Below are positions 1 through 64,000 of a DNA stretch of 64,000 nucleotides, in pieces. The notes under the pieces were generated by a model. The model did no database searches, was not told the origin of the DNA, and saw only the letters and a program-made list of their open reading frames with translations. How positions within the stretch are numbered: the stretch's first letter is position 1; each line of letters begins with the position of its first letter. The DNA is from Telopea speciosissima. Taxonomy: Eukaryota; Streptophyta; Magnoliopsida; Proteales; Proteaceae. The stretch spans positions 3,410,001 to 3,474,000 of the forward strand of contig NC_057924.1 in the NCBI RefSeq assembly GCF_018873765.1, in the 5' to 3' direction. Both the position numbers and the translations under genes were made by a program.

Positions 1-305
1 TTTATGATCCTTCTAAGGACTATTTATTGTCCGATTAATCAAATTGGCTAGTTTAAAGATCAACTATTGCCCAATTATCTTAAGCCCAATTATGGCTCGA
101 TAATCGACCAACCAAATGAAGACGTGTGAATGCCCTGGTTTACTAGACCTGATTACTTTAACGTACTTAAACGGACAAAAATGGTGTAAGGTCTTAAGTT
201 GGTGGGGGTCGATTAGGCACGACCAAAACTGACCGATTGACATCCCTAAATTATTATTAAAGAAGAGAAAAAAAAAAGAGCAGCACAGATCAGGTTTACG
301 TACGT

Positions 306-408
306 GGTCCGACCTTGGGACTTGATCTGTGCCCATATGGAATCCAGGGGGCCTACAGAGGGGGCAGTGGATTCCATATGGGCACAGATCAGGTCCCAAA
401 GTCGGACC
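306..408. repeat. Foldback (hairpin) repeat upstream of the PHD gene
   Basis: Two arms of about 40 bases (306-345 and 369-408) are nearly perfect reverse complements around a 23-base loop. Weaker pairing continues outward to about 288 and 417. The shape fits a foldback MITE. It lies about 0.6 kb before the start codon of the PHD gene, so it sits in or near its promoter. A transcript across it would form a long hairpin. I saw no clear target-site duplication, so its class is unknown. The other bases of 1-600 show no gene. Confidence 0.85.
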
Positions 409-605
409 GGACCTGATCCAGGCTCAATACAGAGAGCCTGTAGCCGAGGGGGGAGGAAAAACAGAATAGCCCCTATTAAATTCCTTATTTACACGAGGAC
501 CAGGGCATTCTACTATAGTGCTAATATATTTCTCTCGTCGACTCGCCTCTCTCTTCCCGTTAAAAACCCGGCATGCGCGAGCGAACGATTTATAGTCTAA
601 ACCTC

Positions 606-622
606 TATCTCTCTCTCTCTCT
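606..622 (+). repeat. CT microsatellite in the presumed leader of the PHD gene
   Basis: A run of CT dinucleotides lies about 390 bases before the main ATG, followed by pyrimidine-rich sequence to about 790. Y-patches and CT runs are common near plant transcription starts, so this marks the likely promoter or 5' UTR. The exact start of transcription cannot be read. Confidence 0.5.
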
Positions 623-805
623 GCTCACCTCGTCCAGTCTATCTATCGCCACAGCGTTGTCTCTTCAAATACCCGCCAAAAAGGTTTATAAACGGATCGA
701 TATGTTTTTAAAATTTTAAAACTTTCCCTCGTACTGACGTGTTTCATTCCTCTCACCCTGTTCTCCTTCTCCTCTTAGGGTTTCTGCTTCTCTCCTCGCT
801 CATCT

Positions 806-988
806 ATGGCTTCGGATCTCTCTCCTGTGCAGGTTTGTACTTCGATTCAGGCTATTCCGAGGCATAATTTGACGGTGAGCGACGGTCCCCTGCGATTCTC
901 TGGCTTTGGAGTGTGTGATTCTTCTCCGAAGACGCGTACGGACGGGATTGTTCTTCTTGTGAAGCAGTGGAGTTCGTTCGGTGAATGA
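806..988 (+). promoter_or_regulatory. Upstream ORF (60 codons) in the PHD-gene leader
   Basis: An ATG at 806 opens a 60-codon frame that ends at 988, only 20 bases before the main ATG at 1009, and in another frame. The peptide resembles nothing I recognise. If it is in the mature mRNA it would reduce translation of the main frame. A possible donor at 833 and acceptor at 1006-1007 could remove most of it. That splice would not bring the upstream ATG into the main frame. Confidence 0.45.
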
Positions 989-1008
989 GGGCTTGAAGAA
1001 TCTTTAGG

Positions 1009-4000
1009 ATGGATCCGGCAGGTTTGGAGGCCGTGGTTCCGCCAGTGGTTAATTCGGAGAAGTCGTTGGCTTCCGTTGGGGATAAGAGACCCGTGGAGAA
1101 TGAAGTTGATATTGATAATGGTGGGCGGTTGCATAAGAAGGCCAAAGGAGATTTTGGTATGGATATGAAGAAGGTCGCGGAGATTGTTCTGGTTTTGTCG
1201 GAGATGGGAAAGATGCGTGGGGGGAGGAATCCTACAGATGTGGAGGAAAGGCTCATGGCGGAAGCTCGTCAGAAATTGGCCGAAATTTGTGAAGCGCTGG
1301 CTCCGAAGGATATCCTTCCGAGGGATGCTGTTAAGGCTGTTATTGAGGATCTTGGACTTAACAATAGGTCGAAAGATCAGAGGTTAGGGTTTCGTCCTCC
1401 AAAGATGTCTATTGCCGAGAGGTTGTTGCTCACAAAGAGAAAGGTAATATCTGAGCTTCCGATGCTTTGGTACAAATCCAGTTAGTTCAGTTGCTCGCAA
1501 ATTCTCACGTGTGTTTCCTATCGTGGATTCCCCTCCTCTATGCCCAAACTTCTGTTATCTTGAAATTACTGGGAGATGACTATTAGTTTTTTTCTTCTTC
1601 TTGGGTAGAGTTTTTAGTTTTACATGAATAGTGGATATATTAAATAGTGCCTTAAAACTCTGGATATATTATTTCATTTAAAATCTGGTGTTGTAGGATA
1701 CTTTTGGTTTATTTTGAATAATCTATAGTTTTCCATTATCTAAGCAGAACATGAAATAACAATTAGTAAACATATCCATAAAGAGGGGTGCGGGGGAGTT
1801 ACAGGGATGATAGTAGAAAGATGGGGTAAACCGAAAGATTACAATTGTGTTCCTTAACAGTTGCAATTGCTGATTGAGGTAATAAATGCAATATTTGTCA
1901 CTACTTGGAAGCTTGGTCGGTAGGATCCAAAGCTTCCTCAGATAAAATGCTACATGACATAATTGAAGCTTTTAAAATGCTTCTCCAGATGAGACTCACT
2001 GGAAATAGTTTCTTTGACCACTTGCAAGTCTAGTGGATCTGACATCTGTACCACTTGGAATAGTGTAGCTGAATTTATTGGGAATAATTTCTTAAATTGC
2101 ATGGAAATATTGAGTATCTAGTGGACCTACAATTTATTATATGCACAAATTTAATACGGATGTGTTATATTATATATTTGATAGTGTTGCTCATCTGAGA
2201 CGTTTTCGAAACATATTTTCACCGCAAACAGATATGGAGATGGATGGGTGTTCTTTCAAATTATAGTTGATTAGATAGATCATTTAATGTGAAGTTCTGT
2301 TCCCTAGCTGTTCTATCCCAGAAAAAGAAGTTTTTTTCCCTACACACTACTAGGTCAGTTTGTATTGATTTAAGATACTGTTTCCTAATTTTGTATTATT
2401 ATAGGTTTTCACAGACTCCCTCCCCAATATGTTTATTTATTCAACCTGCTGACCCAATGAGGAAAAGGTAAAAACATTGGCACTCTGTTGTCTGAGCATG
2501 TGTGTCTGTGTGTGTGCATCTCACTATATAAGACCTTAGGGATAGTTGGGTTAGGAATAACTTGTGTTCTCCCAGGATAGAGCACCTGCTTCTCCTTTGT
2601 GTCTTAACTTCTCTTTGATTTGGTTAGTGTCCGGAGCAGAGGTATGAGCCGTAGCAAACCATATTGTCCAAACTTTTGTATTTCATCTTAGCAGACCATA
2701 TTGTCTGCCTTTTGTATTTCATCTCTATCTGTAGAGTAAGGGAACTGATATCGTCCTACCATGGTTCTAGCAATAAGTAATCCCTACATGGTTTAGGGTG
2801 TGGCTTCTTTCGCAATTAAGCTGCATTTGCAACAAACCCTCTGAAGGATATCTTGACTTCAGTGTCATTGTGCTGGGGCAGTTTGAATTGCTTGAAGGTC
2901 TACACTGGCAACTTTGGGTTGGATTGGGATAGTTCACAAAACATGAAACAGGTGAACAATGATACTTATAATTTAAAATACAATAAGATGAAATATGAAC
3001 ATGTATGTGACTGGAGTTCTTGTTAAGACCTTGACCATGAAGTGGTTCAGTTATCAAATATGATCATGAACTAGATCATTGCGATCTTGCCTAGAAATGT
3101 CAAGTAGATGAAGATTAGAGTAAGAAGTATGAATGCAAGGAGAAAAAGAAAAGGGCCAGTAGAACATAATAGCAATCTTTCCTGAGTCCTGAGTGCTTGA
3201 AGATAATGACTGATGGAGTGATTTTGATGCAGTTATGTGCATGGTTTCTTAGGGATCTTTGGTAATTTGATTTTTTTTTTTTTAAATTTTTATCTTGTTG
3301 CAGTTGAATAACGTAGGGAAGTTAATTTCAGAATCAGTTTTAGAGTTTGATTAGGAAACCTCTTTCTTTGTTTCTTTTTCCATACATATGCAAACACTTA
3401 TCGAGAGATAATGGAATGGAATGAAATTATTGGTTTGCAAGCTGCTAAGAGCTCTGTCGTGTTTTCCCTTCTCTCACTCACCTTCTCTGTTTAATTCGAT
3501 TCCGACTCTCATTCTCAGGTCAGTCTTCTACTTATATTTATTCCTCTTTTCTGTTTCTGCATTCCTATCAAATCCCTTGATCTTACTCTTGAGATTTAAT
3601 AGTTCAGTCTGAAAATTAATGTTCGGTGAAACTGCTGGACCAAGAACAAAGTTCATCGGTTCCTTCATCTCTATTCTGTTGGATTTTATATTATGGGCAT
3701 ACGATTCCCATCTATAGGTGTACCTAATCCGTGGGTTACAATTTCAGAGACTACCCTTACTGTGAGAAACACCACCTGCAATCAGAGGAAGCTTTGAACT
3801 CCCGCCTGGGTTCATTGCAGAAAATTCTATTCATCTATTTGGGCAGTTCTTTGGTCCGGTTTTGAGTGTAGTTAAGAGGGTTGGAAGTTGAGACTTTAAC
3901 TTCAAATCCATTTTCAAATTGGAGCCTTGGGTGAGGGATTATTGCAATCACGAGTTGGTTTTTTCCTTTCGCTGGATTCTGTTGTCGAGAGGTGGGGGAG

Positions 4001-7000
4001 GGCAAAACATGTTTATTACAAATAAGGACTGTTGTTTTCAAAATCCCACAAAGCCCTTGCCCCTTTAAGGTTTTTTATTTCATTTTCCCCCTTCTATTCT
4101 AAGTAACGGAAGACCCCTCCCTTTTCAACCTAATTACTAATTACTCCCAGTTTTGATTAGCCTTGCACAAATGAGTCTTGAACTATCATTTAATTATGAA
4201 ATTGCCATTACCATTGTTATTGAGTTGTTTATCATCTGGGTGGGCCCATAGTGACCCATGATCAAGGTTATTGAACCTGGGATCACATCAAATGTTCTGA
4301 CTTAAGTTCATGTGTTCAGTCTGACAGAGAGAACCTTCTCCTTCGATCAGACATAATGGTTTCTTTGATTGGTGTTTGAAGCTTTAATATTCTGTTACAA
4401 AAGGGAGAAAGATGAAGTGGAAGATTTAAGGGATTTCTCTTTGGTGGAGTGACATGAGATATCTTAATCTTAGTGTCAACAAAGAGGAGTTGTACTAATT
4501 GATAACTTTGATGTAGCCATCAACAAAGAAAATATCATCATGTGTGAACCATGTTGTAGTTTTACTTACTTTTGTACCCTTAAACTGGATTTTCTTTGGT
4601 GGCATATCAATTTTATCATACCATTATTTCCATCTGATATTTCCTCTTGATTTATTTTCTAGATGGAAGAATCCAAGGGATTTGCTGGACAATCTAGAAC
4701 ATATTCGTCTCAATTGTCACAAGTAGGCTTCGGTGCAACTGTTGAAAGTCGTGCTCCATTGTTACCAGCTGCTCATATGTTTCCACCAGAAAAACCAGTG
4801 TCTGTTGGAGTATTTCAACCTGCTCCACCCATGGTTCATGTTTCTGCATTGACTTCGACATCCTCGATGAATCAGTTGTCTGTTAATGAAGTGCAGCCAG
4901 TTGTGGTGCCCAGGGCACTGTCTAGCAGCTCACTAGAAAAGGATTCTTCTTCTTTAACATTGCCTCGAACAGAAGCAGTACATTTCAGATTGGATGGAAG
5001 ATTAAATGGGCCAGCTTTTGCATCCCAAGTTCGAGGTGCTTGTCTGTTTTCCTCACTTTGTTTTAACTGCAATGATTGGTGAATTGCTCGTATCATTTGT
5101 ATATTACTAAAAGTTAGAGTACCTTTAGTGTTTGGAGGAACAATAGTATTTCATTGCTACAAATATGGATTATTGAAAAAAATAAGCCATGTATTTGGAT
5201 ATTTCCCCTCAACTCCGCAATATGGTATTATTTATTTGATACGAATAGTTGAAGTGGATTCTCGGAAGAGAAGATGGATTATGGGAGTGTGTGACTTGAA
5301 CTATTGATTGAGCCTTATTGTCATCATTTATTTTTTATTATCAGCTTCAGATGATTCTACCCTTCTCCACAGCTATTTTTTCTTTTTCTTCCTCCCTCCC
5401 CCCTTTCTCTTCAAGATGTATAAAAATATTAGTGTCAATGCCTTAAAAGTATAGCTTGTTTGATTGGTTATTTTTTTTAGAATGTATTTGGATTTGTTTA
5501 CTGATCCAATGTCTTGATGAATGGTCAGAAATTTTAAAGGTTTCCTCTTTCTCTAGAAGGTTTGATGCATTTTTATTTGTTTTGATGCAATATTGGAAAT
5601 TGTCTAGTCCCTGTGGCTGTTTCCATTTGTGCTGTTATTTAATCTAAAATTATTGATTAATTTTTGTTAGTTATTATATTTACCATTGGAATATTAATAT
5701 TTTACTTTAATGGGGAATGTGTTGCTTTTTCAATGCAAACTGGGAGCGGTGGGGTTAACTTATACTGTTCTATATTATGTTTTGTTTCTCATGAGTCTTG
5801 CAGTGATAACTCTCGTGGCTTTTTAATGCAATAAAGTTTTGCTATTATGTTATCACCTTCCCCAATGGTGCATCTTCTTTCGTACTGTAGTTGATTATGT
5901 TAATTGTCTATGTGCAGAAAATACTTCTGGCGATCTCCAGTTGGAGAAAGCTCTCAGACTTGGTCAAACAAACAAGGTGTCAGATCATACACCTATTAAG
6001 ACTGAGGCTTCTTCTAACATTAGTAGCTCTCAAGTAGCCCTTCAAGCTGCAAAAGATCAGAGCTCTAAACCCTCTGTAATTCAAACTGCATCCGGTAGCC
6101 TGCCAAGTGTACAACAACCTTCACAGGGCATCAACTTTATTCAAAACCCCTCACCTTTCAATAATCACAGTGACGTTGCAAGGAATGTTCAGAAGTTTTT
6201 GCAACCAAGGCTTCCTGAGCATCCTAATTGGACACCCCCTTCAATTGAGTACATGAATAAGGCCTTAACTTGTCAAATATGTAAGGCTACCATTAGTGAT
6301 GTGGAAAGTTTACTTGTTTGTGATGCTTGTGAGAAGGGAGTCCACTTAAAATGTCTTCAATCATACAATCAAAAAGGCATTCCTAAAGGGGAGTGGCACT
6401 GCCCTAAGTGCATAATATCAAGCAATGGGAAGCCATTGCCCCCTAAATACGGTCGTGTTACGAGAAATATCACTGCACCTAAGGTATCTTCAAACACCAA
6501 TGGAGGTCTAATTTCTGCAGTGAAGAAGGTTGAAAATTCAGATCAAAAGGTTAATCATCAGAAAGCCATTGCTAATGGAAATCCTGGTGGTATAGGAAGC
6601 AACCATATTGAGTCATCCCATGGACTAAAGATCTCAAGTGTAATAGATGCACATGGATCTGATTTCACCATAAGCAGAGTAGGCCCAGAAAAGTCAAGGG
6701 AAACTGCAGGGTTAGTTTGTGCACCTCTTTCTGGCATGGTTAACGACAGTTCTGAGCCACCCATTCAAAGTGGTGGATCATCTTCATGTGACACTGGGAG
6801 ACTGAACTCTGATTTTACGTCACTGCCAAGGTTTGATCGAGGACACCACTGTCAAGCCTCATGTAACTCATTAGGTTATGACAAGAAAGGGCCATTACAC
6901 CATGAAGCTTCTGGAAATCAAGATATTGTTAACAGTTCCACCTCTAAGGAGCTTGGGAAATCTGATTTAAGAGAGACTTCTGAATGTAAGTCAGGTTGTG

Positions 7001-10000
7001 AGATCAGGCAAGAGAACCAAGATCTTCCGCAGGCAGCTTCTGCTGAGGCTTTAGATTCTGGGAATGGAGCTAGAGATTGCAATAGGTCTTCATTAGATGA
7101 TTTGCATGGTGTAGATTGGGTTGGTGATATAGTTCGCATAGTAGATGAGAAGTCATTTTATCAGTCTTGTCGTGTTAATGGAGCAGTATACAAGCTGCAA
7201 GACCATGCCCTTTTTTGTTCTGGTAATGACAATCTGAGACCTTCGAAGCTTCAGGTAAGCCGTGAGCAAGCATTTCACGATTCTTATGGCTTTAGGGTCT
7301 GTGGATATATATTGTTACGTCTAATTTACCTGCTGAGATAATTCCAACTGCTGATTTTCCCCCCCCAATTAAGGTTGAAACTGTGTTGAATCCTCCCTTT
7401 AGTTTTCACAGAGATGACATTCTCATGAACAATGTGTTATTTCAATTCTTTCTATGGATTCTCTTAAGTTGTGTGAAAAAAAACCTTTCTATTACAGGCC
7501 TTGTGGGAGGATAACAAAACAAGGTCAAAGTGGGCTATTGTGAATAGGTGTTACTTGCCTAGTGACTTGCCTGAGGTAGTTGGCCGGCCATGTACTCCTG
7601 AAAATAATGAGGTAGATAATTTGTTTCTTGAATTTTCTTTTGGAGTTTTCAATTCATATCCATTGTATATACTCTGTATTCATCGTACACATATTGTTTC
7701 CCACAATTGAATTAGAAGCATTGACTTTTTCTTTCTCCCTTGTCATTATTATTATTATTTTTTTATGTCTGCACATGCATTTAGGCACAAAGTTGTGGTT
7801 TGAATATTGGATTTGATACAAATATTGGCTATACTGTTGCAGGTATATGAATCTAATCATAGTGGCACTGTAATGGCTGGCTTAATTCAGGGGCCATGTC
7901 AAGTTCTTCCTCCAAACAAGTTTAAAGAAGAAAGTGAAAGAAGAAGCCATTTACTTCATGGGGAAAGTGATGGGTTACAACCTGTTTTCCTTTGCAAGTA
8001 TGTTTTTTTGTTTCTTCGCTTTAATTTCACATCATTTACCAAATACCACCAATTTTATATTACTGCTTCTTGATAGGGGGCCTCAAGCTGAGGAACATTT
8101 TGTTAATTGGGGCCTTTGTGCTTGTAATCGGCGCTGATGTTTTTGTATTTATATCACAGTTCTTAACATAGTTGTCAAGTCGGTAAGGCGACCCAAGGTG
8201 GTGGAGGGGTCCCTAAGCGCATAGGCGACCAAGGCGCCCAAGTGTTATTTTTTATTTCCTTTCTTTCTAACATTATTTAGTATGCTACAATATATACCTT
8301 ATATCATCAAAAATCAATTAAGCCACATCAAGTCATCAAAAATCAACATTGAACTAGAAGACAACAAAACTGAAGAAGCAAGCTATTGGAATTTTGAAAC
8401 AATCAATACATACATTTTGTTTATACTGTTCTTGAAATTGGTCATTGTCATGGTATAGCTAGTCTCACATTTGGTTTATACTGTTCTTAGAATATATGAT
8501 CATATTTATAAGTAATTAAGCTGCTCTCGATTTAGAAAAATGTTCTTGTTCTCTAAGACGTTTGACTGGTCAAATGATTTTATTTTTACATGAGAATTTA
8601 GAGCACAAAACCAGCTTTCCAACAAATCCAAGATTGTTTAAATCTGATTTATATTGAATGAGTTATGTTCTGGTCAAACCTTATTTGGTACGCTCTAAAG
8701 TTGTCAAAATCGTTCTAAATGAAAATATTTTTTTAGATATCAAAACAAATGAATATTTTACCGCTCTTTTGGTTTTTAACAATGTTTTACCATATTAAGA
8801 TTTATGGAATTTTTAGATTTGAGAAAAACCCAACAATAGAAAGTTGAAAATTTCACCTACCGCCGAAAATCCAGTTTTTGTTCTTGAATTGGGGGGGAGG
8901 GGGTTGACTTTTTATCCTTTTGGAATTTGATTTTTTAACTATTTTTATTGGATTCAAATAGGGGGGCAGGTATTTGTTTATTTATGAATAATATCTTAAG
9001 TAAATAAAATATCAAATATAAAAACATTTACTTGCCTACACGACGCCTTGACAACTTTGGTTCTTAATCCAAATCGTGACAAAACCTTGAGTTGATACTA
9101 ACTCGTACCAAGTTTCGACCATATTTCAACCATTTCAGTAGTATTGATCAGTTTCGATCGAAAATACCATGTTTCGACCAGTTTTGAACAGCGCATCACA
9201 TGTCGAGGTTTGCTCAGAAAATACCAGATTCGACTAGGTTTCAGTCGAAACTTGGAAAATCTCAGCTTTGAAACCGGCCTTGAAACCGAGATTTAGAACC
9301 TTGATTTATATATTGATATACTATGAAAACTAATGTAGTCCTAGCTTCCTAGGTGGCAAGGAGACCAGCTAGGGCAGGGGCTTTAGGCCGAGTTCTCTAG
9401 GGGTAGAGAGTCACTTGGCCAAGGTATGATGGGCAAGTGATGGCTGGATGTTGCTGGAATGAAATTTAGGGTTGTGGGTTTTAATGGAAGTTAAAGGAAT
9501 CTAGGGTTTTGATGGTGGGATGGGGCAGGGGTCTGGATCGAATGGAAGGGATGTTGTGAGGATGCTGTGGATTAAATTTAGATGGATTCTGATGGAGGGT
9601 TAGGTCTGTAAGTGAATTAGGTTATGAGAAATTGAAGAAAACAAAAGGGGAAAATTAGGGTTGGGCTGTAGAGGGTTTAGAAGAAGAGATATGGGGTTGA
9701 GGATGGCTCAAACTTTCCTGTAGATGCAGTAAACAATTGGCAGCAGCAGCAGAACCTTGAGTAAAAATTGAATCTTGAAGAAGAGAACTTGAAAGAAAGC
9801 TTGTATGAACCACCCGGGCTTCATAGCGCAAGGTGTTGACTGTCGATTGGATCATACACCAATCCCACCTTGCTTTGATCACACACAAAGTAGTCCTCAC
9901 AAGGGAAGAGAAGCAGCAGCTTGCAAAACAGAAGTTTCAATTTTTTCATTAATTAAATAGGCATAAAAACCTTACTCCTACTCAGCCTAGGAGTCTAAAG

Positions 10001-13000
10001 GACCCCTACCCGACTTATAACTAAACCCACACTCCTCTCTAATTTGTGGGAATATGGTGTGGATCCAAAAAAAAGAAAAAAATTACATATTAAATAAAAG
10101 GTGACTCAAGTCACTTAAATTGAACCATTGGTTCAACCAGGTTGGGCTGGTTCAATTTAAAAACATAAAAACACTTAAAACAACTAAGTATGGATCCACC
10201 AATAATACTACTAACACTACTACTTGGACAACAGCTTCCTATTCTTCTTCTTCTTGCGGATGTAGTGCTTCAGTTTGGCATCAAGAACCCACCATCCTAC
10301 TTTATACAGCAGAGGTGCTTTGTTTCTTAGCTGTACTTTCTCATCATTTACAACCAATTTTATACAACTGCTTCTTGATAGAAGACTGCAAGCTGAGGAA
10401 CATTTTGTTAATTGGGGTCTTTCGTGATTGTAATCAATAATGTTTGTTTTGTATAGCTATACTGAGATACCAAGAGAACCCACCTTTCTACTTTAACCAG
10501 CAGTGACAGGCAAGGTTTAAAATCTCTTTTCGTTTCGGTGTTTCGGTCTGATCGAAATTTCCGAGATACCGAAATTTCCTCGAAATATGATTTTTTTTCT
10601 ATGAGTTTTGCTTGGCCATTTGTGGGTGTAAAATGCCGAAATGACCAAAATTTCCGAAACGAGATGATCGAAATATCCGAAATATTGCATTTTTTCGATT
10701 CGAACTTGCGTTTCGTTTCGACTTGACTGAAATACTCGAAATATTCGAGATTTCAATCGAGACGAAACGAATTTTTGAACTATGGTGACAGAACCTAGAT
10801 TTTTCAAATTTGTTGAGCTACTCCAGACGTCTCAACCAACAAGTGAGTTAGAAAATATTTAAAACAAAACAATACTGAAAAAATTGATAATATATGTGGA
10901 GATTCAGAATTAATGCAACCCCAAGTTCCAAACCCAAAATTCGGGTTGCTATGGGCTAACTAACATAATGGAGAACTCAATTACAATGGACAGTTGCAAT
11001 TTCGTAAATATTCAGAACAGTTCAGAACCCAATTGGTATGGTAAACAGGAATAGTCCAAACGGGGAATAAAATTCAAGGACTGGACTAAACTGGAACTTA
11101 AAACTAGAAAGGGATAAAATAGGAACAATGATGCAGGAGCAATCCCTTGACTGGCTCAAACCCATTGGGGGACCCATATGAAGACGAACCGGGTTCAATT
11201 GGGTTTAGTAGGATATTATAGCTATTTATTTATTTAGATTTATTATTGGAATTTTATATTGTAATCTTTTATTTTAAATGGGCTACTTAGTGATAGAGTA
11301 CTTTCAATGCTTTAGTTTTAATAGACTAATTAATGATAGAGTTGTTTTAGGAATTTAACTTCAGTTTTAGATTACTATTAGGAGTCTTTATTTGCTTCTT
11401 TAAATACAAGGCTGTACTCTATGCAAGATTTGGACTGAATTGAATTTTAAAGATGGTTTTACCTGCGGGTTACCAATATTGAGCGTTTGCTCTCATCTTC
11501 TCCCTCTCTTCCTTTTTTTTTTGGTTAAGTTCTCCTTCCCTTTTTTAATTCTACTCTCTAAACCCCTCACATCTCTCTTTATTTCTCCTTTATTATTTCC
11601 CTTCCTCTTTCTTTATTTACTTTATTGTTTCCTTCTTGGTTCCTATTACTACCACACTTGTGGTTGAACAAGAGATCGTTAAATCTATTTATTCCCTTAT
11701 CCATTGATCATTAAAACTTCTGGGGTTGTGCATATATTAAAGCGTGATCCTGATTTTACATCTTGAGTTCAGATTACCACTGTGGTGAGAACCAGACTCT
11801 TAAATAGAACTGAGTACAGTTCTTCTGCTAAGCCAGACTTCAGAGGCTATTTAATCAGATTTTGATTGTGGATTGAGTGTGGGTTGAGTCGATTCAAAAG
11901 CCCAACATGCCAATTACTTGATCCCAGAATTTCAGTGTAACTCATCTTAATAGGAGAAAGTTCTCTCCAACATCGTAACTTCAGGTCTACCGCCATAGCC
12001 ATATCCATATCCATCGTAAGATGGAAGAAGACACTGTTCCTCTTTATTTTAGAATTTTATTTCTTATTTTTATTTGCTTCCTAGTTTGCCCTTTTCAAAC
12101 AACTTTACTATTACCCATGAATTGCAACTTTCCTTTGTTAGAGTGCCTCATTGATTTATAGAATTGCCATCCACTTGACTACTTAGTTGTGTATATTATT
12201 CATGCGGGCCCATAAGCAATCTAAATCGGGTTTTAGAACCCCGGATCCACATCAATTGGTATCAGAGCTGAAATCCTCTATTTTCGATGACAATTGACCC
12301 TGAATTTATTACTCTTTTGGAGCAGTTTGCGAAGAAATTTCAGGATGGATTGTTGGATTTCAAATCGGATTTCTGGGATCTTCGATCAGATTTACGAGAG
12401 TCTACTGATAATATCAATCGCTTCTGTGCTAAAGTGTGCAGCGTGATCGCCCTTAAAGGACAGGTCAGTGGTGATAGAAAAGGTGAACAACGAAAGTGAC
12501 GATTAAGCGGAAATACACAATGCGATTAAAGTTGCAGTTGGAGAATTGATTGACAGTTTGATCAAAGTTGCAGTTGGAGAATTGATTGACTGTCCGATTT
12601 TAGTTGTGAAACCCCACAATCAGATTACATTCAAAGAGGTGTCATGTGCTAACGATCATCAGGAGATTGTGATGGTTGATTATGAGATGCACTGAATCAT
12701 CGTCCAATCAGAGCTATTATTTATAGATGTTGAATGAGTGGTGCTAATTCTCTCATTTTATAAAACTCATGATCAAGTTTTCTCAACACCGAGGGAGTTG
12801 ATGTAGGAGAAATCCCTTGGATTGGACCAAATGCGTTGGGTGACCCATATGAAGACTAACTGGGTCCAATTGGGTTTTTGGATTTATTAGGATATTATAG
12901 TTATTCATTTATTTAGATTTATTATTGGGATTTTATATCGTAATCTTTTGTTTTAAATGGGCTACTTATTGGTAGAGTCCTTTCCATACTTTAGTTTTAA

Positions 13001-16000
13001 TAGGCTAATTAATGGTAGAGTTGATTTAGGAATTTAATTTCAGTTTTAGATTAGTATTAGGAGTCTTTATTTGTTTATTTAAATGCAAGGTTGTAATCTA
13101 TGCAAGATTTGGACTTCATTGAATTTTAAAGATGGTTTTACAGTTGAAAGGGTAAGATGTAAGAATAGGCGGAAATCAATATGCTTATGCTGAAACAAGA
13201 AATAGGGGCCAATGAGATAGAAATAATGAATCATAAATAGAGTTCAGGTTCGAATTCCATAGATAATATAGATGGGATTCTCTATAATGATAGGGAAATG
13301 AAAGACTTCCTTATGATTCTTATTTTATGTACTTGATACTACTTGAATCTTATTTTACCTACTTGATATTGGGAGCGTGTACTCTTGTCTTCTCCCTCTC
13401 TTCTTCAATTTTTCTCTCTAAACCCCTCTCATCTCTCTCTTTTTTTCTCCTTCATTATTTCCCTTCCTCCTTCCTTATTTACTTTATAGTTTCCTTCTTG
13501 GTTCCTGTTACTACCATACTTGTGGCTGAACAAGAGATCGTTAGATCTATTTATTCCCTTGTCCATTTGTCTGAAACTTCTTGGGCTGTGCATACATTAA
13601 AGGGCGATCCTGATTGTGCATCTTGAGTTCAGATTACGACCACTGTGGCGAAAACCAGACTCTTAAATAGAACTGAATTCAGTTCTTCTGCAATGCCAGA
13701 TTTCAAAGGATATTTAATCAGATTTTGATTGTTGGATTGTGGGAAAGTGAGGGCAAAGAAATATGATGATCTGTATAACAATTTGAACACAAAGGAAGGG
13801 GAAAAACTATCTTTAAAATAGCTAAAGTAAGAGAAAGGATGAGTAGAGATTTTGACCTTGTAAGATGTATTAAAAGTGAAGATGGTAGAGTTCTAATTAG
13901 GGATGAGGACATTAAGAAACGTTAGGAAGAGTACTTTTGTGGCCTACTAAATGAAGGCTCCTCTAGTAATAGGGCTCTTAGGGCTGCATTAGTCGTCAAG
14001 GCACCACATGCCGCAGATATATATGCAAGAATAGGGCGTTTGTAGTAAAACAAGCCCTAAGAAAGATGAAAGTAGGCAAGACATTAGGCCCAAACGAAAT
14101 CCCAATAGAAGTGTGGACTAGCCTAGGATTTTGTGGTTTAGCCTGGCTAACCAAGTTGTTGAACAAGATTCTAAGTACCAAGAAATGCCAGATGAATGGA
14201 GGAAAGTATTGTGGTCCGGATCTACAAAAATAAAGGTTATATTTAAAGCTGCAATAATTATAGAGGCATAAAGCTTATGAGTCATACGATGAAGTTATGA
14301 GAGAGGGTTATTGATACCTATCTGAGAAAGGAAACCACTATTTCGTGGAACCAATTTGGCTTTATGCCAAGAAGATCTACGATGGAAGCTATTTTCTTAC
14401 TTAGGAGACTCATGGAAAGGTATAGAGAGGGCAAGAAAGATCTCCATATGGTCTTTATTGACCCAGAAAAAGCTTACGACAGAATATCGAGAGAACTAAT
14501 CTGACACATACTAGAGAAGAGAAAGGATGTCTTGTAAATATGTCATAATTAAAGATATGTACGATTGTATGGTTACTAACCTAAGAACTATAGGGGGCCA
14601 AGGTCATGAGTTCCCAATTACCATGGGGCTACATCAAGGATCTACCTTAAGCTCGTACCTGTTAGCACTTATCATAAATGAGTTAACTAGAGACATTTAG
14701 GATGGGATTCTTGGTGCATGCTTTTTGCTGATGATATTGTGTTGGTGACAGCCAAGTTGGAGTTATGGAGATCAACTTTGGAATTAAAAGGGCTAAAGAT
14801 AAGTAGAACAAAGACAGAGTATATGGTGTGTAACTTTAGCCACATTGGGACGGTTACGGAGATGATCAACATTGATGATAAGGAGATACATCAAAGTGAG
14901 TATGTCAAATATCTGGGCCCTATCGTAAATAAGGTGATATAGAGGTTGATGTCTCCCAAAGAATTAAAATAGGATGGATGAAGTGGAGAAGTGCGATTGG
15001 AGTATTGTGTGATCAGCTTATTCCTTTAAAACTTAAAGGAAAATTCTATAAGAATGCCATATGACCGGCTATGGTGTATGTGCGGAGTGCTGGGTAGTGA
15101 AGAAGCATCATGTAGATAAACTAATTGTAGTGGAGATGAGGATGCTGAGATGGATGTGTGGCAAGAACTTGAAGGATAAAGTAAGGAATAAGCACATTAG
15201 AGCTGAGTTGGGAGTAGCCCCCGATATGTGATAAACTACGAGAGAGTCGTTTTAGGTGGCATGGCCATTTCCAGTGGAGGCCTTGGGATGCTTCAATTCG
15301 AAGGAGTGATTTGATTCAGATTGAAGGAACTAAAAGAGCCAGGGGCAGGGCTAAATTAACCTTAAGTGAAGTAGTGAGGAAAGACATGCATAGCTTAGGT
15401 CTCATTTCTTGTATGACATAGAACAGATCTGATTGGAGAACAAGGATCCATGTAGCTGACCCTATGTAGTTGGGAAAAGGCTATGTTGTTGTTGTTGTTG
15501 TTTGATTGTTCGATTGAGTGTGGGTTGAGTCGATTCAAAAGCCTGACGTGTTAATTACTTGATCCCAAAATTTCAGTTTGATTCATCTTCATAGGAGAAA
15601 GTTCTCTCCAACATAGTAAGGTCAGGTCTACCACCATAGCCATATCCATTGTAAGGTTGAAGAAGACACTGTTCCTCTTTATTTTAGAATTTTATTTCTT
15701 AATCTTCCAACTATACCCCTTCTTTTTACCTTTTATTCCCTTGTGTCCCATATTTTTATTTGCTTCTTAGTTTGCCCTTTTCAAACAACTTTACTATTAC
15801 CCATGAATTGCAACTTTCCTTTGTTAAGAGTGCCTCATTGATTGATAGAATTGTCATCCACTTGACTACTTAGTTGTGTATTAGTTGGGTGGGCCCATAA
15901 GCGATCCGAATTGGGTTTCAGAACCTCGGAAAAGATCCACATCAATCAAATTCTGTAAGGTGTTTCTGAAATATTAAACCAAAACAGGACGACATTATAT

Positions 16001-19000
16001 CAGAATTTAAGGAGGCCCTTCTGGGTAATATCAGAAGAATATGTCCTAGTTTGACAATCAGAACTTTCCTCTTCTCCACTATAAAACAGAACTCAAAATA
16101 GAATGGAACTAGAGCAGTTTAGGGCTCGTTTAGGAGAACATCTGTCTCTCTTAAACCAAAGCTTTGAGAAGCTGAAACTCAAGTCGAGTAGGGTTCCTAG
16201 TGGGTCCTAACTATGTTTGAAATCTCATGGAAAAATACCCAATATATGCTGGTGCAACAGGCCTGCAATAGGTTGCAGTCTGAACCATAGTTAAAACAGG
16301 AACGGTGAAAAAAAAGAAACTTTGTTCGGTACTGTGTTTAAAACACCTCAGAATGCGAACGGGGTGGTAAGAAATACGATCAAACATTTTGAAAAAGGCA
16401 AAAAAGAGAATGAAAACGGACTTAAACATTTAGATTTGAAAAATTCTGAACCCCCCAAAAAATTGTGGGACCAACTAATACATTATTAATTAAATATTAA
16501 TATACTAATGATAAGTTTATATAATATTAAATTAATTTTTTATTAAAACATTTCCTTGTTTTGGCGTTTTCTACCTATAAGTGAGATCAGTTCGGAAAAC
16601 AGCAAAAAAGTGGGAAAAGAAACAGGATGGCTATAAAAAGGCGTTTAAAATGTGACTTAATTACTAGCTATGGTCTGAACAGAGCAGGGTGTTAAGTTTA
16701 GTATATAACAAGAAATGTAGATCGGGTTTAATGCTTGTAACCAGTAGGGATTAGTATTCAGCGGTATTAAGTTTGAAGACAAACAGAGAAGGATTTATGA
16801 AGTAATGAGGAAAACTTGCAGGCTGTATCTGCTGGTGGGTATAAGTAACCTCAGAGATGGATTTTGGTTGGGAAATCTGATTCAGTTGTCTGCACTAGAT
16901 CACAGCAAGGTAATGACAGAGAGGAGATGATCTGATTTGACAGAGAATGAAGAGGAAGGAGCTCAATCGACTAACAGTCAAGCCACAATGGCAACTAGAA
17001 AAACAATTCTATTAATTCAAATCTGAGTTATAGATGGATACAGGCTTGTATATACAGATTGATGCAATACACGGGCAACGCAGAAGAGCTGATGCAATAC
17101 AAGACCAGTGTAGAAGGGAAAAGACCCAACCCAATCATGCCCCCTTTCCCCCCGTTGTTTAAGTTAAAACCAGGACCATTTTGTGGTTTACCTTAAGGCC
17201 CATATTCTGCCCATAATATTTTTCTGTGCATCTAGAAATTGAATGAAGAGTGTGGTCCTCGTGTGATTTGTATGGAGAATATCTATAAGATTTGGTTGCT
17301 GAAAATATTCCTTTAGCTAAAGATTTGATTAAGATTCTATTTCTTGTAATAGCCAAGTTATAAGTTTTTTTTTTTTCTTTTGTTTTTGTTTAGAGCTATG
17401 GAGATCAACCTTGGAAACAAGAGGCTTTAAGATTAGTAGAACGAAGACGGAGTTTGTTCTGTGTAATTTTAGTCACACTATGATGGATACTGACATAGTG
17501 CAAATTGAGAAAGGTGAGAAACCACAAAGTGACTATTTTAGATATCTGGGGTCAATCATAAATAAAAGTGACAGAGGATGATGTCTCACAGAGAATTAAA
17601 GTGGGATGGATGAAGTGGAGAGGTGCGTTTGGAGTGTTGTGTGATCGACGTACTCTCTTAAGGCTTAAAGGAAATTTCTATAGGACTGTTGTACGGCCGG
17701 CCATGATGTATGGGGTAGTAGAATGTTGGGCAGTTAAGAAGCGTCATATTGAGAAGCTATGTGTAGCAGAGATGCAGATGCTAAGATGAATGTGCGCAAA
17801 AACTAGGAAGGATAAAGTAAGGTATGAACATATTAGAGCTGACTTGGGAATTGCCCTGATCAATGACAAGCTCCGAGAGAGTCGGTTGAGGTGGTATGGT
17901 CATGTGCAACAGAGGCCTAGGGACGTAATGTAGTCCTAGATTGGTAGGAGACCAACTAGGAGCCAATCAAATTGGCTACGTCAAAATAGGGTTTTTGGTG
18001 AAATTAGGGTTAGGGTTTGGTGTAAGGGTTATGTCAAGTCAAGGTAGGGGAGTCTAACAGTGAAGATCCTGAGATGTTTTAATGGAGGGAAGTATGGTGA
18101 TTTGAATTAACAGCAATATAGGGTTAGGGTTTCGGTTTTTTGAAAAGAGTAAAATAGAGGAATCTAGGGTTTAGAGTGGGAGGATGGGGCTAGGGTTTGG
18201 ATCGAGTGCTATAGGGGCAGAGAGGGTAATTCGGTTCTAGTTTGGTGAGGTTTTGATGGGTGGATTGGTCTGTGAAGAATTTGGGTAATGGGATGATCTC
18301 TAGAAATAAGTGGGACGTTGTGGTTTGAATGGGGTAATGGGAAAACAGCTTGGTTCGAGTATTCCAATGGTAGGAGAATACTCGATCCAATTATGGGAAG
18401 GTGTTGTTAGCTGAATGGTTTGTTAAGAATTTTGGGAGATGGGTGGGATAATTAGGGTTTTGGGGTGATTTGGATGATTAGGAGAAGAATGGGTATTGAT
18501 GGGATCAAACTTACTGTCGTTGCAGAGAAATCTTGGCCGCAACTTGTTTGGTTGATGTTTCTTGGATAAAGATTGAATCTTGATCTTGAACTTGAAAGAG
18601 ATCTTCAAAGAACTCGAAGGAGATCCTCAAAGAATTTTAAGAAAGCTTCAAAGAACCACCCGGGCTTCACATCGCAAGGTGTTGATTGGATTAAACACCT
18701 TTCCCACTAGTTTTGATCAAACACAAAGCAAACCTTCAAAGAAGAAACAAAGATGCAGTGCAACAATAGCAATTTTTTCAAAATTCAGAGGTGGGAACCC
18801 CCCCACCAAATCCTTTATTTATAGGAGCCATAGGCCCAATTCCTAATCAGCCTAGGAGTGTAAATACTCCTAGCCGATTCTAATTACACATCACAACCTC
18901 TCTCAAATTCGTGGAGAGATGTGGACTCAACTTATAATGAAAAACAAATAAAGAAAGGTGACTCAAGTCACTTAAATTGAACCACTGGTTTAAACTAGTT

Positions 19001-22000
19001 TTGGACTGGTTCAATTTAAAACACTAAAACATGAAAATAAACTAAGTATAGAAGCTAATCCGTATGCAACCTATGTACCCCTACTTTAGGTCCATAAAAG
19101 TGACCTATTACATTGAAAACCCATGGGACCAAAGGCACAACATGTATATAACCTAACCCTAGACTTATTCCCATCAAAATTAGCCTTTTTTGGTGATGTA
19201 TCTGCACCAGGACGCCCCAGTAAGGAGGAGTGATATGATTCCGATTGAAGGGACTAAAAGAGCTAGGGGCAGGCCTAAAATGACCATAGGAGAAGTTGTA
19301 AGGAGGGACATGCATAGTCTGGGTCTTGTGCCAAGTAGGACCTCGGATAGAGCCTATTGGAGGGCAAGGATCCATGTAGCAGACCCCATTTAGTTAAGAG
19401 TCTCCTGACTTGCTGGGCTGTGCCTCTTTCCTCTTACCTTCATCTTGCATCTTCCATTTTTTCTGACCCCATTAAGTTGGGATAAGGCTGAGTTTGTTGT
19501 TGTTTTTTTGTTCTTTTATTTAAGCATTTACTGCCGTAATGAAGGATGGGATGGAATGAATGAGTTATTGGTTTATGCCTTTTTGAATGTTCTGTGGTGA
19601 TGTAGAGACAACCCTATTGTGGTGAATCAATAGGTTGGTTTGGTGGTGAATCCAAAGTCTCTTTATTTCTTCCTTCATACGAAAAAAAAGAGCTAAAAAT
19701 TCTTGATGTAGATCGAAGCATGAAGAAGAAAAGTGCAAAAAAAGAAAATTTCAGAAGTTACTTTTCACGTGAACAGTACCACATGTTACTGTTCATGTGA
19801 ACAGTGCTGTGGCCCACCTTGACAACTGGATTAGGGTAGGATTTCTGAGATTCTTTTCAGTCTTCTAATTTGATTAGTTTCTAATTTTAGAATTAGAAGG
19901 TAGGCTAAAGTTTCTATTTTATGGGTTTTATGAATTAGTAGTTTCCTTTTCTAGATTTGTTTAGTTTCTTAATTAGATTGGGACTGGGTTGCTTTGTAAT
20001 TGAGTTTCTTATAAATACATGTATGTGGCTGAGCAGAAGAGGACAGAGATTGAAGAGAAAAGAGTTTTGGTTGAAGCTGTGAGACGCGGCAACGTTGAGA
20101 AGCCCTGGGTGAGAGGATGATGGGCTGAGACAGCTGATCCTATCATCCTATCCCCCCTTCTATGTCCCTTCTTCTTTTGTTATCCTTTTGTGTTCTCCTT
20201 CATATGTAAACAGAAAATAGCATTAAAAAAAGAGTTCCAATTATTCAATTTGTTCTTCCTTATTGTGTTGATCCTGGTTGTAATCGATCCCTGACTGGTT
20301 TCTCCCTGGTTAGAGGTTGAGTTTGCATTAATTCTATTACCCATATTGTTGAGTGATCTCCCACTGGTTCTTTCCTAGCTCGAGATCGATTTTGCATTGG
20401 AGAAACTCAAAAACTAACTCCTAAAAGTAATCTGAAATGTACTGAAGATAGAAGTCAAACTATAACTTGGAATACTATGATTGCTAAACAGGAATAAGAT
20501 AATGAATGTAAATTGACAAATGTAATCCCGAATAAAAAGAAAATTTCCTAAATATTCATGCTGAAGGGAAAGCTAGGTTTGGATCTGGTTTGCCTTGATC
20601 TAGGTTTCCAGACTGGTGAAATCAGTCCAGCCATGCATATGCAACTGCATCAGAAAAAAAATAAAAATGATACATCCTCTTGTTTATTCATTATGTGGTT
20701 CTAGGTCACGTTAAGTTTAGGTTTCAGAAACCAATAGTTAACCCGAATTGCAGATTTAATGAAAAATTCAGAATTCAAGAGAGAAATCTGAGAAAACATA
20801 AGCCAGAGGTCAGATAGAACCCAAAAGCTTATATATTAAGGAGGAACAGAATATTAAGGCCCTGTTTGACAACCATCCTGCTCCTATTCCGCTGATTCTG
20901 GGTGGAATTGATTTTTCCAGATTCCATTATTTTTGGGAGTAGGATTGGCGTTTGGTAACAGTATTCAAAACAGTGTTTCAGTATTGATTCCGTAACAGAA
21001 AAAGATCAGAATCAGCATTTGGTATGCACCTGACAGAATCAATCCTGTTTGTACACAATTTAATCACAAAAATGCCATTGTACAACTTTAAATACCATAA
21101 TGTCATTATCAACTTCTTATACTGTCTTATAATTATGAGATGTTATTGAACATCTTTTAAGTATCATTCTCCAAACTCTTTCCAAACTTTCCTGCTCTCT
21201 GACACTTGGTTTTCCTAATAAAACTCTATTGTTTTGGGTTATTTTCTGACACTTGAGAGAACACTGAAAGCATCAATCTGCTATGAAAAAAAACAAAGAG
21301 ACTGGAAGGTGCATAAAGTGAATCAATTTGATGTACAGCAACCAAAGATCTTAAAAGAATAAACTGAAAAATCTAAAAAAAAGGAACCTAAACAGGGGAG
21401 TGACCAGAGGGTTACAAACAGGGGAAGAAGAGAAAGGAGACATATCGGGTAGGTGTTGAGAAACTTTCACTATCAATTTCATTGCTTTCAAAGTAACCGA
21501 ATCAGACAAAAGCTTCCACAATGGAAAGAAATGCACTTCAAATTTGAGAAAATCCAGGAATGTCCAGACTTCAGTCCCTAATCCTCTTCTTTTCATCATT
21601 ATTTCATGAAATAAATGAGTAGCCATCTACTCAGACAACCAAACAACTATGAAAGTTCCCACCCAAGCAAAGGAAAAAGGAAAGCAATTAGAAGATTTTG
21701 ATTAAAGAAAAGGACAAACCAACAGAGAAAAGCAGAGTAGGAGGAAGAAGTGAAGAGCCCTAAAAGACAAAGTCCCAATACAAAATCACAGACATTATAG
21801 GAGTAGAATAACAGGGAAGAAACAAAAAATGGTAGATCGGAAACCCTAGAAGACAATAGAGGACAGAGGAGGAGCCGAGGAGGGGATAGGTGAGTAGGCC
21901 GATGAAGGTAGAGCAATCAGGCTTTAAAAAAAAAAAAAAAGAGAGTCTGGAACAGTCTTTGTTCGTAGGGCTCCCATCCTGCTTTGAGTTGTTCTGGAAC

Positions 22001-25000
22001 AGACGGAACATCCCGTCTATCCTGATTTGAGAGGGCATTTGAGACCGGTCTGTTCTCTGGGAGCATGAAATCTGACCGAATTGCCAAACAGAATTCCACT
22101 CCCCTTTTATTCCCACGGAATAGGAATCAGCGGAGTCAAGAATCATGAGTTCTATCAAACAAGGCCTAAAATATCAAATCAATCCAATGGATGGATTATA
22201 AAATTTGAAGAAATCTCACTTGATTAAGGAAGCTCAAAACAGAACCGCTGAAGCAGAATAAGAGAAAATATTACTCAGAAAGCACACATCAGAAATAGAC
22301 GAAAAGCTGGTTGAAAGCTCCTTCAGTCAAGGATAATATATCAAAGAAGTTTCTACAGATTTTGATGTTTAGAACAATTGATATTTATGAGTCCTACTTG
22401 AACAAGGAAGTTCAAATAGCAGCATCTGATAAATGATAATAGTAGTGTTCTGATCTAAAAATACGATCCAGAATGTAAACAAACTTGATGTAGATCACAT
22501 GTTCCAGCACAGGTGTAGCCGCCGGAACAAAGTTCAAAAACCAGTCCAGAATCGCTGTGGGAGACAGAATGGTTCTTGGTTGGTTCGATGGAGCACATTC
22601 CAACAGACCAGATTTCTAATTTTGAGGAGCATATCATAAGGAATGAGCAAGAACCTGTCCAGTTTCATCCACCCTATCGTCCAGCATATTTTGTGGAAGA
22701 TTATCTTCAGATTTAAATAGATTTTGAGTTAACATATTTCCAGATTTGAAGAGGATATTGTCCAGCAGCATAAAAGGGGATATACTTCCAGAAATAAAGT
22801 AGGAGTCTATCTGTCATATTTGGGAGATTTGCAATCAAGTTTGCTGATTTGTAGGGGGATATTTTCCAGAAGTAACTCCACTTTGTATGGGCCACATGGC
22901 TAGCTGTGAGAAGATTAGTCTTGAAGATAAATTCCTGGTGTTACAGATTAAAGAGAAGATTAATTACAGGTTTGAGTGGGCCCATGACAGCTGGTGGAGA
23001 TTGAATGCAAATTGAAGACTCAATTGCCAATACGTGGAGGACTCCTACAGCTGTTATAATTAGTTTTATTAGATAGGTTTCAATTGTTATTTGTTTCTAT
23101 TTTGGTTTTATTCATTAGCTTATATGTAATCTGAAATTAGAAGGTTGGTTAGATAATTTCCTAGATAAGATTATTCACCCCCCAAAAAAATATCCTAGAT
23201 TGATTAGGACTTTTATTCGGTTTTTCTTTAAATATATTTATAATAGCCATTAGCAGGGATGATTGAATTTTTCTTCATGAAGCTGTGTGATACAGTTGAG
23301 AGGTGAGATACCTACGACAATGATCCTCTACGGCCGGGCAGCTGAGTGGCCATTGTGCGGCCTCACACAGGCAGGGGCAAAATGACCGCTCCACCCACTG
23401 CCGAGCATCCTGCCCGGGTGGGGTCCATGCCCTGCCCGGCTGCCCGGCCGTAGAGGATCCAAATTGAGATACCTATGGGTGAGAGGCCCGAGAGAGAGTG
23501 AGAGATTCAATCCAATTCTGTCCTACCTTATTTTATCTTCTAATTTTCTTTTATTTCCCAATCAATTCTGTGGGTGATCTGTATTCTGAAGTCTACTGCA
23601 ATCTAAGGCCTAACTACAGTGCTGGGATTCTGTAACCAGTTAATACAAGAAGCCCTATTGAGTAAATCCATTGCTGATTGAAGACCCCTCAAAATAGCGT
23701 ATGCGGTTCAGTTTTCTATGGTGTTTTGCTGAAGATCTCCACTGCTAGACAGTACATCGATCCTATTGTAGGGTTGGTTCTGAGTTGAACTAGCTCCTAC
23801 TTTAAAACTGCAGTATTAACCAGCAAACAACCAACACAAACAACTGGATAATGACCAGAAACTGAGATTCAAGATTAGAAACCAGAAGTGGAAGCAAGAA
23901 ATACCGACTTGTTAATTGAGTGAGAAACTATAAAATAGAGTAGATAAGAAAAGGATGATATGACCTTGGAATCACCATCAAAGCCTGGATAAGAATCACC
24001 ATCTATTGAGCCACTGAAGCACCATAGCAAGGGGCTATTGAATCACCACAGTGGAGAATTCTGAATCACCAGAGAATTTGAGGCAGAAAGCCAATTTCAT
24101 GCAACATAAAATCGTGTTTAGGGCTAGCCCATTGCAACATTATATAAAAGAGACTTTAATGTAGTTCCAAATAGGATAGGATCCTACTAGGAGCCAGGTG
24201 AACAGAAGTTCTGAAACTACCAGCCGATTGGGGGCAGATTGGGGTATCTAAGGTCAAATCTAGGGTTATACTTGGGAGAATGGAGTGGGTTTTATTTGGT
24301 AAAATTAGGCCGGTTTTAAGGGTTTTAATGAACTAGGTATGATTAGGTTTCAATGAGATTTTAATTTTCAGAAAATTTAGGTTTAGGGTTTCGGGTTTTG
24401 GGAATGAAGAGAATGATAAGATCTAGGGTTTAGGGAGGGGAATTAGGTCAAGGGGTTCTGGTCGAGTGTCACTGGTATGGAGAGGATGATTCGGTTGAGG
24501 TTTGGTGTGATTTGGATGGTTGAAAAGGCTGGACAGAATTTAGGGGTTTTTAGGTTTCACAGAGATGAGGGGGAATTAGGGTTGCAATAGTGGAATGGGG
24601 CAAGGGCTGCTGTCGAGTATAGGGATGATGGTAATGGAGCTATGGATGAAATTAGGTTGAAGTTAATGGAGAGAATTAGGTTTTATGGACAGTAGATGAA
24701 GCTAGGGTTTAGGGGATCGATTGGGGAATGTAGGTCTAAGTCAGAGGATGAGAAGAAGAAGGGTTATTTGCAGATTCTGTAAATAACTTTCTGGGATGAA
24801 GATCAGCAGCAGCAGTAGCTTGAAAGTTGATTGAAGAAGACCTCCCGATCATGAACAGATGCAAGGAGTCATAGGAGATCCACGTACCCTTCACCTTGAT
24901 ATGACTCACAAGGTTGTCTTGATATGACTCACATGACTCACTCTCAAAAGAGATAACCAGCAGCAAAGAGATCGATTTTTTCAAAGTCTAAATTGTGGGG

Positions 25001-28000
25001 GGAGCCTCCCACGTTTTCATTAATAAATAATATGGCCTAAGGCCCAATCCTATTACGAATCTAAAACCTCTCCCTCTAAAATTCGTGGAGGGGGGGACAA
25101 AATATAACTTTAAAACAGTTACTTAAAAGATGCTCTAAGAGCCAATAGGATTTAAACAATACTAGCCAATAGAAAAGAGTCACCTAAATTGGACCATTGG
25201 TTGGACCTGTTCAATGTAAGAGCTTAAAAAATACTAAGTATAGAATGAACTAAAGCTAAAATAAACTAAGTATAAAATTAAACTAAGGCTCCAACTATGG
25301 CCCTATGGTTAGGGCAGCTTGTCTTCCTTGCGGATGCTTGGATCTGCATCAGACTTAAAAACTGACTCAAACTAAAGCCAAAAATCCTAAAACTCCTCCA
25401 ACCAATAGTTTGCTATGGAGTTATGATGGGTTTCTAGAAGCCTAAGGGATTAGGTTCAGTAACTCATTTGAAAACCAGAATCATAGTGAAGGGAAGAAAG
25501 ACCAGATTTGGAAGAAATTCAATAAGTAACAATCACCGACTCAGATGGGAATGAAATTCTAATTTGAATTTAATAAAATAACAAGGAACAACTCTTCAAA
25601 ATATGAGCTCTATCCAATGGTTGGATCTGAAGAACCAGCATTGTTACAGAATTAGTTACTTAAGATCCTAAACATAAGGAACTCAGATATCATAGCAAAT
25701 TATGAACTGACAGATACAAGATTCTGGTCAACAACAGTTCTTGAACTAGCAAACAAGATATCAAAAAATAAAACTTATCTGGTGAGATTAGGAATTATGA
25801 AGTGTCTTACTTGATTATTGATGGAGAAGGAAGAATGAAGAAGAAGATATGACTGAGCATCACACCTAGCCTCAACTGGAATCGTACTTGAGTATTGATG
25901 GAGAAGGAAGAATGAAGAAGACATGACTGAGCATCACGCCTAGCCTCAACTGGAACCCCACCAGCCACTATTGGCTTCCACCAACATAGCACTGCATCTC
26001 ACAGCAAATCTTTTTTTTTGGATGAATAAAAATTTAATTACGAAGAAAAGGGGGAGAGGGATATACAAGCCCGAAGGAAGGGCGCAAAATAGTAGAAGAG
26101 AGACCCCAGGAGACAACACTACACCTGTTCCTTGGGGAATCTATGACACTAGTAGGGGGGAAGGAGTTAGCTTTAGATGAGACATCAAAGAAGATGGCCT
26201 TCCAAATCATGTCTAAAGAGCGGGAGTTGGACGTCCATCTTCTAAAGTTACGCTCCATCCAGATGTGGGAAATAGTAGCACAAAAAGCAAGCTTTCCAAC
26301 TGTGTCACAGATTGACTTTCTCACAGCAAATCTTAATCTCACAGAATAAAGAAAAGACTCAAGTCAAAATCTCATTAATCAAATTTGTGTACAAGGCTGA
26401 ATCCCCTTACAAACTTATATAGAAGACTCAAAAACAGTGTCAAACACTACAAAAGAAAGGTCTAAACCAATCCTTAACTAGTATGGTAACATAAGCTGAC
26501 TAGGAAAGTAAAATAATGAAGGAAACTGACTCAAAGGAGGACTGGACTTATAGAATCCAATCCAGCCTAACTAAAACACTTAATAACAATTTAAATAAAG
26601 AAATAAAGACACTTATTTAACTAATTTTGGAGGCCTAGCTTCTACCCATATTATAGGCCCATTAAAGTGGCCCATTACAATGAAAACACAGTGGATCAAA
26701 GGTCCAACACACATAATCTAACCCAAGACTTATTTCCATTAAAATAAGCTCAATTGTGTTTTATCTGCATCAAAATAGTTTTAAATGACTAAAAATCTGC
26801 ATATACTATAGGGAAGCAAAACAATTGAAATAAAGGAATAAACTCTAACTAGACTAGCTAGTAAAATAAATCACGTATTCCTACCTCCTACCCATGTTTT
26901 AGGCCCCCATCGAAGTAGTCTATTAAAAAGAGAACTCCTTGGACCAAAGGCCCAACTTATATGTTACCCAACCCAAGGCTTATTTCCACTAAAATAAACC
27001 CATTTTTTCTCTGATTTATCTGCATGAGTTCTGTTTTACTTATAATACTGCATATCGAGAATCAAATATTTTAAATAACCACGCTTGTAGTCTTGTGCAT
27101 GGAATAAAAAGGGAAGAAGAAATAATGGAGAGTGATTGAAGTTTTCATTTTTCATGGTTGAGATGAGTTTTGTTATTTAGGGCCATTTAGAAGAAACCCA
27201 CAAATAGTGGAGAAAACAAGAATTGAAAAAGAGAAATTGCTGCTACTTATGGATTTGATTTGTAACGTATCTGTAGGTGATATTTTCCCTTCCAATAAAA
27301 AATGTGGGCATGTTGCCACATTGGTTCATGGTTCCTTAAGTTACCTTGGAATGTTATTTTCGTGTTCCAGTTTCAATACATGACAATAGAAACTTCCTCA
27401 GTTCCTCCTGAGGAATGAAGCAAATGAAAAGTGCAAGGGACTTTTTGAAATGAAGAATTGGACGTGCCTTTGATATTTTATGATTTGATCTTGAAGATTT
27501 CTAGCTCCATTTGGTACCAGATCCTCCCTTGAAGTCCTGAATCCTTATGTAGGTGGATGAATCTTCATTTTTCTTGGCAGGTTTGAGGCTTAGGGTTTTG
27601 ATACAATGAGCCAACTCCAATTTAGTTTAGGAATAAAAAATTGATTGCCTGCAATACAAGCCCAGTTGTATTGAGATTTTTTGTTGAATTAAGGGCTGAG
27701 AAGCTTGCTGGCTTTGATATTCCAGCAGCGTGCAATGGGGAAAGAAAAAGAGAATAAAAAAAGAGAAAAAATAAGAGGACTGTTTTGGGATTTTGATTTC
27801 TGAAGTGTGAACAGTACCGTGCGTAATACTGTGAACAGTACCTGAAGAAAAACAAAGAGGAGAAGAGAGGGACAGGATGATGTGACCATGGGTTCGAAAA
27901 CCCCAATTCGGTCGATATGGGCATACCCAAGTGTACAATGGCCAGGAACTTGCTAAACTACTATACCCTCGAAACAAAAGCTAAATCTTATTGTATTCTT

Positions 28001-28935
28001 CTACTTAAGACTAAACTAACAGCTTAGGAATGGGTCCTACAAGATCCCTATAATAACTACTACTATTAGAAAAATTCTAAGCTAATATCTAATGGGCCCC
28101 CACTACTAATTAAATATTTATTTTCGTGCTCCCCTTTAGACCCCCCACTTTGTGGGGTTGATATTCATAAATAAAACCCAAAGAATTGAAGGCTCATACC
28201 CAATGGATATAAAATAAGATCAATTTTTGGACCAGTCCGGCATTAGGTTTGCTAAAAAAATAATGAATATTCGATGCTTACTTTAATATGGGAAGGTATA
28301 CAAGAGCATCATATTCGTTCATCTAATTGGCTAATTTATCTGATTAACATGTCTAAGTCAATGAATAAAAAAACTAGCCATTAGAGGTGAGTCAAAGGGC
28401 AATTCAAGTGTTTTTTTTTAAAGAAATTTATTTAAAGGTACTGGGTAATCCAACCTTGTGATCAGTAGATTCTAAATGCATCAGCTGATGTCCTAACTGA
28501 TTAACCACCTCTTAAGTTGTTATAATGTGTCAAGTTATTCAGTCAATAAAATCAACTGAAAATTAGTTTCTATTATTTGACACAAATATCACCCGGCACT
28601 GCTCCTTTTTTTAATCCATGGGTGTTCTATTGTACTACTGTTCATTATCAATTTTCCTTTCCAAGCTTATCTTTCTAAGAAGAACTAAGGGTGGCCTCCA
28701 GTAGTACAATGCTTGCTATGGCGGTGTGTCCAATTATCTGTTGCTCATAGGGACTGATGGGCTTTATGGATTTATTATAATCACTGTATGCTTGGGTATA
28801 CAATATTATTTTATTATTACACGTTTTTGGTAGGCCATATTTAGTAACTTGTTTTCTGAGATTCAGAAGAAAAATCTGTTTTGCAGATGGTTTTATGATG
28901 AACCGAAAGGCCTTTTCCGAGCTGTTACTGATTAG
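1009..28935 (+). CDS. PHD-finger protein with C-terminal BAH-like domain, six coding exons
   Basis: Coding exons: 1009-1443, 4663-5035, 5918-7254, 7498-7611, 7843-7997, 28887-28935. All junctions are GT-AG and phases agree (0, 1, 0, 0, 2), giving about 820 aa. Residues 1-145 form a conserved acidic/basic plant-specific N-terminus. A C4HC3 PHD finger lies at about 388-434 (CQIC, CDAC, H-x2-C, CPKC). A Ser/Asn-rich linker follows. From about 667 a BAH-like region starts at [14 protein letters not shown], runs through exons 4 and 5, and ends in exon 6 with [15 protein letters not shown]. The family resembles Arabidopsis RING/FYVE/PHD proteins such as AT1G50620 and AT3G20280 (from memory). PHD fingers usually read histone H3 tails and BAH domains bind chromatin, so a nuclear chromatin-reader role is inferred. 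Oddity: the last intron is 20,889 bases. Confidence 0.87.
1444..4662 (+). other. Intron 1 of the PHD gene (3.2 kb)
   Basis: It starts with GTAATA and ends with TTTTCTAG. The sequence is AT-rich with T-runs and no frame that looks conserved. I saw no transposon with clear ends. Joining exon 1 (ends LLLTKRK) directly to exon 2 (MEESKGFAG) keeps phase 0. Confidence 0.75.
5036..5917 (+). other. Intron 2 of the PHD gene
   Basis: The donor follows the R codon and one base at 5035. The acceptor TGTGCAG ends at 5917. The join gives [11 protein letters not shown] in frame. The long open frame that starts inside this intron at 5839 is a fortuitous extension of exon 3, not a real start. Nothing else is seen. 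Confidence 0.75.
7999..8158 (+). repeat. Intronic segment duplicated at about 10318-10460 (copy A)
   Basis: The first 150 bases of the giant intron recur about 2.3 kb downstream. Both copies share TGCTTCTTGATAG, then GCAAGCTGAGGAACATTTTG or its close variant, then TTAATTGGGG and further matches. I estimate about 80% identity. The two copies flank a block of three transposons (hAT MITE, second MITE, Y element). Confidence 0.75.
8167..9059. mobile_element. Non-autonomous hAT-type element, 893 bases, 8-base TSD
   Basis: The eight bases GTTCTTAA occur directly before (8159-8166) and after (9060-9067) the element. Its termini, CATAGTTGTCAAG and the complement of CTTGACAACTTTG, form imperfect inverted repeats. 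An 8-base TSD with short TIRs starting CA fits hAT. No transposase frame is present. The inside is AT-rich. Confidence 0.82.
9061..9300. mobile_element. MITE with internal TTTCGA-like repeats
   Basis: The ends TGGTTCTTAATCC and the complement of GAGATTTAGAACCTT are inverted repeats. Between them, variants of TTTCGACCA and GATCAGTTTCGATCG recur on both strands. The left end overlaps the target duplication of the neighbouring hAT element, so the left border is uncertain. Confidence 0.5.
9331..10265 (+). mobile_element. Solo-LTR-like element, family Y, copy 1
   Basis: It begins TAATGTAGTCCTAG, like the elements at 17926 and 24156. It shares with them the internal motif AACCACCCGGGCTTCA, a following GCAAGGTGTTGA, and GGTGACTCAAGTCACTTAAA further on. 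No coding frame is seen, which fits an LTR. The right end is unclear and no target duplication was found here. Confidence 0.6.
10318..10460 (+). repeat. Duplicated intronic segment (copy A')
   Basis: Second copy of the 7999-8158 segment, in the same orientation. It is itself bracketed by a short direct repeat: AAGAACCCACC near 10285 and AGAGAACCCACC near 10474, each followed by CTACTTTA and CAGCAG. This suggests that the duplicated block was inserted with a flanking duplication or arose by unequal repair. Confidence 0.65.
10510..10783. mobile_element. hAT-type MITE with TTTCG-rich interior
   Basis: The flanks AGTGACAG (10502-10509) and GGTGACAG (10784-10791) match at 7 of 8 bases. Ends (GGTTTAAAATC and the complement of GAATTTTTGAACTATG) are imperfect inverted repeats, followed on both sides by CGTTTCG-type motifs. 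The frames inside on both strands are products of these repeats, not genes. Confidence 0.7.
12287..12499 (+). CDS. Short internal ORF of the LTR element, unrecognised
   Basis: Seventy codons begin 19 bases after the primer-binding site. The product is charged and predicted helical, with repeated acidic and aromatic residues ([17 protein letters not shown]). Its place is where gag would start in a complete element. It could be a gag remnant or chance. I recognise no domain. Confidence 0.25.
   Translation: MTIDPEFITLLEQFAKKFQDGLLDFKSDFWDLRSDLRESTDNINRFCAKVCSVIALKGQVSGDRKGEQRK
13739..15500 (+). pseudogene. Decayed RTE-type LINE reverse transcriptase
   Basis: The translation, broken by many stops and frameshifts, shows reverse-transcriptase motifs. 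[16 protein letters not shown] lies near 14070. The catalytic FADD motif appears in LFADDIVLV at about 14718. [12 protein letters not shown] follows, then a C-terminal zone with [16 protein letters not shown]. The 3' end reads GTTGGGAAAAGGCTATG and then a GTT repeat, as in plant RTE elements. The direct repeat TTTGATTGTT(G/C)GATT on both sides is the target duplication, and it lies within the 3' LTR sequence. The LINE is therefore younger than that LTR, and dead. Confidence 0.85.
16286..16672. mobile_element. hAT-type MITE, 387 bases, perfect 8-base TSD
   Basis: GTCTGAAC occurs at 16278-16285 and again at 16673-16680, directly next to the ends CATAGTTAAAAC and the complement of ACTAGCTATG. 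Eight-base duplications and CATAG ends mark hAT. The interior is AT-rich and non-coding. Confidence 0.88.
17390..19515 (+). pseudogene. Second RTE-type LINE fragment, split by a family Y element
   Basis: The left part, to about 17925, codes for the C-terminal half of the reverse transcriptase region: [10 protein letters not shown]-like, RYLGSIINK, then [20 protein letters not shown] and [12 protein letters not shown]. The right part, 19210-19515, continues with the end of the protein ([20 protein letters not shown]) and a tail of GTTGGGATAAGGCTGAG followed by TTG repeats. Together they match the LINE at 13739 with fewer stops. The frame was collinear before the Y element entered. Confidence 0.83.
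17926..19209 (+). mobile_element. Solo-LTR-like element, family Y, copy 2, inside a LINE
   Basis: The five bases GGACG lie on both sides (17921-17925 and 19210-19214). Removing the element and one GGACG restores the LINE. The ends are TAATGTAGTCC and ATCTGCACCA. The shared Y motifs (ACCACCCGGGCTTCA, GACTCAAGTCACTTAAATTG) are present. A 5-base TSD, no TIR and no coding fit a solo LTR. The 3' part (TAGGTCCATAAAAGTG to TATCTGCA) recurs at 26.65 and 26.9 kb. Confidence 0.78.
19702..20410 (+). mobile_element. Family X LTR-like copy 1 (partial)
   Basis: It begins TGATGTAGATCGAAG and shares the layout of the X copies at 22486 and 56369: a middle part with GTGAGA...GGGTGAGAG and a later part with ATCGATCC. 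No coding frame is visible. Borders are approximate and no target duplication was found. Confidence 0.45.
20858..22166. mobile_element. Non-autonomous PIF/Harbinger element, 1.3 kb
   Basis: The three bases TAA flank both ends (20855-20857 and 22167-22169). The termini GGCCCTGTTTGA and the complement of TCAAACAAGGCC are inverted repeats, the known Tourist/Harbinger pattern. Inverted similarity continues inward (CCGCTGATTC against GAATCAGCGG). The reading frames inside are on the minus strand and look like chance frames. No DDE transposase motif is seen. Confidence 0.85.
22486..23800 (+). mobile_element. Family X LTR-like copy 2, carrying a Mutator MITE
   Basis: It begins TGATGTAGATCAC. It shares TTGGTTCGATGGAGCA near the start and ATCGATCCTA, TGTAG and GGTTCTnA near the end with copy 3 at 56369. 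The body is interrupted by a 150-base GC-rich MITE at 23314-23465. No genes are seen in it. Confidence 0.6.
23314..23465. mobile_element. GC-rich Mutator-type MITE
   Basis: GAGATACCT stands directly before (23305-23313) and after (23466-23474). The match extends to 11 bases if the next and previous bases are counted. The ends GATCCTCTACGGCCGGGCAG are perfect inverted repeats. A 9-base TSD marks Mutator. Its GC content is far above the surrounding sequence. A related MITE lies at 46237. Confidence 0.85.
24156..25350 (+). mobile_element. Solo-LTR-like element, family Y, copy 3
   Basis: AGACT flanks it exactly (24151-24155 and 25351-25355). It begins TTAATGTAGTTCC and ends GGATCTGCATC, and shares the family layout of copies 1 and 2. 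No coding frame is present. A 5-base TSD without TIRs fits a solo LTR. Confidence 0.75.
26013..26318 (-). mobile_element. 5'-truncated L1-type LINE
   Basis: A 16-base direct repeat, TCTCACAGCAAATCTT, lies at about 25997-26012 and 26319-26334. On the minus strand the element encodes the C-terminal reverse-transcriptase-associated region ([20 protein letters not shown]), typical of plant L1. It ends in a short poly-A (T-run at 26011-26019). It is a dead insertion. Confidence 0.85.
26350..27060 (+). repeat. Remnants of LTR 3' ends related to family Y
   Basis: Two stretches, about 26630-26770 and 26880-27030, repeat the order seen at 19075-19206. Each has a TAGGCCC-like motif, then GACCAAAGG or GATCAAAGG, then AAGACTTATTTCC or a variant, and ends TTATCTGCA. 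They are probably ends of broken LTRs. Nothing coding is seen. Confidence 0.55.
27061..28886. other. Intron stretch with no recognisable feature
   Basis: AT-rich sequence with a short GAACAGTAC repeat near 27810-27840 that echoes a motif in the X copy at 19773. There is no supported gene and no element with clear ends. The frames on the minus strand at 27.6-27.98 kb are three overlapping frames of the same bases, so none is convincing. Confidence 0.5.
28887..28935 (+). CDS. Stranded terminal coding exon of the PHD/BAH gene
   Basis: After a pyrimidine-rich tract and TTGCAG, the base at 28887 completes the split AA|A lysine codon left by the donor at 7998. The frame then reads [15 protein letters not shown] and stops at 28933-28935. 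This is a sensible end for the BAH-like domain, which otherwise breaks off at PVFLC. Without this exon, read-through at 7998 adds an unrelated hydrophobic tail. Phase, splice consensus and domain sense all agree. RNA evidence is not visible here. Confidence 0.82.
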
Positions 28936-30660
28936 GTCAAGTCATTGATTTTGGAGCACTAGAATTTCAGTTGCTTTATCTGGTATGTTTTCTTTGTTAT
29001 TGTACTGTTATTTCATCTCTGTTGATTTTATTTATTTATTTATTGTTTCTATTACACAATATGAGACTATCTCATCATTCTGTGGTTGGGTTTGCGAACA
29101 AATGATTAACCATTGAATGGTCCATTTGTTTCATATGGTACAATTTTAGAGGAGAGCACCTATTCTCTAGGTTGCATATCAGCCTGATTAGGATAAGCAA
29201 CAGATGCAGTTTTCTTAAAATCTGTGAGTCAACTAGGGGATTGGTCAATCCACTTGGGATCAACATCTCACCCAGTTGCCACAGGCCTTCACTTCTGGGC
29301 TGCTTTTCTGACTTGGCAAATCAACGGTGTGGATCAGAAAAATTGACTGCTCCACTCAGAAGATTGCCGGAGTTCACTTGGTATAATGGATAAAGCTGCA
29401 AAAATGGGCATACCCCTCCCCCCCCCAAACTGGCAAATGGCTGCAGCTTCTCTCACTAACCAACAATAATTGTGTAACAAATTCAAATAACTTACTAAAT
29501 ATGGTAATTAATTTTGAATTTTGTTTTCAAATTCTTAAGAAAACTTGACAGGTCTAGGGAATCTATTTGAAAATTTCAATAATGGTATTTAAGATTTTTC
29601 AAGCTAGTTACACAATCATAGAGAGAAAAGAGTCAATTTCCTTTGTTAAACTAATTTCACTTCCCTTCATTTCCCTTACTTGTAACCAGAAGGAGTCTTC
29701 ATGAAATGACTCTCTCACTCTGGTCTCTCTCTCTCTCACTACTCTGGTTTCTCTCTTCCCTGCAATTCTTTCGGTCTCACTCTCCCCTCCTGCAATCTCT
29801 CTTTTGTCTTTGTTTGGAGAAAATCTTAAGAGACCAAGAATCCCTTGTTTGAGCTTTGAGCAGTTGAAGGACAACCAGAAGCAACTCCATATATGAGCAA
29901 TACATGCCTGCTGCGCTGCGCAAGCCAAATTGAAGGCCACAATGAAGTGTCCATAACTTCTCGGATCCAAGTTTGTGTTCATTCTGAAAAGTCAGATCTG
30001 AGCAGTGTGGCAATGACCTCTTTCTCTTATATCTCATCTTGGTAAAAACCATCAGAGATGAGATGGGATGAGAAACCCACCAACATAACTCAAAATCCAG
30101 AGGTTACAGAAAACCTATGATCTGGGTGAAACCCCTCTCTCTCTCTCTTTGATCTCATCTTAAGAATAAACCCTGATGCCCCCTGCCAGATCCATTTTTC
30201 TAGGTAATCATTAAAACTTACCATTTTGGTATTGACTTGGCGATCTATTCGGTTGCAGTGCTGATCCACTTGGTTCAGCTGGACACTGCTGAGTTTTAGA
30301 ACTCTGATCAGATGACTACAATAATCAATTTGGTTGATATTAGGGCATATAACTGTAGCCTGATGTCTCATGTCCTGAATCATGATTAAGCATAAATAAA
30401 CCACTAAATGAAGTTGAATATGCAATTCTTGCATGTTGTGTACATCAAATAAGCCTGTGAGTTTTTATTTCCAATTACTTCGCTGTTTATATATTTTATA
30501 ACTACTGTCTTGTACATTTTTATTTTTCTTCTCTTGCCCTTAGCCTTCTGATTTTATCAGGTTAACAGCGCAGATGGGGATTTCATGGACTTTCTGTCAT
30601 TTGATGAGAAGGGCATGTGCATGGTCACATCTTGTACAGTATGTAGCTTTTGACAAGGTT
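28936..30660 (+). other. Probable 3' UTR of the PHD gene, possibly spliced
   Basis: No conserved frame follows the stop at 28935. A good donor (GTATGT) lies at 28983 and a possible acceptor (TTTTATCAG) just before 30561, so the 3' UTR may contain an intron. The sequence after 30561 is less AT-rich than its surroundings but codes for nothing I recognise. A MITE sits inside this stretch at 29465-29622. The rest holds scattered spurious frames. Confidence 0.3.
29465..29622. mobile_element. AT-rich MITE
   Basis: The ends AATTGTGTAAC and the complement of AGTTACACAATCA form inverted repeats about 158 bases apart. The interior is AT-rich. A related element lies at 45782. No target duplication was confirmed. 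Confidence 0.5.
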
Positions 30661-31109
30661 GTATCCTTCTCGATAATTTTGTAATTGTAGTCCCATTTTT
30701 TTTAATCTTATGGTTCCTTTGGCCTTTTGTATTTACAATATCCCCAGTTATAGTGTTTGGAAGGAAGTCTGGCCATGCAGCATTAAAATTCTTTGATACT
30801 AAATCTTGGTTTTCTGTAATTTGCTTCTCTATGGCCAATCTCCGAGGTTTCAAATGACTGAAACTTTGGAGTATCGGGTCTCTGGCCTCAAAAGGAATGT
30901 CTGGAAATTCCATAGGTAATTGATTTTGTCCGGATAAAAGCAATTAACATCCATCACTGGAAGAAACACTTTATTCAAGTGAAAATAGAAGATATTATTT
31001 GACTACAACCTGAATGGTTTGATATGAACCAGATCGGTTGGTTGCCCAGCCAGTCCTGTGGCTTCCCAGTGTCAAACCTAGGGCTGTGTTTAAACTTCAA
31101 ACCCAGGCA

Positions 31110-31366
31110 ATTTGAGGCTGTGTTTGGTATGCATTCTAGATTGTTTTTCCATCTCTCAGATGAAAAAATCTGGTTGTTTTTATTGTCTGAGAATGCAAAA
31201 TCGACTTAGAATGCATACCAAACACAACCATATGTTGTGTTTGCCATGCATTCTCAGAATAGGTTCTGGTTCTAGAATGCATTCTGCAATCTGATTCTTC
31301 ACTATTTTCTCACTTTAGAATGCATTCTATACTCAGAATCTATTTCGAGAATGCTACCAAACAAAC
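31110..31366. mobile_element. Two adjacent MITE units with GTTTGGTA ends
   Basis: Unit 1 (about 31110-31230) reads GTGTTTGGTATGCATTCT at one end and its complement, AGAATGCATACCAAACAC, at the other. Unit 2 (about 31232-31366) starts GTTGTGTTTGCCATGCATTC and ends GAATGCTACCAAACAAAC. The core ATGCATTCT repeats throughout. The arrangement looks like a tandem dimer of one MITE. Confidence 0.65.
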
Positions 31367-31657
31367 TAAAATGCGCTGAGTTGGCTTCCAAGAGTGTATT
31401 TTGAACACCTCCCACTCCCAAAAAGACTTGCGAGTTTTACAGTGGAAACTAGTCGATATTCTATTTAAAATCTTTTTTCCTGCTAAATGAGAAAATTTAT
31501 TGACTTCTAAACATGGTACAGCAAAATTGGGGTGCAAGTGGGTTGGGCTTAGTTTGGGAAATTGATAGATTTTGAACCAAACTGAGCCTCAGCTCGTCTT
31601 GTCCTGGTGTTCTTTGGTTCAATGTTGTACCTGGATTTTTGGCTAATTTGCACCCAA

Positions 31658-31888
31658 GGTTATAGGTATCGCCTTATCGACATCGGTGTCCATATCAATT
31701 TCATTTTCCCGATTGGCTGGAATCAGTCTGTAGCTGGCTGTGTCGGGTGTAATTTCAAAAACCCACTTTTTAGACGATACATATGACCGTATCTGTATCA
31801 TATTAATATTGGATTCTGGTGGTACCTATGTGATACCAATACTTCATATAAAAGAAAAATGGATACCGATACTTAAACTCCTTGTCAA
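31658..31888. mobile_element. MITE with GTATCG-type repeats
   Basis: The left end CAAGGTTATAGGTATCG and the complement of the right end (CGATACTTAAACTCCTTG) are imperfect inverted repeats. Inside, variants of GATACCGATAC and ATCGG recur. A similar element begins at 63913. No TSD was recognised. Confidence 0.5.
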
Positions 31889-32109
31889 CTTGCTCACAAA
31901 ATGTGAGAGGTTGGGGATGGGATGGGATCGGTTGAATGGCCTGAGCTGAATTTGGGTTTCTGGTTTGGATTGAAAATGTTAAGCATTAAATTTCGCAACT
32001 AGACCAGCCATAGGGTTGGGTTAATGTAGTCCTAAAATTTGAGAGCTAAGTTTTAGAATTTTTTTTCTTCTTCAGAATATGGCTGAAGAATTTTCAATTA
32101 ACGTAATAA

Positions 32110-32340
32110 TTTTTTTGAGAAAGGGTTATCTGAACCTAAGGAGTTTCGTATTCCTACTCATGTAGATATTTTGGGAGAGGCTTCTCTAAAAACGAGCAGG
32201 ATAAGGGAGCACAACAATGGATTGTGGCAAAATGGTAGTGATCATAGAAGAGTAGCAAGGTCATTTCATGTGAGGAGAGAGATAAACACAGAGGTGTTAG
32301 TGTACCTTGTCCTAGTGGTTCAGAGATCAATTTCCCATAT
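32110..32340 (+). repeat. Dispersed repeat shared with 63400-63590
   Basis: The stretch containing AGGGAGCACAACAATG and TCATTTCATGTGAGGAGAG recurs near 63460-63540 as AGGAGCACACCAATG and the same TCATTTCATGTGAGGAGAG, in the same order and spacing. Its class is unknown. No ends are evident. Confidence 0.6.
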
Positions 32341-32899
32341 ATTTTTATTCATTTTTCATGGGGAGAAAAATATTATATAAAAAAATCCTTATATAAGTAA
32401 GCGTAGGAAACATCTTGGGTTTAAAAAAACTTTTCCATAATTTTTTAAGTAGATAGTAAAATTTAATTATCTTTACTAGGACTAGGTTTTCTTTCAGCCA
32501 TGGTGAAAGAGAAAATTTCTTCATTGAAGATGTTTATTGCGCTTGAATGGGTGTTAGGAACGGTGAATGACTTTGGACCTCTAACAAATAGGGAGAGTAA
32601 TAATGATGGTAGATCCTCTTATTTTATTTTCACCTAGGTAAAGATAAATTTTCGCATCTTCAAAATGTTGATCATTTAGTTACATAATTATTCTTGGTTA
32701 TGATTATGTAATTTTCCATTTTTGTTTTTATTATAATTTTCCTTCACTTTACTTCTAACAGAATTGAACTTAGTTTAAATTCCTTAAATATTCTCTAACT
32801 TCAGCAATAACTTATAATAATTGGAAAATTTTGAAAAAAAAAGAAGCAATAAGAATGCATTATGAGTCTGTAATGTTTTTAGCTACCTAGGATGCATTC

Positions 32900-33270
32900 C
32901 ACGAAATAGGGGTATCAAACTATTGGTTCGGTCTGGTTTCAATTGAGGTGAACTAGTGTTCCAGTTGAATTGGGCCAAATTTATGCTGGACCAATAAGGG
33001 AAGACTCAGTCTCAGTTATCGGGTTTTTATCGGTTTAAATTGGGTTTGCTCTGACTAAGTTTCGATTTATGTATATGTATAAAAAGTTATGGTAAAAAAT
33101 GATTTTTGTTTTTTTGTTTTCTGGTTTTCATTTTTTTTTAATTATCAGCTTTGGTCCGTTTTTAATCGATCCAGTGTGGTTCAATTTTCAGCCGATTTCA
33201 TAAAATCTCAGGAAGCCGATTCGATAGGCAACCAGTTTGGGTTTGTTCACCCGGGTTCGATCTGTTTGAC
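32900..33270. repeat. Degenerate GGTTCGGT/GGTTTAAAT-rich repeat
   Basis: It opens with GGGGTATCAAACTATTGG and is rich in variants of GGTTC, CGGTTT and GTTCGATCTG up to TTTGACCC. The inverted relation of GGTATCAAA and TTTGACCC suggests a MITE. It ends directly before the promoter CT tract of TFIIF alpha. Confidence 0.4.
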
Positions 33271-33289
33271 CCAATTCTACATATCCGTT

Positions 33290-33323
33290 GTCCCCTCTCT
33301 CTCTCTCTCTCTCGTGCCACGTG
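33290..33323 (+). promoter_or_regulatory. CT tract and G-box upstream of TFIIF alpha
   Basis: A CT microsatellite is followed at once by GCCACGTGG, a canonical G-box core (CACGTG at 33318-33323), which bZIP and bHLH factors bind in plants. It lies about 510 bases before the ATG, a plausible core-promoter position. A probable leader intron follows at about 33657-33815 (AAG-GTACCT to TTTCTAG). No TATA box is clear. Confidence 0.45.
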
Positions 33324-33835
33324 GTAGGACCTTTTAAGGAAGCTGCCTACGTGTTAAGGGCGCGAAGTACTTTCAGTCCCGAATTAACAGAATTCCGGCA
33401 TTCCATTCAAAGACTCCATCCAGAGATCACCAGATGCGATGCCGGTCACAAAGTAGAGAAACGGTAGCAATGGGAGCCACCATTAGCAACAGCATCTTCC
33501 CTTGCATTCAATTCAACGCTAAGTCTTAAAAACCGCTCTCTCTCACACAAATCTTGAACGAAGACTCGCTCAAAAATTATTGAAATCGAAACCTACTCTT
33601 CTGCTTCAGACCGTGATATGCTGGGTTAGGGTTTTTTTCTTCTTCTTGTTACTAAGGTACCTTTTATTTTGTTGAATGGTTTTACGTACATTCATTGCGT
33701 TTGTTGAATTCGGCAATTTATTCTGAGCCATAACTCTTTCAGTTCCAGGCTCTAGTTTGAATTCATCGACTCTCCTAATTCATATTTTGGTTTTATCTTC
33801 ATTCTTGATTTCTAGGGTTTTCTACTGGAATAGAG

Positions 33836-36800
33836 ATGTCGTTTGATCTTCTTTTGAAGCCGTCATGCAGCGGTTGTGGTTCAACGACTGATCTTTATGG
33901 GAGTAATTGTAAGCACATGACTCTCTGCTTGGCCTGTGGAAAAACAATGGCGGAGAATCGTGGGAAATGTGTCGATTGTGGCGTAACAGTGACACGATTA
34001 ATTCGGGTATGTTGTCATTGCTCCCCCTATCTATTCTCTTTTTGTCTCGTTCAATGTAAGTGTGTTTACTTGAATTAATTTGCTCCTTTTTGGGTTTTGT
34101 ACCTGTTATCTCCTCGGTTTTCCAATTTTTGTTGTACTTTGGGACAGCTAACCTAAATTTCTCCTTCCCCCCTCACCTTGTCTTTCCTCACTCTGCTTTG
34201 ATGTAACATTCCTCCTTCCCAACTTAAGTTTTTTCAAACTAGAACTAGGCAAATTATGTGAGTCAGGAATTCCCCGCCACGAAACTGATATATGTTCGTC
34301 GGTTTTATCCTTAATTTGTTTCCTGCTGCCACTTGATCTATTATATATAAAAAATTCTATATACTAAACTTTAGCCATTCCTTTTCTTTAAGAATGTTTC
34401 CAAAAAATTATTGTCTGTCAATTCAATTATAAAACTTCCCATTCCTAATAGTCGAAGTGATTATTAATTGGTTCATTTGGTTTGGCACCGTTGTGCCACA
34501 TAGTCCACCAAATTTCAATTTTATACCGTTCAAGTTTCTCATTTTTTCTGGGTTTAAAAATCCATGCCCAAAGTCAGAGTAGGTTGGAAGTTAACTATGT
34601 ATATTCTTTTTCTGATTGGAAACAAATATTTATTAGAAGTGAGTTGAAGGATACTTGATCTATACGAACTGAAAAAATGAGTAATCCCTCTGATAAAGAG
34701 CAAAGAGCAAAAGAGACCAGAGAAATAATTATAATCCTGCAGCTCCAAAAAATCCTAAATCAAAATCACTTAGAATCAGTAATGCCCCAATTTGACACAC
34801 ACATGTTCTTGTTTGCCTACATGAAATTTTTAGATTTGGGTCTGTTAAATTATTCTAATTAATTACTCCAATCCTTCCGTCTTTATAAATCAACTATTTC
34901 ACCATTTGGATTTTTTTTAAGCTCAAAGCTGTGTCATTTCTTATGCAGGAGTATAATGTTCGAGCTAGTTCTGCAAGTGATAAAAATTACTTCATAGGTA
35001 GATTTGTCTCTGGGGTTCCCAATTTTTCAAAGAAGAAAAATGCCGAGAAATGGTCTTTCCAAAAAGAAGGACTTCAAGGACGCCAAGTTACAGATGCTTT
35101 GCGGGTATTTATTTGCATTAGTTGCTAATGATTGTGTTGAACAGACTTTTGGACATAACAAACATTTACGGTTCTGCTGGCATTTCCCACGGTTGGATGA
35201 ACATTTTCATCCTTTGTGTCTGAAAACACATGGTAGGCAATATGAAATTTTAGAACTTTGCAGCTCCATGGAACATTTTCTCGGGTTGCTCATAAAGTAC
35301 ACGATGTTATCATTTGATACGTGGGAGGATGCAATAGTACATTTTTTTCCAGCATTAAATTTGTTTATTCAACTCTAATGTAGAGCCAGCCACTATTCTG
35401 TATAGCTTGCCAGATGTGATTGTGTTTGGCTTTTCTTAGTTTCTTACAATATTCTATGCTAACTAGCGTAAAGAAGCCATGATGGCTCATGTCTTACCAG
35501 CTGATATTACATCTATCTATTTCCTGTATCACTCTTTGGTTTCAACATTTGTTATGCATCGCACAGGAGAAGTACAAGAATAAACCTTGGCTTTTGGAGG
35601 ATGAGACTGGCCAATTTCAGTATCATGGTCAGCTTGAGGGTGCACAATCTGCAACATATTATCTGCTCATGTTGCAAGGAAAGGAGTTCGTTGCTATTCC
35701 TGCTGGTTCTTGGTATGCATAACCACTCTGCATTTCCATTTTATGATTGAGTGAACATTATAGTGTGTTATTGTCTTTCCACAGTCTTTGTCTGGGAAAG
35801 ATTGGGTCTCCGATGCAGATTGAATTTATGCTCATGTCTTTGTGGAATTCTATTCTCTGAATTCTAACATATCGTCGATGATTTAATGATCCAATTTTAA
35901 TCTTAATGTGATAATGCTCAGCTACAGTAGTAATGGCTATTTGATATTTGATCCTTAGGTACAACTTTAACAAAGTTGCTCAATACAAACAACTTACCTT
36001 GGAAGAAGCTGAAGAGAAGATGAAAAATAGGAGGAAAACTGCAGATGGATACCAAAGGTGGATGATGAAAGCAGCAAACAATGGACCTGCTGCCTTTGGT
36101 GAAGGGGAAAAATCTGATGACAAGGAAGGTGGTGGGGCTACTGGACGGGGGCGTAGGAAAGCATCTGGTGAGGAGGATGAAGGAAATGTCTCGGACAAGG
36201 GAGAGGAGGATGAGGAAGAAGAGGAGGCTAGGAAAAATAGACTTGGACTAAGCAAAAAAGGTGGTGATGATGATGAAGAAGGTCCTAGAGGAGGTGATCT
36301 TGATTTGGATGATGATGATATTGAGAAGGGTAAGACTTGCCCCCCTTTTTTTTTTGGGTCTGATACTTCTTAATAAATCAGTTAAGCCTATTGTCTTAAA
36401 TTCATAAAAAAAAAAAGCAAAGCAAAGAAATGGTTCTGCTTACTGTCTTAGATTCGTGGGTGGGGTGAATAAAAATGAAAAAGGGTTAGGCTAGAACATG
36501 TTCGGTCCCATAATGGTAAGTTTGTGCATATTTATTTTCTCTAAATGCATTTTGTGTAATGAAATCCTGTTGGTCATTGTTCACTATTTTGTCAACTCTA
36601 ATCCCAGCATGTCTTTTATCTGTTCTTCTCCCAAAGTCATATAGGGTTATTCACTTACTTTATATCTACTCCAATCTGAATCATTTCACTCTCTCCTTAT
36701 GGTGCATTCAGATGTCTTTATTGCACATGTCCATGCTAATTCAAATGGCTCTCTCAACTTGTAATGTATTGTAGCTACTTCCAGATAACCTCTAATATGT

Positions 36801-39800
36801 TTATTCCTTGTCTTATTGTTTCTAGTCTCATCCCAGCTACACTAATTTTCTTTATATGTTTTTTCTTCAGTACCGAAACAAATCTTGATGTGTGGTAAAT
36901 TGCACCAATATAATAGTTTGTAGTTGTGAAATTATTCCTGCTTGCTTTTGTGACTAATTTCCATAATCATTGTTCTCTCTCGTAAAACCTTGGATACATT
37001 GATAGACTGGTACTGGACTGATGTGAGGAGACATTTTGCCTAATTCTTCTTAATATATCCTTTTTTATCGGCAGCTGCAAAAAAAGTTCTGTATTTGATG
37101 CATCTAAAATCATATACATCCCAATACAAAAAGTGAGCCATACAAGAAATTGAATTACACATATGTGGTCATCCACTTTCATTAGTGTAGCAAAGACCAC
37201 CAATCTACTCCATAATCCCTAAGGTTGGCACTTTTAAAATATTTTGAAACAGATGCATCCTCAGGCAGGAGCTGCCTGATATAATGGCACAACATGAACA
37301 TACTTCTTTTGTCAAAGAAACTGTCTGGCTTCTTTCTTTCCACGACCCAGCAATAGCATAGGGGTCAGGGGAGCAAGTGACAAAAAAATAAGCTTTTAAG
37401 AGGAGCTGAATAAGAGGTCAATAAGAGAAGATATGTGAATAATGAAATAAGTTGAAGCCCATTATACATGTTCATAATTGTGTTATGTTCTTGCATTTGG
37501 TATAGCAATTCAAAGAAAATTTTTCTGGTGGTTGAAAAGCCGACCCCATTTAGTTGGGATAAGGTTGAGTTGTTGTTAATATTCTGGTCGTAGAATATCT
37601 TGACGAAATTCTTTTTTTTGAACTTTCATGATGAAACCACTGCACTCACCAGTTATTCTCACTTCTCAGGTCCTTGTTTGATGAATGGTCTAGAACCCAG
37701 AGTGATTGTCGTACATGTCCATGTGGCTAACGAGGGTGTGGGGGGGGGGGGGGGTTGTATCAGCAGATTTCGGCACTTGCAAAGAATGACGTTTTCCTTG
37801 GTGTAGGAAGATGTTATAAATCATGGATTAGAAATATGTTAAATTTAACTTTGAGCTTGTCCTTCCTAGATTCCTTTTGTTATGCAACGGTATTATGGTC
37901 AGAGTGCATAAAAATGTTACCAATGTAGGATAAACTCCCTAGTGGAATGGAAACGAGAAGGATCTATCTAAATTTTCTCCCTTCCCATGTTATGGAATGT
38001 CTAAACTAGCCCTAATTGAGATTAACATAATTTGGAAAAGTTAAATTCATAAGGTTGGTACTTGGTAGAACACTATTGGGTCTCTATGCCTGTGTTTGTA
38101 TATCTTCTTGTGTCTTAGTTGGGTATAGTTTTGCGTTCAACATTTCTCTTTTGATGGGTAGTGGATCAGCGGTTAGTAGATGAAGTTGGGTTCTATAACC
38201 AGGTCTAGGGTATGAAATTGTCTAGACTTCCCCAGTTTAGAAAGCTGGCATCTTCTATGCTGCCATGGGGAATTTTAGTTTTTTGCTAAATTGTTTGACT
38301 AGCATTTTCCATCTCAATCATGGCTTACAAGTTAGAAGTTTTTTTTTTTTCCATAGATTTATTGTTCTACTGTCTCTTGAAACCTGCCGTTCAGATTTTT
38401 GAAAATTGTTTGACTCACATTTTCATATTTACTTTGGAATTATATGAAGAAAGATATTTGCTCGGATATAAATTTTCAGGGCAATACTTGATAGCTTGTT
38501 TCTCGTTTTCATGTTAACCTTCCCAGGTGATGATTGGGAACATGAAGAAATATTCACTGATGATGATGAGGCTGTGGGTAACGATCCTGAGGAAAGGGAA
38601 GATTTGGCTCCTGAAGTTCCTGCTCCTCCAGAAATCAAACAGGTAACTGGTTGAATTTTTCCCCCCTCTAATTGATACAAGGAGAGAACTTAGGAAGGGG
38701 AAGTATTCGAACAGTATTGAAACAATACCAGAAACAAATAACCAGAACTAACAATGTAGAAGAAGAAGAGAGGAAGAAGGGAGAGAAAAGACTGCCGCAA
38801 GGTAGAGTAACAGTCCATAACCTGCGGCAGTCCTCTCCTCATTGTATATATAGGTAACCAATTACAATACCACAAGGACTAGAAGAATTTTCAGTCATTT
38901 CTGTACTAGAAGACTAATTAACCTCAACAATATCAACTAGAAACAACTTAAACTAAAACTGATTACCACAGGGTCTGAAAATAATACCCTTGTTGTATCA
39001 CATACATATTCATATCTTAACACTCCCCCTCAAGCTGGAGCATATAAATCACCCATACCCAGTTTGGAACAACCCTTCCAGAAGGCAGGACTAAACTAAG
39101 GCTTGGTAAACATATCACACAATTGATTTGCAGAAGAAACAGAAGGAGAATCAATCAACTTCTTCATTACTACATTCCTCACAAATTGACAATCAACATC
39201 AATGTGTTTGGTCCTTTCATGAAACACCGGGTTCTTGGCAATATAGTAAGCAACTTGATTATCACAGAACATCTTCGTTGGTTTAGTAATCGGAAACCTC
39301 AATTCTTTAAGCAAAGATTTCACCCGCATCAACTCGGCTGCAGTATGAGCCACAACCCTATACTCGGCCTAAATACTAGATCTAGCCACAATCGTTTGCT
39401 TCTTGCTTCTCCATGTGACAATATTACCAACAATGAACATGCAGTAACCTATAGTAGATTTTCTATCACCATCATCACCAGTCCAGTCTGCATCAAAATA
39501 TACAGCCAAATCGATATGCTGATGAGGTTGGTAAATGAGTCCCTTTCATGGAGCACCCTTGAGATACCTTACGATTCGCTATGCTGCCTCCCATTATGTC
39601 TTCTTAGGTGACTCCATAAATGACTAATTACTCCCAAAGAACAAAAGATATGTCAGGTCTAGTAGCAATAAGGTAAATAATTTTCCCTACTAATCTCCGG
39701 TACCAGTGCTTGTCATCAATTTCCCACTATCATTTGTCCCAAACTTCTGGTGTGGATCCATAGGAGTATTAACTGGTTTAGAAGCAAGCATAGCAGTCTC

Positions 39801-42048
39801 AGACAAAAGGTTTAATACATATTTTCTATGTTACAGACTAATTATTTTCTTACTTTGAAGCACTTTAATACCAAAAACTATCTGAGAGACTAATGATGTC
39901 CAAATAATTCAAATAAAGTTGTTGACCAGATTGAAAATACCAGGGAGAATCGATTTAGCCAATCAAACCCATGAAACAGTGTACCACCTTGATAGAAAAA
40001 CAATAACTTGATGGAGTTTGATTCTCGCAGACAAATAACTCCATGAAAACTATTTTTCAGGAAATATTCTTCATGTAGACAGTATAACTGAAGAACACAC
40101 TAGTTTTAATGTGCAAGGGAGTTGTATTACGGTAAGTTGAGGTGAGTAGTTATGAGAGAGTGGTGTGAGTAGTTTATTAGTTATAAGAGATGTAGTTAAT
40201 TAGTGGATAAGTAGAGAAATTATAGGAGTAATGGTTGGTTCCTTAACTATTTGTACGTGTATTTAAGGATCACAAGAGAATAAATGGAAGTAGACTTTGA
40301 TGGTGTTGAATCCTAAATTATCTCTTGATGTTGAGAAGAGGTTGGCTACCTCCCAATAAGCCAGATGCCCTTGCTTCGTCCGTAAAGCAAATCCCTATTT
40401 TATCTCTCTCTCTCTCTCTCTCTCTTCCTATAATTTCTCTTTTTTTTTTTTTTTCCTTCGTATTTTCTCTTTAGATTATCCGTGCATATAACAACTTGGT
40501 ATTAGAGTCAGACATGGCGGAGGAGCAAAGAATTAGTAGGTTGGAGGCAAAGGTGGCATCCCTTGTCATCGGACAGGATAAACTATGGGCGATGCTCGCT
40601 CGCCTTGAGTAGTTAGTAGCCGGTTTCAACAGTCAAATGAGTCTACTTGGGCCGGACATTCCATTCCAGTGCTTACCAAATTGGACAAGCTTGAACTTCC
40701 CCATTCCAATGGCATTAATGATGAACCAGAATCTCTTCCTACAGATGCGTGAAGTGGTGGCTCACTTGTAGCACCGGCATTTAAGAAGGCCCTTATTGAA
40801 GCTCCTACAAATGTTGTTTTTGGGATTTCAAGACTTGGTGGATTGTCAACATTATTGGCATGGAAGGTGAGGGTGAGTTCATGTATTTCCGCCATCCTAG
40901 TGCACATGTGTTTTTTCGAGAATAATTCCAAGGAGAAGAGATAACTTTCGCATATGATCTAGGCCGTTTGACCTTGAGGACAGGGACAACACTTCTAAGA
41001 GGGAACGGATGCTACATGTTAATTAATTTGAATTTATATTTGAATATTTTAATTTGTAAGGGAGTTGTATTGGGGTAATAGTTATGAGAGAGTGGTGTGA
41101 GTAGTTATAGCTTATAAGAGATGTAATTAATTAGTGGATAAGTAGAGAAATTATAGGAGTAGTGGTTAGGTCCTTAACTATTTGTACGTGTATTTAAGGG
41201 TCACAAGAAAATGAATGGAAGTAGACTTTGATGGTGTTGAATCCTAAATTATCTCTTGATATTATCTTGAGAAGAGGTCGGCTACCTCCCAACAAACCAG
41301 ACGCCCTTGCTTCGTTCGTAAAGCAAATCCCTATTTTCTCTCTCTCTCTCTCTCTTTCTATTATTTCTCTTTTTTTTTCCCCCTTATTTTCTCGTTAGAT
41401 TATCTGTGCACATAGCAATATGACTTGAGAATTGTACCCAAGCCTTGATCAGCATCCCACTAACCCACCTAACTTCGGATTTTTATCTTCTCAAGTTCAT
41501 TTATCTGAGTCTCACATAGTATTGAGCAGCAAAGCCACCCTTCATTCATAATAAAAGCCGTATGCCTTAATGGCTGGTTACTAAGTATCTATAAACTCTC
41601 CATATATGACTCATAGCATGACTAGAAATAGCCTAAACTAACTATTAATCAAACTGGCTACTTAATTGACCAATAAAAGACTTAAAACAACTCCTAAACT
41701 AACCCAAGAACCTCCAGCTGTGTTTGGAGTCCGAAACCAATTAGGACTTGACATAATGAAAGAAAATCAACTCATAATAGGACTGGACTTATAGATTCCT
41801 AATCCATCCTGAACTAGGACGCATAAACATAATCAAAATAGGAAAAGAAACTGAAAATAGAAACTCTACTTAAGAACTCCATGGTAGAGTAGAAATAGGA
41901 TCCCGGTGAAACTAAGATTCCTAGAGAATTAGGAATTCTGAAATTCTGGAAACCACAAGTGGTTCTTCTTCTCTTAGCCCTGCTGCTAGTGCCCAAATAC
42001 TGCATTCTTCTTTTTGGGATGGATAACAAACTTAATCCCACCCCCCCC

Positions 42049-42080
<32 letters not shown>

Positions 42081-45000
42081 GGAAATAGTTCTAGTAGTAC
42101 AACAAAAGGACTAAGATCAGGGAAGCCTGGAGCCAAGATATATATCTCTCTGGAAATGAGACTTTCAGAGTAAATGCTCATTATAAGATCTGCCCTGTTA
42201 ATCATTCTTATATAATCTATCAAAAAAGATGAAAAATAGTTTCTGGTTTGGAGTAAAATATATGGTGCCACTAGTCCTCATGGTCTGCTGGTATGCTTGT
42301 GTTTCCAAGAATACTAGTCTCCCAAAATTGCTATGGATATATGATATACTATGCTGCTTGGAGGTTGCCAAGAAAGCTACTGCATAATAGACCCCTCCCC
42401 CTTTCAACATAGTAAAAGAATCTTAGCAGTCCTGACAGGGTCTCTCATTCAGCACAGTCCCCCCCCCCCCCTTCTTGTTTAAGTTATGATGTGTAATTGG
42501 GGTACTCTAGCTCTTTTTTGTATTGAGAGTAGTGAAGGATTACTTTTTCCTTAAAAATTTGCTGTTTTCTGTGTAGTGATCTCATATCTGTCTTGTTATT
42601 GATGCTACTAATCTTCAATCTTTTCATATTGCAGAGTGATTCTTGAAATTCTCATTATTAGAGGATTTGCTGACATTTGCAAGAATGGAATTTATGCAAT
42701 AGTTTATTTTCTTGACGCATGTTTACAGGATGAAGAGGATGAGGATGAAGCTAGTGAAGAGGAGGGAGGTCTGAGCAAATCAGGAAAGGAGCTACAGAAG
42801 CTGCTTGGGCGAACCAATGGGATGAATGAATCAGAAGGTGAAGATGATGACGATGATGATGATGTAAGTTCACATGATATTTGTCAAGCCTATGATGTAA
42901 TACTAGAACATCTTCATGGATGCTTTCTGAGCATAATGTGAGAGCTGTGTGTCTGCTTCCATGAGGCGTATGTAAATAGCAGTGTGGTGGCACCCTGGAA
43001 TATCCTCTGTTAATTGTTTTTCAGCTCTACTACGTAAAAAATCACCTATCAGGGGGAGAAAAATTTTTAGGAGTCACTGCACTTAGTCCTTATCTCAGGG
43101 AGGCTTATAAACACTCCATTTTCCCAAATCTCTGAAAATTCATTCTCACTGCCAGGATTCTCAATGGTAATCTTTATTTTTCCTTGCACAGATGGAAGAT
43201 GACATTGGCCTTTCCCCTGTACTGGCTCCAAAACAGAAGGATGCACCGAAAGAGGAACCAGCTGAGATCAGCCCCTCAAAAACAGGAACATCAGGTTCTG
43301 CACGAGGAACCCCTTCTGCATCAAAGTCATCAAAGTCAAAAAGGAAATCAGGTGGGGATGATGCAAAGGTTGCTAATGGAGCACCTGCTAAGAAAGGGAG
43401 ATTTGATAATGTAAGTCACACTTCCTTTGGGATGGCTAGACTCAAAATGTTCAGGGATGAACCCACTTTGTTATCTTTACCCAGATGATCTTCCCTATAG
43501 TGCTTGCCATTACTCTCCTGACTGTAGATATTCTTCTTTTGGCTCAGGAATCAAAACCATCTGTTAAGGATGAGCCGCTGTCCACTCCCAAGAGTAGTGC
43601 ACTTCCTAAAGGTTCAGCATCATCTTCTAAGGTTGGACCAACACCATCGACTGGCCCTGTTACTGAGGATGAAATCAGGGCTGTATTGCTGCAAATGGCA
43701 CCAGTTACTACACAGGATCTTGTTGCTAACTTTAAAGCAAGACTAAAATCTAAGGAGGTATGCCATTGCCTTTCTGTCTTGATATTCATCTGGGGTTTCT
43801 TTTCTACATGAATATTATACCTGTGGAGCAGATTCAACATTGCCATAGTTGTAAATATCTTCGCCCCAATGGAAGACTTATTGGAAAGACGTTATTATCT
43901 GCATTATTGATTCATTCCATGCGAATAAATATTTTAACATCAAACTCCCACACTGAGTTTTGTTGGAAAGTTTTTTGAGATTTCGATTGCAGTTCAACTG
44001 GTGATGTGATTTGAGTTTCTCCATCTGATGCAGTGTGATCTACTATTTTGTCCTTTCTTTCAACATTGGGATCAGTCTTCCGCTATCCATTTCTTATGGC
44101 TTGTTATCAAAATTTGTACCTTGACTTATAAGGCTGATTTTCCAAATTGTTGTTCCTGTTGGAGGAGTGTTATTTGTCATTAAACTCCTTGTTTTTTATC
44201 AGTTTGTTGTCAGTTTGATGCCTTATCATTTTATTCCCAATGTCAGACTGGTATAAAGATTGAATTACTTTTTTTTTACGATGTCAATCTGAAAATGTGA
44301 GGACCTTCAAATATGATGAATATACGCATGAATCATAGTAGCATACTATCAGAGTGTCAGTGGTATATTAATTCAGGGAACTTTTCAATATTTTCTCCAA
44401 TGGATGGGATGTTTTATATGGATGAACAGGAGTGATGGTCATGAGCCAAAAAGCCTGTAAGATCTTTAGTAAATACCCAGGAAATGTGCCCACATTGTGG
44501 CTCAAGGCTGCTGAAGCCCGAGCTAACAATAAAGCTGAGGTCCATATCTTTGGTTGTGAGCCCATGACCTGAGGACCCTGAGGCATTTATCTAAGTAACC
44601 CTTTTCAGCCTTCTTCGTAACTAAGGGTATGGCAAGCTTGGAATGAAATTAGTGTATGTCCTTGGCAGAGAAAAGTTGATATTATGAATATGTGCACTGT
44701 AAGAATACAAGAAAAATTAAATGTATTCTCGTAATTCATATCATGCTTCACATATTTGGCAAGTTTGTTTGTGTCATTCTTCTTGCACTAGGAGAAAAAG
44801 AAAGATTATTTAAAAAAGAAAAAACCTTGACAGAGATAAACTTCATGCTTTCAATGTTTGAGGTTCAACTACCCTGGATACAATGAAAACACTTCTATTT
44901 TAATGGATGAAAATTTGGAAAATTTTATAATCCGACAAATGCATTAACATCATTTTTAATTCATTCAATTTGAATTGGTATTTTGTCCATCACGATTATT

Positions 45001-45149
45001 CCAAAGTTCTTTGTGTTCTAACCTTTTTATCTATTTAAACTCATTCATTTTTGCAGGACAAGACAGCTTTTGCAGAAATCCTGAGGCGAATTTCTAAGAT
45101 ACAGAAGACGAATGGGCCCAACAACTATGTTGTGTTGAGAGAGAAATGA
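33836..45149 (+). CDS. Transcription initiation factor TFIIF alpha subunit (RAP74)
   Basis: TFIIF alpha pairs with TFIIF beta, binds RNA polymerase II and helps promoter loading and early elongation in the nucleus. Exons: 33836-34006, 34949-35104, 35567-35712, 35959-36329, 38527-38642, 42729-42863, 43192-43410, 43548-43757, 45057-45149; all GT-AG and phase-consistent, 538 aa. Residues about 10-52 hold Cys pairs (CSGC, CLAC, CVDC) as in plant homologues. About 58-205 is the dimerisation region, with NYFIGRF, KPWLLEDETGQFQYHG, YYLL and PAGSWYNFNKVAQYKQLTL. Next comes a long acidic linker (runs of D and E, exons 4-6), then a Lys/Ser-rich segment. The C-terminal winged helix (about 470-538) starts GPVTEDEIRAVLLQM and ends NNYVVLREK. 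The length matches Arabidopsis TFIIF alpha (AT4G12610, from memory). Introns 4, 5 and 8 are long; intron 5 contains transposons. A piece of exon 8 and intron 8 is copied at 55.4 kb. Confidence 0.96.
37538..37580 (+). mobile_element. 3' remnant of an RTE LINE in TFIIF intron 4
   Basis: CCGACCCCATTTAGTTGGGA, then TAAGG, TTGAG and GTTGTT match the extreme 3' end of the two LINEs in the PHD intron. Flanks TTCTGGT before and after may be a target duplication. Only about 45 bases remain, as expected for a heavily 5'-truncated insertion. Confidence 0.65.
38673..40060 (-). pseudogene. 3' end of a Ty1/copia retrotransposon with its LTR
   Basis: The minus strand codes for the end of the reverse transcriptase (PVNTPMDPHQKFG, IATRPDIS) and for RNase H. 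The latter includes TAAELMRVKSLLKELRFPI, FCDNQVAYYIAKNPVFHERT and KHIDVDCQFVRN, ending QLCDMFTKP. Several stops and shifts break it. Downstream on the minus strand lie the polypurine tract (GAGGGGGAGTG, near 39020) and one 328-base LTR (38673-39000) with ends TGATACAA and TTGTATCA. The 5' two thirds and the other LTR are missing. It lies inside TFIIF intron 5 in antisense. Confidence 0.88.
40110..41417 (+). mobile_element. TRIM-like non-autonomous LTR element
   Basis: Two direct repeats of about 370-380 bases (40110-40493 and 41055-41417) start TGTGCAAGGGAGTTG and TGTAAGGGAGTTG. Both end with a CT tract, TTAGATTATC(C/T)GTGCA and a few more bases. Right after the first is TTGGTATTAGAGTCAGA, close to the tRNA-Met primer-site consensus. 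The internal part (about 560 bases) holds no intact gag or pol. This is the structure of a TRIM. No clear TSD was found. Confidence 0.8.
43758..45056 (+). other. TFIIF alpha intron 8, source of a downstream duplication
   Basis: GTATGC to TTTTGCAG, 1.3 kb. Its sequence up to about 44945 reappears at 55.67-57.55 kb together with the end of exon 8. No gene is present in it. Confidence 0.75.
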
Positions 45150-45781
45150 TAACTGCGCGACACTTGAGCATTTCTGATGGGCTTAACCCTGCTGCTTTTG
45201 CTTTGGTAGCATATGACTCCACATTATAGGTGGAGTCACCTAGTTGGGTATTGCCGTGTTGTCACCTAGTTGGGTATTGCCGTGTTTTCTGCCAGGCAGG
45301 AACCCTGAGTCACTCTGCGGAAGGGTTGTCCATAGGCTATACTTTATTCTGGTGGATCATAAGCACGGTATTCTCCAGTTTGTCTTATTTTTGTGTTCTT
45401 TGCCATTGTAATATGTGCTTGCAAGCTATTTTTATTTTCTGCTAACACGATTTCCTTGTCTGAGGGACGACATTGCCATGTCCTTCATGTGGTCAGAATA
45501 GTAACCTTTAAGCATTATGTACTGAAAACAGGTCACAAAATATATCCATCAATTGGCTTTTTTTCCTTGTTAGGCCATAAATAACGGAGAGAATCATGTT
45601 ACTGGTACTGAGGTGATGGAAAAATGTAATTCTGCAAGTCATTGATGCACACTTATAGTTGGCAATGAAAGAACATGCTCGTGGTTCCTTAGGCCTGCAA
45701 GATAGACATACAATAATCAGGATCCCCATCATGCCATGCCAAAGGTGAGATTTACAGTACACAGGGGATGGGCTAGTTGGG

Positions 45782-45909
45782 TGATTGTGTAACTAATTTC
45801 AAAATATTTCAAATCTGATTAAATTTTACTATGTTTAAAAAAACAAAAATTTTGATCATCATATTTAGTAATAATTTGAGGTAGCTATGCAATCATATAA
45901 TTACACAAG
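45782..45909. mobile_element. AT-rich MITE downstream of TFIIF alpha
   Basis: The ends TGATTGTGTAACT and the complement of AATTACACAAGG are imperfect inverted repeats, similar to the MITE at 29465. The interior is AT-rich. It lies in the 3' flank of the gene, about 0.6 kb after the stop codon. Confidence 0.45.
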
Positions 45910-46236
45910 GTTTCATTACCCTTTTTTGGTTTCCTTCTCTTCCCTTTACTTGCAACTAGGCTGAGGTTCCGGATTTTAACAAGATGGTATGTTCTAAAAA
46001 AAATTTCAGCATTCATTTTTTGAGAGAAAGGGGAGAGTATACTATTAATATTAAAAAGAGTTAGGAGAGATACATAGGATTGTATTCTCAGAAATGGAGA
46101 TCATGAAGAATCTCTTGCAACACACTTGGTGAGTTATTCAATTAAATCACTGATGTCAAAAAACTGCTCTCTAACATTAGACAGCAGCATTGATAAAATT
46201 TCTGCTGTTTTTCTTGTTTCTCTATAAATAAAACAG

Positions 46237-46376
46237 GGGCGATTGTTCTCTGGCTGGGAGCGCAGGCTGCGCTCAGACATATGGGGCAGTCATTTTGGTC
46301 ATTAAGGGGACCGGGGTGGTCATTTCGCCTACCCCCATGTGTCTGGCTGTACTCCTGGCATAGAGGACATTTGGCC
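46237..46376. mobile_element. GC-rich Mutator-type MITE, perfect 9-base TSD
   Basis: ATAAAACAG is found at 46228-46236 and at 46377-46385. The ends GGGCGATTGTTCTCTGG and the complement of ATAGAGGACATTTGGCC are imperfect inverted repeats. Size, GC content and the CCTCT core relate it to the MITE at 23314. Confidence 0.85.
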
Positions 46377-46513
46377 ATAAAACAGAAATGTATATCCTAA
46401 AATAAATGCTCAATTTGATCTAGGTGCCATCAAGTTTCCCATGGAGCTCTTGATTTCCTCCTAATGTAATGAATTACAGTCTTAGAATCCGGGTAGATCT
46501 CGACTTTCTGTAG

Positions 46514-46538
46514 CCCCCCCCCCCCCCCCCCCCCCCCC
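46514..46538. repeat. Poly-C run of 25 bases
   Basis: An uninterrupted C homopolymer lies between TAG and AACCTCTCC. Its exact length may be a sequencing or assembly artefact. A G-run at 37740-37754 and a shorter C-run near 42461 are similar. Confidence 0.8.
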
Positions 46539-46753
46539 AACCTCTCCTTTCGGCTGTCTCTATTAGACCCCTTCTTATACCTTCAAGTTTTAATTAATTT
46601 GATAGTTTAGCACCTCCTGCCAAATCGAAAATAGGCCTCTTGTCTATATCCAATCCTGTTTGATCTCTTCGAACCATCTGTATTGAGAGCAATCCACCCA
46701 TTAGGTGGGGCCTCTCATTTCACCCATTTAGTGTTCACTGTTCACGGAAGAAG

Positions 46754-47190
46754 CAAAAAAACTCCCAGGACCATACACTATCTGTAGTCTTGTTGGTGTG
46801 ATGTTGAAATTTAATTCTCATATCATTCATAATAGTTCCAATAACTTGGAATGTCTTACATTGAAATATTCTATATGATTTCTTTCAGCTCAGATGTGGT
46901 AAATCGATGAGCTGAATGAAAGCTTGATCAGTTGAGTTACTAAGTAATTAACTTGGAATCCTTTAAAAAAAAACTAAAGGATTTAAACCAAGTTTCATTC
47001 TTCCCTAACTAGGCTCCCCACCCCCCCCCCCCACCCCCTTCCTCTCCCTCCCTCCCCCTCCTGTTGCAATACCCCCCTCGCTGTTCTCTGTCTCTCTCTT
47101 TCTCTCTTCCCTCCCCACCTCCCCCTCCTCCTCTCCCCCTCTCCCTCTTCTTCGGGTCTGCCCCTGCCCCGCCGCAGCATGAGATCATTG
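46754..47190 (+). repeat. Three-copy local repeat, copy 1
   Basis: The stretch from AAGCAAAAAAACTCC through TTCTCATATCATTCATAATAG, CTATATGATTTCTTTCAGC and TTCCCTAACTAGGCTCC to CTGCCCCGCC matches 57600-58010 along its length. Its second half also matches 49079-49260. Local, same-strand copies suggest segmental duplication. The long pyrimidine block (47020-47160) gives the misleading Pro/Arg-rich frames. Confidence 0.75.
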
Positions 47191-47534
47191 TTGACCAGCA
47201 TATTGCCAAAGAATCGAAATCCTTGGGCATATTTTCTTTAGGGTTTTTTATAATTACCACCCCAAAAACTTTGATATCTATTATTACCCTCCTAAAAACT
47301 TTCAAACAACTATTACTCTCCCCTGTTGTATACTAATAACTAACTGGCTCCCACCGTTACATTTCTGTAACGGTGAGGGTTAGTCGTGACAGTGTGCCGT
47401 TGTCACGGATTTTCTGGGACCAAAATGCCCTTTTGGGGTGGTAATTGTAAAAAAAAAACCCCACCCCATCACCGTCCCTTCTCCTCCTTCTTCTTCCTCT
47501 GCAACCCCAAACCTTGTTTTCTCCACTTGAGGTC

Positions 47535-47711
47535 CTAACTCCAAACCATGACAACAAGAATCATTGCACCAACCATCACCCATTCATTTCTTGTGACAGG
47601 ATCCATCTGCTCCAACTTCTTTGTAGCCATGGCAGGGGCTTCTGGTGTGTCCTTAGTTTCAGGAAGATAGAGGTTATACAGGATATATGGAGTGGCTAGA
47701 AGAGAAACAAA
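47535..47711 (-). pseudogene. Captured fragment of a plastid dicarboxylate transporter (DiT-like)
   Basis: The minus strand reads ATPYILYNLYLPETKDTP, EAPAMATKKLEQM and PVTRNEWVMVGAMILVV. From memory this matches the conserved YPPE-KDTPEAPA-A-KKL and GPVTKNEWIM block of the chloroplast 2-oxoglutarate/malate translocators. About 59 residues remain, with no start. The fragment is fused in frame with LRR-like sequence upstream and stops in the TIR. It is not functional alone. The last ten or so codons also appear in the opposite arm, so they were copied into both TIRs. Confidence 0.72.
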
Positions 47712-48000
47712 TGCATCGGTTTTGGAGATGGTTACTGACCTGAGCTTCTTCATGTTCCCTAGAATGATCGACGGTCTGCGGGTTTTAACTATCACTTGGG
47801 AGATCGTTAGATTGGTGAGATTCCTTAGACGGCTGAGCCACGCATCGGTTAACTTACAAGACTGTTGACGCAAGTGAAGGAGCGGAGACTAGCGATGAGC
47901 TCGTCTGGGAATTGAACGAGTGGGATGGGGTAATTGAGGAACTCGAGATTTTGCAATGTGCTTAAGGATTTCAAGGATTTTTACTGTATTCAACATGATA
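47712..48000 (-). pseudogene. Captured leucine-rich-repeat gene fragment
   Basis: The minus strand, with one frame break, reads SLKSLSTLQNLEFLNYPI, FPDELIASLRSFTC, KLTDAWLSRLRNLTNLTI and ILGNMKKLRSVTISKT. The spacing of L residues is that of LRR receptor-like or resistance-type proteins. I cannot name the donor. The fragment joins the transporter piece near SKTDAFVSLLAT. Confidence 0.6.
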
Positions 48001-48879
48001 GTTAAAACAAGGTTTGGAGTACAATGATACTCCATAATGGAAGCTCTCTTTTCTCTACGGGTGTTTAGGGATTTCGCTCTTTGTGGTTTTGAAGCTCAGA
48101 ATATGCTCCAATGGCGGCTCGGAATCTCTTGTAAGTTGACACTTTTACTGACTTCACTGCTTTACTTGAGAGATCTGGTTTACTCTTTCCCTCGTATTTT
48201 GAGATTCTCTTATTTTAAATTTGTTTACTTCATCTGGAGTTTGATTCTTCATGTGTCTGTAAATTTCCTGGAAGTAGCGATGGCCTTCCTCTTACATTTC
48301 AATTTTTTTCCCCTTTCTTCTGCTTAGGAGTTATCGTTATGAAGAGGTTTCGTTTCGAGTGATCTCTTCTCTCGATTTTTACTATATTCAACATCGGTAC
48401 AATGATTCTTGCTGTCATGGTTTTGAGTTAGGACCTCAAGTGGAGAAAACAAGGCTTGGGGTCGCAGAGGAGGAAGAAAAAGAAGGAGAAGGGACGGTGA
48501 TGGGGTGGGGTTTTTTTTTTTACAATTACCACCCCAAAGGGCATTTTGGTCTTAGAAAATCCATGACAACGGTACACTGTCACGACTAACCCTCTCTGTT
48601 ACGAAAATGTAACGGTGGGGGCCAATTAGTTATTAGTATACAACAGGGGAGGGTAATAGTTGTTTGAAAGTTTTAGGGGGTAATAATAGATATCAAAGTT
48701 TTGGGATGGTAATTGTAAAAAACCCTTTTCTTTATTTGCCTTGCCAGAAGAGTCTAGACTCCATGATTATTGCGCATTAAAGCATAACTAATTCAAGCCA
48801 AATTCATCTTCTAGCTGCTTATAAATCTTGAAGGCATGTCGTCCCGAAATAGCAAGGGAGTCGCCTACAACGTGGAATT

Positions 48880-48999
48880 TTTATCCTCTCAATTACACTG
48901 TTCGTACTTGACGTCAAGTACATCTAATAGAGGGAGGTGGACCCCATGTGGACCCCACCTCGTGACTTCAAATACGGACAGTGTAATTGAGAGGATAAA
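48880..48999. mobile_element. Palindromic MITE
   Basis: The ends TTTATCCTCTCAATTACACTG and their complement (CAGTGTAATTGAGAGGATAAA) are perfect inverted repeats. A second inner palindrome, TACTTGACGTCAAGTA, lies inside. A related, partly lost copy lies at about 61316-61424. Confidence 0.8.
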
Positions 49000-49078
49000 T
49001 ATCCATCTACGTGACCCCACCCCTCCTCCTGCCCTTCTCCTTCGGCTAGCTTCCATTCCCTTTTTTTTTTTTTTTTGG

Positions 49079-49350
49079 ATAAAGATGAGTTGAATGAAAA
49101 GCTTGATCACTTGAGTTACTAAGGAGTTACCTTGGAATCAATTTAAAAACAGGGGATTTAAACCGTGTTTCAGTCTTCCCTAACTAGGCTCCTCCGGCCC
49201 CTCCCTCTCCTGTTGCAAACCCCCCTTCCTCTCCCTCCCTTCCCCTGCCCCGCCTCAGCAAGGGAGTCACCTACATGACCCCATCCCTCCTCCTCAAGGA
49301 AAGGGTGGGAAGGGAAGGGCAAGGGATCATTTCAAATGTTAAAATGGGTG
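49079..49350 (+). repeat. Three-copy local repeat, copy 2
   Basis: The sequence GAATGAAAAGCTTGATCACT through TTCCCTAACTAGGCTCC and CTGCCCCGCCTCAGCAAGGG to GGCAAGGGATCATTTC matches 57790-58105, and in its first half 46910-47180. Confidence 0.75.
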
Positions 49351-49467
49351 AAGATCGTAGGATAATGCTAATCCACGGGTCACTCGTCTAGGGTGGTACT
49401 GCCAGGGAAATTGCAGATTGGGAACTTGAGAGGATAAAAATCCAGTTCTCACCACCCCATAGGAAAA

Positions 49468-49670
49468 TTATTCTCTCCAATTCCCTATAGCTTGGCAGTG
49501 CGACTGTACTAGTGTGGATGTCCGACATGTGGCAGCTCAAACATCCAACAGTTCGAGCTTGTTGACTATGATCAACTCAAACCATTGAATGTCCAAACTG
49601 CCACATGTTGGATATTCACACAAGCACTACCGCATTGCCGAACTATAGGGAATTGGAGAGGATAATAATT
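49468..49670. mobile_element. MITE with long inverted termini
   Basis: ATTATTCTCTCCAATTCCCT then ATAG, TTGGCA and GTGC at the left mirrors GCATTGCC, GAACTATAGGGAATTGG and AGAGGATAAT at the right, about 37 bases with few differences. The middle also folds (CGACATGTGGCAG against CTGCCACATGTTGG). The TSD is not certain. Confidence 0.75.
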
Positions 49671-50445
49671 CACCCCGACATGAGTAGATGATCCGGAAAT
49701 CGAAATATAGGAGAGAGATGGAGGGAGGTTGGAATCGAAGAGAACCTTTCTTGGCAAAGTAAGTAGCATTTTGACAAGTGTGTGGTTTGTGTGATTACAC
49801 CTTCATAAAAAAAAGCTGCATTGAATGCGTGGGTTTAGTCCCACATTGTGTGTGTGTGTGCATGTGGTATGGTGTGTGTTGTGTTGTCTATCTGTCATTC
49901 CATGGTCTATAAGTAACATTTTGGGATTGGTGTGTGGTTTGTGTGATTACAGTTTCATCTGGAAAAAAAAAAAAGAGTAAATTACACATCACCCCTTGAT
50001 TTCAAACGAAACTCAGATTACCCCTTGGTTTTTGAAAAAACTCAAATCACCCCTTCATTTAGACCCCAATATGACAAATTAGTTCTACCATTAGTTTTAT
50101 GCTTTTAAGTGATGTCAGTCAGTTAAAAAAAATTAGGGATAAATGATATATCACCCCCTGTTTTCAATTGAAACTCAGATCACCCCTTGGTTTTGAAAAA
50201 ACTCAAATCACCCCCTCTACAGTAACGATGTTAATCTGCTGTTAGTTATTAATGTGAAAGGACTATTTTGCCCTTATACTAAAACATTAGAATTAAATTT
50301 ACAATACTATCCTTCCTTCATCTTCAACCTAAAATACCCACCCCTTTCCTGCAACTCCGATGGCTGCACCTCCACTGGCCGACGTCAATGAGCGCCAGAC
50401 CCAGACCGGAAAGCTACAACACGAGAAGGCCACCCACCTGCACAC

Positions 50446-50476
<31 letters not shown>

Positions 50477-51489
50477 CAACGCAACACGTACATTACCACT
50501 TACTTTTGGTTTTTACTATTTTCTTTGATTTGTCTTCCTGAGTTTTGTTTAGGCTTTATGCTTAAGTGTAGCAGCCATACGAGGCTTTGGGGCTTTAGCC
50601 ATTTCTTCCCCTTCCCTTCTAATAAAATCTCCCTTCGGAAGTTATGCTACTCGGCTGCTCTTCCTATGTTCTTTCATTAACTTCAGTAAACAACAGTTTA
50701 AGTATCCTGGACGAGAATAATGTCGGTGAATAACCAATTCGGAATCAGGCTTTGTAGGCTGATGTTGAGGAACAGATTAAAATTTTGAGCTAAAGAATCA
50801 CTAGGACTCAAAATACCTCCCACCATGTGAAGAATATACTTATAATATTGCTCAATTCAAAAATTTCCTTCATTTGGAATCGGAATCACAATCACTAGCA
50901 CTCGAAGACAAAGCAGGGAACTTTTCCCAATTTCAGGTTTTGCAGAAGCAAGCCCTCGAGCACACTTTCCTCTCTACAGCACCAAAGACACACAAACTGA
51001 AAATCCACTGGATACCCCAATTAACCAAAACCCAACTCCAAAACTATGAGAACTTCCCAAAACAGAACAGTTTCGAAGCCGAAATTTCACTATATAGCTT
51101 CCGTTGATAAGCCAAGAGAAGTAAAGAGAACCTCAGGAGGAGTATGTAAGATGAACAAACCCAGATAATAATCCTCTCAGCAAAGTGACCCAGTTCGTCA
51201 AACCAGCAAATTACGATATTTCAGAACTCAAAAATAGGTTAGAATTCACCATACATAGGAATTCATATGAGAGGGGGGAGGACGAAGGAAAGAGTATTGG
51301 GTCCCCCTCTACAGAGTTTTAACAAGGAAATCTCTTTCACTCGAACCTCTCACTCCAACTTTTGACTTTAACCTGTTCCCTATGAATAAGCTCATTCAAA
51401 TATTCTTTCGGTTTTTACTCCTCTTTTTCCTCCTCTTCCTCCCGCTTCAGTTGTTCAGACTCAATGGTTTTTTTTTTTTTTTTTTTTTT

Positions 51490-53074
51490 GGGTAAAATGT
51501 ACTCTCTATAATGCACCCAATATTTCTCGTACCCCCTAAGTTTCTGATAAATCCACGGACCACTCCCTTAATATTCCACGTACCATCCCTATTTTATCTT
51601 TCTAAAAGCATTTAAGTCCAAAAATGTAAAAAATAATCAAACTACCTTTTCTTCTATTTTTTTTCTAAAATTTGAAAAAATCTAATTGCCCTAAACTATT
51701 TGCTAAAATTTAAAAAGATCAAAATACCATCTTCTTCCCCAAATCATCATCTTCTTTTAAGAACCCAATACCACCACCACCACCCTCCATTAACACCATC
51801 ACCTCCGTGAAGCCCCACCTCCAGCACCAATAGGAATCAAATCATTTCTTTCTCATTCAATTAGAGAAGATTTCATAGAATAGTTCCAAAACTTAATTGG
51901 ACAAAAATAAAAAATCCAAGTTGGATGGGAGAAGCGGAACAAAGAGATTGTTGATTACTTCTAACACGGGTCTGTAGCCTTCCTAATTTTAACTTGCAGG
52001 AGCCTTTTCTCGACTACTCTTCCGATGAATTCTTCAAATGTGGAAGAAAATTCACCAAAGTGTATCCGAATCTCCAACTTTTCTTCCTTGCTTTTTCAAT
52101 TTTCCTACTCAATTGGGATTCCTGTCTTTGACCATCTAGAGAAAGTTGAGGAAAGAGGAGGGAGAAGAGAGTGGGGCTTGGTTTGCTGGAAACGATTGGG
52201 TGAGACCTGGTTTTAGCAAGAACAGGTTGAGCATCGACGGGTGAGAGGTGTAGAAGCTAGTTACTGGTATGAGGGTTGAACAACTAAAAATTATCAGAAT
52301 GTTCCGTAATTCTTGACTTTGGAGGGTATTTGGGGCCGGTTTGTTGTCTGTGAGCATGAGATCAGACTGGATTTGCCAAATAAATTAAAGATTTTCTTTT
52401 TTTCTCGTTGGGGTTCTATCAGTTTGGGCTGACATTTGGGTATATGTGTACCCTGGAGAGATTCAAATTGTAAACGGAGGTCGGAAAGTTGCCTGAGTTG
52501 GGGGTTCTAAGATCAAGTTTCAGGTTGGATTCCTTCCTACTCTACTGCCAGGAACAATTACAGATAGCTTTCTTTGATGATTCGAGGGCTGTTTCGCTGG
52601 TTATAACTTAGATTTCATAGGGTTATGAGTTGTGATTCAGGTCCTAAAATTCCATTTGATCCATTCTATCTTGAGGAGGATTTTCTCCTTCGTAGGTTCC
52701 TGTGGTAGGGGCGGAGGAGTTGGAGGTGGGGCTTCACGGTGGTGATGGTGTTAATGGTGGGTGGTGGTGGTGCTTGTGGTGGTCGTAGTAGTATTGGGTA
52801 TCTAAAAGAAGATGATGATTTGGGGAAGATGAGGGCATTTTTGGTCTTTTCAAATTTAAGCAAATAGTTCAAGGCAATTAGGTCTTTTCAAATTTTAGAA
52901 AAAATAGAAAAAAGGGTAGTTTGGTCATTTTTTAGTATTTTAGACTTAAATGAGTTTAGGGGGTAAAGTAGGGGTGGTACGTGAAATATTGAGGAGTGGT
53001 ACGTGGACTTATCAGAAGCTTAAGAGGGTACGAGGAATATTGGGTGCATTACAAGGGGTACGTGTATTTTACCC
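51490..53074. mobile_element. Long-TIR Mutator-like element, 1585 bases
   Basis: Arms of about 350 bases (51490-51840 and 52690-53074) are inverted repeats starting GGGTAAAATGTACTC and GGGTAAAATACACGT. They run through GCACCCAATATTTCTCGTAC (inverted near 53030) to the CACCACC-rich inner part. The target lies in a T-run (TTTTTTTTT left, TCTTTTTTT right), which hides the exact TSD. The middle, 51.84-52.69 kb, is 850 bases without a recognised protein and may be captured host DNA. Confidence 0.85.
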
Positions 53075-53227
53075 TCTTTTTTTTTCTAGTGTTGTTCCAT
53101 CTTGAAAAAAAAAAATTTATTCTCTTCACTCTCTTTCTTCTCTCCGATGAAGTTCAGCTTGAGATTGAGTTGCTGGTGAGGAATAGAGTGGTGTGAGGAA
53201 GATGATAGAATTTGGGGTTTTTAGTTA

Positions 53228-54833
53228 GGGAAATTTTCAGCGCCCCCCTCCGTTGGACCGTGGAATTAATGCCAACTCATTAAGTCCCAATATTTCAATT
53301 TGGGCCAAAAAACTAACGGAAATCACATTGTAACAGTTAAGTAGTGATGTCACCATGTTAGTAATTTTGTAAAGTCAATTTTGCCCTTGTTTTATTTTTT
53401 TTTAATTCCTTTTTCTTTCCTTCTTCTCCTTCTTCTCCTTCTGCTGTTTTTTCCACTGCCGCCATTGCCGCTGCCACCACCACCACCTCCAACCCTCCTT
53501 CTCTCGCTCCCCTGCAACCCCGCCACCACCCTCTCCAGTCTTCCCAGCCCCATCATATTCTCAGCAATTCAACCTTTCTAAAAGTGGGTTGCAGGTAAGA
53601 AAATTTTCAGGGTTCAAAATTCACAGGAAAAAACAGAAAGGTTAGGGAAAGAATGGATCAGACTCTTGGCTTGGATTCGCCGAAGAGAAAAAATAGCTTA
53701 GTATCATCAGAGTCGAGAAGTTGGGGAAAGAATCATCACTTCCATCCATTCCATACAAATCTCATTTTTCATCCCAAATTAAAACCCTAATCACGTAAAA
53801 AACAGAAATTCAGAAAGAGATAAAATGAGAAGATAAAAAAGAGAAATAGAATTTCTCCGGATCTGCAAGGGCACCTTTGATGCCGTCATTGCACCATCAT
53901 GAATTCTCTCTCTCTCTCTCTTCGTTTTTTTCCTGTGTCCGCTTTAGGGTTTTTTCCCCCAAATACCAACCATGGAATTGGAGCAGATAATTTTCCTGGA
54001 ATTAGGAGATGGGGACTTTGGAATTGGGAGAAGAAATGGAAATGGAAAATTTCCATTATGGGGGACTTTTGTCTCTTCACTCCCCAGATTCTCACTTCAC
54101 ACAGTTATCTCTAACCAAGGATCGATCTGAGAGAATTGAAAGAGAGCTTTAATCTGAAACTTACTCACCTGGTAGAGTGAGTTCAAACAATTGGAACAAC
54201 CAGAAAGCTTGTTCCCTCTCCTTTAATCTGGAACTTACTCATCTTGTTGCTACTCAAGCAATCCTTCTCAAGGCGATTCACATTCTCACCACCGAAAAGC
54301 TTCTCCTCTTTCGACACCAAGAACGCATCAGAACAGCTCAAGGGTTGGAGCCTTGTACCACAATAGCAATAGACGAGAACGCAAGTCTGAGTATGCAAAG
54401 TATGCAGAGTAGAGCCAAGCGGCAAGCACAGGGCAGCAGTGGCTTCGTTTCAGCCCTGTGTGTGCATTAATTTGGGTTATTTTCATTGCACCGCAAGCGT
54501 TGTTGAAGGCGTGGAAGAGCTCGTTAGGGAGGTTGAGAGGGCAGCCATGGAGGTTGAATTGTTCGGAGAAGGCTGGGATCGTGGTTGGATGAGATGGGGT
54601 TGAGAAGAATGGTTGGATTAGAGCTGGATGAGATGGGGTTGGGAAGAAAGTCCCCATTTTCCATTTCCATTTTTTGTCCCTTTGTTCAACTGAGGGTAGT
54701 TTAGACATCTTACTCCCACTCAGTTAACTCTCGGTTATTTCCATTAGGTTTTGGGCCCAAATTGAAATATTGGGACTTAATGAGTTGGCATTAATTCCAC
54801 GGTCCAACAGAAGGGGGGCGCTGAAAATTTCCC
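53228..54833. mobile_element. Long-TIR Mutator-like element, 1606 bases, perfect 9-base TSD
   Basis: TTTTAGTTA occurs at 53219-53227 and 54834-54842. The arms, at least 110 bases, start GGGAAATTTTCAGCGCCCCC on both ends and continue GACCGTGGAATTAATGCC and TTGGGCC. The middle (53.4-54.7 kb) has a Pro/Leu-rich pyrimidine block at 53.45 and the minus-strand peptide LPNELFHAFNNACGAMK near 54.5 kb, which I do not recognise. No transposase is seen. Confidence 0.9.
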
Positions 54834-55254
54834 TTTTAGTTATAAAGGTAAAAACGTAAATCAACACTGGTCAAGGTAGTTTAGGGATTTAAATTTATTT
54901 AACTGGGTGACATCATCACTGAACAGCATAAAGCTAAAGTTAAGGATTAATTTGTCATTTTGGGGTCTAAACCAGGGGGTGATCTAAGTTTCGATTGAAA
55001 ACTAAGGGGTGTTGTGTAATTTATCCTAATCCCTAAACTACTCTTGATCAATGTTAAAGATGAAGGAAAGGTAGTATTGTAAATTTAATTCTAATATTTT
55101 AATACAAAGATAAAATAGTCCTTTCGCATCAATAACTAACAGCAGACTAACACCGTTATTGTAGAAGAGGTGATTTGAGTTTTTTCAAAAATCAGGGAAT
55201 GATCTAAATTTCATTTGAAAACCAGGGGGTGACGTGTAATTTACCCCCAAAAAA

Positions 55255-55668
55255 TAATAGCACTTCTGCCGGGTAGAAAGAGAAGTAAAATTTAGAAATT
55301 TTATCTCTAACACGGAAGAGTCGATCGGCAGAGCAAGCAGCAATGTCGGAAGCGATATCCCATCCATTATCTCCTCCTAAAGGTTCAGCATCATCTTGTA
55401 AGGCTGGACCAACACTATCGATTGGCCCGGTTACTGAGGATGAAATCAGGGCTGCATTTCTGCAAATGACTCTAGTTACTACAGAACAGGCAGACCAGGT
55501 AGTCATTTCGGAAGCGATATCCCATCCATTATCTCCTTCAGCATCATCTTCTAAGACTGGACCAGTTACTGAGAATGAAATCAGGGCTGCATTGCTGAAT
55601 ATGGCACCAGTTACTACACGTGATCTTGTTTTTAACTTTAAAGCAAGACTAAAATCGAAGGAGGTATG
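55255..55668 (+). pseudogene. Chimeric duplication: phytocyanin exon 1 and TFIIF alpha exon 8, twice
   Basis: On the minus strand, 55310-55370 reads GGDNGWDIASDIAACSADRL, the start of the phytocyanin domain found at 60.1 kb. It joins at CTCCT to TFIIF exon 8 on the plus strand (AAAGGTTCAGCATCATCTTG). A second phytocyanin piece (about 55485-55535) and a second exon 8 piece (about 55537-55661) follow. Both pieces keep the orientation of their parent genes. A plus-strand frame from the ATG at 55343 runs through both units: an antisense-phytocyanin leader, the GPVTEDEIRAA motif, then GPVTENEIRAALLNM and FNFKARLKSKE at the old exon end, with the splice donor GTATGT still present. The copied phytocyanin donor is mutated, so that half is dead. 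Confidence 0.82.
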
Positions 55669-57545
55669 TCATTCATTGCCTTTCTGTCTTGATGTTCATC
55701 TGGGGTTTCTTTTTTACATGAATGTTATACCTGTGGAGCAGAGTCAACACTGCCATTGTTGTAAATATCTTTCGCCCCAATGAAAGATCTATTGGAAATA
55801 CATTATTCCCAATGTCAGACTGGTATAAAGATTGAATTACTTTTCTTTTACGATGTCAATCTGAAAATATGGGGACCTCCAAATATGATGAATATACACA
55901 TGAACCTTAGTAGCATTCTATCACAGTGTCAGGGCACTTCTCAATATTTTCTCCAATGGATGGGATGTTTTATATGGATTAACAGGAGTGATGGTGATGA
56001 GCCAAAAAGCCTGTAAGATCTTTAGTAAATACGCAGGAAATGTGCCCACAATCTGGCTTAAGGCTGTTGATGAAGCCCGAGCTAACAATGAAGCTGAGGT
56101 CCATATCTTTGGTTGTGAGCCCATGACCTTAGGACCCTGAGGTGTTTATCTGAGTAACCCTTTTCAGCCTTCTTCTGTTTAATCATCCTGGAAACACCAG
56201 GAAGGCAGTAACTAAGGGTTTAGCAAGCTTGGAATGAAATTAATGTATTTCCTTGGCAGAGAAAAGTTGATATTATGAATATGTGCACTGTAAGAATACA
56301 AGAAAAATTATATGTATACTCATAATTCATATCATGCTTCACATATTTGGCAAGTTTGTATGTGTCATTGATGTAGATTACAAGTCCATATATACCCGCA
56401 GGAACAAACCCCAAAACCAGCCCAGCAAGGTTGTGGGATTCGACTGCTGTGAGTGACAGCCTGGTCTGATGATGTGGCAAGTTTTTGTTGGTTCGATGGA
56501 GCATAACTTAACGCAGCCCCAACCTAGAGAGAAGCATGAAGAAGATAAGAGACCAAGACATAATTAATGAATGAAATTTTGAGGTATTCTTGCACTCGAT
56601 TATGGGAGTAAAACCCCTGTTCAACAGTTGGGATAGCTGTGGGTGAGAGAATTCGGCTGAGAGAGCCATTCCCCTACCGTCCATCTCTTCTCTATCTTCT
56701 CTTCTATTGCAATCAATCCTTCATGCTGCTGTTTCTCTGTTGATCAATACAAGTGCTGTGAAGAATCCTTTGAAGGCTGCAATCAATCCTCAAACACTCC
56801 CAAGTCTGTTGCTGCTGGTGCTGTACCCATCGATCGAAGACCTCTGCTGCAACATCAGAGTGGGATATCTCCACATTCTTTCATCAAACCTGCAGAGTTT
56901 TGGAGCATAACCCCACTCCATCACCCCCTCCATCCGATCCCCACTTCTATCCCATTCCATTGGCTAGAATCCTCCATAGTCACAAACTTTCTATTTTCAT
57001 TCCCCCTTCATAACCTCACTTCTGTCCATCAAAATTACACCAAACTTGCTGCAGATCACCTTCTCCTCAAGGCCTCTACTCGATCCTCATTGGAGCCCAA
57101 ACAAAGTGCTGGTTTGTGAGATAACCCTTGACCCTCTATTTTGGCTTTGCTGCCATATCTTTCAATTCAATCATCAGAATCAAGTGAGACTTTCAGCAGT
57201 GCTTCTACTCCATACAAGCACCAATTGATCTGAGTTTGATCCATTTCCAATGGCTGGTTTGGTTCTTATTTACTAAGTTACTAATTCTGATTTTGTTTCT
57301 AATTTGATGTTCTGCTGCAACCTATCATCGATCCTACTGTAGAGTGGTTCTTAATTGAACCCCTTCTACAATAGTCAATCTTCTTACACTAGGAGAAAAG
57401 GAGAGATTATTTAAAAAAGAAAAAAACTTGACAGAGAAAAACTTCATACATTTTGAATGTTTGAGGTTAAACTACCCTGGTTACAATGAAAACACTTCCA
57501 ATTTAATGGATGAAAATGGTAAATTTTATAATTCCGACCCATGTA
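55669..57545 (+). repeat. Duplicated TFIIF alpha intron 8 sequence
   Basis: After the exon 8 copy, the sequence follows TFIIF intron 8 (43758-44945): TTTACATGAATGTTATACCTGT, CTGTGGAGCAG, GGATGGGATGTTTTATATGG and CCATATCTTTGGTTGTGAG. Part of the intron (about 43880-44240) is missing near 55790. The copy is split by a family X element at 56369-57373 and ends near 57545, before exon 9. After it, the match jumps to the three-copy repeat at 46754. Confidence 0.85.
56369..57373 (+). mobile_element. Family X LTR-like copy 3, inside the TFIIF duplication
   Basis: The parental intron reads GTCATTCTTCTTGC. In the copy GTCAT is followed by TGATGTAGATT and 1005 bases on by GTCAATCTTCTTAC. GTCAT/GTCAA is therefore a 5-base target duplication with one change. 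The element shares GTTGGTTCGATGGAGCA and ATCGATCCTACTGTAG with copy 2. It is LTR-like and non-coding. Confidence 0.75.
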
Positions 57546-57597
57546 TGAACATTTCGTGTTTGCGGTAGAGTACCATATATGGATGAATGTCCTATGA

Positions 57598-58105
57598 AGC
57601 AAAAAAAAACTCCTTGGACTATGCACTATCTTTAATCTTATTGGTGTGATGCTGAAATTTAATTCTCATATCATTTATAATAGTTCGAATAACTTGGGAT
57701 GTCTAAACTGTTTTACCTTGAAATATTCTATATGATTTCTTTCAGCCCAGTTATGGATCGATGAGCTGAATTTTGTTTTTTTTTTGGTGAAGCTGAGCTG
57801 AATGAAAGCTTGATCACTTGAGTTACTAAGGAATTACCTTGGAATCGATTTTAAAAAAAAAAAAGGGATTTAAACCATGTTTCAGTCTTCCCTAACTAGG
57901 CTCCTTCGCCCCCTCCCTCTCCTGTTGCAAACCCCCCTTCCTCTCCCTCCCTACCCCTCCCTCTTCCTACCCCTCCCTCTTCTTCGGCTCTGCCCCTGCC
58001 CCGCCTCAGCAAGGGGGTCACCTACATGACCCCTCCCCTCCTCCTCAAGGAAAGGGGGTGGGATGGGAAGGGAAGGGAAGGGAAGGGCAAGGGATCATTT
58101 CTACT
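57598..58105 (+). repeat. Three-copy local repeat, copy 3
   Basis: Collinear with 46754-47180 and, from 57790, with 49079-49350. It adds a GGGAAG tandem near 58070-58090. Its start coincides with the end of the TFIIF intron duplication, so both may be parts of one event with the 44945-46754 segment deleted. Confidence 0.75.
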
Positions 58106-58669
58106 AGGGGTGGGAGAGTGACAGACTCGGACTGGGCACAACGCTAGCGTGTCCAGTCTTTTTGGACCATTTTATGTTGACATGTTTTCGGGGAAGTAAA
58201 AATGTTTATCTATTTTTGTTTTATTTCGGAACATTTTATATTGAAACAAATCCATGTCAACGTAACTATTAAGATATTACATATTTACATGTCAAACGAT
58301 AATGTAATAAAGAATGCTGTCAGACTGCATAGCATATTCTAGCGTCTCTTTCTGTCTATCTCTCTCCTCTAAAGATAGGAGGTAAATATGTCATTTTATA
58401 AACAGTAGGAGAGAGAAAATATATTATGCAAAACAATACCAAAAGGCAAGTATTATCATCAAAGATCAAACCATGTAATTTAAACAAGTCCCTAATTATC
58501 ACATTAAGTATCAAATAATCAAAGCCTTAAAAATTCCAATCCCAAACAGAAAACATGTTTAAGTAAGAAGAGCATCTGGTCCTCTAAGTAAAAGTAAAAT
58601 TAACAGGGAAAGCCAAATCTGAAATCCTTCTCTCAAGTGAGCCTAGCTAGTCTAGTCTTTTTCTAATAC
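58106..58669. other. Spacer between the repeat block and the phytocyanin gene
   Basis: AT-rich sequence with no supported gene. It must hold the 3' UTR and poly-A site of the phytocyanin gene on the minus strand. Confidence 0.45.
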
Positions 58670-60280
58670 TCAAATTAAAAGAAAGGCAAGAAGAAGAAGA
58701 AGAAGAAGAAGAGGAGAAATGCCATGCGTGGCAGAGAAGGAGGGACCCGCTGCAGATGGAGTGGTTGGTCCCGTGGCGATGGCATCGTCATCGGCATCGT
58801 ACATCTGATCATGAAACTGGATCGGCTGCTGCGGCAGTACATCGATGTTAAGCTTGAGGCCCTTCTTGCACCTATCAGTGCTGCTGCTGGCGAAAAAGCG
58901 GGTGCCTACACCATCGAGGGTGATGCTATCCAGGCCGTCCGTATACATACGGATAGGGTTGGTCACATCGCAAGCCTGCAACTCTTCCATGCTCCCCACC
59001 TCCACTATGTTCTCTCCTGCTCCTGATGAGTAAGCAAACCCTGCCATCCAATTTCATAAATTTATATCTAACATGAGGGTGACGATTTTACATCGGATTT
59101 GGAAACAATTTCGGAAAAGGAGAGGATTTTGGCAACTATTTTTGCAACCAATTATTAAATGACCTGGACGGCTTTGGGATGGGTTTCTCGACAGTTCTAG
59201 AATCAATAGACCAATAAGATACCAGTTGAAACCAAAACCAATTGGACCCGGTTGAATGTTTGAGACTTTAAGAGTCCAAAATTGTTAAGAAATCAGGCCT
59301 AAGTAGGTTGTAATCGCACCAAAAAATAAAAAAGTCTCGTTATTAAATGAGATCGGATCTTAATTGCACAACATCACTTTTACACATGGGTGAATTCAGA
59401 TCCTTTGTACATACGTTACGCTTCATATGCCAACACATGTCTCTTTTGTTTCCATAAATATCTCTCTTCACCTTTTAAATGACAACACATTAGGATGAAC
59501 ATAGATGCAAAGATCTCAACTCAAATCCAACATTGATCTCTTCTTCTCTTTCTCTTTCGATCCAGATCTGTCGAGACGAGGAATAGATCTATCTCACACC
59601 GTCCATGGGATGTAGAACCCACCTCTAGCACATAGGATCCACATCCCAGGGAGGGGTGAGATCTGTCCCCATCCATTCCCACTTGGGGATTCCCATTCCT
59701 ATGTATATAAATAATTAAATATTCTTTTAAACTCTCTCCTTCTCGAGGAAATAAATAAATAAATAATGAAAAACATAAAAAAAAAAAAGAGGAAAGGGAG
59801 CTTGGATCGTCTCTACCCACATGGATGCCACCTCCACATGGTGAGAACAAACCAAACAAAATCTCCTCACTTTTGATCACCTTTGATCCCTGGTAGATGG
59901 GGTGGAGATTTTATTTGGTTGATTCTCACCATACAGGGTGCACCCACATGGGTAGAAGGTCCGGACTAGAGGAGAAAGAGAAGAGGGGGGGTGGGGAATC
60001 CAAGAGAACTTTTCTTGGTACAATTACGGAAGTATATCATCTCAAGTGCATCGCACTTGAGAATCCAACTGTCCACCCAACACTTGTGAGAGTAAAACTT
60101 ACAAATATGATCTCCAACACGGAAGAGTCGATCGGCAGACCAGGCAGCAATGTCGGAAGAAATATCCCATCCATTATCACCTCCCACTACGTGAACCTCA
60201 GCTGTTGATGCTGCAACCCCAATCCCTCCTCCTCCTACAGTCATCATCACAGTAACCATCAAAACCAAAACCAAACCCAT
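58670..60280 (-). CDS. Phytocyanin (early-nodulin-like), probably GPI-anchored
   Basis: Exons on the minus strand: 60280-60103 and 59040-58670. GT-AG splicing in phase 1 makes the Trp of GDHI-W-FAYSS, the conserved phytocyanin intron site. The product is 182 aa. An N-terminal hydrophobic signal (MGLVLVLMVTVMM, to about residue 26) is followed by the cupredoxin domain: VHVVGGDNGWD, ADRLFRVGD, IVEVGSMEELQACDVTNPI, then MYTDG and FFASSSTDRCKKGLKL. Two Cys (in QACDV and DRCKKG) should form the usual disulfide. The His, Cys, His and Met/Gln copper ligands are absent, so it probably binds no copper. A Ser/Pro-rich stretch and a poly-Leu tail suggest a GPI anchor and a cell-surface place. In-frame ATGs upstream, to 60373, could extend it by 31 aa. 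Exon 1 was copied to 55.3 and 55.5 kb. Confidence 0.88.
58683..58710 (-). repeat. Coding GAA/CTT microsatellite in the phytocyanin tail
   Basis: On the plus strand GAA repeats about seven or eight times. On the minus strand these are CTT leucine codons that make the hydrophobic C-terminus (SPLLLLLLL-AFLLI). Slippage would change the length of the GPI signal without breaking the frame. Confidence 0.8.
59041..60102 (-). other. Phytocyanin intron (1.06 kb)
   Basis: On the minus strand it starts GTAAGTTTTAC and ends ATGGCAG. It contains partly palindromic sequence with GGATCCACATCCC near 59635 and an AAAT-rich patch at 59750. No gene is seen in it. Confidence 0.75.
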
Positions 60281-60984
60281 TCCCTCCTTGCTCCTATCAA
60301 TAAGATGATGATGACATCTCCTTCCTCTTCCTCCTCCTCCCAATTCCATCTCCACACCCACGCACTTTCTCACCTTGATTAATTACTAGAAGAAGAAGTG
60401 GAAGTTTGGGCCTTTTTAAAGTACTTGAAGCAGAAGAAGCCTCTGTCGTTGCTTCTTCTCAGGTGATCTCTCTCCTTTTTAATGTATTCGTTTATTATTA
60501 ATTTCCATTACAGTAAAGCTGAATAGTTGTTGTTAGTTACAAACCCACAACCACAAGTAAACCCACCGTCTTTTGAGGAAGGAATGGTTGGTAGAGAAGC
60601 TACAAGTCATTGGACAATAGAGTACTGAAGGCCGGACTTCATTAATTGTTTTTTTTTTTTTTTCTCATTTTCTTACACTGCCAGCTGCCTCTTCTTTCCT
60701 CACTCCATGTCCCCTTCTCTCTTTCTATTTTCTGCTAAAAATAATTTCGATTTGCTTTAATACTTACAATACGTACAGTCTCTCCTCCTGAGTTTATCAA
60801 ATAAGCCAAGTTTGATTCTTGGACAGGTGGGAACAAGACAATAATATCTTTTAAAACTCTCTCTAACTACTACATCTCCAAAACCTCCCAAGATGTATCT
60901 TTCATTCTCACCTCTGCGTTCGTTACTTCGTTTGGTGGACAAGTCATGTAGTGGGGACTGACTTTATGGATAACCTCAGGATTT

Positions 60985-61115
60985 GGGTCCTCTGTTGTGT
61001 AGAGCACATTCGACGGTTCTGTAGCACATGGGCACGCAACTCAACATACAAGTGTGTGTTGGGCTGCATGCCCATGCACTGACCGTTGAATATGCGCTAC
61101 ACACTGTCACACTAC
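60985..61115. mobile_element. Near-complete palindromic MITE
   Basis: The left half (TGTTGTGTAGAGCACATTCG, then ACGGTT, CATGGGCACGC and CAACATACAAGTG) mirrors the right half (TGTGTTGGGCTGCATGCCC, then ATGCACTGACCGTTGAATATG and CGCTACACAC). The whole folds into one hairpin with almost no loop. It lies about 0.7 kb upstream of the phytocyanin start. No TSD is certain. Confidence 0.75.
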
Positions 61116-61315
61116 GATAAAGGCCCACGCGATAACTTCATAACCATTTGCTACCAATGAGGAATTGCTTCTTATCTCAAATGGATTTAATTGGATCTGC
61201 ATCAATGGAAACCACAGCTGTCATCTTGAATAGACGTAAATGATAGATCTTTTGCCTGACTTTAAGTTTTAACTTTTAAATAGTGAATAGGGTTTTTTGT
61301 TATTCTATCATATTC

Positions 61316-61424
61316 AGCGGATCACGTACCTGCCCGAACACACTGCCCGAGGTGGGATCCACCTCCCTCTATTAGATGTACTTGACGTCAAGTACATTGC
61401 CGGCAGTGTAATTGAGAGGATAAA
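61316..61424. repeat. Diverged copy of the palindromic MITE at 48880
   Basis: CACCTCCCTCTATTAGATGT, then ACTTGACGTCAAGTACAT and GCAGTGTAATTGAGAGGATA recur here, partly in inverted order relative to 48880-48999. The left TIR is lost or altered. Confidence 0.6.
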
Positions 61425-62139
61425 ATTTGTGGTTCTGTGCAATGATACTGGAAAAAAACACAAAAAAAAATGTCTTCTTTGATTTGTTGACCATCTCTTT
61501 TGTACAACCAATAGAAGAGATTTCTATATTTCGTATTTAATTAAGTTGTATTGTGAGAATATGATAATCTCTTGGGTAAGAGAATGCTAACTGATTGTGT
61601 AGCGGTTCCATCAATGCGGGGACCAATAAGAGTGCATGCATGAGCATTTAATGGAGTGAGATATTTAATTCACTAGGGACTGAGCAGTAATTTTGCATTG
61701 TCCTATCCTGTGTCTAGGCATAGGAAGTTAGGAACCACACTACCGGATAGTGTTTTTTTCCGTAATCTCCTTCATGAAATATTAGAACCTAGCTCGTCGA
61801 ACTCACACTATATCAATTTTTAAATTCATTTTGTAGTATGAAGCTAGTAATACAAAGAAATTGTATACTACACAAAATGAATTTAAAATTTTAATTCAAT
61901 AATTGTGACTACTACTTAGTATCGGCAATAATAGTTCTGAAAAAGTATCTTAAAGGATGAAAATTTAGATATTTGCATCCTATTGAAGTAAGGAACCACA
62001 ACATATATGTTTGGCTCCATTTTGAGAGATTTGAAAGAGCACTATTTCGAAGAAAGATTCTATTCACCAATACCAAATCAACATCCTATATTATAACCCA
62101 ACTTACATTAATACCTTATATACGATTATATGCAAGTTT

Positions 62140-62345
62140 TAAACGGGTCCCAGTGGTTCCAGTCCTAGCCGATTCCAAACTGGTAAGATTCTGGAACCAT
62201 TGGGAGATCCATCCCAGAACCAATTCATCCCGTTACTAATTGGTTCCAAAATTCAAATCTAGAATCGAGCCAATAACTCAATGGATGGATCGGTTCAGGC
62301 CTAATTCCTAGTTCTGGATCTAAATTGACACCCTTAGCCTGTGAT
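62140..62345. repeat. GGTTCC/GGTTCTGG-rich repeat
   Basis: Variants of GGTTCCAGT, GATTCCAAA and ATGGATCGGTTC recur up to AATTGACACCCTTA. It resembles the degenerate MITE-like repeats at 9061, 10510 and 32900. The rest of 61.43-63.4 kb is AT-rich and shows no gene. Confidence 0.35.
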
Positions 62346-63399
62346 GCAACTTGGACCAGGCTATCGATGTTGGGTAATTGATGAACTTCAAAAGGGATCA
62401 AGTCCAAGGCCTGGCCCAATGAAGTTCAAATTTAAACCCAAACTTCTCATGGACCAGCCAAATGTGTTTTACCCTTAATTTATATAAACTATCAGCAGAA
62501 ACTGTGCATCGAAGATCATATTGACTTGCAGGTGACTTGGACTATAGAAAATGTAAGTGTTTATAGGAATACAGAATATAAATATTGTTGGTGTAAGGCA
62601 TGGGAAAAATGATTTTCACTACAAAGCTACCGAAAAAAAAAAAAAGATTTTCATCATAAAAAAAAATTGTATTTTTATTATTTAATATGGAAAAAGTTCA
62701 TTAGGATAATCCGTCCAAATAAGCTTAGTAGGGTGACTCAGTGACTCCCAAATTTGTAGCCAAGTGGAAAGATGATGTGGTAATTCTGACCGTTGGATAA
62801 ATATATTTAGGATTGGATTACCCGGCCACATATTAGATTTCAAGACCTAATTCAATTAAATATCCCTTGTGTATTGATATGCATCCTTGTATTTTTCAAC
62901 TGTTTGTGTATCCCGCCACATGTACTCTCTTGTAGTCTCCGGATATTTAGAGTTTTATTATGTCAATTGGTTACCTTTGTTTGGGCTGAACTCGACACAT
63001 AGGTAGCTGAGAATCTTTCATCTTGAGGTCTACCTATTCACAAAATTTAGGACCTATTTGATTTGTCAAGTAGTATAAACTTGGGTTGTCTTGACAAGTT
63101 TATCGTGATGGCGCATCCTAGAGTAACTTAACCCATTTTATACAACTTTAACATACTTGTTAAGCACTTTCATTGTTTGTTTCATGCTGAAATATCAATT
63201 GTCACTAATAAATTATTATTTTACATTTTCCAAAAAAAAATTTCAAGGCCAAATACTTATTTTGATTAAAAAAAAGGCCAGGTGGAAAAATAAAATTGAT
63301 GTCGAATCACTTGTTAGGAAAAAAATATATATATTTGTCTGTTCCACCCCTTATTTTATGGGTTTCTACTTGAGACGAGGCAAACAAATGAAATGCAAG

Positions 63400-63590
63400 T
63401 TGAGATTTAGACCATTCCATATGAAAGGTTTCTAGGAGAGGGTTATCTAAGAAAGTAGTATAGAGGAGCACACCAATGAGGTGTGACAAAATGGTATCGT
63501 ATATTGAAAGATAGTGAGATCATTTCATGTGAGGAGAGAGATTGATATAAAAATGCTAGTGTATCCCACTTGACAGCTCAATGAACCTTT
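63400..63590 (+). repeat. Dispersed repeat shared with 32110-32340
   Basis: Second copy of the repeat with GAGGAGCACACCAATGAGG and TCATTTCATGTGAGGAGAG. The order and spacing are the same as in the first copy. No ends are evident. Confidence 0.6.
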
Positions 63591-63912
63591 TTTCAATATT
63601 TATTTAGGAGGCTAATTAGGCCATTTTCTTGATACTGATGGTCAATCTAACAAAACTGTAGAAAGAAATATATAAAAAGAACTAGTTGCCAATATGACTT
63701 GAAAGAAGCTTTGGGGAAAGAAACTTTTTCCTATTATAAAGAAGTGGTCTATGGGGAAAGAGAGACGAAGTAAAAAAAAGGTTACTTGTATAGGCTTATA
63801 TGATGTTCACAAATCACATCTGAAGATAACTGAAGAGATTGAACCTTATCTTAAGAGTTGAACCTAGACATGTCAACAGTGACAAATTCTCACAAGTGGT
63901 AGGTCCAAAGAG

Positions 63913-64000
63913 CATGGTTCTAAGTATCGGTATCATATCGTTCGCATCGGGCGATATGTATCGGTTTGTTAGTCGTCGATATTGATACTGTACCGATACC
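63913..64000. mobile_element. MITE with TATCGG-type repeats, cut by the window end
   Basis: It starts CATGGTTCTAAGTATCGGTA and continues with ATCGTTCGCATCGGGCGAT, TATCGG and GATACTGTACCGATACC. It belongs to the same kind as 31658-31888. Its right end lies outside the window. Confidence 0.5.

Follow-up and report, generated by a model that had tools for sequence, protein, structure and literature searches.

The window analysed here is the whole 64,000-nucleotide stretch of Telopea speciosissima DNA (NC_057924.1, positions 3,410,001 to 3,474,000), and all coordinates below are counted from its first letter. It contains a TFIIF-alpha gene on the forward strand and, further downstream, a phytocyanin gene on the reverse strand. 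Parental exon 8 of TFIIF-alpha (43548-43757) matches the Pfam model TFIIF_alpha (E 1.2e-9). Exon numbers (8, then 9) follow the numbering of an earlier note on this DNA, and our gene reading covers TFIIF-alpha from exon 8 on. The exon after exon 8 (45057-45149) runs to a stop codon; its match, to the end of the TFIIF_alpha model, is weak (E 0.002, under the curated cut-off). The downstream gene matches Pfam Cu_bind_like in exon 2 (E 4.5e-8), and the donor of its intron 1 is read at 60102. Exon 1 alone gave no Pfam match, so the name phytocyanin rests on exon 2 and on our reading of exon 1. Between the two genes lie short pieces of both, termed P (phytocyanin) and T (TFIIF-alpha), together with an open frame that runs through them (Table 1).

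Table 1. Features of the locus, in window coordinates; "=" gives the matching stretch in the same window.
Feature	Position	Strand	Basis
Parental TFIIF-alpha stretch (exon 8 end, donor, intron 8) found in the copy, minus 43897-44230	43604..44950	+	blastn blocks; Pfam
Spacer block A, left copy	46750..47179	+	= 57596-58011
Spacer block B, left copy; overlaps A in the right copy	49062..49333	+	= 57771-58101
Possible left-copy remnant of phytocyanin intron 1, beyond the nest	49671..49780	-	compared with 59941-60048
Transposon nest, Mutator-like by long inverted repeats 50133-50328 / 55053-55250	49973..55250		inverted repeat
P1, phytocyanin exon 1 copy (82 bp) plus 12 bp of intron 1, truncated at the junction	55284..55377	-	= 60091-60184
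Open frame, 146 codons, P1-T1-P2-T2 into the intron copy	55343..55783	+	ORF reading; neutral simulation
P-T junction, 3-bp microhomology TCC, proposed breakpoint	55375..55377		overlap of two blastn matches
T1, TFIIF-alpha exon 8 copy, first unit	55375..55483	+	= 43604-43712
P2, second phytocyanin piece, putatively from a 162-bp local duplication	55489..55537	-	repeat family D3; = 60134-60182
T2, TFIIF-alpha exon 8, donor (GT at 55664) and intron 8	55537..56369	+	repeat family D5 (start 55537); blastn
Insertion of ~1 kb in the intron copy, flanks GTCATT / GTCAAT	56370..57373		blastn gap
Remaining intron 8 copy	57374..57552	+	= 44773-44950, 87.8%
Spacer blocks A and B, right copy	57596..58101	+	blastn
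Phytocyanin gene, downstream of the copy (exon 2 to 59040, exon 1 60103-60349)	58700..60349	-	sequence reading; Pfam

The pieces alternate as P-T-P-T, and every one keeps its parental chromosomal orientation. This arrangement, described in the earlier note, was recovered both by a repeat finder and by blastn, for which 54800-56300 and 52000-58500 were queried against the 64-kb window, the second at E up to 0.01. P1 is identical to its parent at 84/94 positions (89.4%, E 6e-30), T1 at 90.8% (E 4e-38) and P2 at 85.7% (E 6e-10). Within T2, 55555-55807 matches 43649-43896 at 88.9% (E 7e-91), and the splice donor reported after the TFIIF part of the frame is indeed kept. The TFIIF-derived part had been described as two exon pieces; the exon 8 sequence is present, but the match is not limited to exon pieces and runs on through intron 8. 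Because P1 carries 12 bp of intron 1, the copies derive from genomic DNA. A processed retrocopy is ruled out by these 12 bp and by the intron 8 retained in the TFIIF copy.

The copied region extends well to the right of the pieces. By blastn, intron 8 continues at 55803-56369 (= 44231-44778), with 334 bp of the parental intron (43897-44230) absent from the copy, and resumes after the ~1-kb insertion. Beyond it lie spacer blocks whose left partners are found downstream of TFIIF-alpha, with parental order and strand kept. From 55375 to 58101, four plus-strand blocks thus recur with order and orientation unchanged, A and B overlapping, and the blocks of the right copy match only these named partners within the window (BLAST, E up to 0.01). 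One 27-bp match (49004-49030 = 58019-58045) is out of order. A search of 56300-58700 for the next TFIIF exon (45057-45149) gave no match, the best local score being 10.5. The earlier note had confined the copied region to 55255-55783; the pieces in it are real, but this limit is too small, since the copy reaches 58101. The right-copy spacer differs by 0.062 from left B and by 0.117 from left A, while the distance between left A and left B is 0.128. Given these values, the repetition of A and B is probably older than the large duplication.

If these blocks were copied together, then their divergence from the parents should be similar. Differences per site were 9/96 (T2) and 10/105 (T1) for the exon copies, 12/137, 31/528 and 17/176 for the intron blocks, 15/153 and 14/249 for the spacer blocks, and 6/75 for P1, or 10/94 when P1 is taken in full. 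The eight blocks are homogeneous whether P1 enters as 6/75 (P = 0.42) or as 10/94 (P = 0.32), the two exon copies not being independent of each other.

These data suggest that the P-T join is probably the seam of one old, decayed tandem segmental duplication, with a unit running from TFIIF-alpha exon 8 (43604) into phytocyanin exon 1 (60184). In such an event the end of the first copy would be joined to the start of the second, so that phytocyanin exon 1 and TFIIF-alpha exon 8, both cut short, would adjoin in this order, each on its parental strand. At 55375-55377, position 60184 meets 43604, that is, the end of the proposed unit is joined to its start. In its geometry, the join at TCC fits a tandem-duplication breakpoint and a circle junction alike. 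The left phytocyanin copy, without start and promoter, and the right TFIIF copy, without upstream exons, would have been truncated from birth. We infer a single tandem event for all blocks, after which phytocyanin exon 2 would have been lost from the left copy and the next TFIIF exon from the right one. Transposons and the 1-kb insert would then have broken up what remained of the copies, and the second P-T unit would stem from a local duplication of 162 bp. The open frame would be a by-product of the seam.

On the left side, most of the interval is taken up by the transposon nest. Its inverted repeat is 84% identical over 198 bp, its flanks are A-rich, a clean target duplication is absent, and extra terminal repeats lie near 49977 and 55026. 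The nest ends 33 bp before P1, and these 33 bp contain only a 9-bp match. Beyond the nest, blastn (E 5e-6 and 1e-7) pairs 49671-49780 with part of phytocyanin intron 1 (59941-60048), a match that fits the tandem model in order and strand. The local score of 39 was reached by 0/300 dinucleotide shuffles and 0/73 window stretches (one strand), the maximum being 24.5 in both controls. We read the first part of this match as the end of a palindromic MITE in the phytocyanin intron. The part outside the MITE end scores 27.5, which none of 162 control comparisons (both strands; maximum 18.5) reached. Of the ~190 bp between remnant and nest, only a 19-bp A-rich stretch matches. Phytocyanin exon 2 was not found in 45150-55300 (a low-complexity match only, score 18.5), and BLAST within the window gave no trace of the phytocyanin 3' flank in the left copy. 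The tandem model must therefore assume that both were deleted.

The possible remnant is also too diverged for the age of the other blocks. It differs from its partner at 19/100 sites, compared with 118/1538 for the other blocks (P = 0.0005), and its non-MITE part differs at 15/69 (P = 0.0003). When the remnant is added, the block set becomes heterogeneous (P = 0.003). The left-side evidence for a tandem duplication is therefore positional and inconsistent in age, and the remnant may be a dispersed repeat or the product of an older event. This lowers the odds of the tandem reading and raises those of an inserted fragment. In that alternative, phytocyanin and TFIIF-alpha sequence would first have been fused, through a single template switch or within a DNA circle closed at 60184|43604. 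The ready-made fragment, carrying intron and spacer, would then have been inserted between the two genes. The order of the join with its 3-bp microhomology, as in a circle junction, and the end of the copy near 58101, with no match beyond, are consistent with it, as is the over-divergence of the remnant, which is the main sign of a left tandem copy. It requires formation and reinsertion where a tandem duplication requires one event, and the remnant, if real, sits where a tandem copy would put it. We consider insertion of a ready-made fragment less likely than the tandem reading, yet a serious competitor to it.

Uptake of the gene fragments by a transposon, in a Pack-MULE or other Mutator-like element or in a Helitron, is very unlikely. 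A Mutator-like inverted repeat does end at 55250, 33 bp short of P1, and Pack-TIR elements are reported to take up nearby sequence with microhomology (PMC8277862). But P-T lies outside the pair 50133-50328 / 55053-55250, and with 52000-58500 as BLAST query against the window (E up to 0.01) no partner of that repeat was found to the right of P-T. A Pack-MULE was set aside because the pair lies wholly to the left of P-T and the fragments are not enclosed.

Several further repeats were observed in the window. A Mutator-like element at 47241-48725 has inverted repeats of ~285 bp and an exact 9-bp target duplication, TTTTCTTTA. A second, at 53228-54833 within the larger nest, has inverted repeats of ~100 bp (94%) and an exact 9-bp target duplication, TTTTAGTTA, and a third element (51490-53074) has inverted repeats of ~334-354 bp (81%) and T-rich flanks. 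A palindromic MITE-like stretch (49467-49666) directly adjoins the possible phytocyanin intron remnant. The short repeat at 48876-48946 and 61353-61428, in opposite orientation and 87% identical, lies outside the proposed duplicated unit and is probably a dispersed small element. Within a TFIIF-alpha intron, direct repeats at 40104-40494 and 41047-41418 lie ~0.9 kb apart and differ at 29 of 367 sites. The first is followed by TTGGTATTAGAG, which we take to resemble a tRNA-Met primer site, and for this reason the pair is perhaps a small LTR element.

The second P-T unit can be accounted for by a simple route. The repeat finder gave spacings of 162 bp for P and then of 153 and 135 bp for T, and the second unit is therefore short by 9 and 18 bp. 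Changes common to both units, relative to the parents, were found at 3/49 P sites and 2/82 T sites (28 + 54), and unit-specific changes numbered 2 and 4 in P and 5 and 4 in T. A single fusion and a subsequent tandem duplication of 162 bp would fit the P-T-P-T order, although the shared changes are few and some may be parental. Local template switching, favoured in the earlier note over long-range capture, captures the local origin from two neighbouring genes; its alternating switches are unneeded, because the two units share changes relative to the parents.

The frame through the seam retains recognizable TFIIF-alpha sequence (Pfam TFIIF_alpha, E 1.7e-9). If it had been maintained as a coding sequence, then its exon copies should have diverged less than the non-coding copies. 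They differ at 19/201 sites, compared with 89/1243 (Fisher P = 0.25), a comparison with few sites and little power, in which some parental bases are covered by both T1 and T2 and 55537-55567 is left out. The earlier note had proposed calculating dN/dS for the TFIIF-derived frame. In our counts pN/pS was 1.52 and 1.55 for the copies relative to the parent and 1.98 between units. With few sites in either comparison, the frame shows no sign of purifying selection. We also simulated neutral decay from the parental letters, keeping the observed layout, over the 107 codons between 55343 and the donor, with 20,000 runs per divergence. The frame stayed free of stops in 37% of runs at 7% divergence, 28% at 9% and 19% at 12%. 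A scan for tRNAs (bacterial code) found none.

The length changes inside the frame (162, 9 and 18 bp) are all three multiples of three, compared with 4/17 in the non-coding copies. This favours a coding past, but it carries little weight, being a post hoc count in a stretch chosen for being open. Because these changes keep the frame, the fused frame may once have been, or may still be, translated, perhaps driven by the Mutator-like inverted repeat upstream of P1; inverted repeats of such elements can carry promoters (PMC3310237). A small protein carrying two incomplete TFIIF-alpha segments might then compete with the parent, or an antisense RNA might act against phytocyanin; we give this scenario hardly any credence. 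Equally remote is the proposal that the locus is expressed as a chimeric proto-gene or yields small RNAs that target both parents. Its positive support is the open 146-codon frame and the frame-keeping length changes. Exon divergence not under the non-coding level, pN/pS above 1, the ease with which the frame stays open by chance and the missing next TFIIF exon all speak against it, and the gene structure suggests that no parental promoter would be expected at the seam. The proto-gene proposed earlier thus gains no positive support beyond its open frame, and we infer that the frame has no function.

A tandem duplication probably explains the join, which would show how a local duplication with both breakpoints in genes can leave a seam that resembles a built chimera. 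Once the flanks were read along with the open frame, a supposed proto-gene became a likely rearrangement scar, and such scars could be mis-annotated as genes.

The join is an ordinary finding. Tandem duplications that fuse gene parts are already documented, with 76 chimeric genes reported for Drosophila yakuba from a set of 1116 duplications (PMC5460883). As in those chimeras, a duplication that ignores gene borders would join pieces of two genes at its seam. Unlike the chimeras described there, phytocyanin here is antisense, parental promoters are not expected at the join, and the copy is old and decayed, its tandem origin being our reading of the layout. Pack-MULE and Pack-TIR elements (PMC8277862) offer a second likeness, in fragments of nearby genes next to long inverted repeats and in a join with microhomology. 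Here, in contrast, the inverted repeats do not enclose the fragments, and intron and spacer are copied over 2.7 kb. Finally, the extra terminal repeats of the nest recall elements with tandem inverted repeats (PMC3310237).
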